Shown one piece after another: positions 1 to 64,000 of a DNA stretch of 64,000 bases; the first letter of the stretch is position 1; the number at the start of each line of letters is the position of its first letter. The stretch is from the NCBI RefSeq assembly GCF_003696305.1, contig NZ_RFFK01000003.1:355887-419886 (forward strand), read 5' to 3'. The notes under the pieces are model-generated. The model was not told the origin of the DNA. It ran no database searches and saw only the letters and a list, made by a program, of their open reading frames with translations. Both the position numbers and the translations under genes were made by a program. This stretch comes from Pseudomonas sp. AOB-7 (GTDB lineage: Bacteria > Pseudomonadota > Gammaproteobacteria > Pseudomonadales > Pseudomonadaceae).

Positions 1-2732
1 GCATGCTGGCGGCCAAGGCCGGCGTCAGCCAGGCCTTCCATGGCCAGGGCGGCGATATCCGCGTCGGCTACGGCGCCATCAACCTTGCCGGCAACACGGT
101 CGATGGCGTCGCCACCGATACCCTGGTGCGCGGCGTGCGGCGCTTCGAGGGCAGCGGCCGCAGCGATTTTTACGACTGGCTGTTCGCCGCCCAGGCCAGT
201 GGCAGTACGCCGCTGCGCAAGGCTCTGGGCGATGCCGGCGAGTACTATTCGCGCGCCGATGCGCGCGGGCCCTGGAGTTCCACGCCGGGTGCCAGCGGTG
301 GGCAGGACTATGCCTGCCGGCAGAGCTACAGCCTGCTCACCACCGACGGCTACTGGAATGGTGACGGCGCCGCCAACAGCGACGCGCAGGGCAACGTCGA
401 TAACGGCAACGGGCCGACCATCAGTGGGCCGGACGGCGCCACCTACCGCTACGTGCCCAAGTCGCCGTTCCGCGACAACCACGCCGGCACCCTGGCCGAC
501 GTGGCGATGTACTACTGGAGCCGCGACCTGATCGCCAACCTGGCCAACCGGGTGCCGACGTCGCCGGCCAATCCGGCCTTCTGGCAGCATATGGTGACCT
601 TCGGCATCGGCCTGGGGGTCAGTGGCAGCGTCGATGCGCAGCAGGCGTTCGCCGCCATCGGCAGCGGCGCCTCCCTGACCTGGCCGGATCCGTCGGCCAG
701 CGAGCCGGCCAAGATCGACGACCTGTTGCACGCCGCCGTCAACAGCCGCGGCGAGTTCTTCAGCGCCCAGGATCCGCAATCCTTCGCCAAGGCCTTGAGC
801 GACACCCTGGGTTCGATTGCCGTGCGCAACGGCTCCAACACGGCGGCGGTGCCCAGCGCCCGGCGTCTGGACAGCGAGACCCTGGTCTACGAGGCCAACT
901 TCAGCAGTGCCGACTGGTCCGGCAAGCTGCTGGCCAAGCGCCCGACGCAGACCAGCACGGGCATCGTCTTCAGCGACCAGTGGGAGGCCGGGAGGCTGAT
1001 CAACCCGAGCGCCCGGCGGCTGTTCGGCCACAGCGGCGCGGCCGGCAGCGGCCAGGGCCTGGCGCTGAACTGGAGCGGGTTGTCCAGCGAGATGCGCGGG
1101 CACTTCGACAACAACCAGGCGCTGTTCGATTACCTGATGGGCAGCGATGCCAACGAGGCGCCCGCCGGGCTCAAGTATCGGTCGCGCAGTACGCTGCTGG
1201 GCGATATCGTCAATTCCACCCTGGTGCTCGCCAACAAGCAGAACTGGGGCTTCCAGGGGCGGGTGCCGGCGCCCGGCAACGGAGCCCAGGACTACAACGC
1301 CTTCGTCGCCGGCAAGGCCGGGCGCACGCCGACCCTGTTCGTCGGGGCCAACGACGGTTTCCTCCATGCCTTCGACGCCAACAGCGGCCGAGAATTGTTC
1401 GCCTACATGCCCAGCGGTGTGCTGAGCAATGTCAAACAGCTGGCCGCCAGCGACTACAACCACCGTTACTTCGTCGACGGCGGCCTACAGGTTCGCGACG
1501 CCGTACTCGACGGACGCTGGCGCTCGGTGCTGGTGGGCAGTCTCGGCGCGGGCGGCAAGACGGTATTCGCCCTAGACGTGACCGACACCTCCAGCAGCGG
1601 TTTCGACGCCAGCAAGGTGCTCTGGGAGATCAAGGACGATGCCGATCTGGGCCATGTGTTCGGCGACCCGGTGATCGGTCGCCTGAAGGACGGCAAGTGG
1701 GTGGCGATCTTCGGCAACGGCCACGGCAGCACCAACGACGACTCGGTGCTGCTGATCGTCGACCTGGCCAGCGGCGAGCTGAACAAGGTGCGCGCCGGTG
1801 CCGCGACCGGCGGATTGTCCAGCCCGTCCTTCGTCTATGCGCGCGACGACGACGGATACATCTACGTCGATGCCATCTATGCCGGCGACCTCAGCGGCAA
1901 CCTGTGGAAGTTCAACCTGAAGAACAATGGCAGCGGCGCCGACGACTTCGAGGTCAGCCTGCGCTCCGGCGGCCGGCCGCAACCGCTCTACGTGGCCAGC
2001 GACAGCAGTGGCAAGCGCCAGCCGATCACCGTCAAGCCGGAGATCGCCCCCCACCCGCAGGAGGGCTTCGCAGGCAACATGATCTTCTTCGGCAGCGGAC
2101 GCATGTACAGCGCCGGCGACGTCACCGATCGCAGCACCCAGAGCTTCTACGGCATCTGGGACAAGCCGGCCAGCAACGGCGGCTCCATCGCCTTCACTGG
2201 TCGCGGCGCGCTGGACGCTCGTTCCATCCTCTTCGAGGGCAGAGCGCACGAGCGTCTGGTGCGGGTGCTGGATCGGTCCGCCGGGCTCAACTGGGCCACG
2301 CAGCGCGGCTGGTACCTCGACCTGACCTCGCCGGTATCCGGCGCCCAGGGCGAGCGGGTGATCCATGCGCCGAGCATCCTGCTCAACCGCCTGGTGGTGC
2401 AGACCGCCATTCCGTCCAGCGACCCGTGCATGGGCGGCGGCAGCGGCTGGACCCTGGTACTCGACCTGGGGACGGGAGGACGGCTCAACTACACCCTGTT
2501 CGATATGAACAAGGACGGCAGTTTCGACAGCGGCGATACCGTGCTGGTCGACGGCGTGCCGATGGACGTTTCCGGCCTGGGCTCGGAGGGGGGCATTCCC
2601 ACCGGCGGTTACGACCTGCTGGACGATAACAAGTACTGGCTCTGCCGCGGCACCGGGGTGGACGATTGCATTCCTGCCGCCAATGGTCTGAATGTCATCG
2701 AAGGGCGCCAGTCGTGGAATCAGATCAAGTAG
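1..2732 (+). CDS. pilY1: PilY1, C-terminal part (5' end outside window)
   Basis: Type IV pilus tip-associated factor that primes pilus assembly and takes part in adhesion and surface sensing. About 909 residues are visible and the frame is open to the window edge, so the N-terminal von Willebrand-type region lies outside. The middle and end form the PilY1-family beta-propeller: repeated blades with motifs such as PTLFVGANDGFLHAFD (about residues 440-455) and WEIKDDADLGHVFGDPVIG. Near residue 834 the run DMNKDGSFD is an EF-hand-like calcium loop, as in PilY1 proteins where calcium binding controls retraction. The gene lies 192 bases before pilE on the same strand, as in the fimU-pilVWXY1-pilE operon. 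The small pilY2 found at this place in P. aeruginosa is not seen. Confidence 0.93.
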   Translation, partial: MLAAKAGVSQAFHGQGGDIRVGYGAINLAGNTVDGVATDTLVRGVRRFEGSGRSDFYDWLFAAQASGSTPLRKALGDAGEYYSRADARGPWSSTPGASGGQDYACRQSYSLLTTDGYWNGDGAANSDAQGNVDNGNGPTISGPDGATYRYVPKSPFRDNHAGTLADVAMYYWSRDLIANLANRVPTSPANPAFWQHMVTFGIGLGVSGSVDAQQAFAAIGSGASLTWPDPSASEPAKIDDLLHAAVNSRGEFFSAQDPQSFAKALSDTLGSIAVRNGSNTAAVPSARRLDSETLVYEANFSSADWSGKLLAKRPTQTSTGIVFSDQWEAGRLINPSARRLFGHSGAAGSGQGLALNWSGLSSEMRGHFDNNQALFDYLMGSDANEAPAGLKYRSRSTLLGDIVNSTLVLANKQNWGFQGRVPAPGNGAQDYNAFVAGKAGRTPTLFVGANDGFLHAFDANSGRELFAYMPSGVLSNVKQLAASDYNHRYFVDGGLQVRDAVLDGRWRSVLVGSLGAGGKTVFALDVTDTSSSGFDASKVLWEIKDDADLGHVFGDPVIGRLKDGKWVAIFGNGHGSTNDDSVLLIVDLASGELNKVRAGAATGGLSSPSFVYARDDDGYIYVDAIYAGDLSGNLWKFNLKNNGSGADDFEVSLRSGGRPQPLYVASDSSGKRQPITVKPEIAPHPQEGFAGNMIFFGSGRMYSAGDVTDRSTQSFYGIWDKPASNGGSIAFTGRGALDARSILFEGRAHERLVRVLDRSAGLNWATQRGWYLDLTSPVSGAQGERVIHAPSILLNRLVVQTAIPSSDPCMGGGSGWTLVLDLGTGGRLNYTLFDMNKDGSFDSGDTVLVDGVPMDVSGLGSEGGIPTGGYDLLDDNKYWLCRGTGVDDCIPAANGLNVIEGRQSWNQIK

Positions 2733-2765
2733 CCCAGGCGCGGTCCAGGGCAAGGGCATGAGGGG

Positions 2766-2824
2766 GTAGGAGCGAATTTATTCGCGATTTCGCGATAGAG
2801 GCCAGGTGCCTCCTTGGTTCCTAC
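2766..2824. repeat. Intergenic palindromic repeat, GTAGGAGC family
   Basis: An imperfect inverted repeat: GTAGGAGCGAA at the left and TTGGTTCCTAC at the right pair with two mismatches, with a smaller inner palindrome around TTCGCGATTTCGCGA. The same sort of element occurs at 26236-26288 and 41637-41692. It occupies the pilY1-pilE gap. Confidence 0.6.
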
Positions 2825-2924
2825 AGGGCGCCGCCTGCTGGTTCTTTCCGCTTCGAGCGATTGCCCTGGCACACCCAATTTAGCGATGACAATGGCGCCG
2901 GTTCGGCGCCTCGGACTCAAACAG

Positions 2925-3329
2925 ATGTCACGACAACAAGGTTTCACCCTGATCGAACTGATGATTGTGGTAGCGGTGATCGGCATCCTCGCCGCCATCG
3001 CCTATCCCAACTACACCGAGTACGTCGCCCGCGGCAAGCGCGCCGAGGCCAAGGCCGCGCTGATGGACGGCGCACAGAGCCTGGAGCGCCACTTCGCCGC
3101 TCAGGGCACTTACCTGGGCGCGGATGGCAACCTGGCGGCGGTGTTCCCGCAGGCGGCCGGTACCAGCTATACCCTGGCGGCCAGCGGCAACGCCACGGCC
3201 ACCAGTTTCCTCCTGCAGGCCACTCGCACCGGCAGCATGGCCAGCGATCCCTGTGGCGACTTTCGTGTCAGCCACACCGGCGCTCGTACGCTGAGCAATG
3301 CCAGCCGTAGCGCCGCCGAGTGCTGGTAG
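2925..3329 (+). CDS. pilE: Minor type IV pilin PilE
   Basis: Minor pilin of the pilus-tip priming complex, 134 residues. The ATG at 2925 gives the class III prepilin leader MSRQQG followed by [20 protein letters not shown]. PilD peptidase would cut after Gly6, methylate Phe7 and recognise Glu11 (position +5). The rest is a short hydrophilic pilin head with two cysteines, about residues 110 and 133, that would close the C-terminal disulfide D-loop. Longer in-frame starts upstream would place charged sequence before the leader and are unlikely. It follows pilY1 as the last gene of the minor pilin operon, and a strong terminator lies 20 bases downstream. Confidence 0.92.
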
Positions 3330-3349
3330 CCGACGCGCTGCTGGCGTAT

Positions 3350-3386
3350 AACGGGCCGCCTCGTCTTGCACGAGGCGGCCCGTTTT
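3350..3386 (+). terminator. Rho-independent terminator after pilE
   Basis: A perfect 15-base-pair stem, AACGGGCCGCCTCGT against ACGAGGCGGCCCGTT, with loop CTTGC and a short T run. It ends the minor pilin operon. Confidence 0.9.
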
Positions 3387-3485
3387 CGTTAGCCAAGATC
3401 CAAGCCTAGCGTCGCACAGCTGGCGAACTCGCCCGGTTCCTGTGCCGGTCGCCCGGATCACGGCGTATTCGTCCGAGGAAAAGTC

Positions 3486-4577
3486 ATGCGCGTGTTGATC
3501 GTAGGGGGAGGGGCCATCGGCCTGTTGAGTGCCAGCCTGCTGGCGCAGGGCGGCGCCGAAGTGTGCCTGCTCGATCGCGGGCCCTTGGGCGGCGAATCCT
3601 CCTGGGCCGGCGGCGGCATCGTTTCGCCGCTCTATCCCTGGCGTTACGGCGCGGCGGTGACGGCGTTGGCGCATTGGTCGCAGGATTTCTATCCGGGGCT
3701 CGGCGAGCAGTTGCTGGCTGCGACCGGGATCGATCCCGAGGTGCATGTCACCGGCCTGTACTGGCTGGATCTGGACGACGAGGCCGAGGCGCTGGCCTGG
3801 GCGGCGCGCGAGGGGCGGGTGTTGCGGGCGGTGGAGATTGACGAGGTGCATGCCCGGGTGCCGGCGTTGGGAGCGGGCTTCGCGCACGCCATCCATATGC
3901 CGGGGGTGGCCAATGTGCGTAACCCGCGGCTGGTCAAGGCGCTGCGCGCGGCGCTGCTGGCGATGCCCAAGGTGCAGTTGCACGAGCAGTGTGCGGTCAG
4001 CGGCTTCATTCAGGAGGGGGGGCGGATCTGCGGCGTCACCACGGCCGACGGCGAGATTCGCGCGGAGCGTGTGGTGCTGGCCGCCGGGGCCTGGAGTGGC
4101 GAGTTGCTCAAGGGCCTGGGGATCGATCTGCCGGTGCAGCCGGTCAAGGGCCAGATGATTCTCTACAAGTGCGCCGCGGACTTTCTGCCGAGCATGGTGC
4201 TGGCCGGCGGGCGCTACGCGATCCCGCGGCGCGACGGCCATATCCTGGTGGGCAGCACCCTGGAGCATGCCGGCTTCGACAAGACGCCGACCGAGGTGGC
4301 CCTGGCCAGTCTGAAGGATTCGGCGGAGACGCTGTTGCCGGCGTTGAAGGAGGCCGAGGTGGTCGGCCACTGGGCCGGTCTGCGGCCGGGTTCGCCGGAG
4401 GGTATTCCCTTTATCGGCGAGGTGCCTTCGTATCCCGGGCTGTGGCTCAATTGCGGGCATTACCGCAACGGCCTGGTGCTGGCGCCGGCGTCCTGCCGCC
4501 TGCTGGCCGATCTGCTGCTGGGGCGCGAGCCGATCATCGATCCGGCGCCCTATGCGCCGGCGGGGCGGTTGGGCTAG
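3486..4577 (+). CDS. thiO: Glycine oxidase ThiO (FAD-dependent)
   Basis: FAD-dependent oxidase of the D-amino-acid-oxidase fold. The ThiO family turns glycine into the imino-acetate used to build the thiazole of thiamine. It has 363 residues, the usual length. The N-terminus VLIVGGGAIGLLSASLLAQG is the dinucleotide-binding fold, followed by an acidic beta-strand end and ESSWAGGGIVSPLYPWRY, typical of the family. The C-terminal LRPGSPEGIPFIGE and NCGHYRNGLVLAPAS segments are the substrate and FAD closing motifs. It is transcribed toward pilR and ends in a small inverted repeat. In P. aeruginosa the homologue also sits beside pilR and is often labelled a D-amino-acid oxidase, so substrate choice is inferred. 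Confidence 0.85.
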   Translation: MRVLIVGGGAIGLLSASLLAQGGAEVCLLDRGPLGGESSWAGGGIVSPLYPWRYGAAVTALAHWSQDFYPGLGEQLLAATGIDPEVHVTGLYWLDLDDEAEALAWAAREGRVLRAVEIDEVHARVPALGAGFAHAIHMPGVANVRNPRLVKALRAALLAMPKVQLHEQCAVSGFIQEGGRICGVTTADGEIRAERVVLAAGAWSGELLKGLGIDLPVQPVKGQMILYKCAADFLPSMVLAGGRYAIPRRDGHILVGSTLEHAGFDKTPTEVALASLKDSAETLLPALKEAEVVGHWAGLRPGSPEGIPFIGEVPSYPGLWLNCGHYRNGLVLAPASCRLLADLLLGREPIIDPAPYAPAGRLG

Positions 4578-4613
4578 CTTGGCCAGCTGCATGCGGTATC
4601 GATCCCGCGCTTT

Positions 4614-4639
4614 GGTGGATGTAAACAGCGACATCCACC
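4614..4639. repeat. Palindrome between convergent thiO and pilR (GGTGGAT family)
   Basis: Nine-base arms GGTGGATGT (4614-4622) and ACATCCACC (4631-4639) with an 8-base loop, followed by CTGCGG. It is a short relative of the GTAGGGTGGAT repeats at 10821, 51957 and 57053, lying between two gene ends. Confidence 0.6.
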
Positions 4640-4660
4640 CTGCGGAACGCTGTGTGTCTC

Positions 4661-6001
<1,341 letters not shown>

Positions 6002-6003
6002 GG

Positions 6004-7596
6004 TCAGCTCAGTTTGCGCGGGTGGGCGAAGGTGATGCGAAAGCAGCTGCCGCCGCCTTCGCGGGGTTTGTAGTCGAGGCGCGCCTGGTTGCCCTGGCAC
6101 AGCTCGCGGGAAATATACAGGCCCAGGCCCGTGCCCTTGTTCTCGGTGGTGTAGAAGGGCTCGAAGATGTGTTGCTCCTGCTCGGGCGGCACGCCGGGGC
6201 CGTCGTCGAGGATTTCCAGCACCGGCAGGTCGCTGGTCTCGTCGCGGAACAGGCGCAGCCAGACCTGGCCGCTCTTGTGCTGCTTGGCGCTGTAGCGCAG
6301 GCCGTTTTGCACTAGGTTGGTCAGCACCTGGGTCAGCTGGTGCGGGTCCATGCGCGTCTGCAGGCTGCCGCCCTGGGTCTCCAGGTGGATCTGCCGGTCC
6401 GCCGGCGCCGAGCTGCGGAACTCGCTGGCGAAGCGGTGCAGCCAGTATTTCAGGTCGAGCAGTTGCGGCTCGGCCTGGCGCCGGCGCGACAGCTGCAGGA
6501 CGTTCTCGATCACCATGTTCATGCGCTTGGAGTGATCCTGGATGATCTGCGCCAGGCGCTGGTCCGGGCCCTGCAGCTCTTCCGACTCCTGCAGCAGCTG
6601 CGCGGCGTGGCTGATGGCACCGAGCGGGTTGCGGATCTCGTGGGCGATGCCGGCGGTCAGTCTTCCCAGGGAGGCCAGCTTGAGTTGCTGGGCCTGCTGG
6701 GCGATCTGCGAGATGTCGTCGAGAAACACCAGGGTGTGCTGCTGCTCGCCGCGCTGCAGGGAAATGAAACTGGGTTGCAGCACCGCGCCGCCGGGCTGGG
6801 CCTGCAGGTTGTCCGGGCGCAGGGTGGGGTTGTGCTGCCACTGCTGCAGGCGCTTGACCAGCTCGGGGCAGTGCGGGTCGATGATCTTGCCGGTCAGTTC
6901 GCCGCGCCCCAGCAGCTGGGTGGCGCCCTGGTTGGCCAGTAGCACGCGGTGCTGGCTGTCGAGCACCAGGATGCCGGTGCGCATGCGCTGGAGGATCTGC
7001 GCGTTGAGTTCTTCCAGGTTGGCCACGTCGGCGGCGCGTTGCTCGGCCAGGCTCTCGCTCAGGCGCAGGCGGCGGGTGATGCCCTGGACGAACAGCGCGC
7101 CGGCGAAGCACAGCGCGCCGAGGGCGCCGGCCTGTACGTACTGCGCGGCGGCGGCCGGGCGGCTGAGGCTGAGGTAGAAGGTCAGGTAGATCAGCGCCAT
7201 CGCGGCGACGGCGGCTATCAGCAGGCCGATGCGTCCGCGCAGCAGGATATTGGCGATGGCCACCGCCACCACCAGCAGGTTGCCGATGCCGCTGGGCGTG
7301 CCGCCGGCGGCGTAGAACAGGCCGGAGAGGAAGATCACGTCGACCAGCGCCAGGCTGAACAGCTGCATCAGGTGCCTGGGCTTCTGCACCAGCACGGCGA
7401 TGAAGATATTCATCACCAGGTAGATCCAGCTGCCGGTGCGAAACAGCTCGATATGCACCACGTCCAGCAATTGCTCGTCGAGGTTGCTGGAGATCAGCAG
7501 GATCAGCGCCAGGCCGATGCTCAGGCGATAGAAGTGGTAGAGCCTGAGGATGCGCCGCCCCTGCGTGCTGTCGAGGACGCTGGCGTCAGCGATCAC
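6004..7596 (-). CDS. pilS: Type IV pilus sensor histidine kinase PilS
   Basis: Inner-membrane sensor kinase that controls pilin transcription through PilR and, in P. aeruginosa, senses pilin level in the membrane. It has 530 residues, the same as PAO1 PilS. About six hydrophobic helices fill the first 170 residues, then a PAS-like linker, then the HisKA segment GRLTAGIAHEIRNPLGAISH with the phospho-acceptor His, the N box NLVQNGLRYSA, and glycine-rich ATP-lid motifs DDGPGVPP and GTGLGLY. The C-terminus ITFAHPRKLS matches the family end. It overlaps the preceding small gene by 11 bases and is followed directly by pilR. Confidence 0.96.
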   Translation of the reverse strand: MIADASVLDSTQGRRILRLYHFYRLSIGLALILLISSNLDEQLLDVVHIELFRTGSWIYLVMNIFIAVLVQKPRHLMQLFSLALVDVIFLSGLFYAAGGTPSGIGNLLVVAVAIANILLRGRIGLLIAAVAAMALIYLTFYLSLSRPAAAAQYVQAGALGALCFAGALFVQGITRRLRLSESLAEQRAADVANLEELNAQILQRMRTGILVLDSQHRVLLANQGATQLLGRGELTGKIIDPHCPELVKRLQQWQHNPTLRPDNLQAQPGGAVLQPSFISLQRGEQQHTLVFLDDISQIAQQAQQLKLASLGRLTAGIAHEIRNPLGAISHAAQLLQESEELQGPDQRLAQIIQDHSKRMNMVIENVLQLSRRRQAEPQLLDLKYWLHRFASEFRSSAPADRQIHLETQGGSLQTRMDPHQLTQVLTNLVQNGLRYSAKQHKSGQVWLRLFRDETSDLPVLEILDDGPGVPPEQEQHIFEPFYTTENKGTGLGLYISRELCQGNQARLDYKPREGGGSCFRITFAHPRKLS

Positions 7597-7822
7597 CGGC
7601 GTGCGGGCCTTGTTCGAGGTGGGCCTGGCTGCAGTACCAGCGCTGATCCTGGCTCAGTGCCTGGCTTTGCGGCACGTGCACGCCGCAGTGGGCGCAGCGC
7701 ACCATGGGCGCGGCGGCGTCCTCGCGCGGACGCGGGCGTTTCGGTTTGCTGACGAAGCGGCGCCAGATCCAGATCGCGGCGAAGATCACGGCGATCCAGA
7801 ACAGCAGGCGGAACAGGCCCAT
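7586..7822 (-). CDS. Small membrane-anchored zinc-ribbon protein
   Basis: A 78-residue protein of unknown function, conserved beside pilS in pseudomonads (I recall it as the PP0621 family). It starts with one hydrophobic helix, GLFRLLFWIAVIFAAIWIW, then a basic stretch (RRFVSKPKRPRPRED), then a metal-binding module with Cys-X2-Cys in CAHCG and a later YCSQAH, so a zinc ribbon on the cytoplasmic side is likely. It overlaps the start of pilS by 11 bases, which suggests translational coupling and a possible link to PilS, but no role is known. Start ATG at 7822. Confidence 0.8.
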   Translation of the reverse strand: MGLFRLLFWIAVIFAAIWIWRRFVSKPKRPRPREDAAAPMVRCAHCGVHVPQSQALSQDQRWYCSQAHLEQGPHAGDR

Positions 7823-7918
7823 GGTGTGCTCTTTAGTCGGTTAAAGCCGGCAGTTTAGCCAAGCCGCGGCCATCGGCACAGGGGCCGGGTGGCAGGCTGT
7901 GCGCTGATTCCGGGCAAT

Positions 7919-7944
7919 AAAAAAGGGAGGCCGTGGCCTCCCTT
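7919..7944 (-). terminator. Terminator after bamD
   Basis: Read on the reverse strand, AAGGGAGGCC and GGCCTCCCTT form a 10-base-pair stem with a minimal loop, followed by a run of Ts. It sits just past the bamD stop. Confidence 0.88.
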
Positions 7945-7961
7945 CTATGCGGACGTAGCGA

Positions 7962-8954
7962 TCAGTCGAACAGGCCGAAGGTCAGGTAGCTCCAGATCGA
8001 ACGCTTCTTTTCGGTCTCGCCGGTCTCGGCGTCCTGCTGCAGCTCAGCCGGAATCTGCTGCTCGGCATCTTCGTACTGACGGATCACGTCCTGGCTGGCG
8101 CGGGTTTCGCCCGGCGGCAGCGGGGTGTCGGTCTCGATCAGGCCGAGGGTGGCCTTGGCCAGCCAGGAGCGGTTGTCCGCCTCTTCCTCGCGCGGCACGA
8201 ACTGGCCGTCGACCAGGCTGGGGTGGTCGGGGTAGTTGAGCTTGAGGGTTTCCAGGCTGGTGGCGGCCAGGTCGTCAAGGGACAGGCGCTGGTAGGCCTC
8301 GGTCATGATCGCCAGGCCGTCGCCGACCGCCGGGGTTTCCTGGAAGTTTTCCACCACGTAGCGGCCGCGGTTGGCGGCGGCGACGTAGGCCTGGCGCTTG
8401 AGGTAGTAGTGGGCGACGTGCACTTCGTAGGCGGCCAGCAGGTTGCGCAGGTAGATCATGCGCTGCTTGGCGTCCGGCGCGTAGCGACTGGTGGGGTAGC
8501 GGCTGGTGAGCTGGGCGAACTCGTTATAGGAGTCGCGCGCCGCGCCGGGGTCGCGCTTGGTCATGTCCAGCGGCAGGAAGCGCGCCAGCAGGCCGCGGTC
8601 CTGGTCGAAGGAGGCCAGGCCCTTGAGGTAGTAGGCGTAGTCGACGTTGGCGTGCTGCGGGTGCAGGCGGATGAAACGCTCGGCGGCGGACTTGGCGGCC
8701 TCCGGCTCGACGTTCTTGTAGTAGGCGTAGATCAGCTCCAGCTGCGCCTGCTCGGCGTAGCGGCCGAACGGGTAGCGCGATTCCAGGGCCTTGAGCTTGC
8801 TGATGGCGCTGGTGTAGCTGCGGTTGTCCAGGTCGGCCTGGGCCTGCTGGTACAGCTCCACCTCGCTCAGGTTTTCGTCGACCTCCGGCTGCTTCGAGGA
8901 GCAGGCGGCGGTGAGGGCGAGGATGGCGATCAGCAGCAGGTGTCTCACTTGCAT
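7962..8954 (-). CDS. bamD: Outer-membrane assembly lipoprotein BamD (ComL)
   Basis: Essential lipoprotein of the BAM complex that folds beta-barrel proteins into the outer membrane. It has 330 residues. The signal peptide ends in lipobox LTAACSSK with lipidated Cys18. Five TPR-like repeats follow: [19 protein letters not shown], the hallmark [20 protein letters not shown], and [17 protein letters not shown]. The C-terminal 80 residues are acidic and less conserved, as in Pseudomonas BamD. It is divergent from rluD, the arrangement seen in P. aeruginosa. Confidence 0.95.
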
Positions 8955-9093
8955 GGCGGCTTGCGTCCCTGTGACGGCCGCGCGGCCGTCCTGTTATGAT
9001 GAGCGCCCCCTGGGTTCCCCTGGGGCAAAGACGCCGTATTTAACCACAAGCCCGTAGCCGAAACCAAAGGCCGGGCTCCCGCCGTTGCCGAAG

Positions 9094-10068
9094 ATGACTT
9101 CTATCAATAAACAGCTGATCCAACTCCAGGCCACCGTGCCCTTCGAACAGGGCGGGCAGCGCCTCGACCAGGTGGCGGCGCAGCTGTTCGGCGAGTTCTC
9201 CCGCTCGCGCCTGTCCGCCTGGATCAAGGACGGCCGGCTGACCGTCGACGGCGCCGTGGCGCGCCCGCGCGACATCGTCCATGCCGGCGCGCAGCTGGTG
9301 CTGGACGCCGAGCAGGAAGCCCAGGGCGAGTGGCTGGCGCAGGATATCGAACTGAACATCGTCTACGAGGACGAGCACCTGCTGGTGATCGACAAGCCGG
9401 CCGGTCTGGTCGTCCACCCCGCGGCCGGACACGCCGACGGCACCCTGCTCAACGCCCTGCTGCACCACGTGCCGGACATCGTCAACGTGCCGCGCGCCGG
9501 CATCGTCCACCGCCTGGACAAGGACACCACCGGCCTGATGGTGGTGGCCAAGACCCTGCAGGCGCAGACCATCCTGGTCGAGCAGTTGCAGAAGCGCACG
9601 GTCAGCCGCATCTACGAATGCATCTGCATCGGCGTGATCACCGCCGGCGGCACCATCGACGCGCCCATTGGCCGCAGCTCGGCGCAGCGCCAGCGCATGG
9701 CGGTGACCGACGGTGGCAAGCCGGCGGTCAGCCACTACCGGGTGCTGGAACGCTACCGCTCGCACACCCACGTGCGGGTCAAGCTGGAAACCGGGCGCAC
9801 CCACCAGATTCGCGTGCACATGAGCCACGTCGGCTACCCGCTGGTGGGGGACCCGGTGTATGCCGGGCGCTTCCGCATTCCCCCGGCGGCCAGCCCGAGC
9901 CTGGTGCAGAGCCTCAAGGAATTCCCGCGCCAGGCGCTGCACGCGCGCTTCCTCGAGCTGGACCACCCGGCCACCGGCAAGCGCATGAAGTGGGAGTCGC
10001 CGCTGCCGGACGACCTGGTCTGGCTGCTCACCCTGCTGCGCCAGGACCGCGAGGCATTCGTCGGGTGA
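9094..10068 (+). CDS. rluD: 23S rRNA pseudouridine synthase RluD
   Basis: Makes pseudouridines in helix 69 of 23S rRNA (positions 1911, 1915 and 1917 in E. coli numbering), needed for ribosome assembly. It has 324 residues from ATG 9094; a TTG three codons earlier is less likely. An N-terminal S4 RNA-binding domain contains GQRLDQVAAQLFGEFSRSRL. The catalytic motif GIVHRLDKDTTGLMV places the catalytic Asp near residue 142. Later family motifs are GRTHQIRVHMSHVGYPLVGD. The stop overlaps the GTG of pgeF, so the two are translationally coupled. Confidence 0.95.
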   Translation: MTSINKQLIQLQATVPFEQGGQRLDQVAAQLFGEFSRSRLSAWIKDGRLTVDGAVARPRDIVHAGAQLVLDAEQEAQGEWLAQDIELNIVYEDEHLLVIDKPAGLVVHPAAGHADGTLLNALLHHVPDIVNVPRAGIVHRLDKDTTGLMVVAKTLQAQTILVEQLQKRTVSRIYECICIGVITAGGTIDAPIGRSSAQRQRMAVTDGGKPAVSHYRVLERYRSHTHVRVKLETGRTHQIRVHMSHVGYPLVGDPVYAGRFRIPPAASPSLVQSLKEFPRQALHARFLELDHPATGKRMKWESPLPDDLVWLLTLLRQDREAFVG

Positions 10069-10802
10069 ACGCCTGGGCACATGACTGGTTGACCCCGGAC
10101 TGGCCCGCGCCGGCCAGGGTGCGCGCCTGCGTCACCACCCGCCGCGGCGGGGTCAGCGCGGCGCCGTTCGACAGCCTCAACCTCGGCGAGCACGTCGACG
10201 ACGACCCCGCCGCCGTGGCCAAGAACCGTCAGCGCCTGCTCAGCCAGCTGGGTTGCCAGCCGGCCTGGCTGCGCCAGGTGCATGGTATCCAGGTGGTCGC
10301 CGCCGACCCGGCGCGGGTCGCCGAGGCCGATGCCAGCTGGACCGCCACCCCTGGGATCGCCTGCACCGCGATGACCGCCGACTGTCTGCCGGCGCTGTTC
10401 TGCGACCGCGCCGGCACTCGGGTGGCCGCCGCCCATGCCGGCTGGCGCGGGCTGGCCGGCGGCGTGCTGGAGGCCACCGTGCAGGCGCTCGACGTGGCGC
10501 CCGAGGACCTGCTGGTCTGGCTTGGCCCGGCCATCGGCCCGGCGGCCTTCGAAGTCGGCGCCGAGGTGCGCGAGGCCTTCGTCCGCCAGCACGGCGAAGC
10601 GGCAAGCGCCTTCGTGCCTGGCGCCAATGCCGGCAAGTACATGGCCGATATCTACCAGCTGGCGCGCATCCGCCTGGCCGCCGTCGGCGTCACTGCGGTC
10701 AGCGGCGGCGGCCTGTGCACCTACAGCGACCCGCGTTTCTATTCCTACCGGCGCAGCCCACGCACCGGGCGTTTCGCCTCGCTGATCTGGCTGCAACCCT
10801 GA
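10065..10802 (+). CDS. pgeF: Purine nucleoside phosphorylase / multicopper polyphenol oxidase-like protein PgeF (YfiH)
   Basis: DUF152 family, formerly annotated as laccase. Recent work assigns it either purine nucleoside phosphorylase activity or editing of peptidoglycan precursors. It has 245 residues from a GTG at 10065 that overlaps the rluD stop (GTGA). Family motifs are TTRRGGVSAAPFDSLNLG at the N-terminus, RQVHGIQVV, TADCLPALFCDRA with the metal-ligand Cys, and AAAHAGWRGLAGGV with the metal-ligand His. The end GGGLCTYSDPRFYSYRR is also typical. In PAO1 the next gene is clpB; here a repeat and a regulator follow. Confidence 0.9.
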   Translation: MNAWAHDWLTPDWPAPARVRACVTTRRGGVSAAPFDSLNLGEHVDDDPAAVAKNRQRLLSQLGCQPAWLRQVHGIQVVAADPARVAEADASWTATPGIACTAMTADCLPALFCDRAGTRVAAAHAGWRGLAGGVLEATVQALDVAPEDLLVWLGPAIGPAAFEVGAEVREAFVRQHGEAASAFVPGANAGKYMADIYQLARIRLAAVGVTAVSGGGLCTYSDPRFYSYRRSPRTGRFASLIWLQP

Positions 10803-10820
10803 GTCGGGATACCCTGGCCG

Positions 10821-10887
10821 CGTAGGGTGGATCGCGCTTTATCGATCCACCGCTCTGGTGGATATAAAAAGCGATATCCACCCTACG
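10821..10887. repeat. Intergenic palindromic repeat, GTAGGGTGGAT family
   Basis: Perfect 12-base outer arms CGTAGGGTGGAT (10821-10832) and ATCCACCCTACG (10876-10887) enclose a second palindrome (GATCCACCGCTCTGGTGGAT). It lies 18 bases after the pgeF stop. Relatives are at 51957-52021 and 57053-57135. Confidence 0.8.
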
Positions 10888-10967
10888 GCCATCCCGCCAT
10901 CCCGCCATCTCCGCTAATCGGCGCTTTTGTAGCTCTTAATCACCATCATCAATAGTGCTGTGCCGAG

Positions 10968-10981
10968 CGAGACGACCGGTC
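10968..10981. promoter_or_regulatory. Candidate operator upstream of the TetR gene
   Basis: The 14-mer CGAGACGACCGGTC, with palindromic core GACCGGTC, lies 14 bases before the preferred start of the regulator. The identical 14-mer recurs at 11606-11619 ahead of the OYE gene. A shared site before both genes is what an autoregulating repressor of this pair would show. Confidence 0.55.
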
Positions 10982-10995
10982 ATATGCTCGGCGCC

Positions 10996-11586
10996 ATGAA
11001 CAGCATTCGACTCGACAAGCGCGACCTGATCCTGAGCAAGGGCTCGGCGGTGATGACCCGTCGCGGCTACCACGGCACCGGGGTACAGGAGATCGTCCAG
11101 GCCGCCGGGATTCCCAAGGGCAGCTTCTATCACTACTTCGCCAGCAAGGAAGACTTCGCCCTGCAGGCGCTGGCCTTTATCTACCGTCCGCGGCTGGAGC
11201 GTTATGCCCAGGCGCTGGGCAACCCGGCGCTGAGCCCGCGGGCGCGCATCCTCGGCTACTACCGCGACCTGCTGGCGCACTTCGCCCGCCAGGATTCGCC
11301 GCAGTACCACTGCTTCATCGGCAGCCTGAGTTTCGAGATGAGCGAGATGCTGCCGGCCATCGGCGCCGAAGTGGAGGCCATCCAGCAGGCCTCGGTGGAG
11401 ATCCTCCGTCAGTGCCTGGAGCAGGCGCGCGCCAGCGGCGAGCTGAGCGCTGACGAGGACTGCGGCAACCTCGCGATCTTTATTGCCAACGCCTGGCAGG
11501 GCGTGCTGGCGCGGCTCAAGGTGGGCCGCAGCCTGCAGCCGCTGGAAGCTTTCGTGTTGCGCCTGGAGCGTCTGCTGCAGGCCTGA
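10996..11586 (+). CDS. TetR-family repressor, NemR type
   Basis: One-component repressor of 196 residues. The N-terminal TetR helix-turn-helix is clear: ILSKGSAVMTRRGYHGTGVQ then EIVQAAGIPKGSFYHYFASK. The C-terminal ligand domain contains CFIGSLSFEMSEMLPAIGAE and resembles the NemR/AcuR group. Its only neighbour downstream is an Old Yellow Enzyme, and nemR-nemA is the classic pair for sensing reactive electrophiles through cysteines; Cys residues are present in QYHCFIG, LRQCLEQ and DEDCGN. Starts at GTG 10960 and ATG 10984 are also in frame, but 10960 would place the shared putative operator inside the gene. Confidence 0.82.
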   Translation: MNSIRLDKRDLILSKGSAVMTRRGYHGTGVQEIVQAAGIPKGSFYHYFASKEDFALQALAFIYRPRLERYAQALGNPALSPRARILGYYRDLLAHFARQDSPQYHCFIGSLSFEMSEMLPAIGAEVEAIQQASVEILRQCLEQARASGELSADEDCGNLAIFIANAWQGVLARLKVGRSLQPLEAFVLRLERLLQA

Positions 11587-11605
11587 TTTTTCTTGACCCT
11601 TGAAA

Positions 11606-11619
11606 CGAGACGACCGGTC
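11606..11619. promoter_or_regulatory. Candidate operator upstream of the OYE gene
   Basis: Second exact copy of CGAGACGACCGGTC, 25 bases before the OYE start and 20 bases after the regulator stop. It would allow the regulator to repress the reductase separately from its own gene. Confidence 0.55.
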
Positions 11620-11643
11620 GGTTGGCCGGCCCCAGGAGACCCC

Positions 11644-12753
11644 ATGAGCGCCCCCGTACAAGCCCTGTTCGCCCCCTTCCGCCTCGGCAACCTGGAGCTG
11701 CCGACCCGCGTGGTTATGGCGCCGATGACCCGTTCCTTCTCCCCCGGCGGCGTGCCCAACGCCCAGGTGGTGGAGTACTACCGCCGCCGCGCCGCCGCCG
11801 GCGTCGGCCTGATCATCACCGAGGGCACCACGGTCGGCCACCAGGCCGCCAACGGCTACCCCAACGTGCCGCGTTTCCATGGCGAGGACGCCCTGGCCGG
11901 CTGGAAGCAGGTGGTCGAGGCGGTGCATGCAGAGGGCGGCAAGATAGTTCCGCAGCTGTGGCACGTGGGCAACGTGCGACGCCTGGGTACCGAGCCGGAC
12001 GCCGGCGTGCCGGGCTACGGGCCGATGGAGAAGCTCAAGGACGGCAATGTCGTGGTGCACGGCATGACCAAACAGGATATCGACGAGGTGATCGCCGCCT
12101 TCGCCCAGGCCGCGCGCGATGCCAAGGCCATCGGCATGGACGGTGTGGAGATCCACGGCGCCCACGGCTACCTGATCGACCAGTTCTTCTGGGAAGGCTG
12201 CAACCAGCGCACGGACGAGTACGGTGGCGACCTGGCCGGCCGCTCGCGCTTCGCCATCGAGCTGATCCAGGCGGTGCGCGCCGCGGTCGGCCCGGACTTT
12301 CCGATCATCCTGCGCTTCTCGCAGTGGAAGCAGCAGGACTACAGCGCCCGCCTGGTGCAGAGCCCCGAGGAGCTGGAAGCCTTTCTCAAGCCGCTGTCCG
12401 AGGCCGGCGTGGATATCTTTCACTGCTCGACCCGGCGCTTCTGGGAGCCGGAGTTCGCCTGCAGCGACCTCAACCTGGCCGGCTGGACCCGTCAGCTCAC
12501 CGGCAAGCCGACCATCACCGTCGGCAGCGTCGGCCTGGACGGCGAGTTCCTGCAGTTCATGGTCAAGACCGACAAGGTCGCCGAGCCGGCCAGCATCGAC
12601 AACCTGCTCGAGCGGTTGCACAAGCAGGAGTTCGACCTGGTGGCGGTGGGCCGCGCGCTGCTGGTCGACCCGGACTGGGCGCTGAAGGTGCGCGAAGGGC
12701 GCGAGGGCGACATCCTGCCGTTCAGCCGCGATGCGCTGATGCAGCTGGTCTGA
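11644..12753 (+). CDS. nemA: Old Yellow Enzyme flavin reductase (N-ethylmaleimide reductase type)
   Basis: FMN-dependent, NADPH-using alkene reductase that detoxifies electrophiles such as maleimides and nitro-esters. It has 369 residues, the normal OYE length. ATG 11644 has a good AGGAG site 6 bases upstream; the frame is open further up but lacks one. Motifs are RVVMAPMTRSFSPGGVPN at the FMN site, and EIHGAHGYLIDQFFW with substrate-binding His171 and His174, a His-His pair as in E. coli NemA. The C-terminal phosphate-binding stretch contains FDLVAVGRALLVDPDWA. It probably forms a regulon with the TetR gene just upstream. Confidence 0.88.
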   Translation: MSAPVQALFAPFRLGNLELPTRVVMAPMTRSFSPGGVPNAQVVEYYRRRAAAGVGLIITEGTTVGHQAANGYPNVPRFHGEDALAGWKQVVEAVHAEGGKIVPQLWHVGNVRRLGTEPDAGVPGYGPMEKLKDGNVVVHGMTKQDIDEVIAAFAQAARDAKAIGMDGVEIHGAHGYLIDQFFWEGCNQRTDEYGGDLAGRSRFAIELIQAVRAAVGPDFPIILRFSQWKQQDYSARLVQSPEELEAFLKPLSEAGVDIFHCSTRRFWEPEFACSDLNLAGWTRQLTGKPTITVGSVGLDGEFLQFMVKTDKVAEPASIDNLLERLHKQEFDLVAVGRALLVDPDWALKVREGREGDILPFSRDALMQLV

Positions 12754-12794
12754 GGCTTCTTCCCCGGGCGCCGGTCTGCGGCGCCCACTTTCGA

Positions 12795-12818
12795 GCCCCG
12801 GCACATCGGGGCTTTTTT
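12795..12818 (+). terminator. Terminator after the OYE gene
   Basis: GCCCCG, loop GCACAT, CGGGGC, then six Ts. Confidence 0.9.
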
Positions 12819-12866
12819 ACGCCCGCTGGCAGGGTGCGGGGTGCGCCTCGGCTGCCTAGCCTGGCT

Positions 12867-12911
12867 GCAATCCGGCAGGGCTCAGGGCCCGGGCGCCTTG
12901 CCCCGGATTGC
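12867..12911. repeat. Palindrome overlapping the 3' end of the glycosyltransferase gene
   Basis: Nine-base arms GCAATCCGG (12867-12875) and CCGGATTGC (12903-12911), also found in the element next to algA. The glycosyltransferase stop codon (12882-12884) lies inside, so the last codons of that gene are repeat sequence. Confidence 0.6.
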
Positions 12912-14087
12912 GGCCGCGCCAGCCCTGTCGGCGACCTTGGGCGGTGCCTGCAGGGCGCCGCGCAGGTGCTGTTCGAACAGCTGGACGATGCCGTCCCAGC
13001 CCTGTCTGCCGGCGTGCTGGCGGGCATTGAGGCGAACCCGGCGCAGGGTCTCGTCGTCTTCCAGCAGCCAGCAGGCCGCCTCGCAGAAGCCGTGCTCGTC
13101 GCCGGGGCGGGCGAGGGCGCCGTTGTGCCCGTGGTGAATATGCTGGGCGGCGGCGGCCTGGTCGTAGGCCACCACGCCGAGGCCCGAGGCCAGCGCCTCC
13201 AGCACCACGTTGCCGAAGGTCTCAGACAGGCTGGGAAACAGGAACAAATCGCCCGAGGCATAGTGTGCGGCCAGCGCCTCGCCGCGTTGCAGGCCACAGA
13301 ACACCGCGTCCGGCAGCTGCGCCTGGAGACTGGCGCGCTGCGGGCCGTCGCCCACCAGGATCAGGCGCATGCGCCGGCGCGGCTGGCTCGCCTGCAGGGC
13401 GGTGAAGGCCTTGCCCAGCAGGCCGAGGTTCTTCTCCGCGGCCAGGCGGCCGACATGCAGCACGGCCAGCTCGTCGGGGCCCAGGCCCCAGCTGGCGCGC
13501 AGCGCCTCGCTGCGCCGGCTGGGGTGGAACAGCTGGCTGTCGACGCCGCGGGCGAGCAGGGCCAGGCGCTCGAAGTCGCGCCGCTGCAGCTCGATCTGCT
13601 GCCCGGCGCTGGGCACCAGGGTCAGTTGCGAGCGGTTGTGGAACCAGCGCAGGTAGTTGGTCAGCAGGCGGGTCAGCAGACCGACGCCGTAGTGCCCGGT
13701 GTACTGCTGGAAGTTGGTATGAAAGCCGCTGACCACCGGGATGCCCAGGCGCCGGGCGGCGCGCAGGGCGGACAGGCCGAGCGGGCCTTCGGTGGCGATA
13801 TAGAGCACGTCCGGGCGTTGCCGTTGCCAGCGCCGCAGCAGCTTGTGCAGCGCCGACTGGCCCCACTGCAGGCCGGGGTAGCCGGGCAGCGGCCAGCCGC
13901 GGGTCAGCAGCAGGTCGGCGTCCAGCGGCTGCGCCGGGTCCGTCGCCTGGCGCGGGCGCACCAGCTGCACGCGATGGCCGCGGCCGCGCAGGCCCTCGAC
14001 CAGGCGGCCGAGGGTGTTGGCCACGCCGTTGATTTCCGGCGGGTAGGTTTCGCTGATCAGGGTGATTTGCAGGGCGGTCGGGTTCAT
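12882..14087 (-). CDS. GT4-family glycosyltransferase
   Basis: Cytoplasmic retaining glycosyltransferase of GT-B fold, 401 residues from ATG 14087. An upstream start at 14120 is in frame but adds a non-conserved tail. The N-terminal domain begins LQITLISETYPPEINGVANT, typical of GT4 enzymes acting on lipids or phosphatidylinositol. The donor domain has HVGRLAAEKNLGLL and the EX7E region FPSLSETFGNVVLEALASG. The acceptor is unknown. The SqdX/DGD-like N-terminus and homology to PAO1 PA0842 (recalled) hint at a glycolipid, possibly made under phosphate stress. It lies 39 bases downstream of cysZ on the same strand. The last residues come from a palindromic repeat. Confidence 0.82.
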   Translation of the reverse strand: MNPTALQITLISETYPPEINGVANTLGRLVEGLRGRGHRVQLVRPRQATDPAQPLDADLLLTRGWPLPGYPGLQWGQSALHKLLRRWQRQRPDVLYIATEGPLGLSALRAARRLGIPVVSGFHTNFQQYTGHYGVGLLTRLLTNYLRWFHNRSQLTLVPSAGQQIELQRRDFERLALLARGVDSQLFHPSRRSEALRASWGLGPDELAVLHVGRLAAEKNLGLLGKAFTALQASQPRRRMRLILVGDGPQRASLQAQLPDAVFCGLQRGEALAAHYASGDLFLFPSLSETFGNVVLEALASGLGVVAYDQAAAAQHIHHGHNGALARPGDEHGFCEAACWLLEDDETLRRVRLNARQHAGRQGWDGIVQLFEQHLRGALQAPPKVADRAGAAAIRGKAPGP

Positions 14088-14126
14088 GACGGCAGTGTGG
14101 GCCGCCGCCATGTAGCCCATGTGACG

Positions 14127-14885
14127 TCAGGGTTGCGTTTTTGTGACGGGCTCCGCGCCGCGTTCGCGCACCCAGAACAGCGTGGCGCCGGCCACCGCCG
14201 CCGGCATGACGAGGATATTGACGAAGGGAATCAGCAGCGCGGCGTAGGTGATGCCGCCGAAGCTCAGGCTCTGCCAGCGCTTTTCGCGCAGCCAGGCGAG
14301 CATGTCCTGCCAGCTCAGCTTGTTGTTGTCCGCCGGGTAGTCGATGTACTGCACCGCCATCATCCACACGCCGAACAGCAGCCACAGCGGCGCGGCCACC
14401 AGGTTGACCACCGGGATGAAGCTCAGGATCAGCAGGGCGATGGCGCGCGGCAGGAAATAGGCCAGCTTGCGCGCCTCGCGGCCGAGGGTGCGCGGCACCA
14501 TGGCCGCCAGTTCGGCCCAGCTGAAGGGCGGGAAGTGATCCTCGCCGCGCACCACCACCTCGACCTTCTCGGCGAGAAAACCGTTGAACGGCGCGGCGAT
14601 GATATTGGCCAGCAGGGTGAAGCTGAAGAACACCATCAGCAGCACCAGCACCACGAACAGCGGCCACAGCAGGTACTCGAGAAAGCTCAGCCAGCTCGGC
14701 AGGCTGGGCATGAAGGCATCGACCCAGCCGCCGAACTGCTGCACGGCGACGCCGATCAAGGCGACGAAGAGGATCAGGTTGACCGTCAGCGGCAGCAGCA
14801 CGAACAGGCGCAGGCCGGGGCTGAGCACCAGCTTCAGGCCTTCGCGCAGGTATTGCGGGCCGGACAGAACGGGGGCAGCGGGCAT
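14127..14885 (-). CDS. cysZ: Sulfate transporter CysZ
   Basis: Inner-membrane sulfate uptake protein (EI24/CysZ family) feeding cysteine synthesis, 252 residues. The N-terminus [20 protein letters not shown] is the family signature and is followed by several long hydrophobic helices: [32 protein letters not shown], and [20 protein letters not shown]. The segment [15 protein letters not shown] is also diagnostic. It is followed by the GT4 gene and preceded by a diguanylate cyclase on the same strand. Confidence 0.92.
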
Positions 14886-14953
14886 GAGGGGCTCCAGGGT
14901 GGTTGAGTCGCGCGACCATACCGACTTTGCCGGGGCGGCGAAAGTTCAGCGGT

Positions 14954-16936
14954 TCATGGCTCCGCCGTGCTGGCCTGCGGCTGGTACAGCACCACCTGGT
15001 TGCGCTTGCGCTTGGCCAGGTACATGGCGCTGTCGGCGGCCTTGATCAGCGCCTCGGCCTCGCCGGCGTGCAGCGGGCAGAGGGCGATGCCGATGCTCGG
15101 GGTGACGAAGTCGATGCGCTCGCCGAGTATGTCGAACGGCGCGCCGAGGCTGGCCAGCATACGCTCGCCCAGGGCCTGCGCGGCCTCGGCGCTGGCGCCG
15201 GCGAGCAGCAGGGTGAATTCGTCGCCGCCCAGGCGGTACAGCTTGCCGGGCTGGCGCAGGCCGTGCTGCAGACGCGCGGCGATGGCCACCAGCAGGGCGT
15301 CGCCGGCGTCGTGGCCGAACTGGTCGTTGACCTGCTTGAAGTGGTCCAGGTCGATGAACATTAGGGCCAGCGGGCCGGCGTTGCCGCTCAGCGCCTGGTC
15401 GAGGTCGTGCTGCAGCTGTTCGTTGAACGCCTTGCGGTTGCCCAGGCCGGTGAGTGGGTCGCGGTAGGCCAGGTCGTGCAGGTGGCGCTGGTAGGCCATG
15501 CGTTCGCTGACGTCGCGCAGGATGCCGCGGTAGCCGAGCAAGGCGCCGCCGCGCTCGCGGATGGCGCTGACCCGCGCCTCGCAGTCCAGGGTCTGGCCGT
15601 CGCCGCGGCGAAAGCGCGCGGTGAAGGTGTCGCGGCTGGCGTCGTCGCGCGCCTGCTGGAACAGCTGGCGGGCGCGCTCGACCTCGTCGCCGGCCAGCAG
15701 CTCGACGAAGGGGCGGTGCAGCAGCTGGTCGTCGCGGTAGCCGAGCAGGCGCTCCAGGGCGCGGTTGAAACGCTGCAGGCGGCCCTCGGCGTCCACCTCG
15801 AAGTAGCCGTCGTGGATCGCGTCGAGCACCACGCGGTCGCGCGCCTCGCTCTGTTCCAGGCGCTCGAGCATCTGGTTGAGGCCGGTGCTGAGCGCGCCCA
15901 GCTCGTCGCGGCCGAGGTCGCCGACCCGCGGCAGGCGGGCCTGGTCGCCGATGGCGGCGATCTCGCCATTGAGCCGGCCGAGGCGGCGCAGCACCCAGAA
16001 CTCCAGGCCGATGTACACCAGCAGCGCCGCCGCCAGGGCGATCGCCAGGCTGAGGCCGAGGAAGAAGTGGATGGCCTCGCCGCCCTTGCGGAAGTTGATG
16101 CGCTCGCCGGTCAGCTGCAGGCGCAGTTCCGGCTCGCCGAGGCTGTTGGCCGATTGCAGCTCGATACGCTGACGCTGCGCGTCGAGCAGGCTGCGCGGGC
16201 TGAGCCAGCCCTGCGGCAGCGGGGTGTCGGCGGGCAGGGCCAGGCGTTGCCAGTCGTCGTCCATCGCCACGGGCGGCAGCAGGCGCAGGTCGCCGAGGGT
16301 GCGCAGCTGCAGGTTCTCCTGGCGTGCGCCGTCGAAGAAATAGCCGGCCAGCAGGCTGCCGATGGCCTCGGCGCTGCCCTGGCTGTTGCTCACCGCGCTG
16401 ACCGTCAGCAGCAGCGGCACGCCCTGCACCAGCAGCAGCTGGCCGGACTGGAACTGCGCATCGCCGCCGTGCTGCAAAAGGCCCAGGCGCTGACTGCGGG
16501 CGAGGATGTCGCGGCGCAGGCTGGCGATGCTGCGCGGGCGCTCGCCGCCGACCGGGAGCATGTCGAGCAGGTCCGGCGGCGCCCATTGTTCGACCACCAC
16601 CTGGCCGCGGTCGTCGAGCAGCACCATGAAGTCGAAGTCGAGGTTGGCCAGTTGCCCGGGGTCGAGGTTGCGCCGCAGGAAGCGGCTGCGGTCGCCTTCG
16701 CCGAGCAGCAGCTCGTAGCTGCCGTCCCACCAGGCATAGCTGCGCAGCAGGCTGCTGGTGCGGTGGATATGGGCGAGCAGCAGGGCATGCGCCTTGTGCG
16801 CCTCGGCCTGCAGGCGCAGGTTGTCCTGCTGGTCGAAGCGGCTCAGCAGCAGGCGCTCGGAGAGGCCGTAGACGGCCAGCAGGGTCAGCACCAGCAGGGG
16901 GGCGAACAGCGAGAACAGGCGGGTGCGCAGGGTCAT
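14954..16936 (-). CDS. Membrane diguanylate cyclase with CHASE4, HAMP, PAS and GGDEF domains
   Basis: Makes cyclic di-GMP in response to a periplasmic signal. It has 660 residues from ATG 16936 (MTLRTRLFSLFAPLLVLTLL, the first membrane helix). A periplasmic CHASE4-like domain spans about residues 45-260. A second membrane helix (IALAAALLVYIGLEFWV) follows, then a HAMP-like linker with RLPRVGDLGRDELGALSTGL, a PAS/PAC module (RRGDGQTLDCEARVSAIRER) and the catalytic domain with RLGGDEFTLLL. The active-site GGDEF is intact. The allosteric I-site (RXXD just before it) reads RQPG, so product inhibition is probably lost. PAO1 PA0847, also next to cysZ, is the likely counterpart. Confidence 0.9.
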   Translation of the reverse strand: MTLRTRLFSLFAPLLVLTLLAVYGLSERLLLSRFDQQDNLRLQAEAHKAHALLLAHIHRTSSLLRSYAWWDGSYELLLGEGDRSRFLRRNLDPGQLANLDFDFMVLLDDRGQVVVEQWAPPDLLDMLPVGGERPRSIASLRRDILARSQRLGLLQHGGDAQFQSGQLLLVQGVPLLLTVSAVSNSQGSAEAIGSLLAGYFFDGARQENLQLRTLGDLRLLPPVAMDDDWQRLALPADTPLPQGWLSPRSLLDAQRQRIELQSANSLGEPELRLQLTGERINFRKGGEAIHFFLGLSLAIALAAALLVYIGLEFWVLRRLGRLNGEIAAIGDQARLPRVGDLGRDELGALSTGLNQMLERLEQSEARDRVVLDAIHDGYFEVDAEGRLQRFNRALERLLGYRDDQLLHRPFVELLAGDEVERARQLFQQARDDASRDTFTARFRRGDGQTLDCEARVSAIRERGGALLGYRGILRDVSERMAYQRHLHDLAYRDPLTGLGNRKAFNEQLQHDLDQALSGNAGPLALMFIDLDHFKQVNDQFGHDAGDALLVAIAARLQHGLRQPGKLYRLGGDEFTLLLAGASAEAAQALGERMLASLGAPFDILGERIDFVTPSIGIALCPLHAGEAEALIKAADSAMYLAKRKRNQVVLYQPQASTAEP

Positions 16937-17168
16937 GACGGCATTCGTCCCTGAAGTCGATGGGCCCAGTATAGCCAGGGCGGACGATCCTTCCGGTCGA
17001 TAGCGGGGCTCTATGTCGCGCATTGGCAATGGGTATTTCCGCTCGCGCCGAGCGCTCGCTAGCCTGGCGACCAGTTTCACACTTTGCCGGGCTCCCCCTG
17101 CGTCAGCCTTACCCACGTGCTCGGGAGCCCGTTCTTATCTCAGCCGGCGCAGGTGCCGGGAGGAGTAG

Positions 17169-18119
<951 letters not shown>

Positions 18120-18137
18120 GCTCCGGTTGTGGACAAC

Positions 18138-18168
18138 GCCCCGGCATCGCGAGATGGCGGGGCTTTTT
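18138..18168 (+). terminator. Terminator after trxB
   Basis: GCCCCGGCATC pairs with GATGGCGGGGC (one G-G mismatch) around a GCGA loop, followed by five Ts. Confidence 0.88.
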
Positions 18169-18194
18169 CGTGGTAGCCCCCCACCCACTATGAC

Positions 18195-19355
18195 TCAATC
18201 CGGCCAGTGCCAGGCCGGTTCGTCCAGCAGGCCCTGGCCGCGGATGCCGGTCTGGCCCAGCGCTTTGTCCAGCTCCAGGGCGTTGCACGCCGGGCTTTGC
18301 TTGAGCGTGGCGATCAGGCGGCTGGCGTGGGACACCACCCACACCTGGGTGTGCTGCGAGGCGGCGATGATCAGGCGGCCGAGCGCGGGCAGCAGATCCG
18401 GGTGCAGGCTGGTTTCCGGTTCGTTGAGCACCATCAGCGACGGCGGCCGCGGGGTGAGCAGGGCGGCCACCAGCAGCAGGTAGCGCAGGGTGCCATCGGA
18501 TAGCTCGGCGGCGCTCAAGGGGCGCAGCAGGCCTTCCTGGCGCAGCTCGACGGCGAAGCGTCCGCCGGCCTGGAAGTCGATATGCAGGCGGCTGCCGGGA
18601 AAGGCGTCGTCGATGGCGGCATCCAGCGCGGCGCGGTCGCCGATCTCGCGGATGGTCTGCAGCGCCGCGGCCAGGTCGCGGCCGTCGTGATGCAGCACCG
18701 GTGTGCGCGTGCCTAATTGCGGCTGGCGCGCCGGGGCCTCGGCGTCGCTGCGAAAGTGATCGTAGAAACGCCAGCGGCGGATGGTTTCGCGTAGCTGGAA
18801 GACTTCCGGGCAGCTCGGGTCGTTGCCGATCTGGTCGAACAGGCTGTCGTAGCTCGGCAGGTGCTGGGCCAGCACCTGCCAGCTGCGGCCTTCGCGCAGG
18901 CGCACCATGGGCCCGGCGCGATCCACCAGCAGCGAGGCGGGGCGGTAGCTGGCGCCGGCCCAGATGCACTCGCGCTTGATCTCCGGGTCGAGGGCGAAGG
19001 CCGAGCGGCTCGGCTCGGGCAGGCCGAGGGCAATCGCATAGCCGAAATCCTCGCCGGCAAAGCCCAGGCGCAGACGCATCGCGTGCTGCCGTGGGCCGCC
19101 TTGCACCGGTGCCTCGCCGCTGCGCATGCGCCGGGAAATCTGCTCCGGCCCGGCCCAGAAACTCGACTCCAGCCCGCCCTCTCGGGCCAGCGCATTGACC
19201 ACCCCGCCCTGGGCGGTTTCCGCCAGCAGGCGCAGGGCGCGGTAGAGATTGGACTTGCCGCTGCCGTTGGCGCCGGTGATCAGGTTGAGTTGGCCCAGCG
19301 GCAGCACCAGGCTGTTGATCGAGCGGTAGTTGGCGACGGCGAGGGTATGCAGCAT
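18195..19355 (-). CDS. Orphan AAA ATPase of the SMC/RecF-like superfamily (COG4637 type)
   Basis: Predicted ATPase of unknown role, 386 residues. The N-terminus LAVANYRSINSLVLPLGQLN leads to Walker A ITGANGSGKSNLYRALRLL. The C-terminal half carries the ABC-type signature LSDGTLRYLLLVAAL, a Walker B region LMVLNEPETSLHPDLLPALG and the switch histidine VWVVSHASRL. The middle 150 residues are a short insert instead of a long coiled coil, so it is closer to RecF/OLD-type proteins than to SMC. The position before the catalytic Glu in Walker B is Asn, where Asp is usual. No nuclease (Toprim) domain is fused and no partner gene lies alongside, so a defence or repair role is only a guess. Confidence 0.8.
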   Translation of the reverse strand: MLHTLAVANYRSINSLVLPLGQLNLITGANGSGKSNLYRALRLLAETAQGGVVNALAREGGLESSFWAGPEQISRRMRSGEAPVQGGPRQHAMRLRLGFAGEDFGYAIALGLPEPSRSAFALDPEIKRECIWAGASYRPASLLVDRAGPMVRLREGRSWQVLAQHLPSYDSLFDQIGNDPSCPEVFQLRETIRRWRFYDHFRSDAEAPARQPQLGTRTPVLHHDGRDLAAALQTIREIGDRAALDAAIDDAFPGSRLHIDFQAGGRFAVELRQEGLLRPLSAAELSDGTLRYLLLVAALLTPRPPSLMVLNEPETSLHPDLLPALGRLIIAASQHTQVWVVSHASRLIATLKQSPACNALELDKALGQTGIRGQGLLDEPAWHWPD

Positions 19356-19376
19356 GGGTGTCGTCCTGACCAGGAA

Positions 19377-19745
19377 TCAGCGGCCGTGGCGCGGCGAGAA
19401 GGCCAGCCAGGCCAGCAGCGGGTAGCACAGGTAGTGCAGGCTGAACAGGAACAGGCCCATGGGGCTGGGGGTGTCCTGCAGGGCCATCATCGCCAGCAGG
19501 CCCAGGTAGAGCAGCGCCAGCAGGCCGCCGTAGAGCGCGGTGAAGCGCCAGCGTTCGGCGTTGCTCGGCGCGCGCCCTTCGCGCCAGTGGAACAGCAGCG
19601 CCAGGCCGGCGGCGATGGCGGCGGCGATCAGCAGGGTGGTCAGCACCCCGCCGAGGCGCACGAAGGTGCGCAGCAGCAGGTTCAGCAGCACCGCCGCGAG
19701 CACCCCGCCGAGGGCGTAGTAGCGCAGTTGCACGGCGCCGCTCAC
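19377..19745 (-). CDS. Small four-helix membrane protein, unknown function
   Basis: A 122-residue inner-membrane protein I do not recognise. Translation from a GTG at 19745 overlaps the stop of the short-chain dehydrogenase (GTGA), implying coupling. Four hydrophobic stretches are visible: YYALGGVLAAVLLNLLL, LTTLLIAAAIAAGLALLFHW, FTALYGGLLALLYLGLLAMM and LFLFSLHYLCYPLLAWLAF, with a charged loop (REGRAPSNAERWR) between the second and third. It may serve the adjacent oxidoreductase, but nothing in the sequence shows how. Confidence 0.7.
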   Translation of the reverse strand: MSGAVQLRYYALGGVLAAVLLNLLLRTFVRLGGVLTTLLIAAAIAAGLALLFHWREGRAPSNAERWRFTALYGGLLALLYLGLLAMMALQDTPSPMGLFLFSLHYLCYPLLAWLAFSPRHGR

Positions 19746-20572
19746 AGGCTGCGGGCCAGGCCGAAGCGTTTGCTCAGTACCCGGTCCAGCAGGGCGCCGG
19801 GCAGCAGCGCGGCGAGCAGCGGCAGGGCGCGGCTGCCGTTGCCCAGGCGCAGCAGGCGCGGGCGTTTGTCGCGCTGCACGGCAGCGAGCAGTTGCGCGGC
19901 GAACGCCTCGGCCGGGGTGGGGTTGTCCTGCGAGGCGCCGGCGCGGGCGCGGATGCCGTCGCGCAGCGGCCACCAGGGCGAGTCCTGGCGGATCAGTGCT
20001 TCGGCCTGCTGGCTGGCGTTGGCGCCGAAGCTGGAGGCGATGGCGCCGGGCTGCACTTCCATCACCTCGATGGCGAAGGGCGCCAGCTCCAGGCGCAAGG
20101 CGTCGCTCAGCGCGTGCACCGCCGCCTTGGAGGCGCAGTAGGCGCCGGCGAAGGGGGTGACCAGCACGCCGGAGACGCTGCCGATATTCACCACCAGGCC
20201 GCGGCTGCGACGCAGCAGCGGGAACATGGCGCGGGTCACGCCGACCACGGCGAACACGTTGGTCTCGAACTGCTGGCGCATGGCCTGAACGCCGCCGTCG
20301 AGCAGCGGGCCCATGGCGCCGTAGCCGGCGTTGTTGATCAGCACCTCGAGGCCGCCGATCTCCTCGTTCAGGCGGCTGGCCAGGCGTTCGAGGGCCTCGC
20401 CGTCGTTGACGTCCAGCTGCCCCGCCTGGAAACCGGCCTGCCGCAGCGCCGCCAGATCGCCGTCCTTGCGCGCGGTGGCCCAGACGCGGTAACCGGCGGC
20501 CTGGAAGGCGTCGGCCAGGGCGCGGCCGATGCCGCTGGAGCAACCGGTGATCAGGACATTGGCTTGGGACAT
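19742..20572 (-). CDS. Short-chain dehydrogenase/reductase
   Basis: Classical NAD(P)-dependent oxidoreductase of 276 residues. Cofactor motif NVLITGCSSGIGRALADAF is at residues 5-23, NNAGYGAMGPL follows, Ser is in NIGSVSGVLV, and the catalytic Tyr-X3-Lys is in YCASKAAVHALSDALRLELA. The substrate is not apparent. It resembles the broad group of SDRs acting on lipids or acyl chains. It is coupled to a four-helix membrane protein downstream. The gene starts 52 bases before the end of a separate membrane protein gene. Confidence 0.85.
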   Translation of the reverse strand: MSQANVLITGCSSGIGRALADAFQAAGYRVWATARKDGDLAALRQAGFQAGQLDVNDGEALERLASRLNEEIGGLEVLINNAGYGAMGPLLDGGVQAMRQQFETNVFAVVGVTRAMFPLLRRSRGLVVNIGSVSGVLVTPFAGAYCASKAAVHALSDALRLELAPFAIEVMEVQPGAIASSFGANASQQAEALIRQDSPWWPLRDGIRARAGASQDNPTPAEAFAAQLLAAVQRDKRPRLLRLGNGSRALPLLAALLPGALLDRVLSKRFGLARSL

Positions 20573-20624
20573 GCGGCGGTCTTCCTTGTGGCGGGTTATC
20601 GGTATGCGCGGCGCAGCCCGGGGC

Positions 20625-21089
20625 TCAACGGACGAACTGGCCCTGCAGGCGCTCGGCGCGAAACTCCAGGGTAGCCGGGCTGTAGCCGCTGCGCAGGTCG
20701 GGCAGCGGCAGGCAGTCGTTCCAGCTGGCGCCAGGCAGCAGTTCGCCGGGGCCGCTGTAGCGCGGCGATTCGTACAGGCGCTGAGCCAGGTTGGTGGCGT
20801 TGCCGGGGCGGTAGGCGGCGACTTCCCAGCGCAGTTCCAGCAGGGCGGCGTCGCTGCCGTTCTTCAGCGTGACGAACAACGGCCGGTCGGCCGGGCACTG
20901 CTGCGGATCGTAGCGCAGGCGCAGTTCCAGGTGGGCGAGGTAGCGGGCGTCGCGGTTTTCCTGCCAGAGCACCCAGCTGGCGACCAGGGCCAGGCCGGCC
21001 AGCGCCGCCATGGAGATCGGCAGGGCCTTGAGCGGGTAGCGGATCAGCAGGATCAGCCAGGAGACGACGAGCAGGACACCGATCAGCAT
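20625..21089 (-). CDS. Uncharacterised inner-membrane/periplasmic protein
   Basis: A 154-residue protein of unknown function. From ATG 21089 it begins with two hydrophobic helices (MLIGVLLVVSWLILLIRYPL and ALAGLALVASWVLW), followed by a soluble domain of about 110 residues that looks like a beta-sandwich: HLELRLRYDPQQC, PLFVTLKNGSDAALLELRWE, SWNDCLPLPDLRSGY. Two cysteines in the soluble part could pair in the periplasm. A start at 21128 is also possible but adds 13 residues with little support. Similar proteins are annotated as multidrug-transporter-like in pseudomonads without evidence. Confidence 0.68.
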   Translation of the reverse strand: MLIGVLLVVSWLILLIRYPLKALPISMAALAGLALVASWVLWQENRDARYLAHLELRLRYDPQQCPADRPLFVTLKNGSDAALLELRWEVAAYRPGNATNLAQRLYESPRYSGPGELLPGASWNDCLPLPDLRSGYSPATLEFRAERLQGQFVR

Positions 21090-21178
21090 GGGGGCAGCCT
21101 TGGAAAAGTCTGCCCTCATCCTACACAAGGCGGTTTGTCAGGGTAACCGCACGGGCTGTCTCAAGCTGTGACAGGGGG

Positions 21179-21239
21179 CGTAGCCCGGATGCAATCCGGG
21201 GGCCTCGGCGGCGGGGCCCCGGATTGCGTCCGGACTACG
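21179..21239. repeat. Palindromic repeat just downstream of algA
   Basis: A 61-base hairpin-forming element. The left arm begins CGTAGCCCGGATGCAATCC and the right arm ends with its near complement, about 22 pairs with two mismatches. It begins 5 bases past the algA stop and has no T run on the algA strand, so it may protect mRNA ends more than terminate. Similar GCAATCCGG cores are at 12867-12911 and near 38820. Confidence 0.7.
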
Positions 21240-21244
21240 GCGGC

Positions 21245-22678
21245 TCAATGTGCGCTGATGACCGCGGCATCGCTGCGGCCGTAGACGTCCTCCAGGCGCT
21301 CGATATCGTCCTCGCCCAGGTAGGTGCCGGACTGCACCTCGATGATCTCCAGCGGGATCTTGCCCGGGTTGGAGAGGCGGTGCACCGAGGTCATCGGGAT
21401 GTAGGTGGACTGGTTCTCGGTGAGCAGGAACTCGCGGTCGTCGCAGGTCACCTTGGCCGTGCCGGACACCACGATCCAGTGCTCGGCGCGGTGGTGGTGC
21501 ATCTGCAGCGACAGCTGCGCCCCCGGCTTGACGGTGATGTGCTTGACCTGGAAGCGCCCGCCCATGTCCACCGAGTCGTACGAGCCCCAGGGGCGGTACA
21601 CGGCGCAGTGGTTCTGGGTCTCGCTGCGGCCCTGGGCGTCGAGCCTGCCCACCAGCTTCTTGACGTCCTGCACGCGGTCCCTGTGCGCCACCATCATGGC
21701 GTCCTTGGTTTCCACCACCACGATGTCGTCCAGGCCGAGCACCGAGACCAGCTTGCCGTTGCCGTGCACCAGGCAGTTGCGGCTGTCCTCGAGCAGCACG
21801 TCGCCCTTGGTGACGTTGCCGGCGGCGTCCTTGTCGTGCACTTCCCAGATCGACGACCAGCTGCCGACGTCGTTCCAGCCGGCGGCCAGTGGCACCACGC
21901 AGGCGCGGGTGGTCTTCTCCATCACCGCGTAGTCGATGGAGTTGTCCGGGCAGCAGGCGAAGGTGGCCGGGTCGATGCTGATTTCCGCGTCCTTGCGCTG
22001 GCTGCGCTCCAGGGCCAGCAGGCAGGTGTCGTAGATGTCCACGTCGTGCCGCTTGAGCTCCTCGAGGAAGCGGCTGGCGCGGAACAGGAACATGCCGCTG
22101 TTCCAGTAGTAGTCGCCGCTGGCCACGTATTCGGCGGCGTGCTCGGCGTCGGGCTTCTCGACGAAGCGGGCGACCCGCGCCACGCCGTCCGGCAGCTGCG
22201 CATCGACGTCGCCGCGGATATAGCCGTAGCCGGTCTCGGGGCGGTCGGCCGGTACGCCGAACAGCACCATCTCGCCCTTCTCGGCGGCCACGGTGGCCAG
22301 CGCCAGGGCCTGGCTGAAGGCCTGCTGGTCGTCCAGCACGTGGTCGGCCGGCAGCACCAGCATCAGCTCGTCACGGCCCTCGGCGATCAGCTGCAGGGCG
22401 GCCATGGCCACCGCCGGCGCGGTGTTGCGGCCGAAGGGTTCGAGCAGCAGCAGCTGCGCCTGCTGGCCGATCTGCTGCAGCTGTTCCTGGACGATGAAGC
22501 GGTGCTCCAGGTTGGCCACCAGCACCGGCGGCTGCATGCCCTCGACGGAGAGGCGCTGCAGGGTCTGCTGGAACAGCGTGTGCTCGCCGGTGAGGGCGAG
22601 GAACTGCTTGGGATACTGCTTGCGCGAGAGCGGCCAGAGTCGCGAGCCGCTGCCACCGGAAAGGATGATCGGGGTCAT
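21245..22678 (-). CDS. algA: Mannose-1-phosphate guanylyltransferase / mannose-6-phosphate isomerase AlgA
   Basis: Bifunctional enzyme of GDP-mannose synthesis: isomerises fructose-6-phosphate to mannose-6-phosphate and later couples mannose-1-phosphate to GTP. It has 477 residues. The N-terminal nucleotidyltransferase motif is IILSGGSGSRLWPLSRKQYP, with EKPDAEHAAEYVASG and YYWNSGMFLFRA following. The C-terminal cupin isomerase has LSLQMHHHRAEHWIVVSG with metal-binding histidines. It is the last gene of the alginate operon. The 212-base gap before it holds an inserted repeat element, unlike the tight spacing elsewhere in the operon. Confidence 0.97.
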   Translation of the reverse strand: MTPIILSGGSGSRLWPLSRKQYPKQFLALTGEHTLFQQTLQRLSVEGMQPPVLVANLEHRFIVQEQLQQIGQQAQLLLLEPFGRNTAPAVAMAALQLIAEGRDELMLVLPADHVLDDQQAFSQALALATVAAEKGEMVLFGVPADRPETGYGYIRGDVDAQLPDGVARVARFVEKPDAEHAAEYVASGDYYWNSGMFLFRASRFLEELKRHDVDIYDTCLLALERSQRKDAEISIDPATFACCPDNSIDYAVMEKTTRACVVPLAAGWNDVGSWSSIWEVHDKDAAGNVTKGDVLLEDSRNCLVHGNGKLVSVLGLDDIVVVETKDAMMVAHRDRVQDVKKLVGRLDAQGRSETQNHCAVYRPWGSYDSVDMGGRFQVKHITVKPGAQLSLQMHHHRAEHWIVVSGTAKVTCDDREFLLTENQSTYIPMTSVHRLSNPGKIPLEIIEVQSGTYLGEDDIERLEDVYGRSDAAVISAH

Positions 22679-22779
22679 GGTGTGTCTCCTGAGATGAGGG
22701 TCATGAGGTGCTCCAGCGTCATGTGGTGCGGCGTGTGCCCGCCGTTTTCCTTGTTCTCGAAAAAACTCGTTGCCTTTAA

Positions 22780-22890
22780 GGAAGTTCTGAAAAAGCCATT
22801 TATCGTCACTCCCGCGAAGGCGGGAGCCCAGGGACTACGCAGGCTCTGGATTCCCGCCTGCGCGGGAATGACGGCTATTTCAGAGTTTCC
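22780..22890. mobile_element. MITE-like inverted-repeat element between algF and algA
   Basis: About 111 bases with long imperfect inverted arms. The left end starts GGAAGTTCTGAAAAAGCC and the right end, read in reverse, starts GGAAACTCTGAAATAGCC. Inside, CACTCCCGCGAAGGCGGGAG faces ATTCCCGCCTGCGCGGGAAT. The arms cover nearly the full length with a short centre around 22830-22840, and no coding capacity. It begins directly after the algF stop codon; if the arms extend to TTAAGGAA/TTGAGGAA the stop itself is part of it. The CCCGCG-N-AGGCGGG core is a widespread proteobacterial repeat type. Confidence 0.75.
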
Positions 22891-23538
22891 TCAACCGTCG
22901 ATGGGGCGCTTGACCCACACCGGCGCCAACTTGCCCTGGGCGCCGGTGACGAACAGGCTGACCACCTCGCCGCGCTCCAGGGTCACGGGTTTGAGGTCGG
23001 CCACCTTGCGCTCGCCCTCGAACAGCGCCAGGCCGACCTTGACCGGGTTGATCTCGCGCTCGCCGCGGCCGTCGGGCTGCACATCGGCGACCACCGCGGT
23101 CTTGCCGTCGGCGGTCTTCAGGCTGAGCGGGCTGTCGCTGAGGTTCTGCACCCGCAGCAGCGCCTTCTGCTTGTTGCTGAACGCCGGTTCCTCGACCAGG
23201 CGCGGCGCGCTGCCGGTCTGGCTGACCAGGGTGTAGTAGTGGGCGGCCTGCAGCTGCACCGGCAACCGGGCGTTGCCGACCTGGGCCTGGTAGCTGCCGG
23301 CCGGCAGGTACTCGAAGTCGCTGGAGCCCAGCGGTGCGACCCGCTTGAGCTGCACCTCGCCGACGTTGACGTCGAGCTCGGCGTTGCCGGCGTTGTAGGC
23401 GCGAACGAAGGCCGAGCCCTTGGGTGCCTTGGGCCCGTAGAGGGCGCCGTCGTCGGCCTGGGCCTGGAACATGCCGAGGCCCAGGGCCAGGGCGCAGGCG
23501 CCCAGGGTGAAGCGGCGCAGGGTGGTTTGAGTGTTCAT
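22891..23538 (-). CDS. algF: Alginate O-acetylation protein AlgF
   Basis: Periplasmic protein needed with AlgI, AlgJ and AlgX for acetylation of alginate mannuronate. It has 215 residues. A signal peptide (FTLGACALALGLGMFQAQA) is followed by a beta-rich domain with YGPKAPKGSAFVRAYNAGNA at its start, matching AlgF. It ends at WVKRPIDG directly against a repeat element. It lies 25 bases after algJ. Confidence 0.94.
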   Translation of the reverse strand: MNTQTTLRRFTLGACALALGLGMFQAQADDGALYGPKAPKGSAFVRAYNAGNAELDVNVGEVQLKRVAPLGSSDFEYLPAGSYQAQVGNARLPVQLQAAHYYTLVSQTGSAPRLVEEPAFSNKQKALLRVQNLSDSPLSLKTADGKTAVVADVQPDGRGEREINPVKVGLALFEGERKVADLKPVTLERGEVVSLFVTGAQGKLAPVWVKRPIDG

Positions 23539-23563
23539 CGGATAGTCCTCCTTGGGGGATGAA

Positions 23564-24697
23564 TCAGTGGCTGGCGGCAGCCAGCCCCTGGCGCTCGCCG
23601 CCGTCTTTCAGGGCGGCGAGCCATTGCGGGTCGAAGTCGGTGAGATCGCTGGTCATCGGCAGGTAGCGCTCGGGGAACTCCCAGATCACCAGCTGCGGTG
23701 GGGCGTTGTTCAGCTCCTCGCTCTGCAGGTACTTGAGCATCGGCACCAGCGGGCCGCCGCCTTCCTCGGCGTGGTTGGCCAGGTCGCGCTGCAGGTGCTG
23801 GCGCAGCGCGCCGGCGAAGTTCCAGGCCGGGTTGGCGCTGTAGCTGGTGCCGACCAGCGCCACCGGCAGGTCGGTCTCGGCGAACAGCGCATCGCCGTCG
23901 CCGCCGGCGGCATGGGTCTGGCGCAGTTGCAGGCGGTCGGCGCTCGGCAGCAGGCTCTCGAACAGCGGGCCGAGCGGCAGGAAGCGGGTCAGGTCGCCCT
24001 GGTGCGCGCGGGTTTCCAGGGGCTCGGTGACGAACTCCTGCGGCTCGCCGCGCAGCTGCACGGCGCTGCGCACCACCTCGCTCAGGGCACGCGCGGCGAC
24101 CTCGGCGCCTTCCGGCGTCCAGTGGGTGTCGGTGCGCAGGAACATCGGCGCCTCACTCTTGGCCGCCTGCAGCGGGCCGAGCAGATCCGGTGCGGCGATC
24201 CCGGCATTGCGCACCGCGCGATGAAAGCGCGGGTAGAGGCTGCGCTGCAGGGCGCTGGGCTGATGGGCGCCGGTGTGCTCCGGGTAGAGGCGGGTCTTGG
24301 CCGGGACTATGGCCAGCAGCAGCTGGATATCGCGTTCTTCCAGCTGGCGCTGCACGCCACGGATCAGCGCCAGGTTGTCGCGCAGCTGGCGTTGAGCATC
24401 GACCACCGGGTCGAATTCCTCGTCCGAGTACAGCCAGCCGTCCTGGCCGATCACCAGGCCGGCGCGGCCTTCGCCGAACGCCAGGTATTCCAGGGCCGCC
24501 CACAGGTTGATGCCGACCTGCTTGAGCGGAAAGTGCTCGTCGTAGTGCCGCTCGAGGCTCTTGGCCAGGCTGCCGTCAAGCACGCGCGGTTCGGCGGGCG
24601 GCCGGTAGTCCGCCAGGCCGCCGAGGGCGAGCAGGCTGGTGGGTACCAGCAGCAGGCTGAACAGCGCGACGTAGAGGGTAGTGACGGGGCGATTCAT
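23564..24697 (-). CDS. algJ: Alginate O-acetyltransferase AlgJ
   Basis: Periplasm-facing, membrane-anchored SGNH-like acetyltransferase that relays acetyl groups from AlgI toward AlgX. It has 377 residues from ATG 24697 (MNRPVTTLYVALFSLLLVPT, signal anchor). The catalytic Asp-X-His is in RTDTHWTPEGAEVAARALSE and the nucleophile Ser in VALVGTSYSANPAWNF, the same layout as AlgX. The frame is open upstream inside algI but that is not coding. It sits 13 bases after algI. Confidence 0.95.
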   Translation of the reverse strand: MNRPVTTLYVALFSLLLVPTSLLALGGLADYRPPAEPRVLDGSLAKSLERHYDEHFPLKQVGINLWAALEYLAFGEGRAGLVIGQDGWLYSDEEFDPVVDAQRQLRDNLALIRGVQRQLEERDIQLLLAIVPAKTRLYPEHTGAHQPSALQRSLYPRFHRAVRNAGIAAPDLLGPLQAAKSEAPMFLRTDTHWTPEGAEVAARALSEVVRSAVQLRGEPQEFVTEPLETRAHQGDLTRFLPLGPLFESLLPSADRLQLRQTHAAGGDGDALFAETDLPVALVGTSYSANPAWNFAGALRQHLQRDLANHAEEGGGPLVPMLKYLQSEELNNAPPQLVIWEFPERYLPMTSDLTDFDPQWLAALKDGGERQGLAAASH

Positions 24698-24710
24698 GGA
24701 TGACCTCCGC

Positions 24711-26162
24711 TCAGAACTGGAAGTAGAGGAAGGGGGAGTAGCTCTGCGCGGAGAGCTTGAGCAGCGAGGCGCAGAACAGCAGCAGCAGGGCACCGCGCAG
24801 CGCCAGCAGGCGCAGGTCGACGGCCTGCAGGGCGACACCGGCGCTGGCCAGGGTCAGGCCCGGCTCCTGGCTGCGGCTGGCGAGGAACTGACGGGCGCCG
24901 TTGACGGCGATCACCACCCAGGCCAGCGCCAGGGTGACCATCTGCAGCCCGCTGATCTGCGCCAGGGTCAGCTCGCTCGGGCGCCAGTCGCCGAAGGGCA
25001 GCAGCGCGGCGTACATGCGCCCGGCCACCTCCAGATTCTCGGCGCGGAAGATCACCCAGCCGAGCATCACCAGCAGCAAGGTGAAGGCCCATTTCAGCGG
25101 GTTGAACACAATCGGTGCGGCTTTCACGCCGAGCGCCCGTTCGACGGCCAGCCAGGTGCCGTGCCAGGCGCCCCAGATCAGGAAGGTCCAGTTGGCGCCG
25201 TGCCAGAAACCGCCCAGCAGCATGGTCAGGAACAGGTTGCGGTAGGTGTTGAAGGTGCCGTGGCGGTTGCCGCCCAGTGGCACGTAGAGGTAGTCACGCA
25301 GCCAGGTCGACAGGCTGATGTGCCAGCGCCGCCAGAACTCGGTGATCGACTGGCTGATATAGGGCTGGTTGAAGTTCTCCATGAAGCGAAAGCCCATCAT
25401 CAGGCCCAGGCCGATGGCCATGTCGCTGTAGCCGGAGAAGTCGAAGTAGAGCTGCGCGGTGTAGGCGATCATGCCCAGCCAGGCGTCGCCGGTACTGGGG
25501 TTTTCCAGGGCGAAGCAGTGATCGACCAGCGGCGCCAGGCTGTCGGCGATGAACACCTTCTTGACGAAGCCCTGCATGAAGCGCGTGGCGCCTTCACTGA
25601 ACTTGTCGAGGCTGTGGGTGCGCTCGGTGAACTGGTCGGCCAGGTCCTTGTAGCGCAGCACCGGGCCGGCGATCAGCTGCGGGAACAGGGCGATAAAGGC
25701 GGCGAAGTTGATCAGGTTGCGCGTCGGTTCGGTGTCGCGGCGGTACACGTCGATCAGGTAGCTGATCGACTGGAAGATGTAGAAGGAGATGCCGATCGGC
25801 AGGATCACCGAGGTGAGGACGAAGGGCTCGAGACCGAAGGATTCGAGCAGGGCGTTGATATTGGCCACGCCGAAGTTGGCGTACTTGAAGTAGCCCAGCG
25901 TGGCCAGGTTGCCGACCACCCCGGCCACCACCCAGCGGCGTGCCGTTTCGGTGCCGGCATGGGCCTGGATGCGCAGGGCGAAGACGTAGTTCCACAGCGT
26001 CACCGCGGCGAACAGCAGGAGGAAATCCACCCGCCACCAGGCATAGAAGGTGTAGCTGCCGACCAGGATCAGCAGATTGCGCCCGCGATTCGGGCACAGG
26101 TAGTACAGGCCGAGGAAGATCGGCAGGAACAGGAACAAAAAGACGTTGGACGAAAAGACCAT
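24711..26162 (-). CDS. algI: Alginate O-acetyltransferase AlgI (MBOAT)
   Basis: Multi-pass membrane-bound O-acyltransferase thought to move acetyl groups across the inner membrane for alginate acetylation. It has 483 residues with about ten hydrophobic helices. The start VFSSNVFLFLFLPIFLGLYY and the central PQLIAGPVLRYKDLADQF are typical of the family. The conserved active-site histidine lies in LGGFWHGANWTFLIWGAWHG. An unusually long 119-base gap separates it from algL; most of that gap is taken up by a palindromic repeat and C/G-rich sequence. Confidence 0.96.
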   Translation of the reverse strand: MVFSSNVFLFLFLPIFLGLYYLCPNRGRNLLILVGSYTFYAWWRVDFLLLFAAVTLWNYVFALRIQAHAGTETARRWVVAGVVGNLATLGYFKYANFGVANINALLESFGLEPFVLTSVILPIGISFYIFQSISYLIDVYRRDTEPTRNLINFAAFIALFPQLIAGPVLRYKDLADQFTERTHSLDKFSEGATRFMQGFVKKVFIADSLAPLVDHCFALENPSTGDAWLGMIAYTAQLYFDFSGYSDMAIGLGLMMGFRFMENFNQPYISQSITEFWRRWHISLSTWLRDYLYVPLGGNRHGTFNTYRNLFLTMLLGGFWHGANWTFLIWGAWHGTWLAVERALGVKAAPIVFNPLKWAFTLLLVMLGWVIFRAENLEVAGRMYAALLPFGDWRPSELTLAQISGLQMVTLALAWVVIAVNGARQFLASRSQEPGLTLASAGVALQAVDLRLLALRGALLLLFCASLLKLSAQSYSPFLYFQF

Positions 26163-26235
26163 CCGGGCTTCTCCGAAAATAGCCGGGGCAGCGCCCCCCT
26201 TTCCCCCCGCGAGCGGAGGGTTTGTTTTGCTGCGT

Positions 26236-26288
26236 CCCGTAGGCGCGAACTTGTTCGCGAAATTCGCGGCTCAAGCCGCGCCTACGGG
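26236..26288. repeat. Cloverleaf palindromic repeat spanning the algL stop codon
   Basis: Perfect 12-base outer arms CCCGTAGGCGCG (26236-26247) and CGCGCCTACGGG (26277-26288) enclose two hairpins, GCGAAC-TT-GTTCGC and GCGGCT-CA-AGCCGC. The algL TAG stop (26282-26284) is inside the right outer arm, so the last codon or two and the stop come from the repeat. It belongs to the GTAGG-GCG family also seen at 2766 and 41637. Confidence 0.8.
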
Positions 26289-27352
26289 CTTTCAAATACC
26301 TGGCTTACCTCGCCGCCGAGGCGGAAGCTGTTGAACGGCCCCATCGTCCGGTTCAGTTCGCGGGTCTGTTCGCTGCAGGCGTAGAGGCTGCAGTAAGGCG
26401 CCAGCCAGGCGTACTTGTAGTCCTTGCGCAGCTCGCTCATGTCCTGCTTGGCGCCGCTGCGTTGGGCGAACGCCGCCGGATCGCGCGCGCCTTGCAGCAC
26501 ACGCTCGGCCAGGCGCTGCAGGGCGCCCTGGTTCTCGCCGCGCAGGTCGACGCCGTTGGCCTCGGCGAAGGCCGCGATCATCGCCAGCGGCGGCAGAGCG
26601 TAGTTGTGATAGGCCAGGGCGCGCTGGCTGCGGCGCATCTCGTTGGCCAGGTAACCCTGGTCGTCGACCTGACCCGCGGCGACGCGGAACTGGCCCACCG
26701 ACCAGTCGAACAGGTCGCGGCGGTCAGCGATGACGGCCACCGCCATCACCGACCAGGCGGCCCAGTAGCTGTGGTTGTTGATCTTCTTCAGCGGCAGGTC
26801 GCTCCACTCGCGCACCGTGTGCTGGGCCAGACGCACGAACCAGGCTTCGATGCGCGCGCTCTGCTGCGGGTAGGCGGCCAGCGGCTGCGACGCGGAGAAC
26901 TTCAGGCGCAGCCAGGCGCCGGCCAGGCTGCCGAGCGCCCATTTGCGCATCGACTTGCCGGTGTGGTTGAACTGCTCGGACGCCAGCGCATCGGCGCTGG
27001 CCCACTGGTCGAGCCAGTCGATGGCGCAGTCCAGGCGCCCCTGCTGACCGGTGCGCATATAGCCGGTGATCATCCGCCCGGCTTCCTTTTCCAGGCGGGT
27101 GATGGGCGCGGTCTGCGCGCGGAAGTTCTGCTCCGCCTGGCGGTTGAGCGTGGCGCGGGCGCTGCCTGAACCCTCGTATTTGCTGGTGAACTGCAGCGCA
27201 CCGGTGTAGGGCGCAGGCGTCACCGGGCAGCTGGGCGCCTGGCCGCCTTGCTGCCGTACCGGCGCCTGGTAGCCGGGCGGCGGCTGCAGCGCGGCGAAGG
27301 CCGGAGCGCCGAACAGCAGGCTGGCGAGCAGGGCGGGGGCGAATCGCTTCAT
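26282..27352 (-). CDS. algL: Alginate lyase AlgL (mannuronate lyase)
   Basis: Periplasmic lyase (PL5 family) that clears alginate misdirected into the periplasm and is needed for proper export. It has 356 residues, close to the 367 of PAO1. The signal peptide is [20 protein letters not shown]. The catalytic region has [14 protein letters not shown] and [20 protein letters not shown], with the conserved Asn-Asn-His. The C-terminal substrate-binding segment is [15 protein letters not shown]. The ATG at 27352 is 8 bases past the algX stop. The TAG stop is provided by a repeat, but the C-terminus looks complete. Confidence 0.95.
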
Positions 27353-27360
27353 GGGCAACC

Positions 27361-28788
27361 TCAACTCCTGGGCTCGTGGCGGGCCACCTGCTGGCCGGCA
27401 CCGCTCGGGCGCTGGCACAGGCTGGCCTCGACCTTGAGGTCGTCGGCGCTGTCTTCGGGTTTCTGGATTTCCAGGGCGAAGAAGTTCTGTTCGCCCCAGC
27501 CCGGCTCGTCGCGCAGCTCGAAGGCGAAACGGCCGTCGGTGTCGGCGGTGTCGGGTTTCTCCAGCTTGAGTTGCTCGCGGCGGCCGTTGAGGTACCAGAC
27601 GGTGGCGTCGACGCGCTTGACCGAGGGATCGCTGAAGCGCAGGTCGAGCTGATGGCGCGTGCCGGCCAGGGTCAGCAGGCGATTCTCGCCGTTGACCAGC
27701 ACCTCGTTGCTGCCCGGGCGCAGGTGCGTCTCGGCGCTGAGCAGGGCGCTCTGGTCGCTGCAGCCGTTGTTCAGGGTGGCCATCAGCTGGCGGTGGATCT
27801 TGTCCGAGGCCAGGTCGTAGAGCGGCGAGAATTCCCAGATCAGGATCTTCGGCGGATCCTTCTGGAACGCCTCGCTGCCCAGGTACTCGAGCATCGCCCC
27901 TTCCAGGCCGCCGCCGGCGAAGGCGGCGTTGAGCACCTCGGCGCCCAGGTGCTGTTCGAGGAAGCCGCCGAAGTTGTAGTTCTTGCCGCTGTGGCTGGTG
28001 CCGACCAGGGCGATCTTCGGGCTGCTCGCCTCGCCGAACAGTGCGTCGCCATCGCTGGCGTCCTTCGGCTCGGTGACGAACTGGTCGACGTACTGCACCG
28101 CGTAGCCGGTGCCGCACAGCTGGCTGGCGACGTTCTGCATGGTGCCGGTCTTGCCCATCAGGCCGACGCGCTCGGTGACGAACTCCTTGCGCGGAATATC
28201 TTCGAAGCCGGGGATGCGTTTGACCGTCTCGGCCACCAGGCGCGCGGTGCGCTCGGCGCCATAGGGCGTCCAGTGCTGGTCACGGCGGAAGTAGAACGCC
28301 TGGTCGCTGTCCTCGTCGGTCAGGTTGCTCAGGTCCGGCACCCAGATACCCAGCTGCTCGAAGCGGGTCAGCGCCTGGCGGTAGTTGGCCAGCGCCTTGT
28401 CGTAGTCGAAGCGCTGGTAGTCGGCGGGCTTGAGCTTGCTGCGATTGACCAGGCCGCGGGTCGGTTGATAGACCACCACCAATTCCACGCCGCGCTGCTT
28501 GAGGCCGTCGCGCAGTTCCTTGAGGCGCTGGTAGCCGGTTTCGCTGGTGCCGAACTCGGTGCGCAGGTCTTCCACGCTGCGAAACAGCCAGCCTTCCTCG
28601 GCGTCCATCAGGGTGATGAAGTTCTTCATGTAGTTGCTGGTGTAGCGGCTGGCGTCGTGCGCGGCGGGGCACAGCGAGCAGCAGTCTTCGACCTGGTATT
28701 GCGGCGCCTGGCGCTCCTGCGCCTGCAGGGCACCGCAGGCGGCGCAGGCCACGGCCAGGGCGAGGGATTTGAGCGGAGAAACGATCAT
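27361..28788 (-). CDS. algX: Alginate biosynthesis protein AlgX (O-acetyltransferase with carbohydrate-binding module)
   Basis: Periplasmic enzyme that performs the final acetyl transfer to the polymer and bridges the secretion complex with AlgK. It has 475 residues, one more than the 474 of PAO1. After a signal peptide, the SGNH-like domain has Asp-X-His in [19 protein letters not shown] and the serine nucleophile in [19 protein letters not shown]. The C-terminal 120 residues are a carbohydrate-binding beta-sandwich ([20 protein letters not shown]). Two cysteine pairs ([10 protein letters not shown]) near the N-terminus match the family. Confidence 0.96.
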
Positions 28789-28799
28789 GGTGGGCCTCG

Positions 28800-30359
28800 T
28801 CAATTGGTCATCTGCTCGGGATCGATCGGGTCGATCAGCACGGGCTGGCGCTGGCGCACCAGCAGGTCGAGGATCTGTTCCTGTTTTTCGCCGAGGATGC
28901 CGGCGAGCTGGATGCCGTTGCTCTTGCGCGGGGCGATCAGCTTGACCCGGTACAGCTCCACCGACAGCGGCGAGTCGATGTTGATCGGGCTGGAGCCGTT
29001 GCCGGCCAGGGTGCCGCCGACGATGATCATCGACACCTTGGTGTCGAAGGGGTCGAGCTTGAGGTCGCGGTCGGTATCGGACAGGTCCTTGATGTGGCCG
29101 TACACGCCGGTCAGCTCGTTGAGCGCGGCGAGGTTGTCGTACAGGCGAATGTTCTCGCTGTTGCGGATGCGGATGCCGTGGCGCCGGTTGCGCAGCACCT
29201 GGTTGCCCCACAGCAGGTTGTCGCCGCTCTCGTAGATGGTGATGCCGTCGGCATGGTTGCCGTGCACGCGGTTGTAGGCGATCAGGTTGCCGACGCTGTT
29301 ACGGTCGATGACCACCCCGGAGAGCTTGTTGTCATGGCTCTCGTTGTTGATGATCCAGCTGTCGTTGACCTCGCGCGAAATGATGATGCCGTGCTTCTTC
29401 TTGGTCCCGAACACCTTGTTCTCGGCGATGATCAGGCCGTGCGAACGGTCGTGCGGGTCGATGCCGTAGACGATGTTGTCGCGGTAGGTATTGCCCTTGA
29501 TCACCACGTTCTGCGCTTCGTAGCAGTAGAAGCCGTACCAGTGGTCGACGAACTCCGAATCGATCAGCCAGCCGGTCGGCTCCTCGCGCTTGAGGCGGGC
29601 ATGCATGTTCGGCGTGTACTGGGTGATCGACACGCCGTAGGACTTGGAATTCGAATAGCCCAGGCTGGTCAGCACGCTGCCGGCGATGTACAGCTCGCTG
29701 CCGCCCCAGGACACCAGGAAGGGGCGGAACTCCTTGCCGTCGTCGCGCAGGGTGGCCGGGCCCTTGTCGGCCTCGCGCCAGGCGGTGACGCGGGTGTCGG
29801 TGAGGAACATCAGGCCGTCGTTGACCAGGAACGCGCCGCGTTCCTGCGACAGGCGCAGCTCGCGGGTCTCCTTGCCGACGTGCAGGGTCGCGCCCTGGGC
29901 GACCACGATCGGCAGGCGGGCAATGTAGACGCCCGGCTGCTGTTCTTCGAACTGGCTGGCGGGCAGGGCCTTGGCCAGGTCCTGCGCGGTGACCAGGCCA
30001 CCTTCGATGAAGATCGCCTGGGGCATGCCCTGCTGGCGCTTGACCCATTCGCGCAGGCGCTCGTTGCCGCCGGTGAAGTCCTTCAGCGCGTCCTGGCGCA
30101 GCATGCGCCGCACCGCCACGCGGCCCTTGTCCTGGCGCGGAATCTTGGCCAGCACGGCGTCCATGGTGTAGCCGGACAGATCCGGCAGCGTCGGCGCTTC
30201 CAGGTGCAGCGGCTCGGCCGGCGCACTGCGCACCCGGTAGTCGAACTGGTGCTCGCTCTCGGCGCCGAGCGCCGGCGGCGCGGCCAGCTGCACGGCGCCG
30301 AGCAGCGCGCCTGCGCCGAGCAGGCAGAAGGCGAGGCGCTTGTTGATCCTGCGTGGCAT
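28800..30359 (-). CDS. algG: Poly(beta-D-mannuronate) C5-epimerase AlgG
   Basis: Periplasmic epimerase that converts polymer mannuronate to guluronate. It has 519 residues. The signal peptide includes LAFCLLGAGALLGAVQLAAP. The protein is a right-handed parallel beta-helix with many short repeated turns (for example NTYRDNIVYGIDPHDRSHGL and NRVHGNHADGITIYESGDNL). The catalytic signature DPHD lies in the first of these. It sits 11 bases after algE and 11 before algX. The slightly shorter length than PAO1 (543 as I recall) reflects a shorter N-terminal region. Confidence 0.95.
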   Translation of the reverse strand: MPRRINKRLAFCLLGAGALLGAVQLAAPPALGAESEHQFDYRVRSAPAEPLHLEAPTLPDLSGYTMDAVLAKIPRQDKGRVAVRRMLRQDALKDFTGGNERLREWVKRQQGMPQAIFIEGGLVTAQDLAKALPASQFEEQQPGVYIARLPIVVAQGATLHVGKETRELRLSQERGAFLVNDGLMFLTDTRVTAWREADKGPATLRDDGKEFRPFLVSWGGSELYIAGSVLTSLGYSNSKSYGVSITQYTPNMHARLKREEPTGWLIDSEFVDHWYGFYCYEAQNVVIKGNTYRDNIVYGIDPHDRSHGLIIAENKVFGTKKKHGIIISREVNDSWIINNESHDNKLSGVVIDRNSVGNLIAYNRVHGNHADGITIYESGDNLLWGNQVLRNRRHGIRIRNSENIRLYDNLAALNELTGVYGHIKDLSDTDRDLKLDPFDTKVSMIIVGGTLAGNGSSPINIDSPLSVELYRVKLIAPRKSNGIQLAGILGEKQEQILDLLVRQRQPVLIDPIDPEQMTN

Positions 30360-30370
30360 GGGATCTCTCC

Positions 30371-31843
30371 TCAGAAGCGCCAGATGAAGTCGACGAAGGC
30401 GCGGTGCATCACCGAGTCGGTGCCGCGGCCATAGGCGTCGCCGGGCAGGAACACGCCGCCGCGCAGACGCACCAGGGCCGAACGCTCGTCGAGTCGTTCC
30501 GCCACCGAGGCCGGCAGCAGGCCCTGCTTGAAGTAGCGGGTCAGGACCAGGTCGACCTCCTGGCCGACGTCCTTCTCGCCCGCCACCAGCGGCGCGTCGA
30601 CGCCGCTGTCGCCGATGTCCTGGTCGCCGTCGACGCGCCACAGGCGGTGGTAGACCAGGCTGGCGTCGTAGTCCTGGCCCAGTTGCCAGGAGCTGAAGGC
30701 GCTGGCCACCTGCAGGTTGGAGAGCTCGCCGCGGAAGGCCTCGCCGAAGCGGTGCAGGCGCGATTCGACGCCGGTGAAATTGGCGCGGTTGCTGTGCAGG
30801 CCGGTCTGCATGAACTGGCGCGACTCGTCCTCATCGCCGCCGCCACTGCCGCGGGCATAGGCCGCACCGATCTTCCAGTGCTCGTCGAGGCTGTAGCGCA
30901 GGCCGAGGTCCACCGCCCAGGCGTCGACGTCCTGGCTACGCGAGCCGCTGGCCAGGCGTTCGTCGCCGATCACCTGCTGTTGCAGCTGGTCGGTGTCGCC
31001 CTTGAGCCAGGTCATCTGCGCCCAGTAGTTGAGGCGGTTGCGCGAGTTGCGCTCGAAGAAGCCGCCGTCGGCGTGCAGGCCGAACCAGGTGAGGTCGCCG
31101 GTATGGCGCTTGCTCAGCTCGTCGACGCGCTCGCCGACATTGGGCAGGCTGCCGTCGTCGCGGCTGTGGTGCAGCTTGGCGCCGATGCGGTGGCCCGGGG
31201 TCCACTGGTAGGCGAGGCCGGCGAAGTAGTGGCGGCGGTCCTCGTCTTCCGGGGCCAGCTCGTCGAGGTCGGTGCGGTACTCGGAGAAGCGTTCGGCGAC
31301 GCCGATATCGGCCTGCAGCAGGGTGCTGTCGAAGCGCCAGTGCAGGGCCTCGATATTGGTGTCCCACCAGGTGCCTTCGTCGCTGCGCAGGCGCTGGCGG
31401 CCGAAGCGCAGGCGCTCGCCGGGGTAGGCGGTGAGGCCGCTGTAGTCGACCCAGAACTCGCGCAGGGCCAGGTAGCTGTCGTCCGGTTGGCGCGCGTCGC
31501 TGCGGCTGCTGCTGGCGGCGGTTTCGCCGTCGTCGCCGGCGCGCTGCAGCGGGTCGGTCTCGATGGTGTCGGTGGCGGTCACCGCCTGGCCCATGGCGAA
31601 GGCGCTCCAGTCGCCGCGCTGGGCATAGGCCCAGGGGCGCAGATCGAGACCGATGCCGTTGACGTCGCCGCCGTCGCGGGTGCCGAGGTCGCGGTCGTCT
31701 TCCGATTGCGCGGTGATCTTGATGTCCAGGCCGAAGTCGGTCTGGTTGTCGGTCGCCCAGGCGGTGCCGGCGGCGAGCAGGCTGGCACCGAGGCCGAGCT
31801 GGCTGACGATTCGATTGAACTGCATACGGGTGTCCTTGTTCAT
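30371..31843 (-). CDS. algE: Alginate outer-membrane export porin AlgE
   Basis: An 18-stranded outer-membrane beta-barrel through which alginate leaves the cell. It has 490 residues, equal to PAO1. The signal peptide is followed by [20 protein letters not shown] and [20 protein letters not shown], both diagnostic. The C-terminus [15 protein letters not shown] ends in Phe, the BAM recognition signal for barrels. The start ATGA overlaps the algK stop by four bases. Long acidic loops are visible. Confidence 0.95.
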
Positions 31844-33216
31844 GGCTGGCTCGCCTGCAGGCTGTTCTGTTCGCGCCAGGCGTTGCCACGCGCCTCGCGC
31901 TCCTCTTGCAGCAGGCGCTGGGCCTCGGCCAGTTGCGCCGGGGTCAGGCGCTGGGCGATGGCATGGGCCAGCTCGTGGGTCTGCGGCGTGTTGCGCGGCA
32001 GGGCGAGCTGGCTGAAGACATAGGCATTGACCGGGTTGGGCTTGACGCCGCGGCCCTGGCTGAACATCTGCGCCAGGGCGAAGTCGGCGCTGAGCTGGCC
32101 GGCGCGGGCGGCGCTGAGCAAATGATCGAGCGCCTGTTGCGGGTAGACCTCGCCGAGGTAGCCGCGCAGGTAGAGCTGCCCCAGGTAGTAGTTGGCGCTG
32201 GGCTCGCTGGGCGCGGCCTTGCGCAGGTGCTCCTCGGCTTTCTTCGGCTCCTGCGGCAGCAGCTTGCCTTCGTAGTACAGGCGCCCGAGCAGCAGCTCGG
32301 CGCGCGGCAGGGCGGCGTCGCGGCCCTTGTCCAGGTAGCCGAGCAGGGTCTCGCTGTCGCCCTGCTGCGGGTAGTCGTAGAGCAGCCGCGCCAGGCTGAC
32401 CCAGGCGGCCGGATGCTGCGGCGCGATGGCTTCGAGCAGCTCCTGCGCGCGCCCGGGCTGCGGCTGGCCGACTTCGGCGTCGGCCAGCACCTGGGCCACG
32501 GCGTCGACCCGATTGGGCGACACGCGGCCGGCGCGGTAGCCGACCATCAGCTGTTCGAGCAGGGCGTCGAGTTCTTCTTCGCGCCCCTGCTTCTGGTACA
32601 CCGTGGCCAGCTCGACGTAGCAGACGTCGTTCGCCGCCAGGCCGGCCTGGCAGATGCGTTCGATTTCGCCCAGGTGCTGGTCGTAGCTGCCGTCGCTGCG
32701 GTAGACGAGGATTTGCGCCAGTTCGGCCTGCGGCAGTCCCTGCTGGCGCCAGTCATGGATGCGTTGCGATAGGTTCATGGCGGGGAAGTCCTGTGGGTAG
32801 AACAGGTAAAGCTCGGTCAGCGGCAGCAGCACGCCGGGCTCGCCGGCGCGGCTGGCGGTCTCCAGCAGTTCGGCCGCTTCCTGGCGCTCGGCGGAGCTGC
32901 TGCCGGGCTTGCGCGCCAGCAGCTTGCCGAGCCGCGCCTTGGCCCGCGGCGAACCGTCGAGGGCCTGGCGATAGACGCGCTCGGCCTCGGCCAGGTCCTG
33001 CGGCTGGCCGTTGGCGACATACAGGTCGGCCAGGCCGATCTGCGCTTCGTCGTAACCCAGTTCGGCGAGCTGGCGGAAATGCCGCTCGGCGGTCTGCTGG
33101 TCGCCGCGCTGCAGCGCCTCGCGGGCCAGGCGTTGATCGGGCAGGCCGGCGCAACCGGCGAGGGCGGCGCTCACGGCCAGGCCGAGCAGGGCGGGGCGGA
33201 GAAGAGGCAGAGACAT
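31840..33216 (-). CDS. algK: Alginate export lipoprotein AlgK
   Basis: Outer-membrane lipoprotein that helps position AlgE and links to AlgX and Alg44. It has 458 residues. The signal peptide ends at lipobox AALAGCAGL. The body is a chain of Sel1/TPR repeats: [80 protein letters not shown]. It starts 4 bases after alg44 and overlaps algE by 4 bases. Confidence 0.94.
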
Positions 33217-33220
33217 GGCG

Positions 33221-34384
33221 TTAACGTCCGGCGGCGATGGCCCGGTCGACCAGCCAGCTCAGCGACGGGCCGCGGTCGATGACCACGTCCACCGGCTGGC
33301 CGGCCAGGCTGGCGGGCAGGGTCTGTTCGGGCTTGATCTGCACGCGGATGTCGGCGGACAGGCCGCCATCGTGCAGGCTGCTGCTGACGATCTCGCCGCG
33401 GCGCGGCTGGTCTTCGCCGGCCACCTTGAAGCTCACCGGGGTGCCCGGGCGCGCCTGTTCCAGGTGGCGGTAGGGGAAGCTGGCGCTGACGGTGGCGATG
33501 CCGTCCTGCGGCACCAGTTCGAAGATCACGTCGCCCTTGCTGGCGAACTGGCCGTCGGCCACCAGCTGGCGGGCGATCTTGCAGTTGCACGGGCTGGTCA
33601 GGGTGCCCTGCATCTCGCGGCTGAACAGTGCCTCGATCTGGCTCGGCTCGAGCTGCTCCTCGCCCAGATGGCCCTTGAGCATCTCCAGCATGCTGGTGGT
33701 GAAGGTGGCGATCGGTGCGCCTTTCTCGACGATGCCGTCGGGCTGCACCAGGCTCTGCACGCTGCCTTCGCGCGGCATGGTCACCTGCAGGGCGGGCAGG
33801 CTGATCTGCGCCGACTGCGCGTGGGTGACGAAGTACAGGCCGTAGATCGACTTGCCGATGTAGCCGAAGGCGGCCAGGCCGACGAGGAAGATCGCGGCGC
33901 TGAACGACACCGCGCGCAGCCGGCCGAACCAGCCCATGCCGGCCCCGGCGCCGGCCTTGCGCGCCTTGGTGAAATTCTCGCGCTGGAGGATGTGCAGCAC
34001 CTCGCCGACGTTGACCAGCTCGCCGGCCAGGTGGGCGCTGATCAGGTGGCGCAGGGCGGCGGTTTCGCGGGTGCCGAGGTTGTGGAACTGGCAGCCGACG
34101 CGGCCCTGTTCGGGTTGCACCGAGCAGACCTGGAAATCCATGTCCAGGCCCAGCACCAGGCTGTCGAGCTGGAACTGCAGCTGGCCGCGATGGAAATCGC
34201 CGACCTTGTGCGCGGTGCGTTCGCTGGCGAAGCTGAAGCCGCCGGCGGAGACATCCAGCAGGCGCACGTCGATGCGTTCGCGCTGGGCATTGCTGTAGCG
34301 CAGGCGTCCGGGCAGCTTGACCCGGGCGTGCTGGCGCTGGGCCTCGGACTCATGGACGACGTTGAGGTTGGCGACTGAGTTCAT
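33221..34384 (-). CDS. alg44: Alginate polymerase c-di-GMP receptor Alg44
   Basis: Inner-membrane subunit of alginate polymerase; its cytosolic PilZ domain binds cyclic di-GMP to switch on polymerisation by Alg8. It has 387 residues. PilZ signature residues are present: Arg-X3-Arg in QRQHARVKLPGRLRY and Asp-X-Ser-X2-Gly in LLDVSAGGFSFASE. One membrane helix (AVSFSAAIFLVGLAAFGYIG) follows at about residue 165, then a periplasmic HlyD-like domain (PREGSVQSLVQPDGIVEKGA). Together with the diguanylate cyclase at 14954 it shows c-di-GMP control in this organism, though the partner cyclase in PAO1 is MucR. Confidence 0.95.
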   Translation of the reverse strand: MNSVANLNVVHESEAQRQHARVKLPGRLRYSNAQRERIDVRLLDVSAGGFSFASERTAHKVGDFHRGQLQFQLDSLVLGLDMDFQVCSVQPEQGRVGCQFHNLGTRETAALRHLISAHLAGELVNVGEVLHILQRENFTKARKAGAGAGMGWFGRLRAVSFSAAIFLVGLAAFGYIGKSIYGLYFVTHAQSAQISLPALQVTMPREGSVQSLVQPDGIVEKGAPIATFTTSMLEMLKGHLGEEQLEPSQIEALFSREMQGTLTSPCNCKIARQLVADGQFASKGDVIFELVPQDGIATVSASFPYRHLEQARPGTPVSFKVAGEDQPRRGEIVSSSLHDGGLSADIRVQIKPEQTLPASLAGQPVDVVIDRGPSLSWLVDRAIAAGR

Positions 34385-34410
34385 GGTGGCTAGTTCCTAT
34401 TCGAGTTCGG

Positions 34411-35892
34411 TCATACCAGCGCCAACAGCGCGGCGATGAATACACAGGAGGCAGAGAAGGTCATGGCGCGCGACGACCAGCTGTTGAACCAGTTGGCGAA
34501 GCTGGACAGGCCGCGGTTGAGCTTGGTGTTCTGGCGCGTCCAGGACTGCTGGTCGAGGCGGAAGAACACGTAGATCTTCACCAGGGCGCCGACGATCTGG
34601 TTGTAATAGAGCAGCACCGGGTAGGCCGGGCCGACGCGGTGGCCGGAGAGCATCAGCAGCACTGTCAGAACCAGGCGCGTGCTGCCAATCCACAGCAGGT
34701 AGATCAACAGGTACATCAGGCTGTACTTGATGCTGGCGATGATCGCCACGCACAGGCCGAGCAGGCAGGTCCACATCGACACGCGCTGGTCCAGCAGCAC
34801 CAGACTGGTGAAGGCGCCGAGGCGATTCAGGCCCAGGCGCAGGGCGCGCGAGTTCTGCCGCAGGTTGTTGCCGTACCAGCGGAACATCAGCTTGCGGCTG
34901 GCCTTGATGAAGCTCTTCTCCGGCGGATGCTCGACCGTGTTGATCGCCGCATCCGGCACGTAGAAGGTGTCGTAGCCCAGGCGCATCAGGCTGTACCAGC
35001 TGGACTTGTCGTCGCCGGTGAGGAACTGGAAGCGGCCCAGACGCCAGTGCTCGAGGTGATCGCTCTCCACGTCGCGGATGAACTCGGGGTCGGTCACCAC
35101 GCTGGCGCGGAACACCGACATGCGCCCGGTCATGGTCAGCACGCGCTTGGAGAGGGCCATCGAGCACATGTTGAGGTGGCGCTGGGCGAAGCGCAGCTTG
35201 TGCCACTCGCTCATCAGGTAGCTGCCGCGCACCTCGCAGAACTCGTTGGTGGTCAGCCCGCCGACGTTGGGGAACAGCTTGAACCAGGGCACGCTCTTGC
35301 TCACCACGCCCGGCTCGAGCACGGTGTCGCCGTCGATCACCGCCACCACCGCATCGCGATCCGGCTGCTGCCGGGAGATGGCGCGGAAACCGTGGGCCAG
35401 GCCGTCGCGCTTGCCGGTGCCGGGAATGCGCACGATGTTCAGCTTGACGTGCGCCGGCGGCTGGGCCTGGGCCCAGAGCGTCTTGATCAGCAGCTCGTCG
35501 GACAGCTCGACGATCGAACACACCAGGGTGCTCGGGTAGCCGCAGTCGATCGCCTCGCGGATCACCGAGCGATAGACCATGGCGGTGGTCAGCGCCTCGA
35601 TGCGAAAGCTGGTGACCAGCAGAAAGACATGAGAGGGGTCGGCATCCTTGCCGAGTCTTTGCACCTTGCGGCGATACCAGGGGTATACCAGGTAGAGGAA
35701 CAGGCAGCCGCGCACGAAATGCACGGCGCCCATGGAATAACGCCAGATGCCGACGATGCCGATCAGCAGGAGGAAGTCCCGCGATTCGGGGTCGAACACC
35801 GTACGTGGCAGGGCCAGTGCCAGCAGCATCAGCGCGCTGAGGTACAGCAGCCAGCCGCTGGCGTGGTTGAGGCCGTTCTTGAGCTTGTCCAT
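34411..35892 (-). CDS. alg8: Alginate polymerase glycosyltransferase Alg8
   Basis: GT2-family inner-membrane processive glycosyltransferase that polymerises GDP-mannuronate. It has 493 residues from ATG 35892 ([20 protein letters not shown]). Upstream in-frame codons overlap the gap after algD and are not needed. The catalytic core has [20 protein letters not shown] with the Asp-X-Asp site, [18 protein letters not shown], and the acceptor helix region [19 protein letters not shown]. Several C-terminal membrane helices follow (ILVL-rich, for example [20 protein letters not shown]). Confidence 0.95.
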
Positions 35893-35939
35893 ATGCGTCT
35901 CTCGGTACCCGCGCGCAGGGCACGCGGGCACGCTTGGCC

Positions 35940-37250
35940 TTACCAGCAGATGCCTTCGGCCACGCCATTGCTGGCGTGCGGCATGAAGCCGACCAGGTCG
36001 ATCACCCGCTTGCCGCTGGGTGCCTGCGCGGCCAGCTTGGCGAAACGCTCGTCGCCGTTGCCGAGGACGATGATGTCGGCCTTGGCGATCACCGCGTCGA
36101 GGTCGCTGCCCAGCAGCGAGGACACGTGCGGGATCTTCGACTCGATGTAGTCCCGGTTGGCGCCGTGGACGCGGGCGTATTCGACGTTGCGGTCGTAGAT
36201 ACCCAGGTCATAGCCCTTGCCGATCAGCATCTCGGCCAGTTCCACCAGCGGGCTCTCGCGCAGGTCGTCGGTGCCGGCCTTGAAGCTCAGGCCGAGCAGG
36301 GCGACCTTGCGGGTGTCGTGGCTGGCGATGATGTCGAAGGCCTTCTGCACCTGGGCGGCGTTGCTGCGCATCAGCGAGCCGATCAGCGGTGCCTCGACGT
36401 CCAGGCTGCCGGCGCGGTAGTTCAGCGCGCGCACGTCCTTGGGCAGGCAGGAGCCGCCGAAGGCGAAGCCGGGCTTCATGTAGTACTTGGACAGGTTGAG
36501 CTTGTGGTCCTGGCAGATCACGTCCATCACCTCGCGGCCGTCGACGCCGACCGCCTTGGCGATGTTGCCGATCTCGTTGGCGAAGGTGACCTTGGCCGCG
36601 TGCCAGACGTTGCAGGTGTACTTGATCATCTCGGCGACTTCGATGTCCTTGCGGATGATCGGCGCGTCCAGCTCGCCGTAGATGCTGGCCAGCAGGTCGC
36701 CGGAGGCCTTGTCCAGTTCGCCGATCACGGTCATCGGCGGGAAGTCGTAGTCCTTGATCGCGGTGCTCTCGCGGAGGAACTCGGGGTTGACCGCCAGGCC
36801 GAAGTCGACCCCGGCCTTCTTCCCGGAGCAATCCTCGAGGATCGGCAGCACCACGTTCTTCGCGGTACCCGGCAGCACCGTACTGCGCACCACCACGGTA
36901 TGACGGCCGGGCTTGTCGCGCAGGGCGTAGCCGATCTCGCGGCACACGCCTTCGATGTAGTTCAGTTCCAGGTCGCCGTTCTTCTTGCTCGGCGTGCCGA
37001 CGCAGATGAACGACACGTCGCTCTCCAGCACGGCGGCGGCGACGTCGGTGGTGCCGCGCAGGCGACCCTGGCGCAGGCCCTGTTGCAGCAGTTCCTCCAG
37101 GCCCGGTTCGACGATGGGCGATTTGCCGTTGTTGATCAGCTCGATCTTGTACGCGGAGATATCCACGCCAATCACCTCGTGGCCGCGGGCCGACAAACAA
37201 CCGGCGCACACGGCGCCCACATAACCCAAACCGAAAATACTGATTCGCAT
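35940..37250 (-). CDS. algD: GDP-mannose 6-dehydrogenase AlgD
   Basis: First gene of the alginate operon; oxidises GDP-mannose to GDP-mannuronate in the committed, rate-limiting step. It has 436 residues, identical in length to PAO1. The NAD fold is [20 protein letters not shown], and the catalytic Cys lies in [20 protein letters not shown]. The last residues are [19 protein letters not shown] 37250 has a GAGGTG ribosome site 7 bases upstream; an in-frame start 11 codons earlier lacks one. The 680 bases upstream form the regulatory region described separately. Confidence 0.97.
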
Positions 37251-37313
37251 GGTATTCACCTCGTCCGTTCGATGCGTTTTCAAATACTGGCCAAATGGCC
37301 AAAACTGTTCTGC

Positions 37314-37342
37314 GAACTTGCTGTTTGTGCGTCAGCAAGTTC
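37314..37342 (-). other. Hairpin in the predicted algD leader
   Basis: Perfect 10-base arms GAACTTGCTG and CAGCAAGTTC with a 9-base loop, 64-92 bases upstream of the algD ATG. It has no T run. It would form a stable stem in the mRNA leader. Confidence 0.65.
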
Positions 37343-37592
37343 CTTCAGGCATAAGTAGGGTAGGGCGCCGGAAGTGGCGCCAAATGTGGGCCTTTATATA
37401 AAGTGGTGGCCCTTGGGTATTGTCTGTGCGGCCCGAATGGAGGCCTCTGTTTCGGTACTCTTGCGCGGGTGTCTATCTCCCTCTGGTGGCCCGTCTACTT
37501 TCTTCCGGGCGAAACCGCCCAGCGAAGGTTGATTCGCATGGTGGCAGTTTAAAATGGCAAGAAAGTTATGTATTGAAATGTGTTACGGGCTG

Positions 37593-37620
37593 TATGAGTG
37601 CATGACTTTGGCGATAGTTC
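37593..37620 (-). promoter_or_regulatory. Candidate AlgU (sigma-22) promoter of algD
   Basis: On the reverse strand GAACTA (37620-37615) resembles the AlgU -35 GAACTT with one change, then 17 bases, then TCATA (37597-37593) against consensus TCTGA. Transcription would start about 335 bases before the algD ATG; PAO1 algD also has a leader of several hundred bases. The match is partial, so this is a proposal. Confidence 0.4.
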
Positions 37621-37622
37621 CT

Positions 37623-37632
37623 ACCGTTCGTC
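37623..37632 (+). promoter_or_regulatory. AlgR-binding box upstream of algD
   Basis: ACCGTTCGTC is an exact match to the AlgR recognition sequence known from the P. aeruginosa algD promoter. It lies on the strand opposite to algD and 3 bases upstream of the candidate -35 element, about 375 bases from the algD start. A partial copy, CCGTTCGAT, is at 37265-37273. Confidence 0.65.
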
Positions 37633-37667
37633 CTGTTCCTGAACGCAAGCTGAACGATTAATTGATC

Positions 37668-37729
37668 GCAAGTTAATGGCAACTTGCAAATTGCACGATG
37701 GCACTTTGCAGTTTAATTGGCGTGCAATT
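37668..37729. repeat. Nested palindromes in the algD upstream region
   Basis: Two inverted repeats side by side: GCAAGTT (37668-37674) with AACTTGC (37681-37687), and AATTGCACG (37689-37697) with CGTGCAATT (37721-37729). They lie in AT-rich DNA upstream of the AlgR box and could be operator or bending sites. Confidence 0.6.
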
Positions 37730-37932
37730 AGCGGGTAACTAAGGACGGGCAATGGTTCGCGCTAAAACAGGCCAGCGTCGAAATTGCCAAGGCGTGCGGG
37801 TTTGGTTGGCGGGAACCAAGGTTCGTGGGGGCGCCAGGGCTTCGATGGCCAGCGCTGCGCCTGGCCTGGACGGCCAGTCGCTGCGGCGGCAGAGGAGGCG
37901 GCCGGGCAGGGCGCCGGGCCGCGAGGCGAGGA

Positions 37933-38712
37933 TCAGTCCTGCGGCTGGTCGCGCAGGAACACCAGGTTGTCTTCCTTGGAATGCTCGGCCGAGTAGCGGT
38001 AGCCCTGGTAGTCGAAGTCCTTGAGGCCCTCGGGGTTGGTCAGGCGCTCCTTGATCACGTAGCGCGCCATCAGGCCGCGGGCCTTCTTGGCGTAGAAGCT
38101 GATGATCTTGTACTGGCCGTTCTTCAGGTCCTTGAACTCGGTGTCGATGATCCGCGCCTTCAGCGCCTTGCGCTTGACCGCGCCGAAGTACTCGGTGGAC
38201 GCCAGGTTGAGCAGCACCTCGTCGCCCTGGGCGGCCAGCGCCTCGTTCAGCCAGCCGCTGATGCGCTCGCCCCAGAAGGCATAGAGATCCTTGCCGCGGC
38301 CGTTGACCAGCTTGGTGCCCATCTCCAGGCGATAGGGCTGCATCAGGTCCAGCGGGCGCAGCACGCCATACAGGCCGGAGAGCATGCGCAGGTGGGCCTG
38401 GGCGAAGTCGAAATCGTCCTCGGAGAAGTCCTCGGCATGCAGCCCGGTGTAGACGTCGCCCTTGAATGCCAGCAGCGCCTGCTTGGCGTTGGACGGGTTG
38501 AACGGCCGCTGCCAGCTGCCGAAGCGCGCGGCGTTGAGGCCGGCGAGCTTGTCCGAGAGGTGCATCAGTTCGGCGATCTGCGCCGGGCTGAAGTCGCGCA
38601 GCTGCTCGATCAGTTCCTGGGCGTGGTCGAGGTGTTCGGGTTGGGTGAAGCGCGGCGTGGCCGGCCGGGTCTCGTAGTCGAGGGTCTTGGCCGGTGAAAT
38701 CACCATCAGCAT
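37933..38712 (-). CDS. yaaA: YaaA, peroxide-stress resistance protein (DUF328)
   Basis: DNA-binding protein that limits DNA damage from hydrogen peroxide by lowering free iron in E. coli. It has 259 residues, the family norm. The start at 38712 ([16 protein letters not shown]) is about 10 bases after an AGGAG site; an ATG two codons earlier is too close to it. Conserved segments are [34 protein letters not shown] and [20 protein letters not shown], plus the C-terminal [16 protein letters not shown] homologue also lies upstream of algD in PAO1 (PA3539, recalled). Confidence 0.94.
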
Positions 38713-38924
38713 GGACATCTGCTCCTGAAAGTCTGGCGGCGATTCTAGAAGCTGGGGCCGGGCAAGACCACCTATAGGGACGATTGAGTCAGGACAGCGA
38801 CCGCAGCGCCCAGCCCGGAGGCAATCCGGGGCCTGGTGTGCAGGAGCGGGCGCCAGGCGCCGGCTTGACCCCGGGGCCGCCCCGGGGTTGTAGTGTGGCG
38901 GCGAACCTCGCACAGGGAGTCGTC

Positions 38925-39884
38925 ATGACGAGCTGCAACCATTCGCGCTGGGAGCCTTCCCACGACTATCGCCCGCTGGAGTCCACGGCCGAGCGCCAGG
39001 CCTGGCGGGTCACCGCGCTGACCGGCGCGACCATGCTGGTGGAGATCGCCGCCGGCTACGCCTTCAACTCCATGGCCCTGCTCGCCGACGGCTGGCACAT
39101 GGCCTCGCATATGCTCGCCATTGGTCTCACCGCGCTGGCCTACCTGCTGGCGCGGCGCTATGCCAACGACCGGCGCTTCGCCTTCGGCACCTGGAAGGTG
39201 GAGGTGCTGGCCGGCTTCGCCAGCGCCGTGCTGCTGCTGGTGGTGATTGCCCTGCTCGCCGTCGAGTCGTTGTGGCGTCTGTGGCGGCCGCAGCCGATCG
39301 CCTTCGACATGGCCCTGGCGGTGGCGGCGCTCGGCCTGCTGGTCAACCTGGCGTCGGCCTGGATGCTGCGCGACCAGCACGAGCATGGCCACGGCCATGC
39401 TGGGCACGATCACGATCACGATCACGATCACGCGCCGGCCAGCGGGCGCGATCTCAACCGCCACGCCGCCTTCCTCCATGTGCTGGCCGATGCCCTGACC
39501 TCGGTGGCGGCGATCCTCGCCCTGCTCGGCGGCTGGTGGCTGGGCTGGAACTGGCTCGACCCGCTGATGGGCGTGGTCGGCGCGCTGATCATCGCGGTGT
39601 GGGCCAAGGGCCTGCTGCTGGAGACCGCCAAGGTGCTGCTCGACCGCGAGATGGACAGCCCCCTGGTGGAGCGTGTGCGCACCGCGTTGGAGCAGGAGCA
39701 CGACACCGAACTGGCCGACCTGCACCTGTGGCGCGTCGGTCGCGCCCAGTACGCCTGCATCGTCAGCGTGGTGACCCATGGCGAAACCACGGCCGATCGC
39801 TACAAGGCCCGTCTGGCGGGCTTTGCCGAGCTGGTGCACGTCACGGTGGAGGTCAATCGCTGCGCCGAGGTCGGCCACGGCTGA
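38925..39884 (+). CDS. dmeF: Cation diffusion facilitator, DmeF-like Co/Ni exporter
   Basis: Inner-membrane proton-driven metal exporter, 319 residues from ATG 38925 after a GGGAG site. The N-terminus MTSCNHSRW and the membrane segment NSMALLADGWHMASHMLAIG, with metal-binding Asp and His, match the DmeF branch; the second site is in NRHAAFLHVLADALTSVAAI. Between the fourth and fifth helices lies a His-rich loop, GHGHAGHDHDHDHDHA, encoded by a hexanucleotide repeat. The C-terminal cytoplasmic domain is the usual ferredoxin-like fold. DmeF members prefer cobalt and nickel, but zinc cannot be excluded. Confidence 0.87.
   Translation: MTSCNHSRWEPSHDYRPLESTAERQAWRVTALTGATMLVEIAAGYAFNSMALLADGWHMASHMLAIGLTALAYLLARRYANDRRFAFGTWKVEVLAGFASAVLLLVVIALLAVESLWRLWRPQPIAFDMALAVAALGLLVNLASAWMLRDQHEHGHGHAGHDHDHDHDHAPASGRDLNRHAAFLHVLADALTSVAAILALLGGWWLGWNWLDPLMGVVGALIIAVWAKGLLLETAKVLLDREMDSPLVERVRTALEQEHDTELADLHLWRVGRAQYACIVSVVTHGETTADRYKARLAGFAELVHVTVEVNRCAEVGHG
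39405..39431 (+). repeat. Hexanucleotide tandem repeat in the dmeF histidine loop
   Basis: CACGAT repeated four and a half times, encoding alternating His-Asp in the metal-binding loop. Each unit adds two residues, so slippage would change loop length without a frameshift. Confidence 0.85.
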
Positions 39885-39945
39885 GGACGAAAAACGGCGG
39901 GTGGGACTTCGGACTGTAACGGCGTCGCCAGAGCCCGCCAAGCGC

Positions 39946-39966
39946 TATTTGTCGCGGCGACAAATA
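39946..39966. promoter_or_regulatory. 21-base perfect palindrome upstream of phoH
   Basis: TATTTGTCGC and GCGACAAATA around a single G. There is no T run after it, so it looks more like an operator than a terminator. It sits 62 bases after dmeF and 212 bases before phoH. I do not recognise a regulator for it. Confidence 0.5.
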
Positions 39967-40177
39967 AACCTGCGAAACCATAAAAAAACGTTTTTCTGTC
40001 ACCTGAATTGGAGTAATTAAACAGCAAGACCGCCGAAACCTGCAGACAGGTGGCGGCCACTGGCCCTCACCTTGCTTGCACCTTCTCAGCCCCGGCACTG
40101 AGGAGTCGGCGGCCTCTCCGCGGCGCAGCACCGCCTTGGTATTGCGTCGCTTGGCTACTACAAGAAGGTGACCGAGT

Positions 40178-41569
40178 ATGGATGACCACGGACGCTCCAA
40201 GCCCACCGCTCCAACCCTCTACGCCCTCGACACCAACGTCCTGATCCACGATCCGAACGCCTTGCTGAACTTCGAAGAGCACCACGTCGCCATCCCGATG
40301 ACGGTGCTGGAGGAGCTCGACAAGCTGAAATCCGGCAAGCACGGCGTCGCCGCCGAATGCCGCCAGGCCATCCGCCTCATCGATCAGATCCTCGGTGTCG
40401 CCAGCCCGGACGACGTGGAGCACGGCGTACCCATCCAGCGCGGCAAGAGCGGCCCCTGCGGGCGTCTGTCGATTCTCATGAGCAAGCGCGCGGCGCCCAT
40501 CACCTGGCTGCCGGAAGACCTCAACGACAACAAGATCATCAACCAGCTGGTGGAGCTGAAATCGCGTAATCCGGGGTTGTCCGTGGTGCTGGTGACCAAG
40601 GACATCAACATGCGCCTGAAGGCGCGCGCCTGTGGTATCGATGCCGAGGACTACCACACCGACCAGCTGGTGGACGACGTCTCCCTGCTGTCCAAGGGCT
40701 ACCACGACATGACCGGCTCTTTCTGGGACCGCGTCAGCAAGGTGGAGACCCGTCAGGACCACGGCCGCACCTGGCACCGGGTGCAGCTCACCGACAACCT
40801 GCCGGCGGTGCACATCAACGAGTTCATCCTCGACGAGCAGGGCTTCGTCGGTTGGATCAAGGCGATCAAGGGCGACGAGCTGGTGATCCTCGACATGCAC
40901 CAGGAGCCGCTGCTGCACCAGGAAGCCTGGGGCCTCAAGCCGCGCGACGTGTACCAGTCGCTGGCGCTGTTCGCCCTGCTCGACCCGGACATCCACCTGG
41001 TCAACCTGTCCGGCGCCGCCGGTTCCGGCAAGACCATCCTGGCGCTGGCCGCGGCCATCGAGCAGACCATGGTCAGCAAGCGCTACCGGCGCATCATCGC
41101 CACCCGCAGCGTGCAGGGGCTGGATCAGGAGATCGGCTTTTTGCCCGGCACCGAGGCGGAGAAGATGGAGCCCTGGCTCGGCGCCATCACCGACAACCTC
41201 GAAGCCCTGCACATGGACGACGAGAGCACCCACGGCAGCGTCGACTACATCCTGCAGAAGGTGCCGCTGCAATTTAAGTCGCTCAACTACATCCGCGGGC
41301 GCAGCTTCCAGCAGAGCCTGATCCTCATCGACGAATGCCAGAACCTCACCCCGCACCAGATGAAGACCATCATCACCCGCGCCGGCAACGGCTCCAAGGT
41401 GGTGTGCCTGGGCAACCTGGCGCAGATCGACACCCCCTACCTGTCGGCGCCCAGCTCGGGCCTGACCTACCTCACCGAACGCTTCAAGGACTTCCCCCAC
41501 GGGGTGCACATCACCCTGCAAGGGGTGCCGCGCTCGATCCTCGCCGAATACGCGGAAACCCATATGTAG
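40178..41569 (+). CDS. PIN-domain PhoH-family ATPase/helicase (YlaK type)
   Basis: Fusion of an N-terminal PIN RNase domain and a C-terminal PhoH ATPase, 463 residues, thought to unwind and cleave RNA. The PIN start is YALDTNVLIHDPNALLNFEE with the first acidic metal ligand; later acidic residues include VLVTKDINMRLKARACGIDAE. The PhoH domain has Walker A SGAAGSGKTILALAAAIE, Walker B SLILIDECQNLTPHQMK, and LGNLAQIDTPYL. The ATG at 40178 follows an AAGAAGG site. In PAO1 the homologue (PA3919, recalled) also stands before moaC, so this order is conserved. Confidence 0.93.
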   Translation: MDDHGRSKPTAPTLYALDTNVLIHDPNALLNFEEHHVAIPMTVLEELDKLKSGKHGVAAECRQAIRLIDQILGVASPDDVEHGVPIQRGKSGPCGRLSILMSKRAAPITWLPEDLNDNKIINQLVELKSRNPGLSVVLVTKDINMRLKARACGIDAEDYHTDQLVDDVSLLSKGYHDMTGSFWDRVSKVETRQDHGRTWHRVQLTDNLPAVHINEFILDEQGFVGWIKAIKGDELVILDMHQEPLLHQEAWGLKPRDVYQSLALFALLDPDIHLVNLSGAAGSGKTILALAAAIEQTMVSKRYRRIIATRSVQGLDQEIGFLPGTEAEKMEPWLGAITDNLEALHMDDESTHGSVDYILQKVPLQFKSLNYIRGRSFQQSLILIDECQNLTPHQMKTIITRAGNGSKVVCLGNLAQIDTPYLSAPSSGLTYLTERFKDFPHGVHITLQGVPRSILAEYAETHM

Positions 41570-41591
41570 CGCTCGGGCTGTTGAGCGCTCG

Positions 41592-41626
41592 CGCCCCTGT
41601 TCGCAAGAGCAGGGGCGTTATTATTT
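41592..41626 (+). terminator. Terminator after phoH
   Basis: CGCCCCTG and CAGGGGCG form an 8-base-pair stem around a 10-base loop, followed by TTATTATTT. Confidence 0.8.
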
Positions 41627-41636
41627 GCGCGCCCTC

Positions 41637-41692
41637 TAGGAGCGGCCTCAGCCGCGATGGTCGCGGATAAATCCGCCGCTACAGAAGCAGGG
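41637..41692. repeat. Intergenic palindromic repeat, GTAGGAGC family
   Basis: Begins TAGGAGCGGCCTCAGCCGCG and ends TCCGCCGCTACA; two inner hairpins (GCGGC-CTCA-GCCGC and TCGCGGATAAATCCGC-like) sit within imperfect outer arms. It lies between phoH and moaC. Confidence 0.65.
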
Positions 41693-41788
41693 TGGAGTCC
41701 CGGCATATGACGCGGCATCGCTTTTTTATGCCTGCCAAATCCTGACCCAGGGGTTTACAATCGGCCGATCCCCGCCTGGAGCTTTCCC

Positions 41789-42265
41789 GTGCTGACTCAC
41801 CTCGATTCCCAAGGCCGCGCGCATATGGTCGACGTCACCGATAAGGCGACTACCTTTCGAGAGGCCACCGCCGAAGCGCGCGTACGCATGCTGCCCGCTA
41901 CCCTGCAGATGATCGTCGCCGGCGAGCACCCCAAGGGCGACGTGTTCGCCGTGGCGCGTATCGCCGGCATCCAGGCGGCGAAGAAAACTTCCGACCTGAT
42001 CCCCCTGTGCCACCCGCTGATGCTCACCGGGGTCAAGGTCGAGCTGAGCGCAGAGGGCGAGGATGCCGTGCGCATCACCGCGCGCTGCAAGCTGTCCGGC
42101 CAGACCGGGGTGGAGATGGAGGCGCTGACCGCCGCCAGCGTCGCCGCGCTGACCATCTACGACATGTGCAAGGCGGTGGACCGCGGCATGGTCATCGAGA
42201 ACGTGCGCCTGCTGGAAAAACTCGGCGGCAAGAGCGGCCACTACAAGGCGGAGGAGCCAGCATGA
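41789..42265 (+). CDS. moaC: Cyclic pyranopterin monophosphate synthase MoaC
   Basis: Second half of the first step of molybdenum cofactor synthesis: forms cyclic pyranopterin monophosphate from the MoaA product. It has 158 residues from a GTG at 41789 that follows a TGGAG site. Motifs are [17 protein letters not shown] at the dimer-active site, [20 protein letters not shown] and [19 protein letters not shown] with the catalytic Lys-Asp. It overlaps moaD by the ATGA junction. Confidence 0.95.
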
Positions 42266-42504
42266 TCCGCGTGCAGTATTTCGCCCGTTACCGCGAAGCC
42301 CTGGGCCGCGACGAGGAGCAACTCAGCGGCGATTTCGCCAGCCTCGACGAACTGCGCCTGCACCTGCTGGCCCGTGGCGGCGAGTGGGAGGTGCTCGGCG
42401 AGCAGAACCTGATGTGCGCGCGCAACCAGGAACTGTGCGGCCTCGACGAGCCGCTGGAGGAGGGCGACGAAGTGGCCTTCTTCCCCACCGTTACCGGTGG
42501 CTGA
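42262..42504 (+). CDS. moaD: Molybdopterin synthase small subunit MoaD
   Basis: Ubiquitin-like sulfur carrier; its C-terminal glycine thiocarboxylate supplies sulfur to molybdopterin. It has 80 residues: starts [20 protein letters not shown], ends [12 protein letters not shown] with the required double Gly. It overlaps the moaC stop. Its activating enzyme MoeB is encoded at 57970 in the same window. Confidence 0.94.
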
Positions 42505-42510
42505 TACCCC

Positions 42511-42559
42511 TGTAGGAGCGGTCGGGCGGCGTTCCGCGTAGGGTGGGCTTCAGCCCACC
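42511..42559. repeat. Compound palindromic repeat between moaD and moaE
   Basis: A TGTAGGAGCGG fragment at 42511 is joined to GTAGGGTGGGCTTCAGCCCACC, whose stem GGTGGGC/GCCCACC (42542-42559) is closed by a TTCA loop. Two repeat families meet here inside the moa operon. Confidence 0.55.
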
Positions 42560-42625
42560 AATCGGCTCACCAAGAGCCCGCCGACCGACCCTGACCTCAG
42601 CCCTCATCAAACGAGACACGCCCGC

Positions 42626-43078
42626 ATGACCATCCGCGTCCAAGCCCAACCCTTCGACCCCGGCAGCGAACTCAACGCCCTGCACGCCGCCAACCTCGGC
42701 ATCGGCGCGGTGGTGAGCTTCGTCGGCTACGTGCGCGACTTCAACGAAGGGCGCGACGTCGGCGGCATGTTCCTCGAGCACTTCCCCGGCATGACCGAGA
42801 AGGCCCTGGCCAAGATCGCCGATGAAGCGCACGCGCGCTGGCCGCTGCTGGGCATCGAGATCATCCACCGCATCGGTCGCCTGGAGCCGGGCGAGCCCAT
42901 CGTCTTCGTCGGCACCAGCAGCGCCCACCGCCAGGCCGCGTTCGACGCCTGCAACTTCGTCATGGATTATCTGAAGACCCGCGCGCCGTTCTGGAAGAAG
43001 GAAGACACCAGCGAAGGCCCGCGCTGGGTCGAAGGCCGCTGCAGCGACCAGAGCGCCGCCGAGCGCTGGAAACAGTAG
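42626..43078 (+). CDS. moaE: Molybdopterin synthase large subunit MoaE
   Basis: Catalytic subunit that inserts two sulfurs from MoaD into cyclic pyranopterin monophosphate. It has 150 residues: IGAVVSFVGYVRDFNEG, LEHFPGMTEKALAKIADEA, HRIGRLEPGEPIVFVGTSSA, and the substrate lysines in TRAPFWKKEDTSEGPRWVEG, all family hallmarks. It lies 121 bases after moaD, the space holding a repeat. No moaA or moaB gene is in the window. Confidence 0.95.
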   Translation: MTIRVQAQPFDPGSELNALHAANLGIGAVVSFVGYVRDFNEGRDVGGMFLEHFPGMTEKALAKIADEAHARWPLLGIEIIHRIGRLEPGEPIVFVGTSSAHRQAAFDACNFVMDYLKTRAPFWKKEDTSEGPRWVEGRCSDQSAAERWKQ

Positions 43079-43090
43079 GGTGCGCCCGAT

Positions 43091-43255
43091 CTACGCCAAT
43101 GCCAGATGCACCCGTAGCGCAATCGGCACCAGCATCAGCAACACCCCCAGGCCGAGCACGCGCACGCCCCATTCGTGTTCACGGAAGTTGAAGCCGACCC
43201 CCAGCAGCACGAAGCCGCCGATCAGCAGCACCAGCATCAGGTGAAAGTGATCCAT
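43091..43255 (-). CDS. Small two-helix membrane protein (54 residues)
   Basis: A short open frame with good coding features, start ATG 43255 after a GGAGAAGAG site, stop TAG at 43091. It encodes MDHFHLMLVLLIGGFVLLG, then a polar turn (FNFREHEWGVR), then a second helix VLGLGVLLMLVPIALRVH. Length and layout suggest a hairpin membrane protein. It is convergent with moaE and divergent from the 5'-nucleotidase gene. Function unknown. Confidence 0.65.
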   Translation of the reverse strand: MDHFHLMLVLLIGGFVLLGVGFNFREHEWGVRVLGLGVLLMLVPIALRVHLALA

Positions 43256-43429
43256 CGCTCTTCTCCGCTTCGCTGTCCTGCTTTCAGCCTAGTCGCTGTG
43301 CCGGTCTGCGGCGCTGACCTGTGGCAATGAATGCCTGACCCGATTGGCGACAAGCCGCGGCCCGATCGGTCGCTGCCGCTGTCGGCGGCTTGCTGCATAC
43401 TTCGCCGCAGTCATCGTCAAGGATCGTCC

Positions 43430-45385
43430 ATGCGCCTGTTTCCCACCCTGCTGCTCGCCGGCCTGCTGAGCGCCGCGCCGCTGGCGGCCGCCGAACGCAG
43501 CTTCACCATCCTGCACAGCAACGACTGGCAATCACGCCTGCTCGGCTTCGGCCCCGACAACGAATACAGCCCGGCCACGCTGAACGACGACGACACGGTC
43601 GGCGGGGTCGCGCGCCTGGCCACCCTGCTGCGCGAGCGCCGCGCGGCGGCCGAGGGCGAGGCGGTGCTGCTGCTCGACGGCGGCGACTTCACCATGGGCA
43701 CGCTGTTTCACACCGTCGCCCGCGAGATGGGCAGCGAGCTGCGCCTGATGAGCGAGCTGGGCTACGACGCCGCGGTGCTCGGCAACCACGAATTCGACTT
43801 CCGCCCCGCCGGCCTCGCCGCGATGATCGGTGCCGCGCACAGGGCCAAGGGCGAGGCGCTGCCGGCGCTGCTGTCGAGCAATATCCGCTTCGACCCCGCG
43901 CGCAAGGAGGACGACAGCCTGCAGGCGCACTTCGAGGCCGGGCGCATCCTGCCGTACCAGCTGATCGAGCGCGGCGGCATCCGCTTCGGCCTGTTCGGCC
44001 TGCTCGGCAACAACGCCGTGGCGGTCAGCCCGATGATCAAGCCGGTGACCTTCGCCGACCCTGTAGAGACCGCCAAGATCATGGTCGCCAAGCTGCGCGA
44101 GGAGGGCGCCGAGGTGGTCATCCTGCTCTCGCACATGGGCGTCACCCAGCAGGCCGACGGCAGCTGGCGCGGCGAGGAAGTGGAGCTGGTCGAGCAGGTG
44201 CCGGGCATCGACATAGTGGTCGGCGGCCATTCGCACGTGGCGCTGCCGCAGCCGGTGCTGGTCAATGGGCGCACCCCGGTGATGCAGGCCGGCTCGGAAA
44301 TCCAGTACCTCGGCGAGCTGCGCATGAGCCTCGGCGCCGACGGTGTGCCGCGCCTGCGTGACTACCGCCTGCACCCGCTCGACGACCGCATCGCCGGCGA
44401 TGCGGCGATCACCGCCCAGGTCGAGGACTTCAAGCAAGTGGTCAGCGAGCGTATGCTGGCGCCCAAGGGCTATCGCTTCGACCAGCCGCTGGCCAAGGTC
44501 GACCAGCGCCTCGGCCGCGACTTCACCGATACCACCCTGGCCAACCTGGTCACCGACGCCCTGCGCCACGCCGCCGGCGCCGACCTGGCCTTCACCGGCA
44601 ACGGCACCATCCGCGACGACCTGATCAAGGGCCGCCACGGCGTGCAGAGCGTCTCCGACCTGTTCCGCATCGCCCCGCTGGGCATCGGCCAATTCGACGA
44701 CGAACCCGGCTACCCGCTGATCAAGGTCCACGTCAGCGCGCGCGAGATCAAGACCATGCTGGAGGTGCTGCTGCTCGCCTACCAGCTGCGCGACAGCCGC
44801 AGCTACTACCCGCGGGTGTCCGGCGTGCGCTTCAGCTACAACCCCTGGCGCGTGCCGTTCGACCGCGTCAGCCGCATCGAGATCGGCGACCCGGTCAACG
44901 GTTACCGCGAGCTGGATCTGAACGACCCGCGCCTCTACAGCATCGGCGCCACCAGCTACGTCGGCAGCTTCACCTGGTTGGTGCCGGACCTGACCAAGGG
45001 CCTGCTCGACGTGGTGCCCAAGGACGCCGCCGGCCGTCCGCTGCCGCGCATCGAAGACGCCATCATCGACCAGGACCCGGACACCCCCGGCGTGCAGGAA
45101 CTCAAGGAATGGCAGGCGTTACTCGACCATATCCGCAACCTGCCGGACCTGGACGGCGACGGCCTGGCCGACATCCCCACCAGCGGCGCGGCGGCCGAGC
45201 AGCGCATGCTGCGCCAGCCCAGCCTGCATCCGGCCGAACTGCTGCGCCTGGCCGGCCCGCTGCAATGGGGCGCCAGCGCGGTGATCCTGGCCGGCCTGCT
45301 GCTGATCCTCTGGCTGCTGACCCGACCGCTGCGCCGCCCCAGAAGCGTCGAGCCAGCGGCGGCGCCGGGCGCGTCGCCGGATTGA
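43430..45385 (+). CDS. 5'-nucleotidase/UshA-like metallophosphoesterase with C-terminal membrane anchor
   Basis: Exported bimetal phosphoesterase, 651 residues from ATG 43430 with an AAGGA site. The signal peptide is LFPTLLLAGLLSAAPLAAA. The N-terminal metallophosphatase domain has TILHSNDWQSRLLG, LLDGGDFTMGTLFH, AAVLGNHEFDFRPAG, ILLSHMGV and VVGGHSHVALPQP, all five metal-site blocks. A C-terminal 5'-nucleotidase domain follows (LADFTDTT-like and DLAFTGNGTIRDDLIKGR). Unlike periplasmic UshA it ends in a helix, WGASAVILAGLLLILWLLTRP, and a basic tail, so it is probably tethered to the inner membrane. Substrate (nucleotide, UDP-sugar or other) is not known. Confidence 0.87.
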   Translation: MRLFPTLLLAGLLSAAPLAAAERSFTILHSNDWQSRLLGFGPDNEYSPATLNDDDTVGGVARLATLLRERRAAAEGEAVLLLDGGDFTMGTLFHTVAREMGSELRLMSELGYDAAVLGNHEFDFRPAGLAAMIGAAHRAKGEALPALLSSNIRFDPARKEDDSLQAHFEAGRILPYQLIERGGIRFGLFGLLGNNAVAVSPMIKPVTFADPVETAKIMVAKLREEGAEVVILLSHMGVTQQADGSWRGEEVELVEQVPGIDIVVGGHSHVALPQPVLVNGRTPVMQAGSEIQYLGELRMSLGADGVPRLRDYRLHPLDDRIAGDAAITAQVEDFKQVVSERMLAPKGYRFDQPLAKVDQRLGRDFTDTTLANLVTDALRHAAGADLAFTGNGTIRDDLIKGRHGVQSVSDLFRIAPLGIGQFDDEPGYPLIKVHVSAREIKTMLEVLLLAYQLRDSRSYYPRVSGVRFSYNPWRVPFDRVSRIEIGDPVNGYRELDLNDPRLYSIGATSYVGSFTWLVPDLTKGLLDVVPKDAAGRPLPRIEDAIIDQDPDTPGVQELKEWQALLDHIRNLPDLDGDGLADIPTSGAAAEQRMLRQPSLHPAELLRLAGPLQWGASAVILAGLLLILWLLTRPLRRPRSVEPAAAPGASPD

Positions 45386-45439
45386 TGCGCCGCCCTCAGG
45401 GGGCGCCGCGTGCACCAAGGCTCGACGCTTCGCCCGCAG

Positions 45440-45456
45440 GGTGCGCCGTGCGCACC
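45440..45456. repeat. Short GGTGCGC palindrome
   Basis: GGTGCGC-CGT-GCGCACC, within a 243-base gap that also has two near-copies of a sequence around CACCAAGGCTCGAC and CACCGAGGCTCGAC (45412-45465). A related GCGCCGTGCGCACC lies at 57004. Otherwise nothing is seen in 45386-45628. Confidence 0.5.
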
Positions 45457-45628
45457 GAGGCTCGACACCCCCGGCGCCTGCCCCGCAACCTTGCCAAGCC
45501 CCCACTGCCTCCGTATGGTGCAAGGCCGCCCGATCCGGAAGCGACGCCATGCTGGCTCAGCACAACCCATGCCCTGGCCGCGCCTCGCGGGCCGTAAATT
45601 TCGCCGACTGCCCGCTGCGCCACGCCCA

Positions 45629-46540
45629 ATGAATTCGCTCAACCCTTCCCGTCCGCTGGCCCTGTTCGGCCTGCTGCTGGCCGTGCTCTGCTGGTCCGGC
45701 AACGCCCTGGTGGCGCGCGCCTTCGCCGGCGAGATCCCGCCCTTCGCCCTGTCGTTCTGGCGCTGGAGCCTGGCCCTGGCGCTGCTCTTGCCCTTCGTCG
45801 CGCTGCCGCTGTGGCGCCACCGCCAGCAACTCAAGGCCGCCGGCTGGCGCCTGCTGCTGGTCGCCGGCCTCGGCATCGCCGGCTACAACTCGCTGCTGTA
45901 CAGCGCGGCGCAGACCACCGCGGCTATCAACATCACCCTGGTCAACACCTGCCTGCCGCTGATGACCTTTATCGGCGCGGGCCTGCTGCTCGGCGAATGG
46001 CCGGCGCGGCGCGCCTGGTGGGGCATGGCCCTGGCCGGCATCGGCCTGCTGGTGCTGATCGCCCAGGGCCAGTGGAGCCGCCTGGCCAGCCTGTCGTTCA
46101 ACCGCGGCGACCTGATCATGCTGCTCGCCGTGGCCGACTGGGCGCTGTACTCGCTGCTGCTGCGGCGCTGGTCCGGCTACCTGCACGCCATCCCGCCGCT
46201 GGCGCTGCTCGGCGTGCTGATCCTGCTCGGCGTGCCGCTGATCCTGCCGTTCTACCTGTACGAACTGAGCCAGGGCGCGCACTTCGCCAGCACCCCGAGC
46301 AACCTCGCCGCCATCGCCTACACCGCGGTGTTCGCCTCGCTGCTGGCCTACCTGGCCTGGAACCACGGGGTCAAGGTCATCGGCGCGGCCAAGGCGGCGC
46401 TGTCCAACTACCTGATGCCGGTCTTCACCGCGCTGCTCGGCTGGCTGCTGCTGGGCGAAGGCCTGCAGCCCTACCACTGGGCCGGCGCCACGCTGATCTT
46501 CGCCGGCCTGCTGCTGGCCACCCGCCCGGGCAAGGCCTGA
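45629..46540 (+). CDS. EamA/DMT-family transporter
   Basis: Inner-membrane transporter of 303 residues with ten hydrophobic helices in two EamA repeats (first: LLLAVLCWSGNALVARAFAG; second from about residue 155, LAVADWALYSLLLRRW). The C-terminal NYLMPVFTALLGWLLLGEGL is the repeat signature. Such proteins export amino acids or metabolites, and the substrate here is unknown. ATG 45629 (MNSLNPSRPLALFG) is chosen because everything before it lacks a membrane or conserved segment. Confidence 0.88.
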   Translation: MNSLNPSRPLALFGLLLAVLCWSGNALVARAFAGEIPPFALSFWRWSLALALLLPFVALPLWRHRQQLKAAGWRLLLVAGLGIAGYNSLLYSAAQTTAAINITLVNTCLPLMTFIGAGLLLGEWPARRAWWGMALAGIGLLVLIAQGQWSRLASLSFNRGDLIMLLAVADWALYSLLLRRWSGYLHAIPPLALLGVLILLGVPLILPFYLYELSQGAHFASTPSNLAAIAYTAVFASLLAYLAWNHGVKVIGAAKAALSNYLMPVFTALLGWLLLGEGLQPYHWAGATLIFAGLLLATRPGKA

Positions 46541-46673
46541 GCGAACCGCTGCGCGGCGCAGGAGCCGGCTTGCCGGCGTGCGCCGCTGGTCTCCCCGCCG
46601 CACCGCACGCACGATATTTACCCGGCTCATCTGTCTAACCGCCTTGGGGGATAACCGCAGAGGAGACCCCGCC

Positions 46674-46832
46674 ATGTTCAGACCGATGCTCCCCCTGTTC
46701 GCCCTCGCCGTGCTGATCGCCCTCAGCGGCTCTTCCTGTCACGACGTCCAGCCACGCGGCGATGGCGGCGACATGTCGCAACAGAAGCAGGAAAAACCGC
46801 GCAGCCCCACGGGCGGTGGTGGGGGCTATTGA
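46674..46832 (+). CDS. Tiny exported, glycine-rich protein
   Basis: A 52-residue protein of unknown function. ATG 46674 is preceded by a strong AGAGGAG site 8 bases upstream. The first half is a signal peptide (MFRPMLPLFALAVLIALSG), with SSCHD just after, a weak lipobox. The rest is polar and ends SPTGGGGGY. Similar short proteins are scattered in pseudomonads, mostly unannotated. Confidence 0.6.
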   Translation: MFRPMLPLFALAVLIALSGSSCHDVQPRGDGGDMSQQKQEKPRSPTGGGGGY

Positions 46833-47011
46833 GCGCTTGCGAGAGGGATCGCACCTGAGCCCGGTTCGCCAGCCGGGCGTTCGCCGCCGGCTGGCGCAAG
46901 CCTGCTCCCGGCCGCCGCATGCAGCCCGGCTAACCGCTTGATAAAGCGTAAATTTATCTAGGATACAGGGTTGACAGTCGCCACCGAGACGCGGAAAATG
47001 CGCGCCACGTT

Positions 47012-47088
47012 GGCTACATAGCTCAGTCGGTTAGAGCGCAGCATTCATAATGCTGATGTCCCAGGTTCAAGTCCCGGTGTAGCCACCA
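47012..47088 (+). tRNA. tRNA-Met (CAT), elongator
   Basis: 77 bases including encoded CCA. Acceptor stem GGCTACA/TGTAGCC, D-loop TAGCTCAGTCGGTTAGAGC, anticodon stem-loop CAGCA-TTCATAA-TGCTG with anticodon CAT, T-loop GGTTCAAGTCC. The first base pair G-C rules out initiator tRNA, and the body matches E. coli elongator tRNA-Met rather than tRNA-Ile2. Confidence 0.96.
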
Positions 47089-47096
47089 TTAATTTC

Positions 47097-47125
47097 AAGG
47101 GGTTAGCGCAAGCTAACCCCTTTTT
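47097..47125 (+). terminator. Terminator after tRNA-Met
   Basis: AAGGGGTTAGC, GCAA loop, GCTAACCCCTT, then a T run. Confidence 0.92.
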
Positions 47126-47270
47126 GTTTGTGCGCGAAAAGTGACTACGGCCCAGTTTGAGCTAGTGGAAGTATTGGCACCGGTGGGGCGGGGGGGGGAG
47201 GGCAAGGGCATCGCCAGCAAGCTGGCTCCTACAGGTAGGGCGTATGTCTTGGGGCTGCCGAATCGCGGGC

Positions 47271-47301
47271 AAAGAAAACCCCGCCGAAGCGGGGTTTCTT
47301 T
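47271..47301 (-). terminator. Terminator after ychF
   Basis: AACCCCGC and GCGGGGTT around a CGAA loop, flanked by AAAGAA and TCTTT, so it can act in both directions; here it ends the ychF transcript. Confidence 0.85.
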
Positions 47302-47316
47302 ATGCGCTGACGAGGG

Positions 47317-48417
47317 TCAGACGTTGAAGCGGAAGTGCATCACGTCGCCGTCCTTGACGATGTAGTCCTTGCCTTCCAGGCGCCATTTGCCGGCTTCCTT
47401 GGCGCCGGCTTCGCCCTTGTAGGCGATGAAGTCGTCGTAGGCGACCACTTCGGCGCGGATAAAGCCTTTCTCGAAGTCGGTGTGGATCACGGCGGCGGCC
47501 TGCGGGGCGGTGGCGCCGACGCGCACGGTCCAGGCGCGTACTTCCTTCACCCCGGCGGTGAAGTAGGTCTGCAGGTTGAGCAGCGAGTAACCGGCGCGGA
47601 TCACGCGGTTCAGGCCCGGCTCTTCCATGCCCATGGTTTCGAGGAACATCTGCATCTCTTCCAGATCGTCCAGTTCGGCGATCTCGGCCTCGATCTTGTT
47701 GCACACCGGCACGACGATGGCGCCTTCTTCCTTGGCGATGGCGTTGACCACGTCGAGGTGCGGGTTGTTCTCGAAGCCGTCTTCGGCGACGTTGGCGATG
47801 TACATCACCGGCTTGGTGGTGAGCAGGTGGAAGGTCTTGGCCAGGCGCTTCTCCTCGTCGCCCAGGTCCTTCAGCAGGCTGCGCGCGGGCTTGCCTTCGG
47901 TGAAGTGGGGGATGAGTTTTTCCAGCAGGGCCTTCTGCGCCACGGCTTCCTTGTCGCCGCCCTTGGCGGTGCGGGCGACGCGTTGCAGCTGCTTCTCGCA
48001 GCTGTCGAGGTCGGCCATGATCAGTTCCAGGTCGATGATCTCGATGTCGCGCTTGGGGTCGACGCTGTTGGCGACGTGGATGACGTTCTCGTCTTCGAAG
48101 CAGCGCACCACGTGGGCGATGGCGTCGGTCTCGCGGATATTGGCGAGGAACTTGTTGCCCAGGCCTTCACCTTTCGACGCGCCCGCTACCAGGCCGGCGA
48201 TGTCGACGAATTCCATGGTGGTGGGGATGACCTTCTCCGGCTTGACGATCTCGGCCAGGGCGTCCAGGCGGCTATCGGGCATGGGTACGATGCCGCTGTT
48301 CGGCTCGATGGTGCAGAAGGGGAAGTTTTCCGCGGCGATGCCGGATTTGGTGAGGGCGTTGAACAGGGTGGACTTGCCGACGTTGGGCAGGCCGACGATG
48401 CCGCAGTTGAATCCCAT
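47317..48417 (-). CDS. ychF: Redox-regulated ATPase YchF
   Basis: Obg-family ATPase that binds ribosomes and affects stress resistance; prefers ATP because the G4 motif differs from GTPases. It has 366 residues. The G1 loop is [21 protein letters not shown]3 is [18 protein letters not shown], and NVAEDG stands at the altered specificity site. The C-terminal TGS domain has [20 protein letters not shown] and the end [12 protein letters not shown]. It lies 25 bases downstream of pth on the same strand. Confidence 0.97.
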
Positions 48418-48442
48418 GATGTGTCCCTCGAGGGAAAGGTGG

Positions 48443-49033
48443 TTACTTGGTGGCCTTCTGGCTGTGCAGCTTCTGCATCGCGCGGGTCCAGTCGCCTGCG
48501 AGGATGTCGGGCAGCACGCCGAGGGCGAAGTCGATGCTTTGGTCGAGCAGTTCCTGTTCGCTGCGTGGGGCGCGTCCGAGCACGTAGCCGGAAACCAGGC
48601 TGGCGTGCCCCGGGTGGCCGATGCCGAGCCGCAGGCGATGGAAGCTATTCTGGTTGCCGAGCTGGGCGATGATGTCGCGCAGGCCGTTGTGCCCGCCGTG
48701 GCCGCCGCCCTGTTTGAGCTTGGCGATGCCGGGTGGCATGTCGAGTTCGTCGTGGGCCACCAGGATCTCTTCGGGTTTGATCTTGAAGAAATTGGCCAGG
48801 GCCGCCACGGACTGGCCGCTGCGGTTCATGTAGGTGGTGGGGATGAGCAGACGAACTTCGCGTCCCTGGTGGTTGAACTTGCCCACCAGGCCGAAATACT
48901 TGCGATCGACGCTGAGGTTGACGCGCTGGCTGTCCGCCACGCGCTCAACGAAAAGGGCCCCTGCATTGTGCCGGGTCTGGTCGTATTCGGGGCCGGGGTT
49001 ACCCAGGCCAACGATCAGTTGTACGGCAGTCAT
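48443..49033 (-). CDS. pth: Peptidyl-tRNA hydrolase
   Basis: Frees tRNA from peptidyl-tRNA that drops off ribosomes; essential. It has 196 residues. Start [20 protein letters not shown] followed by RHNAG, containing the catalytic His. Further motifs are [39 protein letters not shown] and [12 protein letters not shown]. It stands between rplY and ychF, the usual Pseudomonas order rplY-pth-ychF. Confidence 0.97.
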
Positions 49034-49096
49034 ACAGGAGCCCTTTCGAGGAAATCGCCCGGCGTGATCGCCTACCGGGCGGGTTCCGCGCTGCGA

Positions 49097-49696
49097 TTAC
49101 TCGGCAGCGCCTTCTTCTTTCACGCGGCTGGCGTGGATGTTGGCCACGGCCAGGTCGTTACCGTGAGCCAGTGCGACCAGCTCGACGCCTTTCGGCAGCT
49201 TGAGGTCGGACAGGTGAACGGTCTGACCGACTTCTACGGCAGCCAGGTCGACTTCGAGGAATTCCGGCAGGTCTTGCGGCTGGCAGGAAACTTCGACTTC
49301 GTTGATGGTGTGGGAGACTTCGCCGCCCTGCTGCTTCACGCCAACGGAGGTAGCTTCGTTGAGGAAGTGCAGCGGTACGTGGGCGCTCAGCTTCTGGCCG
49401 GCGACGACGCGCTGGAAGTCGGCGTGCAGGACGAAGCCTTTGGCCGGGTGGCGCTGCAGGGCCTTGATCACCACGTTTTCGGTGGTGCCGGCAACGTTCA
49501 GGGCCAGTACGTGGCTGAACGCGGCTTCGTTTTCCAGCAGCTTGGCCAGTTGGTTGGTCAGCAGGCTGATGGATTGCGGGGCCTTGTCGCCACCGTAGAT
49601 CACGGCAGGAACCAGGTTGGCGTTACGACGCAGGCGGCGGCTCGCACCTTTCCCCAGGTCGGAACGCACTTCGGCATTCAGGGTAAAGTCAGTCAT
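49097..49696 (-). CDS. rplY: 50S ribosomal protein L25 (general stress CTC form)
   Basis: Binds 5S rRNA in the large subunit. It has 199 residues, the long CTC type with a C-terminal beta domain. It starts [36 protein letters not shown] contacts 5S rRNA. The C-terminal half has [20 protein letters not shown]. Two alanine/glutamate residues close the tail (KEEGAAE). An in-frame start 25 codons upstream precedes the ribosome site and is not used. Confidence 0.96.
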
Positions 49697-49757
49697 TGCA
49701 TTTCTCCAAAATAACCAAACCGCCTGCACGCTTGCGACCAGCGTTGGGCGGTAGGGC

Positions 49758-49781
49758 AAAAAGCCCCGCACGAGGCGGGGC
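49758..49781 (-). terminator. Terminator between prs and rplY
   Basis: On the reverse strand GCCCCGC and GCGGGGC pair around a 5-base loop, followed by TTTTT. It lies 24 bases after prs, so rplY needs read-through or its own promoter in the remaining 60 bases. Confidence 0.82.
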
Positions 49782-49804
49782 AGTGTTGATCTGGCCTGTT
49801 CCGC

Positions 49805-50746
49805 TTAGCGGAACATGGCGCTGATCGATTCTTCGTTGCTGATGCGGCGGACCGCTTCGGCGACGACCGGGGCGATGTCGAGCTGGCGAATGCGCGAGCA
49901 GGACTGTGCCGCAGCGGACAGCGGGATGGTGTTGGTGACCACCAGCTCGTCCAGGACGGAATTCTCGATGTTCTCGATGGCGCGGCCGGACAGCACCGGG
50001 TGGGTGCAGTAGGCGTAGACCTTGGCGGCGCCGCGCTCTTTCAGCGCCTTGGCGGCGTGGCAGAGGGTGCCGGCGGTGTCGACCATGTCGTCGACCAGGA
50101 TGCAGGTACGGCCTTCGACGTCGCCGATGATGTGCATCACTTCGGACTGGTTGGCCTTCTCGCGACGCTTGTCGATGATCGCCAGGTCGACACCCAGGCT
50201 CTTGGCCACGGCGCGGGCGCGGACGACGCCGCCGATGTCGGGGGAGACGATCATCAGGTTGTCGAAGCGCTGGTCTTCGATGTCGTCGACCAGGACCGGG
50301 GAGCCGTAGATGTTGTCCACCGGAATGTCGAAGAAGCCCTGGATCTGGTCGGCGTGCAGGTCGACGGTCAGCACGCGGTCGATGCCGACCACGGTGAGCA
50401 TGTCGGCCACTACCTTGGCGCTGATCGCCACGCGCGCGGAACGCGGACGGCGATCCTGGCGGGCGTAACCGAAGTAGGGGATGACCGCGGTGATGCGGGT
50501 CGCCGAGGAACGGCGGAAGGCATCGGCCATCACTACCAGTTCCATCAGGTTGTCGTTGGTGGGCGCACAGGTCGGCTGAATCAGGAACACGTCCTTGCCG
50601 CGGACGTTCTCGTTGATTTCGATCATGACTTCGCCGTCGGAAAACTTGCCGACCGAAGCATCGCCGAGGGGAATGTGCAGCTGACGAACGATCCGTCGCG
50701 CCAGATCGGGGTTTGCGTTCCCCGTGAAGACCATCATCTTGGACAC
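49805..50746 (-). CDS. prs: Ribose-phosphate pyrophosphokinase (PRPP synthase)
   Basis: Makes PRPP for nucleotide, His, Trp and NAD synthesis. It has 313 residues from a GTG at 50746 ([19 protein letters not shown]), matching the usual length; a longer frame would run into the tRNA gene. Motifs are [20 protein letters not shown] and the PRPP loop [20 protein letters not shown], with ATP-site [16 protein letters not shown]. It lies 46 bases after a tRNA-Gln gene and is probably processed from the same transcript. Confidence 0.96.
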
Positions 50747-50791
50747 GCGCAGTACCTGCCGGCTGGGGTATACCTGGATGGGTATGGAAAA

Positions 50792-50866
50792 TGGCAGGGG
50801 CGGCTGGATTCGAACCAACGCATGGCAGGATCAAAACCTGCTGCCTTACCGCTTGGCGACGCCCCT
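50792..50866 (-). tRNA. tRNA-Gln (TTG), copy nearer prs
   Basis: 75 bases with encoded CCA. Acceptor AGGGGCG/CGCCCCT, anticodon stem-loop GCAGG-TTTTGAT-CCTGC giving anticodon TTG, T-arm GGTTCGAATCC. Identical to the copy at 50923-50997. Confidence 0.95.
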
Positions 50867-50922
50867 ATATTCTGTGTCGAACGCTGTGTGATCCGGCTGG
50901 CGATGCCTCCCGTGGGAGGTTA

Positions 50923-50997
50923 TGGCAGGGGCGGCTGGATTCGAACCAACGCATGGCAGGATCAAAACCTGCTGCCTTACCGCTTGGCGACGCCCCT
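50923..50997 (-). tRNA. tRNA-Gln (TTG), upstream copy
   Basis: 75 bases, identical over the whole length to the gene at 50792-50866, separated by 56 bases. It begins 26 bases after ispE, so ispE, both tRNAs and prs are likely one transcript. Confidence 0.95.
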
Positions 50998-51023
50998 GTA
51001 TCGTATAACCGAATGCTCAGCAT

Positions 51024-51899
51024 TCACTTCTTGGCCAATGCTTGGAGCCTGCGGTGCAGCATCGAGATGTTGCGACCTTGAGCGACAAAGCTCGGCAGAG
51101 TGCCTGGAAGTTGGCGGGCGACTTTATCAGCATCGTCCCGCTTTGGGAAGCTCCCAAATACGCAAGCTCCAGTGCCGGTCAATCTAGCTGAAACAAATTT
51201 GTTCAACAAGATCAAAGCGTTACGAACCTCTGGGTAACGCTTCTCGACCACCGGCTGGCAGTCGTTTCGACCACCCCCCGCAAGAAGGCTGCGAACTTTA
51301 ATGGGCGGCGTATCCCGTGTCAACTCGGGCGCGCCGAAAACTTCTGCTGTGCTGACAAAGGCTTGCGGCACGGCGACGAGGAACCAGGGCTCGTCCAGTT
51401 CGACCGGCGTGAGGCGCTCGCCGACGCCCTCGGCGAAGGCCGCGCGGCCGCGCACGAACACCGGTACGTCGGCGCCCAGGGCCAGGCCCAGCTCGGCCAG
51501 GCGCTCCTCGCCGAGCTGGGTGTGCCACAGGTGGTCGAGACCGAGCAGGGTGGTGGCGGCGTCCGAGCTGCCGCCACCGATGCCGCCGCCCATGGGCAGG
51601 CGCTTGTCCAGCCAGATATCGGCGCCGAGCGCGGTGCCGGAGGCCTGCTGCAGGCGCCTGGCGGCGCGCACGATCAGGTTGCTGTCGTGCGGCACGCCGT
51701 CGATGGGCGTGTGCAGGCGGATTTCGCCGTCCTGGCGGACGCTGAAGCCGAGCTCGTCGCCGTGGTCGAGAAACTGGAACAGGGTCTGCAGCTCGTGATA
51801 GCCGTCGGCGCGGCGGCCGAGGATATGTAGCATCAGGTTGAGCTTGGCCGGGGCGGGCAGGGTCAGTTCGGCGTGGGCGGGGATGGGCGTGGCGGTCAT
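51024..51899 (-). CDS. ispE: 4-diphosphocytidyl-2-C-methyl-D-erythritol kinase IspE
   Basis: GHMP kinase of the MEP isoprenoid pathway, 291 residues. ATG 51899 precedes [20 protein letters not shown] and [22 protein letters not shown] loop [20 protein letters not shown] is present, and a C-terminal [10 protein letters not shown] closes the active site. It lies 169 bases downstream of lolB on the same strand, the gap holding palindromic repeats. Confidence 0.95.
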
Positions 51900-51956
51900 A
51901 GGTGCAAGTTGGCGAATTGTGGGGGCGGGAGAGGGCGGGCTACGGCTTTTAGCTTG

Positions 51957-52021
51957 TAGGGTGGATGACGCTTTTCCAGCCACCGGCTGCGGTGGAAGAC
52001 GCTTCGCGGTTTTCCACCCTA
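51957..52021. repeat. Intergenic palindromic repeat, GTAGGGTGGAT family
   Basis: Outer arms TAGGGTGG and CCACCCTA with GGATGACGCTTTTCCAGCC inside and an imperfect inner stem (CCACCGGCTGCGGTGG). It lies between lolB and ispE. Confidence 0.7.
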
Positions 52022-52042
52022 GGTGCGATTACGTCGTCATTC

Positions 52043-52059
52043 CCCGGATTTCATCCGGG
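52043..52059. repeat. Hairpin CCCGGAT/ATCCGGG after lolB
   Basis: Seven-base arms around TTC, 10 bases past the lolB stop, matching the core of the GCAATCCGG family. No T run. Confidence 0.55.
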
Positions 52060-52068
52060 CTAAGGAAA

Positions 52069-52686
52069 CTACTGCCCCAGCAGACGCGGTTGCCAGTCCT
52101 TGATCACCAGGGTCACTTCCAGGTCCTGGCCGTACAGTTTGAGGCGCTCGGGCAGGGCGTAGCCGTTCTGCTGCGCGTAGCGCTGGTATTCCACCTGCCA
52201 GCCGTCCTGTTCCAGGCGCGCCAGGTGGCTGTCGCCGTCGAGGGTCAGGCGGCTGCGGCTGTCCGGTGCGGGCAGGCCGCGAATCCACCACAAGAGGTTG
52301 GACACCGGCAGGTCGAGGCGCAGCTGTTCGCGTAGCAGGGCTTCCGGCGAGGCGGCCTGGTAGCGTCCGCGGTTGGCCACTTCCAGCAGGATGTCGCCGG
52401 GGCGGCCGGTCAGGCGCGCGGCGCCGCCGCCGAGCGGGCCGGACAGGCGGATGTCGTAGTAGTCCTGGCGCTGCAGCCAGAACAGCGTGGCGCTGCCGGA
52501 ATCGCGCGGGGCGCGGATGCCGATCTTGCCGCTGATCTGCCAGCCGTCGAGCTGGGTGATCTGCCGTTTGTGGGCTTGCCACTGGGCGGGGTCGCCCTGG
52601 CCTTCCAGCGCTTCGCGCGAGGTAAGGCCGGCGCAACCGGCGAGCAGGGCGATCAGGCTGAAAACGAGGAGGTGGCGCAGGAACAT
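52069..52686 (-). CDS. lolB: Outer-membrane lipoprotein receptor LolB
   Basis: Accepts lipoproteins from LolA and inserts them in the outer membrane. It has 205 residues. Lipobox [11 protein letters not shown]. Family segments are [60 protein letters not shown] and [20 protein letters not shown]. It overlaps the stop of the TPR lipoprotein gene upstream (ATGA), as in PAO1. Confidence 0.95.
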
Positions 52687-54413
52687 CAGAGCGTCTCGGA
52701 ACCGGTCAGGCGCAGCAGGGTGCCGCGCAGGATGGAGCTGTCGGGGGTTTCGGCCAGCGCGTCGCGCCAGATGCGCCGGGCTTCGCGCTGTTTGCCCTGG
52801 GCCCAGAGCACTTCGCCGAGGTGGGCGGCGACTTCGTGGTCGGGGAATTTCTCCAGGGCCAGGCGCAGCAGGCGTTCGGCCTCGTCGAGCCTGCCCTGGC
52901 GGTAGTTGACCCAGCCCAGGCTGTCGAGGATGGCCGGGTCGTCCGGGCTGAGCTGGTGGGCCTTTTCGATCAGCTCGCGCGCTTCTTCATAGCGCGTGGT
53001 GCGGTCGGCCAGGGTGTAGCCGAGGGCGTTGAGGGCCATGGCGTGATCCGGCTCGCGTTCGAGGATGAAGCGCAGGTCGCTTTCCAACTGGCCGAGGTCG
53101 TCGCGCTTCTCCGCCAGCATGGCGCGGGTATAGAGCAGGTTCAGATCGTTGGGGAACTGCTCCAGGCCCTGCTGGATCACGGCCCAGGCCGGTTCGACCT
53201 GGCTGCGGTTGCTCAGCGCCTCGGCCTCGATCAGGTACAGCTGGATGGCGTAGTCGGGCTGCGCCTCGCGGGCCTGGGCCAGGCGGGCGCTGGCTTCCGC
53301 GCCGCGCTGCTGGGCGAACAGCAGTTCGGCCTGGCGTTGCTGGGCCGGCAGGTAGTCGTTGCTCGGGCCGACCAGGCCGTATTCCTGCAGGGCGCTGTCG
53401 GCGTCCTCCAGGGCCTCGTAGGCGCGGCCGAGGTTGTAGTGGGCGGCGTCGACATGGCTGCGCCGCTCGACCAGTTCTTCCAGGTAGACGATGGCCTCTT
53501 CCCAGGCCTCGGCCTCCAGGCACACCAGGGCCAGGGAGAAGCGCAGGTCGTCGTCGTTGGGATTTTCCTGGACCAGGGTGGAGAACTCGCCCTTGGCCTC
53601 GTCGAGGCGATCCTGTTCCACCAGCAGGCGCGCGTAGGTCAGGCGCAGGCGCTTGTCGTCCGGGTGCTGGCGAATGCCCTTCTCCAGCAGCGGCAGGGCC
53701 TCGTCGCCGCGTTTCAGGCTTTGCAGCAGGCGTGCGCGCAGCAGCAGCGGGGAGACTTCGGTCTGGCTGCTCGGCTGGCTTTCCAGCAGGGCCAGGGCTT
53801 CCTCGGCGCGGCCGTCCTGTTGCAGCAGGATGGCCTTGCCGAACAGTAGCTGGCTGTTGTCCGGGTACTTGCTCTGCAGGCGGTCGAAGCCCTGCAGCAG
53901 GCCGGCGCGGGTGTCCGGGTCGGTTTCCGCGGCGGACAGGGCGAGGAAGTCGAAATGGGTGTCGCCCTGGCGTTGCAGCACCCCTTCCATAAAGGTCATG
54001 GACTCGTCGTAGCGGCCGGCGCGCGCCAGTTGCACGGCGGCGGCGCGCTGCGCGTCGATATTGCCGGAGGCGTTCTCGGCCCAGATCAGCGCGCTGTCCA
54101 GGGCCGCCTGTTCGGCGCCGAGGTATTCGGCGATGCGGAAGGCGCGCTCGGCGACGCCGGCGTCGCCGGTGGCATTGGCCTGCTGCACGTAGTTGCCGAG
54201 GGCGATGTCGAAGCGGTTGCGCTGCCCGGCCAGCTCGGCGGTGAGCAGGGCGAACAGGGTTTCCTGGCTGAACGAGCCGTATTCGCTCGGCTCCAGCTGG
54301 GTCTTCTGGTCGGCTTCCTGCACCGGCGGGGTGCCGTCCGGCTCGCTGGGGGCGAAGGTTTGGCAACCGCCGAGCAAGGCGAGTGCGGTGAGCAACGCGA
54401 GGGGTCTGTTCAT
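52686..54413 (-). CDS. TPR-repeat lipoprotein upstream of lolB
   Basis: Exported protein of 575 residues with a lipobox ([12 protein letters not shown]) and about a dozen tetratricopeptide repeats, such as [40 protein letters not shown] and [20 protein letters not shown]. Homologue of PAO1 PA4667 (recalled), widely paired with lolB, so a role in outer-membrane biogenesis is plausible but not shown. It is divergent from hemA; the 198-base gap between them holds both promoters. Confidence 0.9.
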
Positions 54414-54523
54414 AGGGCCTTGTCGTGCGTTATTTCCGGGCGGCTGGCGCCCTGCGACGTTCGCGGCATCATGACACAAGCCATGGGGCAAGCCCACTGG
54501 CAGCGGACGCCGCGGCGAACTGT

Positions 54524-54538
54524 CTATTGGGACAATAG
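54524..54538. promoter_or_regulatory. Small palindrome in the hemA/TPR divergent promoter region
   Basis: CTATTG-GGA-CAATAG, 74 bases before the hemA start. It could be an operator for either gene. No known box matches. Confidence 0.35.
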
Positions 54539-54611
54539 GTCGCGGTAGTTGTTCTCGCCGGGTCGAAGTAGGACAATCGCCGCCTTCCGTACTGCCCCTC
54601 AGCGACCCTGC

Positions 54612-55892
54612 ATGGCCTTTATCGCCCTCGGTATCAACCACAAGACCGCCTCGGTAGAGGTGCGCGAGCGCGTTGCCTTCACCCCGGAGCAACTGGTCGA
54701 GGCGTTGCAGCAGCTGTGCCGGCTGACCCCCAGTCGCGAGGCGGCGATCCTCTCCACCTGCAACCGCAGCGAGCTGTACCTGGAGCAGGATCAGCTGAGC
54801 ATCGACGAGGTGCTGCAGTGGCTGGCCGACTATCACCGCCTGAGCCTCGACGAGCTGCGCGCCTGCGCCTACGTGCACAGCGACAACGACGCGGTGCGCC
54901 ATATGATGCGCGTGGCCTGCGGGCTGGACTCGATGGTGCTCGGCGAGCCGCAGATTCTCGGCCAGCTGAAGTCCGCCTATGCCGTGGCGCGCGAGGCCGG
55001 CACCGTCGGCCCGCTGCTCGGCCGGCTGTTCCAGGCCACCTTCAGTACCGCCAAGACCGTGCGCACCGACACCGCCATCGGCGAGAACCCGGTGTCGGTG
55101 GCCTTCGCCGCGGTCAGCCTGGCCAAGCAGATCTTCACCGACCTGCACCGCAGCCAGGCGCTGCTGATCGGCGCCGGCGAGACCATCAGCCTGGTGGCGC
55201 GCCATCTGCACGATCAGGGCATCAAGCGCATCGTCGTCGCCAACCGCACCCTGGAGCGCGCCAGCCAGCTGGCCGAGCAGTTCGGCGCGCACGCCGTGCT
55301 GCTGTCGGACATCCCCGAGGTGCTGGCGCACAGCGATATCGTCATCAGCTCCACCGCCAGCCAGCTGCCGATTCTCGGCAAGGGCGCGGTGGAAAGCGCG
55401 CTGAAAAAACGCAAGCACAAGCCGATCTTCATGGTCGATATCGCCGTGCCGCGCGATATCGAGTCGCAGGTCGGCGAGCTGGACGACGTCTACCTCTATA
55501 CCGTCGACGACCTGCACGAGGTCATCGAGGAAAACCTCAAGAGCCGCCAGGGTGCGGCGCAGGCCGCCGAGGAGCTGATCGCCGCCGGCACCGAGGAGTT
55601 CATGCAGCGCCTGCGCGAGCTGGCCGCGGTGGACGTGCTCAAGGCCTACCGCCAGCAGGCCGAGCGTCTGCGCGACGAGGAGCTGGCCAAGGCCCAGCGC
55701 CTGCTGGCCAATGGCGCCAGCGCCGAAGAGGTGATGGCGCAGCTGGCCCGCGGCCTGACCAACAAGCTGCTGCACGCGCCCAGCGTGCGCATGAAGAAAC
55801 TCACCGCCGAAGGGCGCCTCGATGCGCTCGGTCTGGCCCAGGAACTCTTCGCCCTCGACGAGGGCGCGCCGTCCGATAAAGGTCTGCAATGA
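54612..55892 (+). CDS. hemA: Glutamyl-tRNA reductase HemA
   Basis: First enzyme of C5-pathway tetrapyrrole synthesis, reducing Glu-tRNA to glutamate-1-semialdehyde. It has 426 residues from ATG 54612 ([20 protein letters not shown]). Catalytic Cys lies in [18 protein letters not shown]. Further motifs are [37 protein letters not shown] for NADPH, and [15 protein letters not shown]. The stop overlaps the prfA start (ATGA), so heme synthesis and translation termination genes are coupled. Confidence 0.96.
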
Positions 55893-56971
55893 AAGCTTCA
55901 CTGTTGAACAAGCTGGACAACCTCAGCGACCGCTTCGAGGAGCTGACGGCGCTGCTCGGCGACGCCGAGGTGATCGCCAAGCAGAGCCAGTTCCGCGCCT
56001 ATTCCAAGGAATACGCCGAGATCGAGCCGGTGATCGCCACCTTCCGCGAACTGCGCAAGGTGCAGGGCGACCTCGAAAGCGCCCAGGCGCTGCTCAAGGA
56101 CAGCGACCCGGATCTGCGCGAGATGGCCGAAGAGGAAGTGGCCCAGGCCAAGGAAGCCCTGGTCGCCCTGGAAGACAAGCTGCAGCGCATGCTGCTGCCG
56201 AAAGACCCCAACGACGGCCGCAACGTCTACCTGGAGGTGCGCGCCGGCACCGGCGGCGACGAGGCGGCGATCTTCTCCGGCGATTTGTTCCGCATGTACT
56301 CGCGCTACGCCGAGAAGCAGGGCTGGCGGGTCGAGGTGCTGTCGTGCAACGAAGGCGAGCACGGCGGCTTCAAGGAGGTGATCGCCCGCGTCGAGGGCGA
56401 CAACGTCTACGCCAAGCTCAAGTTCGAGTCCGGCGCCCACCGCGTGCAGCGCGTGCCGGAAACCGAGTCCCAGGGCCGCATCCACACCTCCGCCTGCACC
56501 GTGGCGGTGCTGCCGGAGCCGGACGAGCAGGCGGCCATCGAGATCAACCCGGCCGACCTGCGCGTCGACACCTACCGCTCATCCGGCGCCGGCGGCCAGC
56601 ACGTCAACACCACCGACTCGGCGATCCGCATCACCCACATTCCCACCGGCACCGTGGTGGAATGCCAGGAAGAGCGTTCGCAACACAAGAACCGCGCCAA
56701 GGCCATGGCCTGGCTGGCGGCCAAGCTGCAGGACCAGCAGGAAGCCGCGGCGCACAAGGAAATCTCCGAGACGCGCAAGCTGCTGGTGGGCTCCGGCGAC
56801 CGCTCCGAGCGCATCCGCACCTACAACTTCCCGCAGGGCCGGGTCACCGACCACCGCATCAACCTGACCCTGTATTCGCTGAACGAAGTGATCGCCGGCG
56901 GCGTCGACGCCATCATCGAGCCGCTGCTGGCCGAGTACCAGGCCGACCAGTTGGCGGCGCTGGGCGATTGA
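55889..56971 (+). CDS. prfA: Peptide chain release factor 1
   Basis: Recognises UAA and UAG and releases the peptide. It has 360 residues. The stop-codon-reading region contains [15 protein letters not shown], and the catalytic loop [19 protein letters not shown] holds the Gly-Gly-Gln that PrmC (next gene but one feature) methylates. It overlaps hemA by four bases. Confidence 0.97.
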
Positions 56972-57052
56972 GTGCAGCCGCACGGTGCGCGCCTCGTAGG
57001 CTGCGCCGTGCGCACCGCAGCCCGGAGGCGATCCGGGAAGAGCTGACAGACC

Positions 57053-57135
57053 CGTAGGGTGGATGACGCTGTTTTCATCCACCATCCCGCACGGTGGGTC
57101 GATAAAGCGCGAGCTACGCGCCGATCCACCCTACG
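57053..57135. repeat. Intergenic palindromic repeat, GTAGGGTGGAT family
   Basis: Perfect 12-base outer arms CGTAGGGTGGAT (57053-57064) and ATCCACCCTACG (57124-57135), the same as in the copy at 10821. It fills the prfA-prmC gap; a GCGCCGTGCGCACC palindrome and a CCCGGAGGCGATCCGGG hairpin lie just before it (57004-57037). Confidence 0.8.
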
Positions 57136-57143
57136 AGAGAACC

Positions 57144-57977
57144 ATGGCCACCATCGAATCCCTGCTCAATACCGCCGATCTGCCCGACTCGCCCACGCCG
57201 CGGCTGGACGCCGAGCTGCTGCTGGCCGCCGCCCTAGGCAAGCCGCGCAGCTACCTGCGCACCTGGCCGGAGCGCGAGCCCGATGCCGCGCAGCAGGCGC
57301 TGTTCGACACCTATCTGCAGCGCCGCCGCGCCGGCGAGCCGGTGGCCTATATCCTTGGCCACCAGGGCTTCTGGAGCCTGGATCTGGAGGTGGCGAGCCA
57401 TACCCTGATTCCGCGCCCGGACACCGAACTGCTGGTGGAAAGCGCCCTCGAGCTGCTGCCGGCCACGCCGCTGGCGGTGCTGGACCTGGGTACCGGCAGC
57501 GGCGCCATCGCCTTGGCCCTGGCCAGCGAGCGGCCGGCCTGGCGCGTCACCGGGGTGGACCGGGTGGCGGAGGCGGTGGCCCTGGCCGAGCGCAATCGCC
57601 AGCGCCTCAAGCTGGACAATGCCGAGTTTCTCCACAGCCACTGGTTCTCCGCCCTGGCCGGCCGGCGCTATGGCCTGATCCTCAGCAACCCGCCCTATAT
57701 TCGCGCCGACGACCATCACCTCGATCAGGGCGACCTGCGTTTCGAACCGAGCAGCGCGCTGGTCTCCGGCGCCGACGGGCTGGACGATATCCGTGTCATC
57801 ATCCAGGCCGCGCCGGCCCATCTACAGCCCGGCGGCTGGCTGCTGCTGGAGCACGGCTTCGATCAGGCCGAGGCGGTGCGCGCGCTGCTCAGAGCTGCCG
57901 GCTTCGCCGAGGTGGACAGCCGGCGTGACCTGGCCGGCCACCAGCGCATCAGTCTGGGACGTTTCCATCATGAGTGA
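57144..57977 (+). CDS. prmC: Release factor glutamine methyltransferase PrmC (HemK)
   Basis: SAM-dependent enzyme that methylates the Gln of the GGQ loop in release factors. It has 277 residues from ATG 57144 after a GAGAGA site. The SAM site is LAVLDLGTGSGAIALALASE, and the catalytic motif is LILSNPPYIRADDHHL. N-terminal helical substrate domain has RLDAELLLAAALGKPRSYL. It overlaps moeB by 8 bases. Confidence 0.96.
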   Translation: MATIESLLNTADLPDSPTPRLDAELLLAAALGKPRSYLRTWPEREPDAAQQALFDTYLQRRRAGEPVAYILGHQGFWSLDLEVASHTLIPRPDTELLVESALELLPATPLAVLDLGTGSGAIALALASERPAWRVTGVDRVAEAVALAERNRQRLKLDNAEFLHSHWFSALAGRRYGLILSNPPYIRADDHHLDQGDLRFEPSSALVSGADGLDDIRVIIQAAPAHLQPGGWLLLEHGFDQAEAVRALLRAAGFAEVDSRRDLAGHQRISLGRFHHE

Positions 57978-58743
57978 CCCCACCATGCTCAGCGACGACG
58001 AGCTGCTGCGCTACAGCCGGCAGATTCTCCTCAAACAGATCGACGTCGACGGCCAGTTGCGCCTCAAGCAGAGCCGCGCGCTGATCGTCGGCCTTGGCGG
58101 GCTGGGCTCGCCGGTGGCGCTGTACCTGGCCGCCGCCGGCGTCGGCGAGCTGCACCTGGCCGACTTCGACCGCGTCGACCTGACCAACCTGCAGCGGCAG
58201 ATCGCCCACGACACCGCCAGCATCGGCCAGACCAAGGTGGATTCGGTCATGGCGCGGCTGGCCGCGATCAATCCGCAGGTGCGCCTGGTGCCGCATCGCC
58301 AGGCGCTGGATGCCGACTCGCTGGCTGCGGCGGTCGGTGGCGTCGACCTGGTGCTGGACTGCTCGGACAACTTCGCCACCCGCGAGGCGGTCAACGCCGC
58401 CTGCGTGGCCGCCGGCAAGCCGCTGGTGTCCGGCGCGGCGATCCGTCTGGAAGGCCAGCTCTCGGTATTCGATCCGCGCGACGCCGCCAGCCCCTGCTAC
58501 CACTGCCTCTACGGCCACGGCAGCGAGGCCGAGCTGACCTGCAGCGAGGCCGGGGTGGTCGGCCCGCTGGTGGGCCTGGTCGGCAGCCTGCAGGCGCTGG
58601 AGGCGCTCAAGCTGCTGGCCGGCTTCGGCGAGCCGCTGGTCGGCCGCCTGCTGTTGATCGATGCCCTCGGCACGCGCTTTCGCGAGCTGCGGGTCAAGCG
58701 CGATCCGGCCTGCAACGTGTGCGGCGGTGGCGATGGCCGGTAA
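57970..58743 (+). CDS. moeB: Molybdopterin-synthase adenylyltransferase MoeB
   Basis: E1-like enzyme that adenylates the C-terminus of MoaD before sulfur transfer. It has 257 residues. The ATP fold is [20 protein letters not shown], with [20 protein letters not shown] and the zinc pairs Cys-X2-Cys in CYHCLYG and CNVCGG. It works with MoaD and MoaE encoded 15 kb away. A homologue can also serve ThiS. It overlaps prmC by 8 bases and murI by 11. Confidence 0.95.
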
Positions 58744-59521
58744 CGCGCCGGTCGGCGTGTTCGACTCGGGGGTCGGCGGGCTGTCGGTGCTGCGCGAGAT
58801 TCGCCAGTTGCTGCCGCACGAGTCGCTGCTCTACGTCGCCGACAGCGGCCACGTGCCCTACGGCGAGAAGAGCCCCGAGTTCATCCGCGAGCGCAGCCGC
58901 GTCATCGCCGAGTTCCTCCTCGCCCAAGGCGCCAAGGCGCTGGTGCTGGCCTGCAACACCGCCACCGTGGCGGCGGTGGCCGAGCTGCGCGAGCGTTACC
59001 CGGCGCTGCCCATCGTCGGCATGGAGCCGGCGGTCAAGCCGGCCGCGGCGGCCACCCGCAGCGGCGTGGTCGGCGTGCTGGCCACCACCGGTACGCTGAA
59101 GAGCGCCAAGTTCGCCGCCTTGCTCGACCGCTTCGCCAGCGACGTGCGGGTGATCACCCAGCCCTGCCCGGGGCTGGTGGAGTGCATCGAGGCCGGCGCG
59201 CTGGAGGCGCCGGCCACCCGCGAGCTGCTGCAGGGCTATGTCGCGCCGCTGCTGGCCGAGGGCTGCGACACGCTGATCCTCGGCTGCACCCATTACCCCT
59301 TCCTCAAGCCGCTGCTGCGTCGTCTGGTGCCGGACTCGGTGAGCCTGATCGACACCGGCGCGGCGGTGGCGCGCCAGCTGCAGCGTCTGCTCGAACAGGG
59401 CCAGCTGCTGGCCGCCGGGCCGGCGCAGGCGACCCGTTACTGGAGCAGCGGGTCGCCTGCGCAAATGCAGCGGGTATTGCCGGTGCTGCTGGGCGAGACG
59501 GCCGAAGTACGGGCATTCTGA
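58733..59521 (+). CDS. murI: Glutamate racemase MurI
   Basis: Makes D-glutamate for peptidoglycan. It has 262 residues. N-terminal [20 protein letters not shown], first catalytic Cys in [20 protein letters not shown], second in [20 protein letters not shown]. Its start lies inside the moeB end, so prmC, moeB and murI form one coupled unit. pagL follows in its own transcript. Confidence 0.96.
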
Positions 59522-59567
59522 GCGGGGTTTTGTACCTTTGTAGCCTTTCGCTCATAACGAAGGCTTC

Positions 59568-59573
59568 TATACT
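59568..59573 (+). promoter_or_regulatory. Possible -10 box of pagL
   Basis: TATACT, 49 bases before the pagL start, with no clear -35. Upstream an imperfect palindrome CCTTTCG-CTCATAA-CGAAGG (59544-59562) occupies the place where -35 would be, so an activator may be needed. Confidence 0.35.
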
Positions 59574-59621
59574 GAGGTGCAGGTCATTCGTTCTAGCTGA
59601 CTTCTCGAGAAGGAATAATTC

Positions 59622-60137
59622 ATGAAGAAGCTGTGTGTTTTGGCTGCCTGTGCAGCCTTGTCCATGGGACAGATGGGGGCGGTACAGGCGGCGGACGTGA
59701 CCGCTGCCATCGGCCAGAGCGGCGATTCCACCATGGTCTATCGCCTGGGGGCGCAATGGGACTGGAGCAGCAGCTGGCTGCAGAGCGACGTCGGTCGCCT
59801 GACCGGCTACTGGGATCTGGGGTACACCTACTGGGACGGCGACGAGACGGCGAGCAACCACAGCCTGTCGTTCGCTCCGGTGTTCGTCTACGAGTTCGCC
59901 GGCCAGCATGTGCGCCCCTATATCGAGGCGGGCATCGGCGTGGCGGCCTTCTCCAGCACCGAGCTGGAAGACAACGACCTGGGCTCGTCCTTCCAGTTCG
60001 AGGACCGCATCGGCGTCGGCCTGCGCTTCTCCGGCCAGGAGGTCGGCCTGCGCGCGGTGCACTACTCCAACGCCGGCCTGAAGAACCCCAACGACGGCGC
60101 CGAAGCCTACACCCTGCATTATCGGCTGAGCTTCTGA
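59622..60137 (+). CDS. pagL: Lipid A 3-O-deacylase PagL
   Basis: Outer-membrane enzyme that removes the 3-O acyl chain of lipid A, lowering endotoxicity. It has 171 residues. Signal peptide ends at GAVQAADVT. The rest is an eight-stranded barrel of alternating polar and hydrophobic residues. The catalytic triad region near the C-terminus is AVHYSNAGLKNPNDGAEAYT (His-Ser plus Glu). It ends RLSF with terminal Phe. It lies right after murI, as PA4661 does in PAO1. Confidence 0.95.
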   Translation: MKKLCVLAACAALSMGQMGAVQAADVTAAIGQSGDSTMVYRLGAQWDWSSSWLQSDVGRLTGYWDLGYTYWDGDETASNHSLSFAPVFVYEFAGQHVRPYIEAGIGVAAFSSTELEDNDLGSSFQFEDRIGVGLRFSGQEVGLRAVHYSNAGLKNPNDGAEAYTLHYRLSF

Positions 60138-60144
60138 ACCACAA

Positions 60145-60168
60145 GACCGGGCCAGTCCCGGTCTTTTT
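60145..60168 (+). terminator. Terminator after pagL
   Basis: GACCGGG, CCAGT loop, CCCGGTC, then five Ts. Confidence 0.9.
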
Positions 60169-60221
60169 CGTTGCGCGTCTCGCCTGGGGATTGGGGGCGC
60201 GCGGCGCACGGGTTTACCCCG

Positions 60222-60533
60222 TTATCGATAGGCCCCGGCGATACCGCGGCGCTGCTCCAGGCACTCGGCCGCACCCAGCTCGAATTCGCGGCAGATCAGC
60301 GGGCGCACTGCGTAGATGGTGCAGCGCATGCTGTCGCGATCCAGCGCCGCGCACCAGCCGTCGTCCAGGCGGCGCATCACCTCGCCGCCCCACTGGTCGG
60401 TATCGATATAGCGCGGCGGCACGCCGCTGTCGCCGAACAGCATCACTTCCAGCTGGCAGCAGCAGGCCGCGCAGGTGCTGCAGCTGACTTCGGGCTCGCT
60501 CGGCAATTGGCTGTGGGGGATGGTCTGGCTCAT
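60222..60533 (-). CDS. YkgJ-family cysteine-cluster protein
   Basis: A 103-residue protein of the CxxCxxCC family (UPF0153), thought to bind zinc or an iron-sulfur cluster. The cluster CSTCAACCCQLEV is at about residues 18-30, and more cysteines follow: GWCAALDRDSMRCTIYAVRP and LICREFELGAAEC. ATG 60533 starts MSQTIPHSQLPSEPE. It is transcribed toward pagL. Specific function is unknown. Confidence 0.82.
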   Translation of the reverse strand: MSQTIPHSQLPSEPEVSCSTCAACCCQLEVMLFGDSGVPPRYIDTDQWGGEVMRRLDDGWCAALDRDSMRCTIYAVRPLICREFELGAAECLEQRRGIAGAYR

Positions 60534-60669
60534 GGCGCGGCAGTGTACGCCAAGGCTCGCCGTCGTGGTGTGCGGACGGCTGAGCGGTTCGCGGCGCCGG
60601 TTGGCGCTGAGCGTAGCGAAGCCCAACAGCGAGCGCGCAGCGCTCCGCCCGTCGATCTCAAGGCCGAAT

Positions 60670-61197
60670 CTACGCCGCTCGCCGGCTACGCAGACTCTGT
60701 TCGTACTGGGCGCGATACAGCCGGGCGAAGCCGTGCAGCACCGGCATCGCCACCGCCCAGACCGCGGCGAGGATGGCCAGGGTCGGCCAGGTGCCCAGCG
60801 GCAGGCCGACGTCGGCGATCTGCGCGCCGCCGTAGTAGGACAGCGGCGCCGCCAGCGCGCCGAGCAGGCTGCCTTTCCACCAGGGCTGCGCGGTCCAGGC
60901 CAGGCAATGGTTGAGGGTGCTGGCCAGCAGCAGCCAGAGCAGCGCCAGCCACAGCGGGATCAGTTGGCGCGGCTCGCCGAAGTCGAACAGGCCGAGGTTG
61001 AGCAGGAAACTGTCCAGCGCGCTGCCGGCGAGAAACACGCTGAGCAGCAGCTTGCCTTCGGCCGCCCAACTGCTGACCCACAGCAGGTGCACACCGATGA
61101 TCACTGCCACCAGCAGCAGCCAGGGGCTGTCGCCGGCGAAGACGCAGACCAGCCAGCCGAGCTGGAAGAGAAGGGCGTTGGCGATCAGTTTAGGCAT
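60670..61197 (-). CDS. DUF2878 membrane protein
   Basis: A 175-residue inner-membrane protein with about six helices, starting MPKLIANALLFQLGWLVCVF and containing DSFLLNLGLFDFGEPRQLIP and NHCLAWTAQPWWKGSLLGAL. The family is unassigned but is repeatedly found in the same operon as Cfa-like methyltransferases and DUF1365 proteins. The start overlaps the stop end of the methyltransferase by 8 bases, which supports a joint role in membrane lipid modification. Confidence 0.83.
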   Translation of the reverse strand: MPKLIANALLFQLGWLVCVFAGDSPWLLLVAVIIGVHLLWVSSWAAEGKLLLSVFLAGSALDSFLLNLGLFDFGEPRQLIPLWLALLWLLLASTLNHCLAWTAQPWWKGSLLGALAAPLSYYGGAQIADVGLPLGTWPTLAILAAVWAVAMPVLHGFARLYRAQYEQSLRSRRAA

Positions 61198-62464
61198 CGA
61201 AGTTTCCTAGCAGAGGGGCGGGCCGCGCGGCCGGCTTGGCCAGCAGCAGTTGCGCGGTGCCAATGGTGCGTTCGAGGAAGCCTCCCTCGCAATAGCACAG
61301 GTAGAACTCCCAGAGTCGGTAGAAGTAGTCGTCGTAGCCCAACTGCTCCAGGCGCTGGCGGGCCTGGCGCAGGTTGTCGTGCCACAGGCGCAGGGTACGC
61401 GCGTAGTGCAGGCCGAAATCTTCCATGTGATGCAGGTTGAAGTCGGTATGGCGGGTGACCACGTCGAGCATCTTCTGTACCGAGGGCAGCGCGCCGCCGG
61501 GGAAGATGTAGCGCTGGATGAAGTCCACCGACTTGCAAGCCTGCTCGTAGCGTTGATCACGGATGGTGATGGCCTGCAGCAGCATCAGCCCGTCGGGCTT
61601 GAGCAGGCGCGCGCACTGCTGGAAGTAGGTGGGCAGAAAACGGTGGCCGACCGCTTCGATCATCTCGATGGAGACCAGCTTGTCGTACTGGCCCTCGAGG
61701 TCGCGGTAATCCTCCAGCAGCAGGGTGATGCGATCCTCCAGGCCCAGCTCGCGGATGCGCCGTGCGGTATGGGCATGCTGCTCGCGCGACAAGGTGGTGG
61801 TGGTCACCCGGCAGCCGTAGCGGGTGGCGGCATGGATGGCCATGCTGCCCCAGCCGGTGCCGATCTCCAGCAGGTGGTCGGATGGCCTGAGCGCCAGCTT
61901 CTGGCAGATGCGCTCCAGCTTGTTGAGCTGCGCCTGCTCCAGGCTGTCATCCGCGCCTTTGAACATGGCCGCCGAATACATCATGGTCGGGTCGAGGAAC
62001 TGCTCGAACAGTTCGTTGCCCAGGTCGTAGTGCGCGGCGATATTGCGCCGCGAGCCCTGGCGGGTGTTGCGGTTGAGCCAGTGCAGGCCCTGGATCAGCG
62101 GCCGGCCGAGTTGCGCCAGGCCGCGCTCCATGGCGTCGAGCACCTCCAGGTTGGCGACGAAGATGCGGATCACCGCGGTCAGGTCCGGGGTGCTCCAGTA
62201 CCCGTGGATATAGGCCTCGCCCGAGCCGATCGAGCCGTTGCCGGCCACCAGGCCCCAGACCGCGCCGTCGAGCACGCGGATTTCGCCGCGCAGGCTGGCC
62301 TGCGGGTCGCCGAAGTGCAGGGTCTCGGCGCCCTCGTGGATGGTCAGCCGGCCATGGCGCAGGCGACCCAGCTGGCGCAGTACGGCGCGGCGCAACAGGC
62401 CGGCACCGAGGCCGCTGCCGGCACGCACGCTGTCTTTGGCGGAGGTCAGGCTAGAGCTTTTCAT
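61190..62464 (-). CDS. Cyclopropane-fatty-acid-synthase-like methyltransferase
   Basis: SAM-dependent methyltransferase acting on unsaturated acyl chains of phospholipids, 424 residues. The N-terminal lipid-binding domain includes TLHFGDPQASLRGEIRVLDG. SAM-binding motif DHLLEIGTGWGSMAIHAATR, then VTTTTLSREQHAHTARRIRE, VSIEMIEAVGHRFLPTYFQQ and IQRYIFPGGALPSVQ are all Cfa-type. A conserved Cys lies in LYYCEGGF-like YLCYCEGGFLERTIG. It overlaps DUF1365 by 14 bases. Whether it makes cyclopropane or a methyl-branched product (UfaM type) cannot be told from sequence alone. Confidence 0.88.
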   Translation of the reverse strand: MKSSSLTSAKDSVRAGSGLGAGLLRRAVLRQLGRLRHGRLTIHEGAETLHFGDPQASLRGEIRVLDGAVWGLVAGNGSIGSGEAYIHGYWSTPDLTAVIRIFVANLEVLDAMERGLAQLGRPLIQGLHWLNRNTRQGSRRNIAAHYDLGNELFEQFLDPTMMYSAAMFKGADDSLEQAQLNKLERICQKLALRPSDHLLEIGTGWGSMAIHAATRYGCRVTTTTLSREQHAHTARRIRELGLEDRITLLLEDYRDLEGQYDKLVSIEMIEAVGHRFLPTYFQQCARLLKPDGLMLLQAITIRDQRYEQACKSVDFIQRYIFPGGALPSVQKMLDVVTRHTDFNLHHMEDFGLHYARTLRLWHDNLRQARQRLEQLGYDDYFYRLWEFYLCYCEGGFLERTIGTAQLLLAKPAARPAPLLGNFDA

Positions 62465-63251
62465 AGGGCAGGTCCTTCGGTTGCGGGCGGGCGACGCGGA
62501 AGTCGCCTTCCGCGGCCTGGTGAGCGAACAGGGGCGCGCGTTTGAGCAGCAGGCGCAGGGCCTGCCAGTAGATGGCCGCGAGGGTCTTGGCGGTCATCCA
62601 GGGGAAACTCAGCAGATGGCGGTGCAGGCTGGCGCGGCTCAGGGGCTGGCGCTGCAGGCTGAGGCTGGCGTCGAAGAGCTTTTCCTCGCCGTTCCAGTCG
62701 GCCATATGAATGCCCAGGCGCTCGCCCACCGGGCTGAAGCTCATGCGGTACTCAAGCTCGTGCGGCAGAAAGGGCGAGACGTGGAAGGCCTTGGCCACGC
62801 TGAACTGCTGCCGCCCAGTGCCGGCTGCCGGCAGCACGTAGTGATAGCGCTCGCGCCAGGGCGTGTTGCTCACTTCGCAGAGGATCGCCAGCAGTTGCTC
62901 GTCGGCGTCGAAGCAGTAGAAGAAGCTCGCCGGGTTGAACGCCAGGCCCCAGCTGCGCGGCTGGGTCAGCAGGCAGATGCGCCCCAGCGGGCGCCGGCCG
63001 ATGGCCTGCTCGACGCGCTGGCGCACCGCCTCGGCCAGGGGCATGCCGCCGCGGGTGAATTGCGGCAGGTAATCGGACTCGCGAAAGGCGAAGGGCATCC
63101 AGCGGCTGCGCCCGGCCAGCTTTGAGAGGGCGAACAGGGCGTCCTGCTCGTCCAGATCGAGGTAGAGCAGGCCCATGCGGTAGCGGAAGGCGTGCGCGCG
63201 CGGGGCGAAGCGCCGATGCTGCACCCAGCCGCTGTACAGGGCGCTGTGCAT
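62451..63251 (-). CDS. DUF1365 family protein
   Basis: A 266-residue protein of unknown function, usually beside Cfa-like enzymes. It starts MHSALYSGWVQHRRFAPRAH and contains YRMGLLYLDLDEQDALF, LLTQPRSWGLAFNPASFFYC (the family core, NPXSFYYC-like), VSNTPWRERYHYVLPA and HVSPFLPHELEYRMSF. It overlaps the FAD oxidoreductase stop by one base and the methyltransferase start by 14. The core suggests binding of an acyl substrate, but no reaction is established. Confidence 0.88.
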   Translation of the reverse strand: MHSALYSGWVQHRRFAPRAHAFRYRMGLLYLDLDEQDALFALSKLAGRSRWMPFAFRESDYLPQFTRGGMPLAEAVRQRVEQAIGRRPLGRICLLTQPRSWGLAFNPASFFYCFDADEQLLAILCEVSNTPWRERYHYVLPAAGTGRQQFSVAKAFHVSPFLPHELEYRMSFSPVGERLGIHMADWNGEEKLFDASLSLQRQPLSRASLHRHLLSFPWMTAKTLAAIYWQALRLLLKRAPLFAHQAAEGDFRVARPQPKDLPYEKL

Positions 63252-64000
63252 CACAGCGCCTCGCCGAAGGCGCGGGCCACGCGCAGCGCGCTGAGCACGC
63301 CGTCCTCGTGGAAGCCGTTGGCCCAGTAGGCGCCGCAGTAGTAGCTGTGCTGGCTGCCTTGCAGCTCTTCCCAGCGCGCCTGGGCGGCGATGCCGGCCAG
63401 GCTGTACTGCGGGTGGGCGTAGCGAAAGCGCGCGAGCACCTTGGCCGGGTCGATGGCCGCGCCCTGGTTGAGGCTGACGCAGAAGGTGGTATCGCTGTCG
63501 ATACCCTGCAGGATGTTCATGTTGTAGGTGACCGCTGCCGGTCGATCGGTCGGCCCGCCCAGGCGGTAGTTCCAGCTGGCCCAGGCCAGCTGGCGCCGGG
63601 GCAGCAGGCGCGTATCGGTATGCAGCACCACCTCGTTGTCGGCGTAGGGCAGGGCGCCGAGGATGGCCTGTTCGGCGGCGCTGGGCCCTGCCAGCAGGGC
63701 CAGGGCCTGGTCGCTGTGGCAGGCGAATACCACCTTGTCGAAGCGCTCGGCGCCGGCGGCGCTGTGCAGGGTGACGCCGCCGGCATCGCGCTCGACCCGC
63801 TGCACCGGGCAATTGAGCCGGATGCGCTCGGCGAAGCTGGCGCTCAGCGGCGCCAAGTAGCTGCGCGAGCCGCCGGCGATCACCTGCCACTGCGGGCGGT
63901 CGCTGATCGACAGCAGGCCGTGGTTCTTGCAGAAGCGCACGAAGAACTGCAGCGGAAAACCGAGCATGCCGGCCAGCGACATCGACCAGATCGCCGCGCC
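63251..64000 (-). CDS. FAD-dependent amine-oxidase-like oxidoreductase (N-terminus outside window)
   Basis: The C-terminal 249 residues of a flavoprotein of the amine oxidase/phytoene-desaturase group; the frame remains open to the window edge and reads GAAIWS just before the first in-window Met, a typical internal segment. Visible parts are LLSISDRPQWQVIAGGSRSY, FDKVVFACHSDQALALL, NEVVLHTDTRLLPRRQLAWA, and the end YCGAYWANGFHEDGVLSALR, which binds FAD. It is the first visible gene of an operon with DUF1365, a Cfa-like enzyme and DUF2878. Desaturation of an acyl chain (UfaD-like) is the likely type of reaction. Confidence 0.85.
   Translation of the reverse strand, partial: GAAIWSMSLAGMLGFPLQFFVRFCKNHGLLSISDRPQWQVIAGGSRSYLAPLSASFAERIRLNCPVQRVERDAGGVTLHSAAGAERFDKVVFACHSDQALALLAGPSAAEQAILGALPYADNEVVLHTDTRLLPRRQLAWASWNYRLGGPTDRPAAVTYNMNILQGIDSDTTFCVSLNQGAAIDPAKVLARFRYAHPQYSLAGIAAQARWEELQGSQHSYYCGAYWANGFHEDGVLSALRVARAFGEAL

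Follow-up and report, generated by a model that had tools for sequence, protein, structure and literature searches.

What the four coupled genes at the end of the window produce, and under which conditions, is the question raised by this locus of Pseudomonas sp. AOB-7, where the window is the whole stretch of 64,000 nucleotides that was analysed. The first-pass annotation had proposed a furan fatty acid pathway, an idea that is well borne out, with the FAD protein corresponding to UfaD, the DUF1365 protein to UfaO and the "Cfa" protein to UfaM. The genes are very probably the 3′ half of a photo-oxidative stress operon, switched on by blue light, whose enzymes produce methylated furan fatty acids on membrane phospholipids. 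This reading draws on the observed gene identities and orthology, the promoter with its LitR boxes, the presence of genes for a LOV protein and a second LitR, and the co-occurrence pattern across genomes. Such an operon would be a widespread light and singlet-oxygen response of non-phototrophs tied to a specific lipid product that is detectable by routine FAME analysis.

A nine-gene operon extending past the window

Four minus-strand open reading frames lie at the end of the window with exactly the overlaps described previously, of 1 base between ufaD and ufaO (TGATG), 14 bases between ufaO and ufaM and 8 bases between ufaM and the DUF2878 gene, and their Pfam families are confirmed by matches far above cut-off. 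The ufaD gene is cut by the window edge; its 5′ end is located 498 bases past the window and the complete gene encodes 415 amino acids. The contig runs on past the window in locus L009 (G000:C23:414000-430000; window position = L009 position + 58113), and a search beyond base 64000 for the predicted neighbouring phr and MerR genes recovered photolyase, SDR and MerR genes, together with SnoaL and RudS genes, upstream of the FAD gene. The resulting nine-gene operon has the order RudS, LitR/MerR, PhrB, SnoaL, SDR, UfaD, UfaO, UfaM and DUF2878, of which the window holds the last four (Table 1), and each gene shares between 1 and 14 bases with the next along its whole length. As the arrangement recurs across Pseudomonadota, it is not a product of chance.

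Table 1. Genes of the operon, in order from the promoter, with positions in locus L009 and in the window
Gene or product	L009	Window	Strand	Basis
RudS (operon's first gene)	10894-9944			Pfam
MerR/LitR	9954-8989			Pfam
PhrB photolyase	9001-7565			Pfam
SnoaL_2	7568-7146			Pfam
SDR	7149-6382			Pfam
ufaD (putative FAD-dependent amine-oxidase-fold desaturase; 3′ part in window)	6385-5138	63251..64000	-	Pfam Amino_oxidase, 81.5 bits
ufaO (DUF1365 protein, 266 aa, predicted furan-forming oxygenase)	5138-4338	62451..63251	-	Pfam DUF1365, 264 bits
ufaM (CMAS/Cfa-family methyltransferase, 424 aa)	4351-3077	61190..62464	-	Pfam CMAS, 303 bits
DUF2878 membrane protein (175 aa, operon's final gene)	3084-2557	60670..61197	-	Pfam DUF2878, 138.5 bits

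The closest described system is the operon PME6650-PME6610 of P. mendocina NBRC 14162, which has nine genes with the same annotations in the same order and for which no substantive difference from the AOB-7 operon was found; its description leaves the DUF1365 and DUF2878 products as hypothetical proteins (PMC9758184). In P. mendocina, phrB and ufaM are upregulated 25-33 fold in light, and P. putida KT2440 carries a counterpart of this operon (PMC9758184). Light-responsive operons have been reported to encode RudS, a tRNA 4-thiouridine desulfidase (PMC11417400).

Downstream of the operon, a dispersed and possibly REP-like repeat of ~55-60 bp (window 60600-60660) recurs roughly 25 more times in the genome with about 80-95% identity, and a small gene of CxxCxxCC type on the minus strand (window 60222-60533) encodes a putative zinc/iron-chelating protein.

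Promoter and predicted light control

The region ahead of rudS contains a promoter, TTGACT-N16-TATGAT (L009 10976-10949), that is identical to the published P6650 of P. mendocina (PMC9758184). Two LitR boxes of the form TGTACA-N12-TGTACA accompany it, box 1 overlapping the -35 element (L009 10965-10988) and box 2 downstream of the -10 element and ahead of the start codon (L009 10915-10938), in the same placement as the two P. mendocina boxes. The 4.9 Mb genome contains five sites with this pattern, against none for a reversed control pattern. A second LitR (39% identical) is encoded together with a short LOV protein on another contig (C45), and the corresponding LitR2 and short LOV genes of P. 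mendocina likewise lie together and unlinked to its operon (PMC9758184). The core of the AOB-7 LOV protein reads DCRFLQ, and a genome search with the strict LOV motif NCRFLQ returned nothing. AOB-7 has the components of a class II LitR/short-LOV regulon, with boxes at a sigma70 promoter, a litR gene within the operon and unlinked genes for LitR2 and a short LOV protein. By analogy with tested orthologues, class II LitR repressors would occupy the two boxes at this single promoter in the dark, and an activated short LOV protein would remove them in the light.

Other LitR boxes are found elsewhere in the genome. A third box, 1.3 kb further on (L009:12327-12350), is flanked by an FAD oxidoreductase gene and by an NAD-epimerase-type gene that is transcribed divergently and followed by a ferrochelatase-like gene, and likely marks a further light-controlled unit next door. 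A perfect box also closely precedes a chemoreceptor gene in the vicinity of acetyl-CoA synthetase (G000:C1:650883, locus L016), and suggests a possible light control of chemotaxis.

Enzymes of the predicted pathway

The likeness to the Rhodobacter UfaM, UfaD and UfaO proteins put forward earlier reflects true homology of all three, which is full length with R. sphaeroides RSP2144 (ufaM) and RSP1091-1090 (ufaD-ufaO) and with RPA2569-2571 of Rhodopseudomonas palustris (PMC7380195). The reference used for comparison is the sister species Cereibacter johrii (locus L198), as the scan of ChrR-linked loci did not hit the R. sphaeroides 2.4.1 record. Its ChrR is 96% identical to that of R. sphaeroides, and the genes behind its ufaD encode proteins of 249, 401, 186 and 245 amino acids, the lengths published for RSP1090-RSP1087 (PMC7380195). 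Identities to the C. johrii proteins are 39.6% over 417 amino acids for UfaD, 36.6% over 238 for UfaO and 39.8% over 389 for UfaM.

In R. sphaeroides, ufaM, ufaD and ufaO suffice for furan acid formation, UfaD and UfaO have been demonstrated in vitro, with UfaO converting the methylated diene to the furan, and O2 is the source of the ring oxygen (PMC7380195). Extended from these tested orthologues to AOB-7, UfaM would methylate cis-vaccenoyl chains from SAM and shift the double bond to give 11Me-12t-18:1, the flavin desaturase UfaD would introduce a second, trans double bond to give 11Me-10t,12t-18:2, and UfaO would insert O2-derived oxygen to close the furan, yielding a lipid expected to scavenge singlet oxygen. 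As UfaO carries the DUF1365 domain, this family has a known reaction, so that the earlier statement that DUF1365 and DUF2878 have no known reactions holds for DUF2878 and fails for DUF1365. Nor is the cluster the best candidate for undescribed chemistry that it had been taken for, as both the reactions (PMC7380195) and the Pseudomonas operon with its light control (PMC9758184) are already described. Among the papers searched, none was found to report that a Pseudomonas makes furan fatty acids through this operon.

With identities of just 37-40% to the Rhodobacter-type enzymes, chain length or product could differ in AOB-7. The same divergence would allow a pathway whose end product is a methyl-branched acid with one or two double bonds, or another oxidised lipid, through functional drift of UfaO or UfaD, but the retention of the invariant UfaO residues and the joint conservation of UfaD, UfaO and UfaM across classes make this improbable. 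The residues in question, H12, R14, P107, Y138, K154, S159, P160, Y168 and I227, are found in 100% of 134 UfaO sequences and are all kept in the window protein, and UfaD adjoins UfaO in every DUF1365 locus retrieved. The UfaO model (pLDDT 88) is a beta-barrel with C-terminal helices for which Foldseek gave no match under E 0.001; VIA-align gave middling matches to nitrobindin/FABP-like barrels (best Z 7.1, 137 residues at 4.3 A), which are not strong enough to point to a cofactor. Sequence comparison found no solved relatives of UfaO or DUF2878.

The TmsAB pathway to 10-methyl branched fatty acids likewise combines a Cfa-like methyltransferase and a flavoprotein, TmsA, which is of the FAD_binding_4 type. 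The window flavoprotein has an Amino_oxidase fold, for which Pfam gave only Amino_oxidase, NAD_binding_8 and DAO matches and none to FAD_binding_4, and TmsAB-type pathways are not known to include a DUF1365 protein. A TmsA/TmsB-like function was therefore rejected on the grounds of the wrong flavoprotein family, and its probability is negligible.

The methyltransferase might instead be an ordinary cyclopropane synthase, with the flavin protein and DUF1365 acting on something else. It belongs to the CMAS family and its nearest NCBIfam model is Cfa (PRK11705), but the score of 288 bits falls below the cut-off of 400. A quick-method tree was built from 76 CMAS rows. A branch with support 98 sets apart all 64 UfaM-type rows, comprising the window protein and 63 others including C. 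johrii UfaM, whereas E. coli Cfa and the two other full CMAS proteins of the AOB-7 genome fall outside it. These 64 rows consist of 56 operon-linked proteins (window protein included), five from Rhodobacteraceae (three of them Cereibacter or Luteovulum) and three repeat copies.

The active site separates the two groups further. In E. coli Cfa, the catalytic bicarbonate is held by Glu239, His266 and Tyr317 (PMC11387697). The His266 position is Gln in 64/64 UfaM-type rows and His in 10/10 Cfa rows, with the Glu239 and Tyr317 positions kept in all 64, and the Cys139 position is Ser, Ala or Gly (Cys in one case) in the UfaM-type rows and Cys in 10/10 Cfa rows. The window protein has Q297 at the His266 position and A165 at the Cys139 position, and thus lacks the full set of Cfa bicarbonate ligands even though E270 and Y354 are retained; the two separate Cfa genes of the genome keep both His and Cys. 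Based on these residues and the tree position, the ordinary cyclopropane synthase was rejected as highly unlikely.

For UfaM itself, we infer that the altered base site would favour loss of a neighbouring proton of the chain, giving a branch and a shifted double bond, over ring closure, an explanation that was not found stated in the literature examined. Gln at the His266 position is proposed as a one-residue test for separating UfaM from mis-annotated Cfa in genomes, although it is not unique to UfaM, as a distant CMAS paralogue (L315) shares it. When expressed in E. coli, the UfaM of a Halomonas with consecutive ufaD, ufaO and ufaM genes produced 11-methyl-octadecenoate, in cells that also had cyclopropane acids, as did the cfa strain (PMC12089945).

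Many gammaproteobacterial operons have SnoaL and SDR genes upstream of ufaD, and the two encoded proteins may have oxidised furan products as substrates. As the R. sphaeroides SDR gene RSP1087 is dispensable for furan synthesis (PMC7380195), both may act after that synthesis.

DUF2878 and distribution of the gene set

The genes surrounding the three enzymes vary between bacteria. In R. sphaeroides, ufaM is unlinked, control is by RpoE/ChrR and MFS, DUF3833 and SDR genes lie behind ufaO (PMC7380195), unlike the single AOB-7 operon, predicted to be under LitR control, with its photolyase, RudS, SnoaL, SDR and DUF2878 genes. The ufa cluster of Halomonas sp. YLGW01 resembles AOB-7 in its consecutive ufaD, ufaO and ufaM genes (PMC12089945). 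Much of this gene set, as far as annotation goes, is also present in Shewanella SO_3386-SO_3374, which depends on RpoE2/ChrR, in the Vibrio VC1123 region and in Aeromonas RS13645-13670, with annotated NTF2/SnoaL, SDR, FAD, DUF1365, cfa and DUF2878 genes; the respective papers assign no product to it (PMC4336711, PMC12971978, PMC10012899).

Across 299 Pseudomonadota genomes, DUF1365 is present in 94 (two as fragments) and DUF2878 exceeds the cut-off in 45, of which 44 are strong matches and one (G139) is a partial match of 36 bits. All 44 genomes with strong DUF2878 also hold DUF1365, compared with 13.5 expected (p about 3e-27, ignoring kinship). The DUF2878 gene directly follows ufaM in 30/44 genomes and sits elsewhere in the other 14, mostly far off, beside SDR, DUF3833, chalcone-isomerase-like or other genes, so the association with DUF1365 does not merely reflect operon inheritance. 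UfaO is found in 74/80 ChrR-linked loci and in 218/248 Rhodobacteraceae genomes, and as the Cereibacter operon is without DUF2878, this protein is not essential to the chemistry everywhere.

These data single out DUF2878 as a pathway-linked protein without an assigned function. Its hydropathy suggests about 4-6 membrane helices, residues W15, G58, P81, W88 and W147 are invariant in 33 sequences, and a model of the protein alone was poor (pLDDT 58). Deletion of VC1123, the V. cholerae DUF2878 gene, altered colonisation and transcription, with lipids not mentioned (PMC12971978). At a guess, DUF2878 would be a membrane accessory of the pathway. A tentative, somewhat doubtful proposal combines two elements. 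In the first, gammaproteobacteria would use DUF2878 as a membrane component, so far undescribed, in making or repairing furan fatty acids (e.g., a partner bringing electrons or lipid to UfaO/UfaD, or handling oxidised furan lipids), needed in Pseudomonas, Vibrio, Shewanella and relatives and not in Rhodobacter. In the second, replacing His by Gln in the bicarbonate site of Cfa would be what converts a cyclopropane synthase to the methyl-branching UfaM.

Two further loci place DUF2878 in other surroundings. In L084 (G254), genes for an ECF sigma factor, RudS, photolyase, SnoaL, SDR, UfaD and DUF2878 occur in one stretch, the same module apparently wired to an RpoE-type system. In L059 (G111), DUF2878 is flanked by DUF1295 and by a second methyltransferase, a distant member of the CMAS family, and DUF6134, lipocalin and ufaD-O-M genes lie nearby, a group that may further modify the furan lipid.
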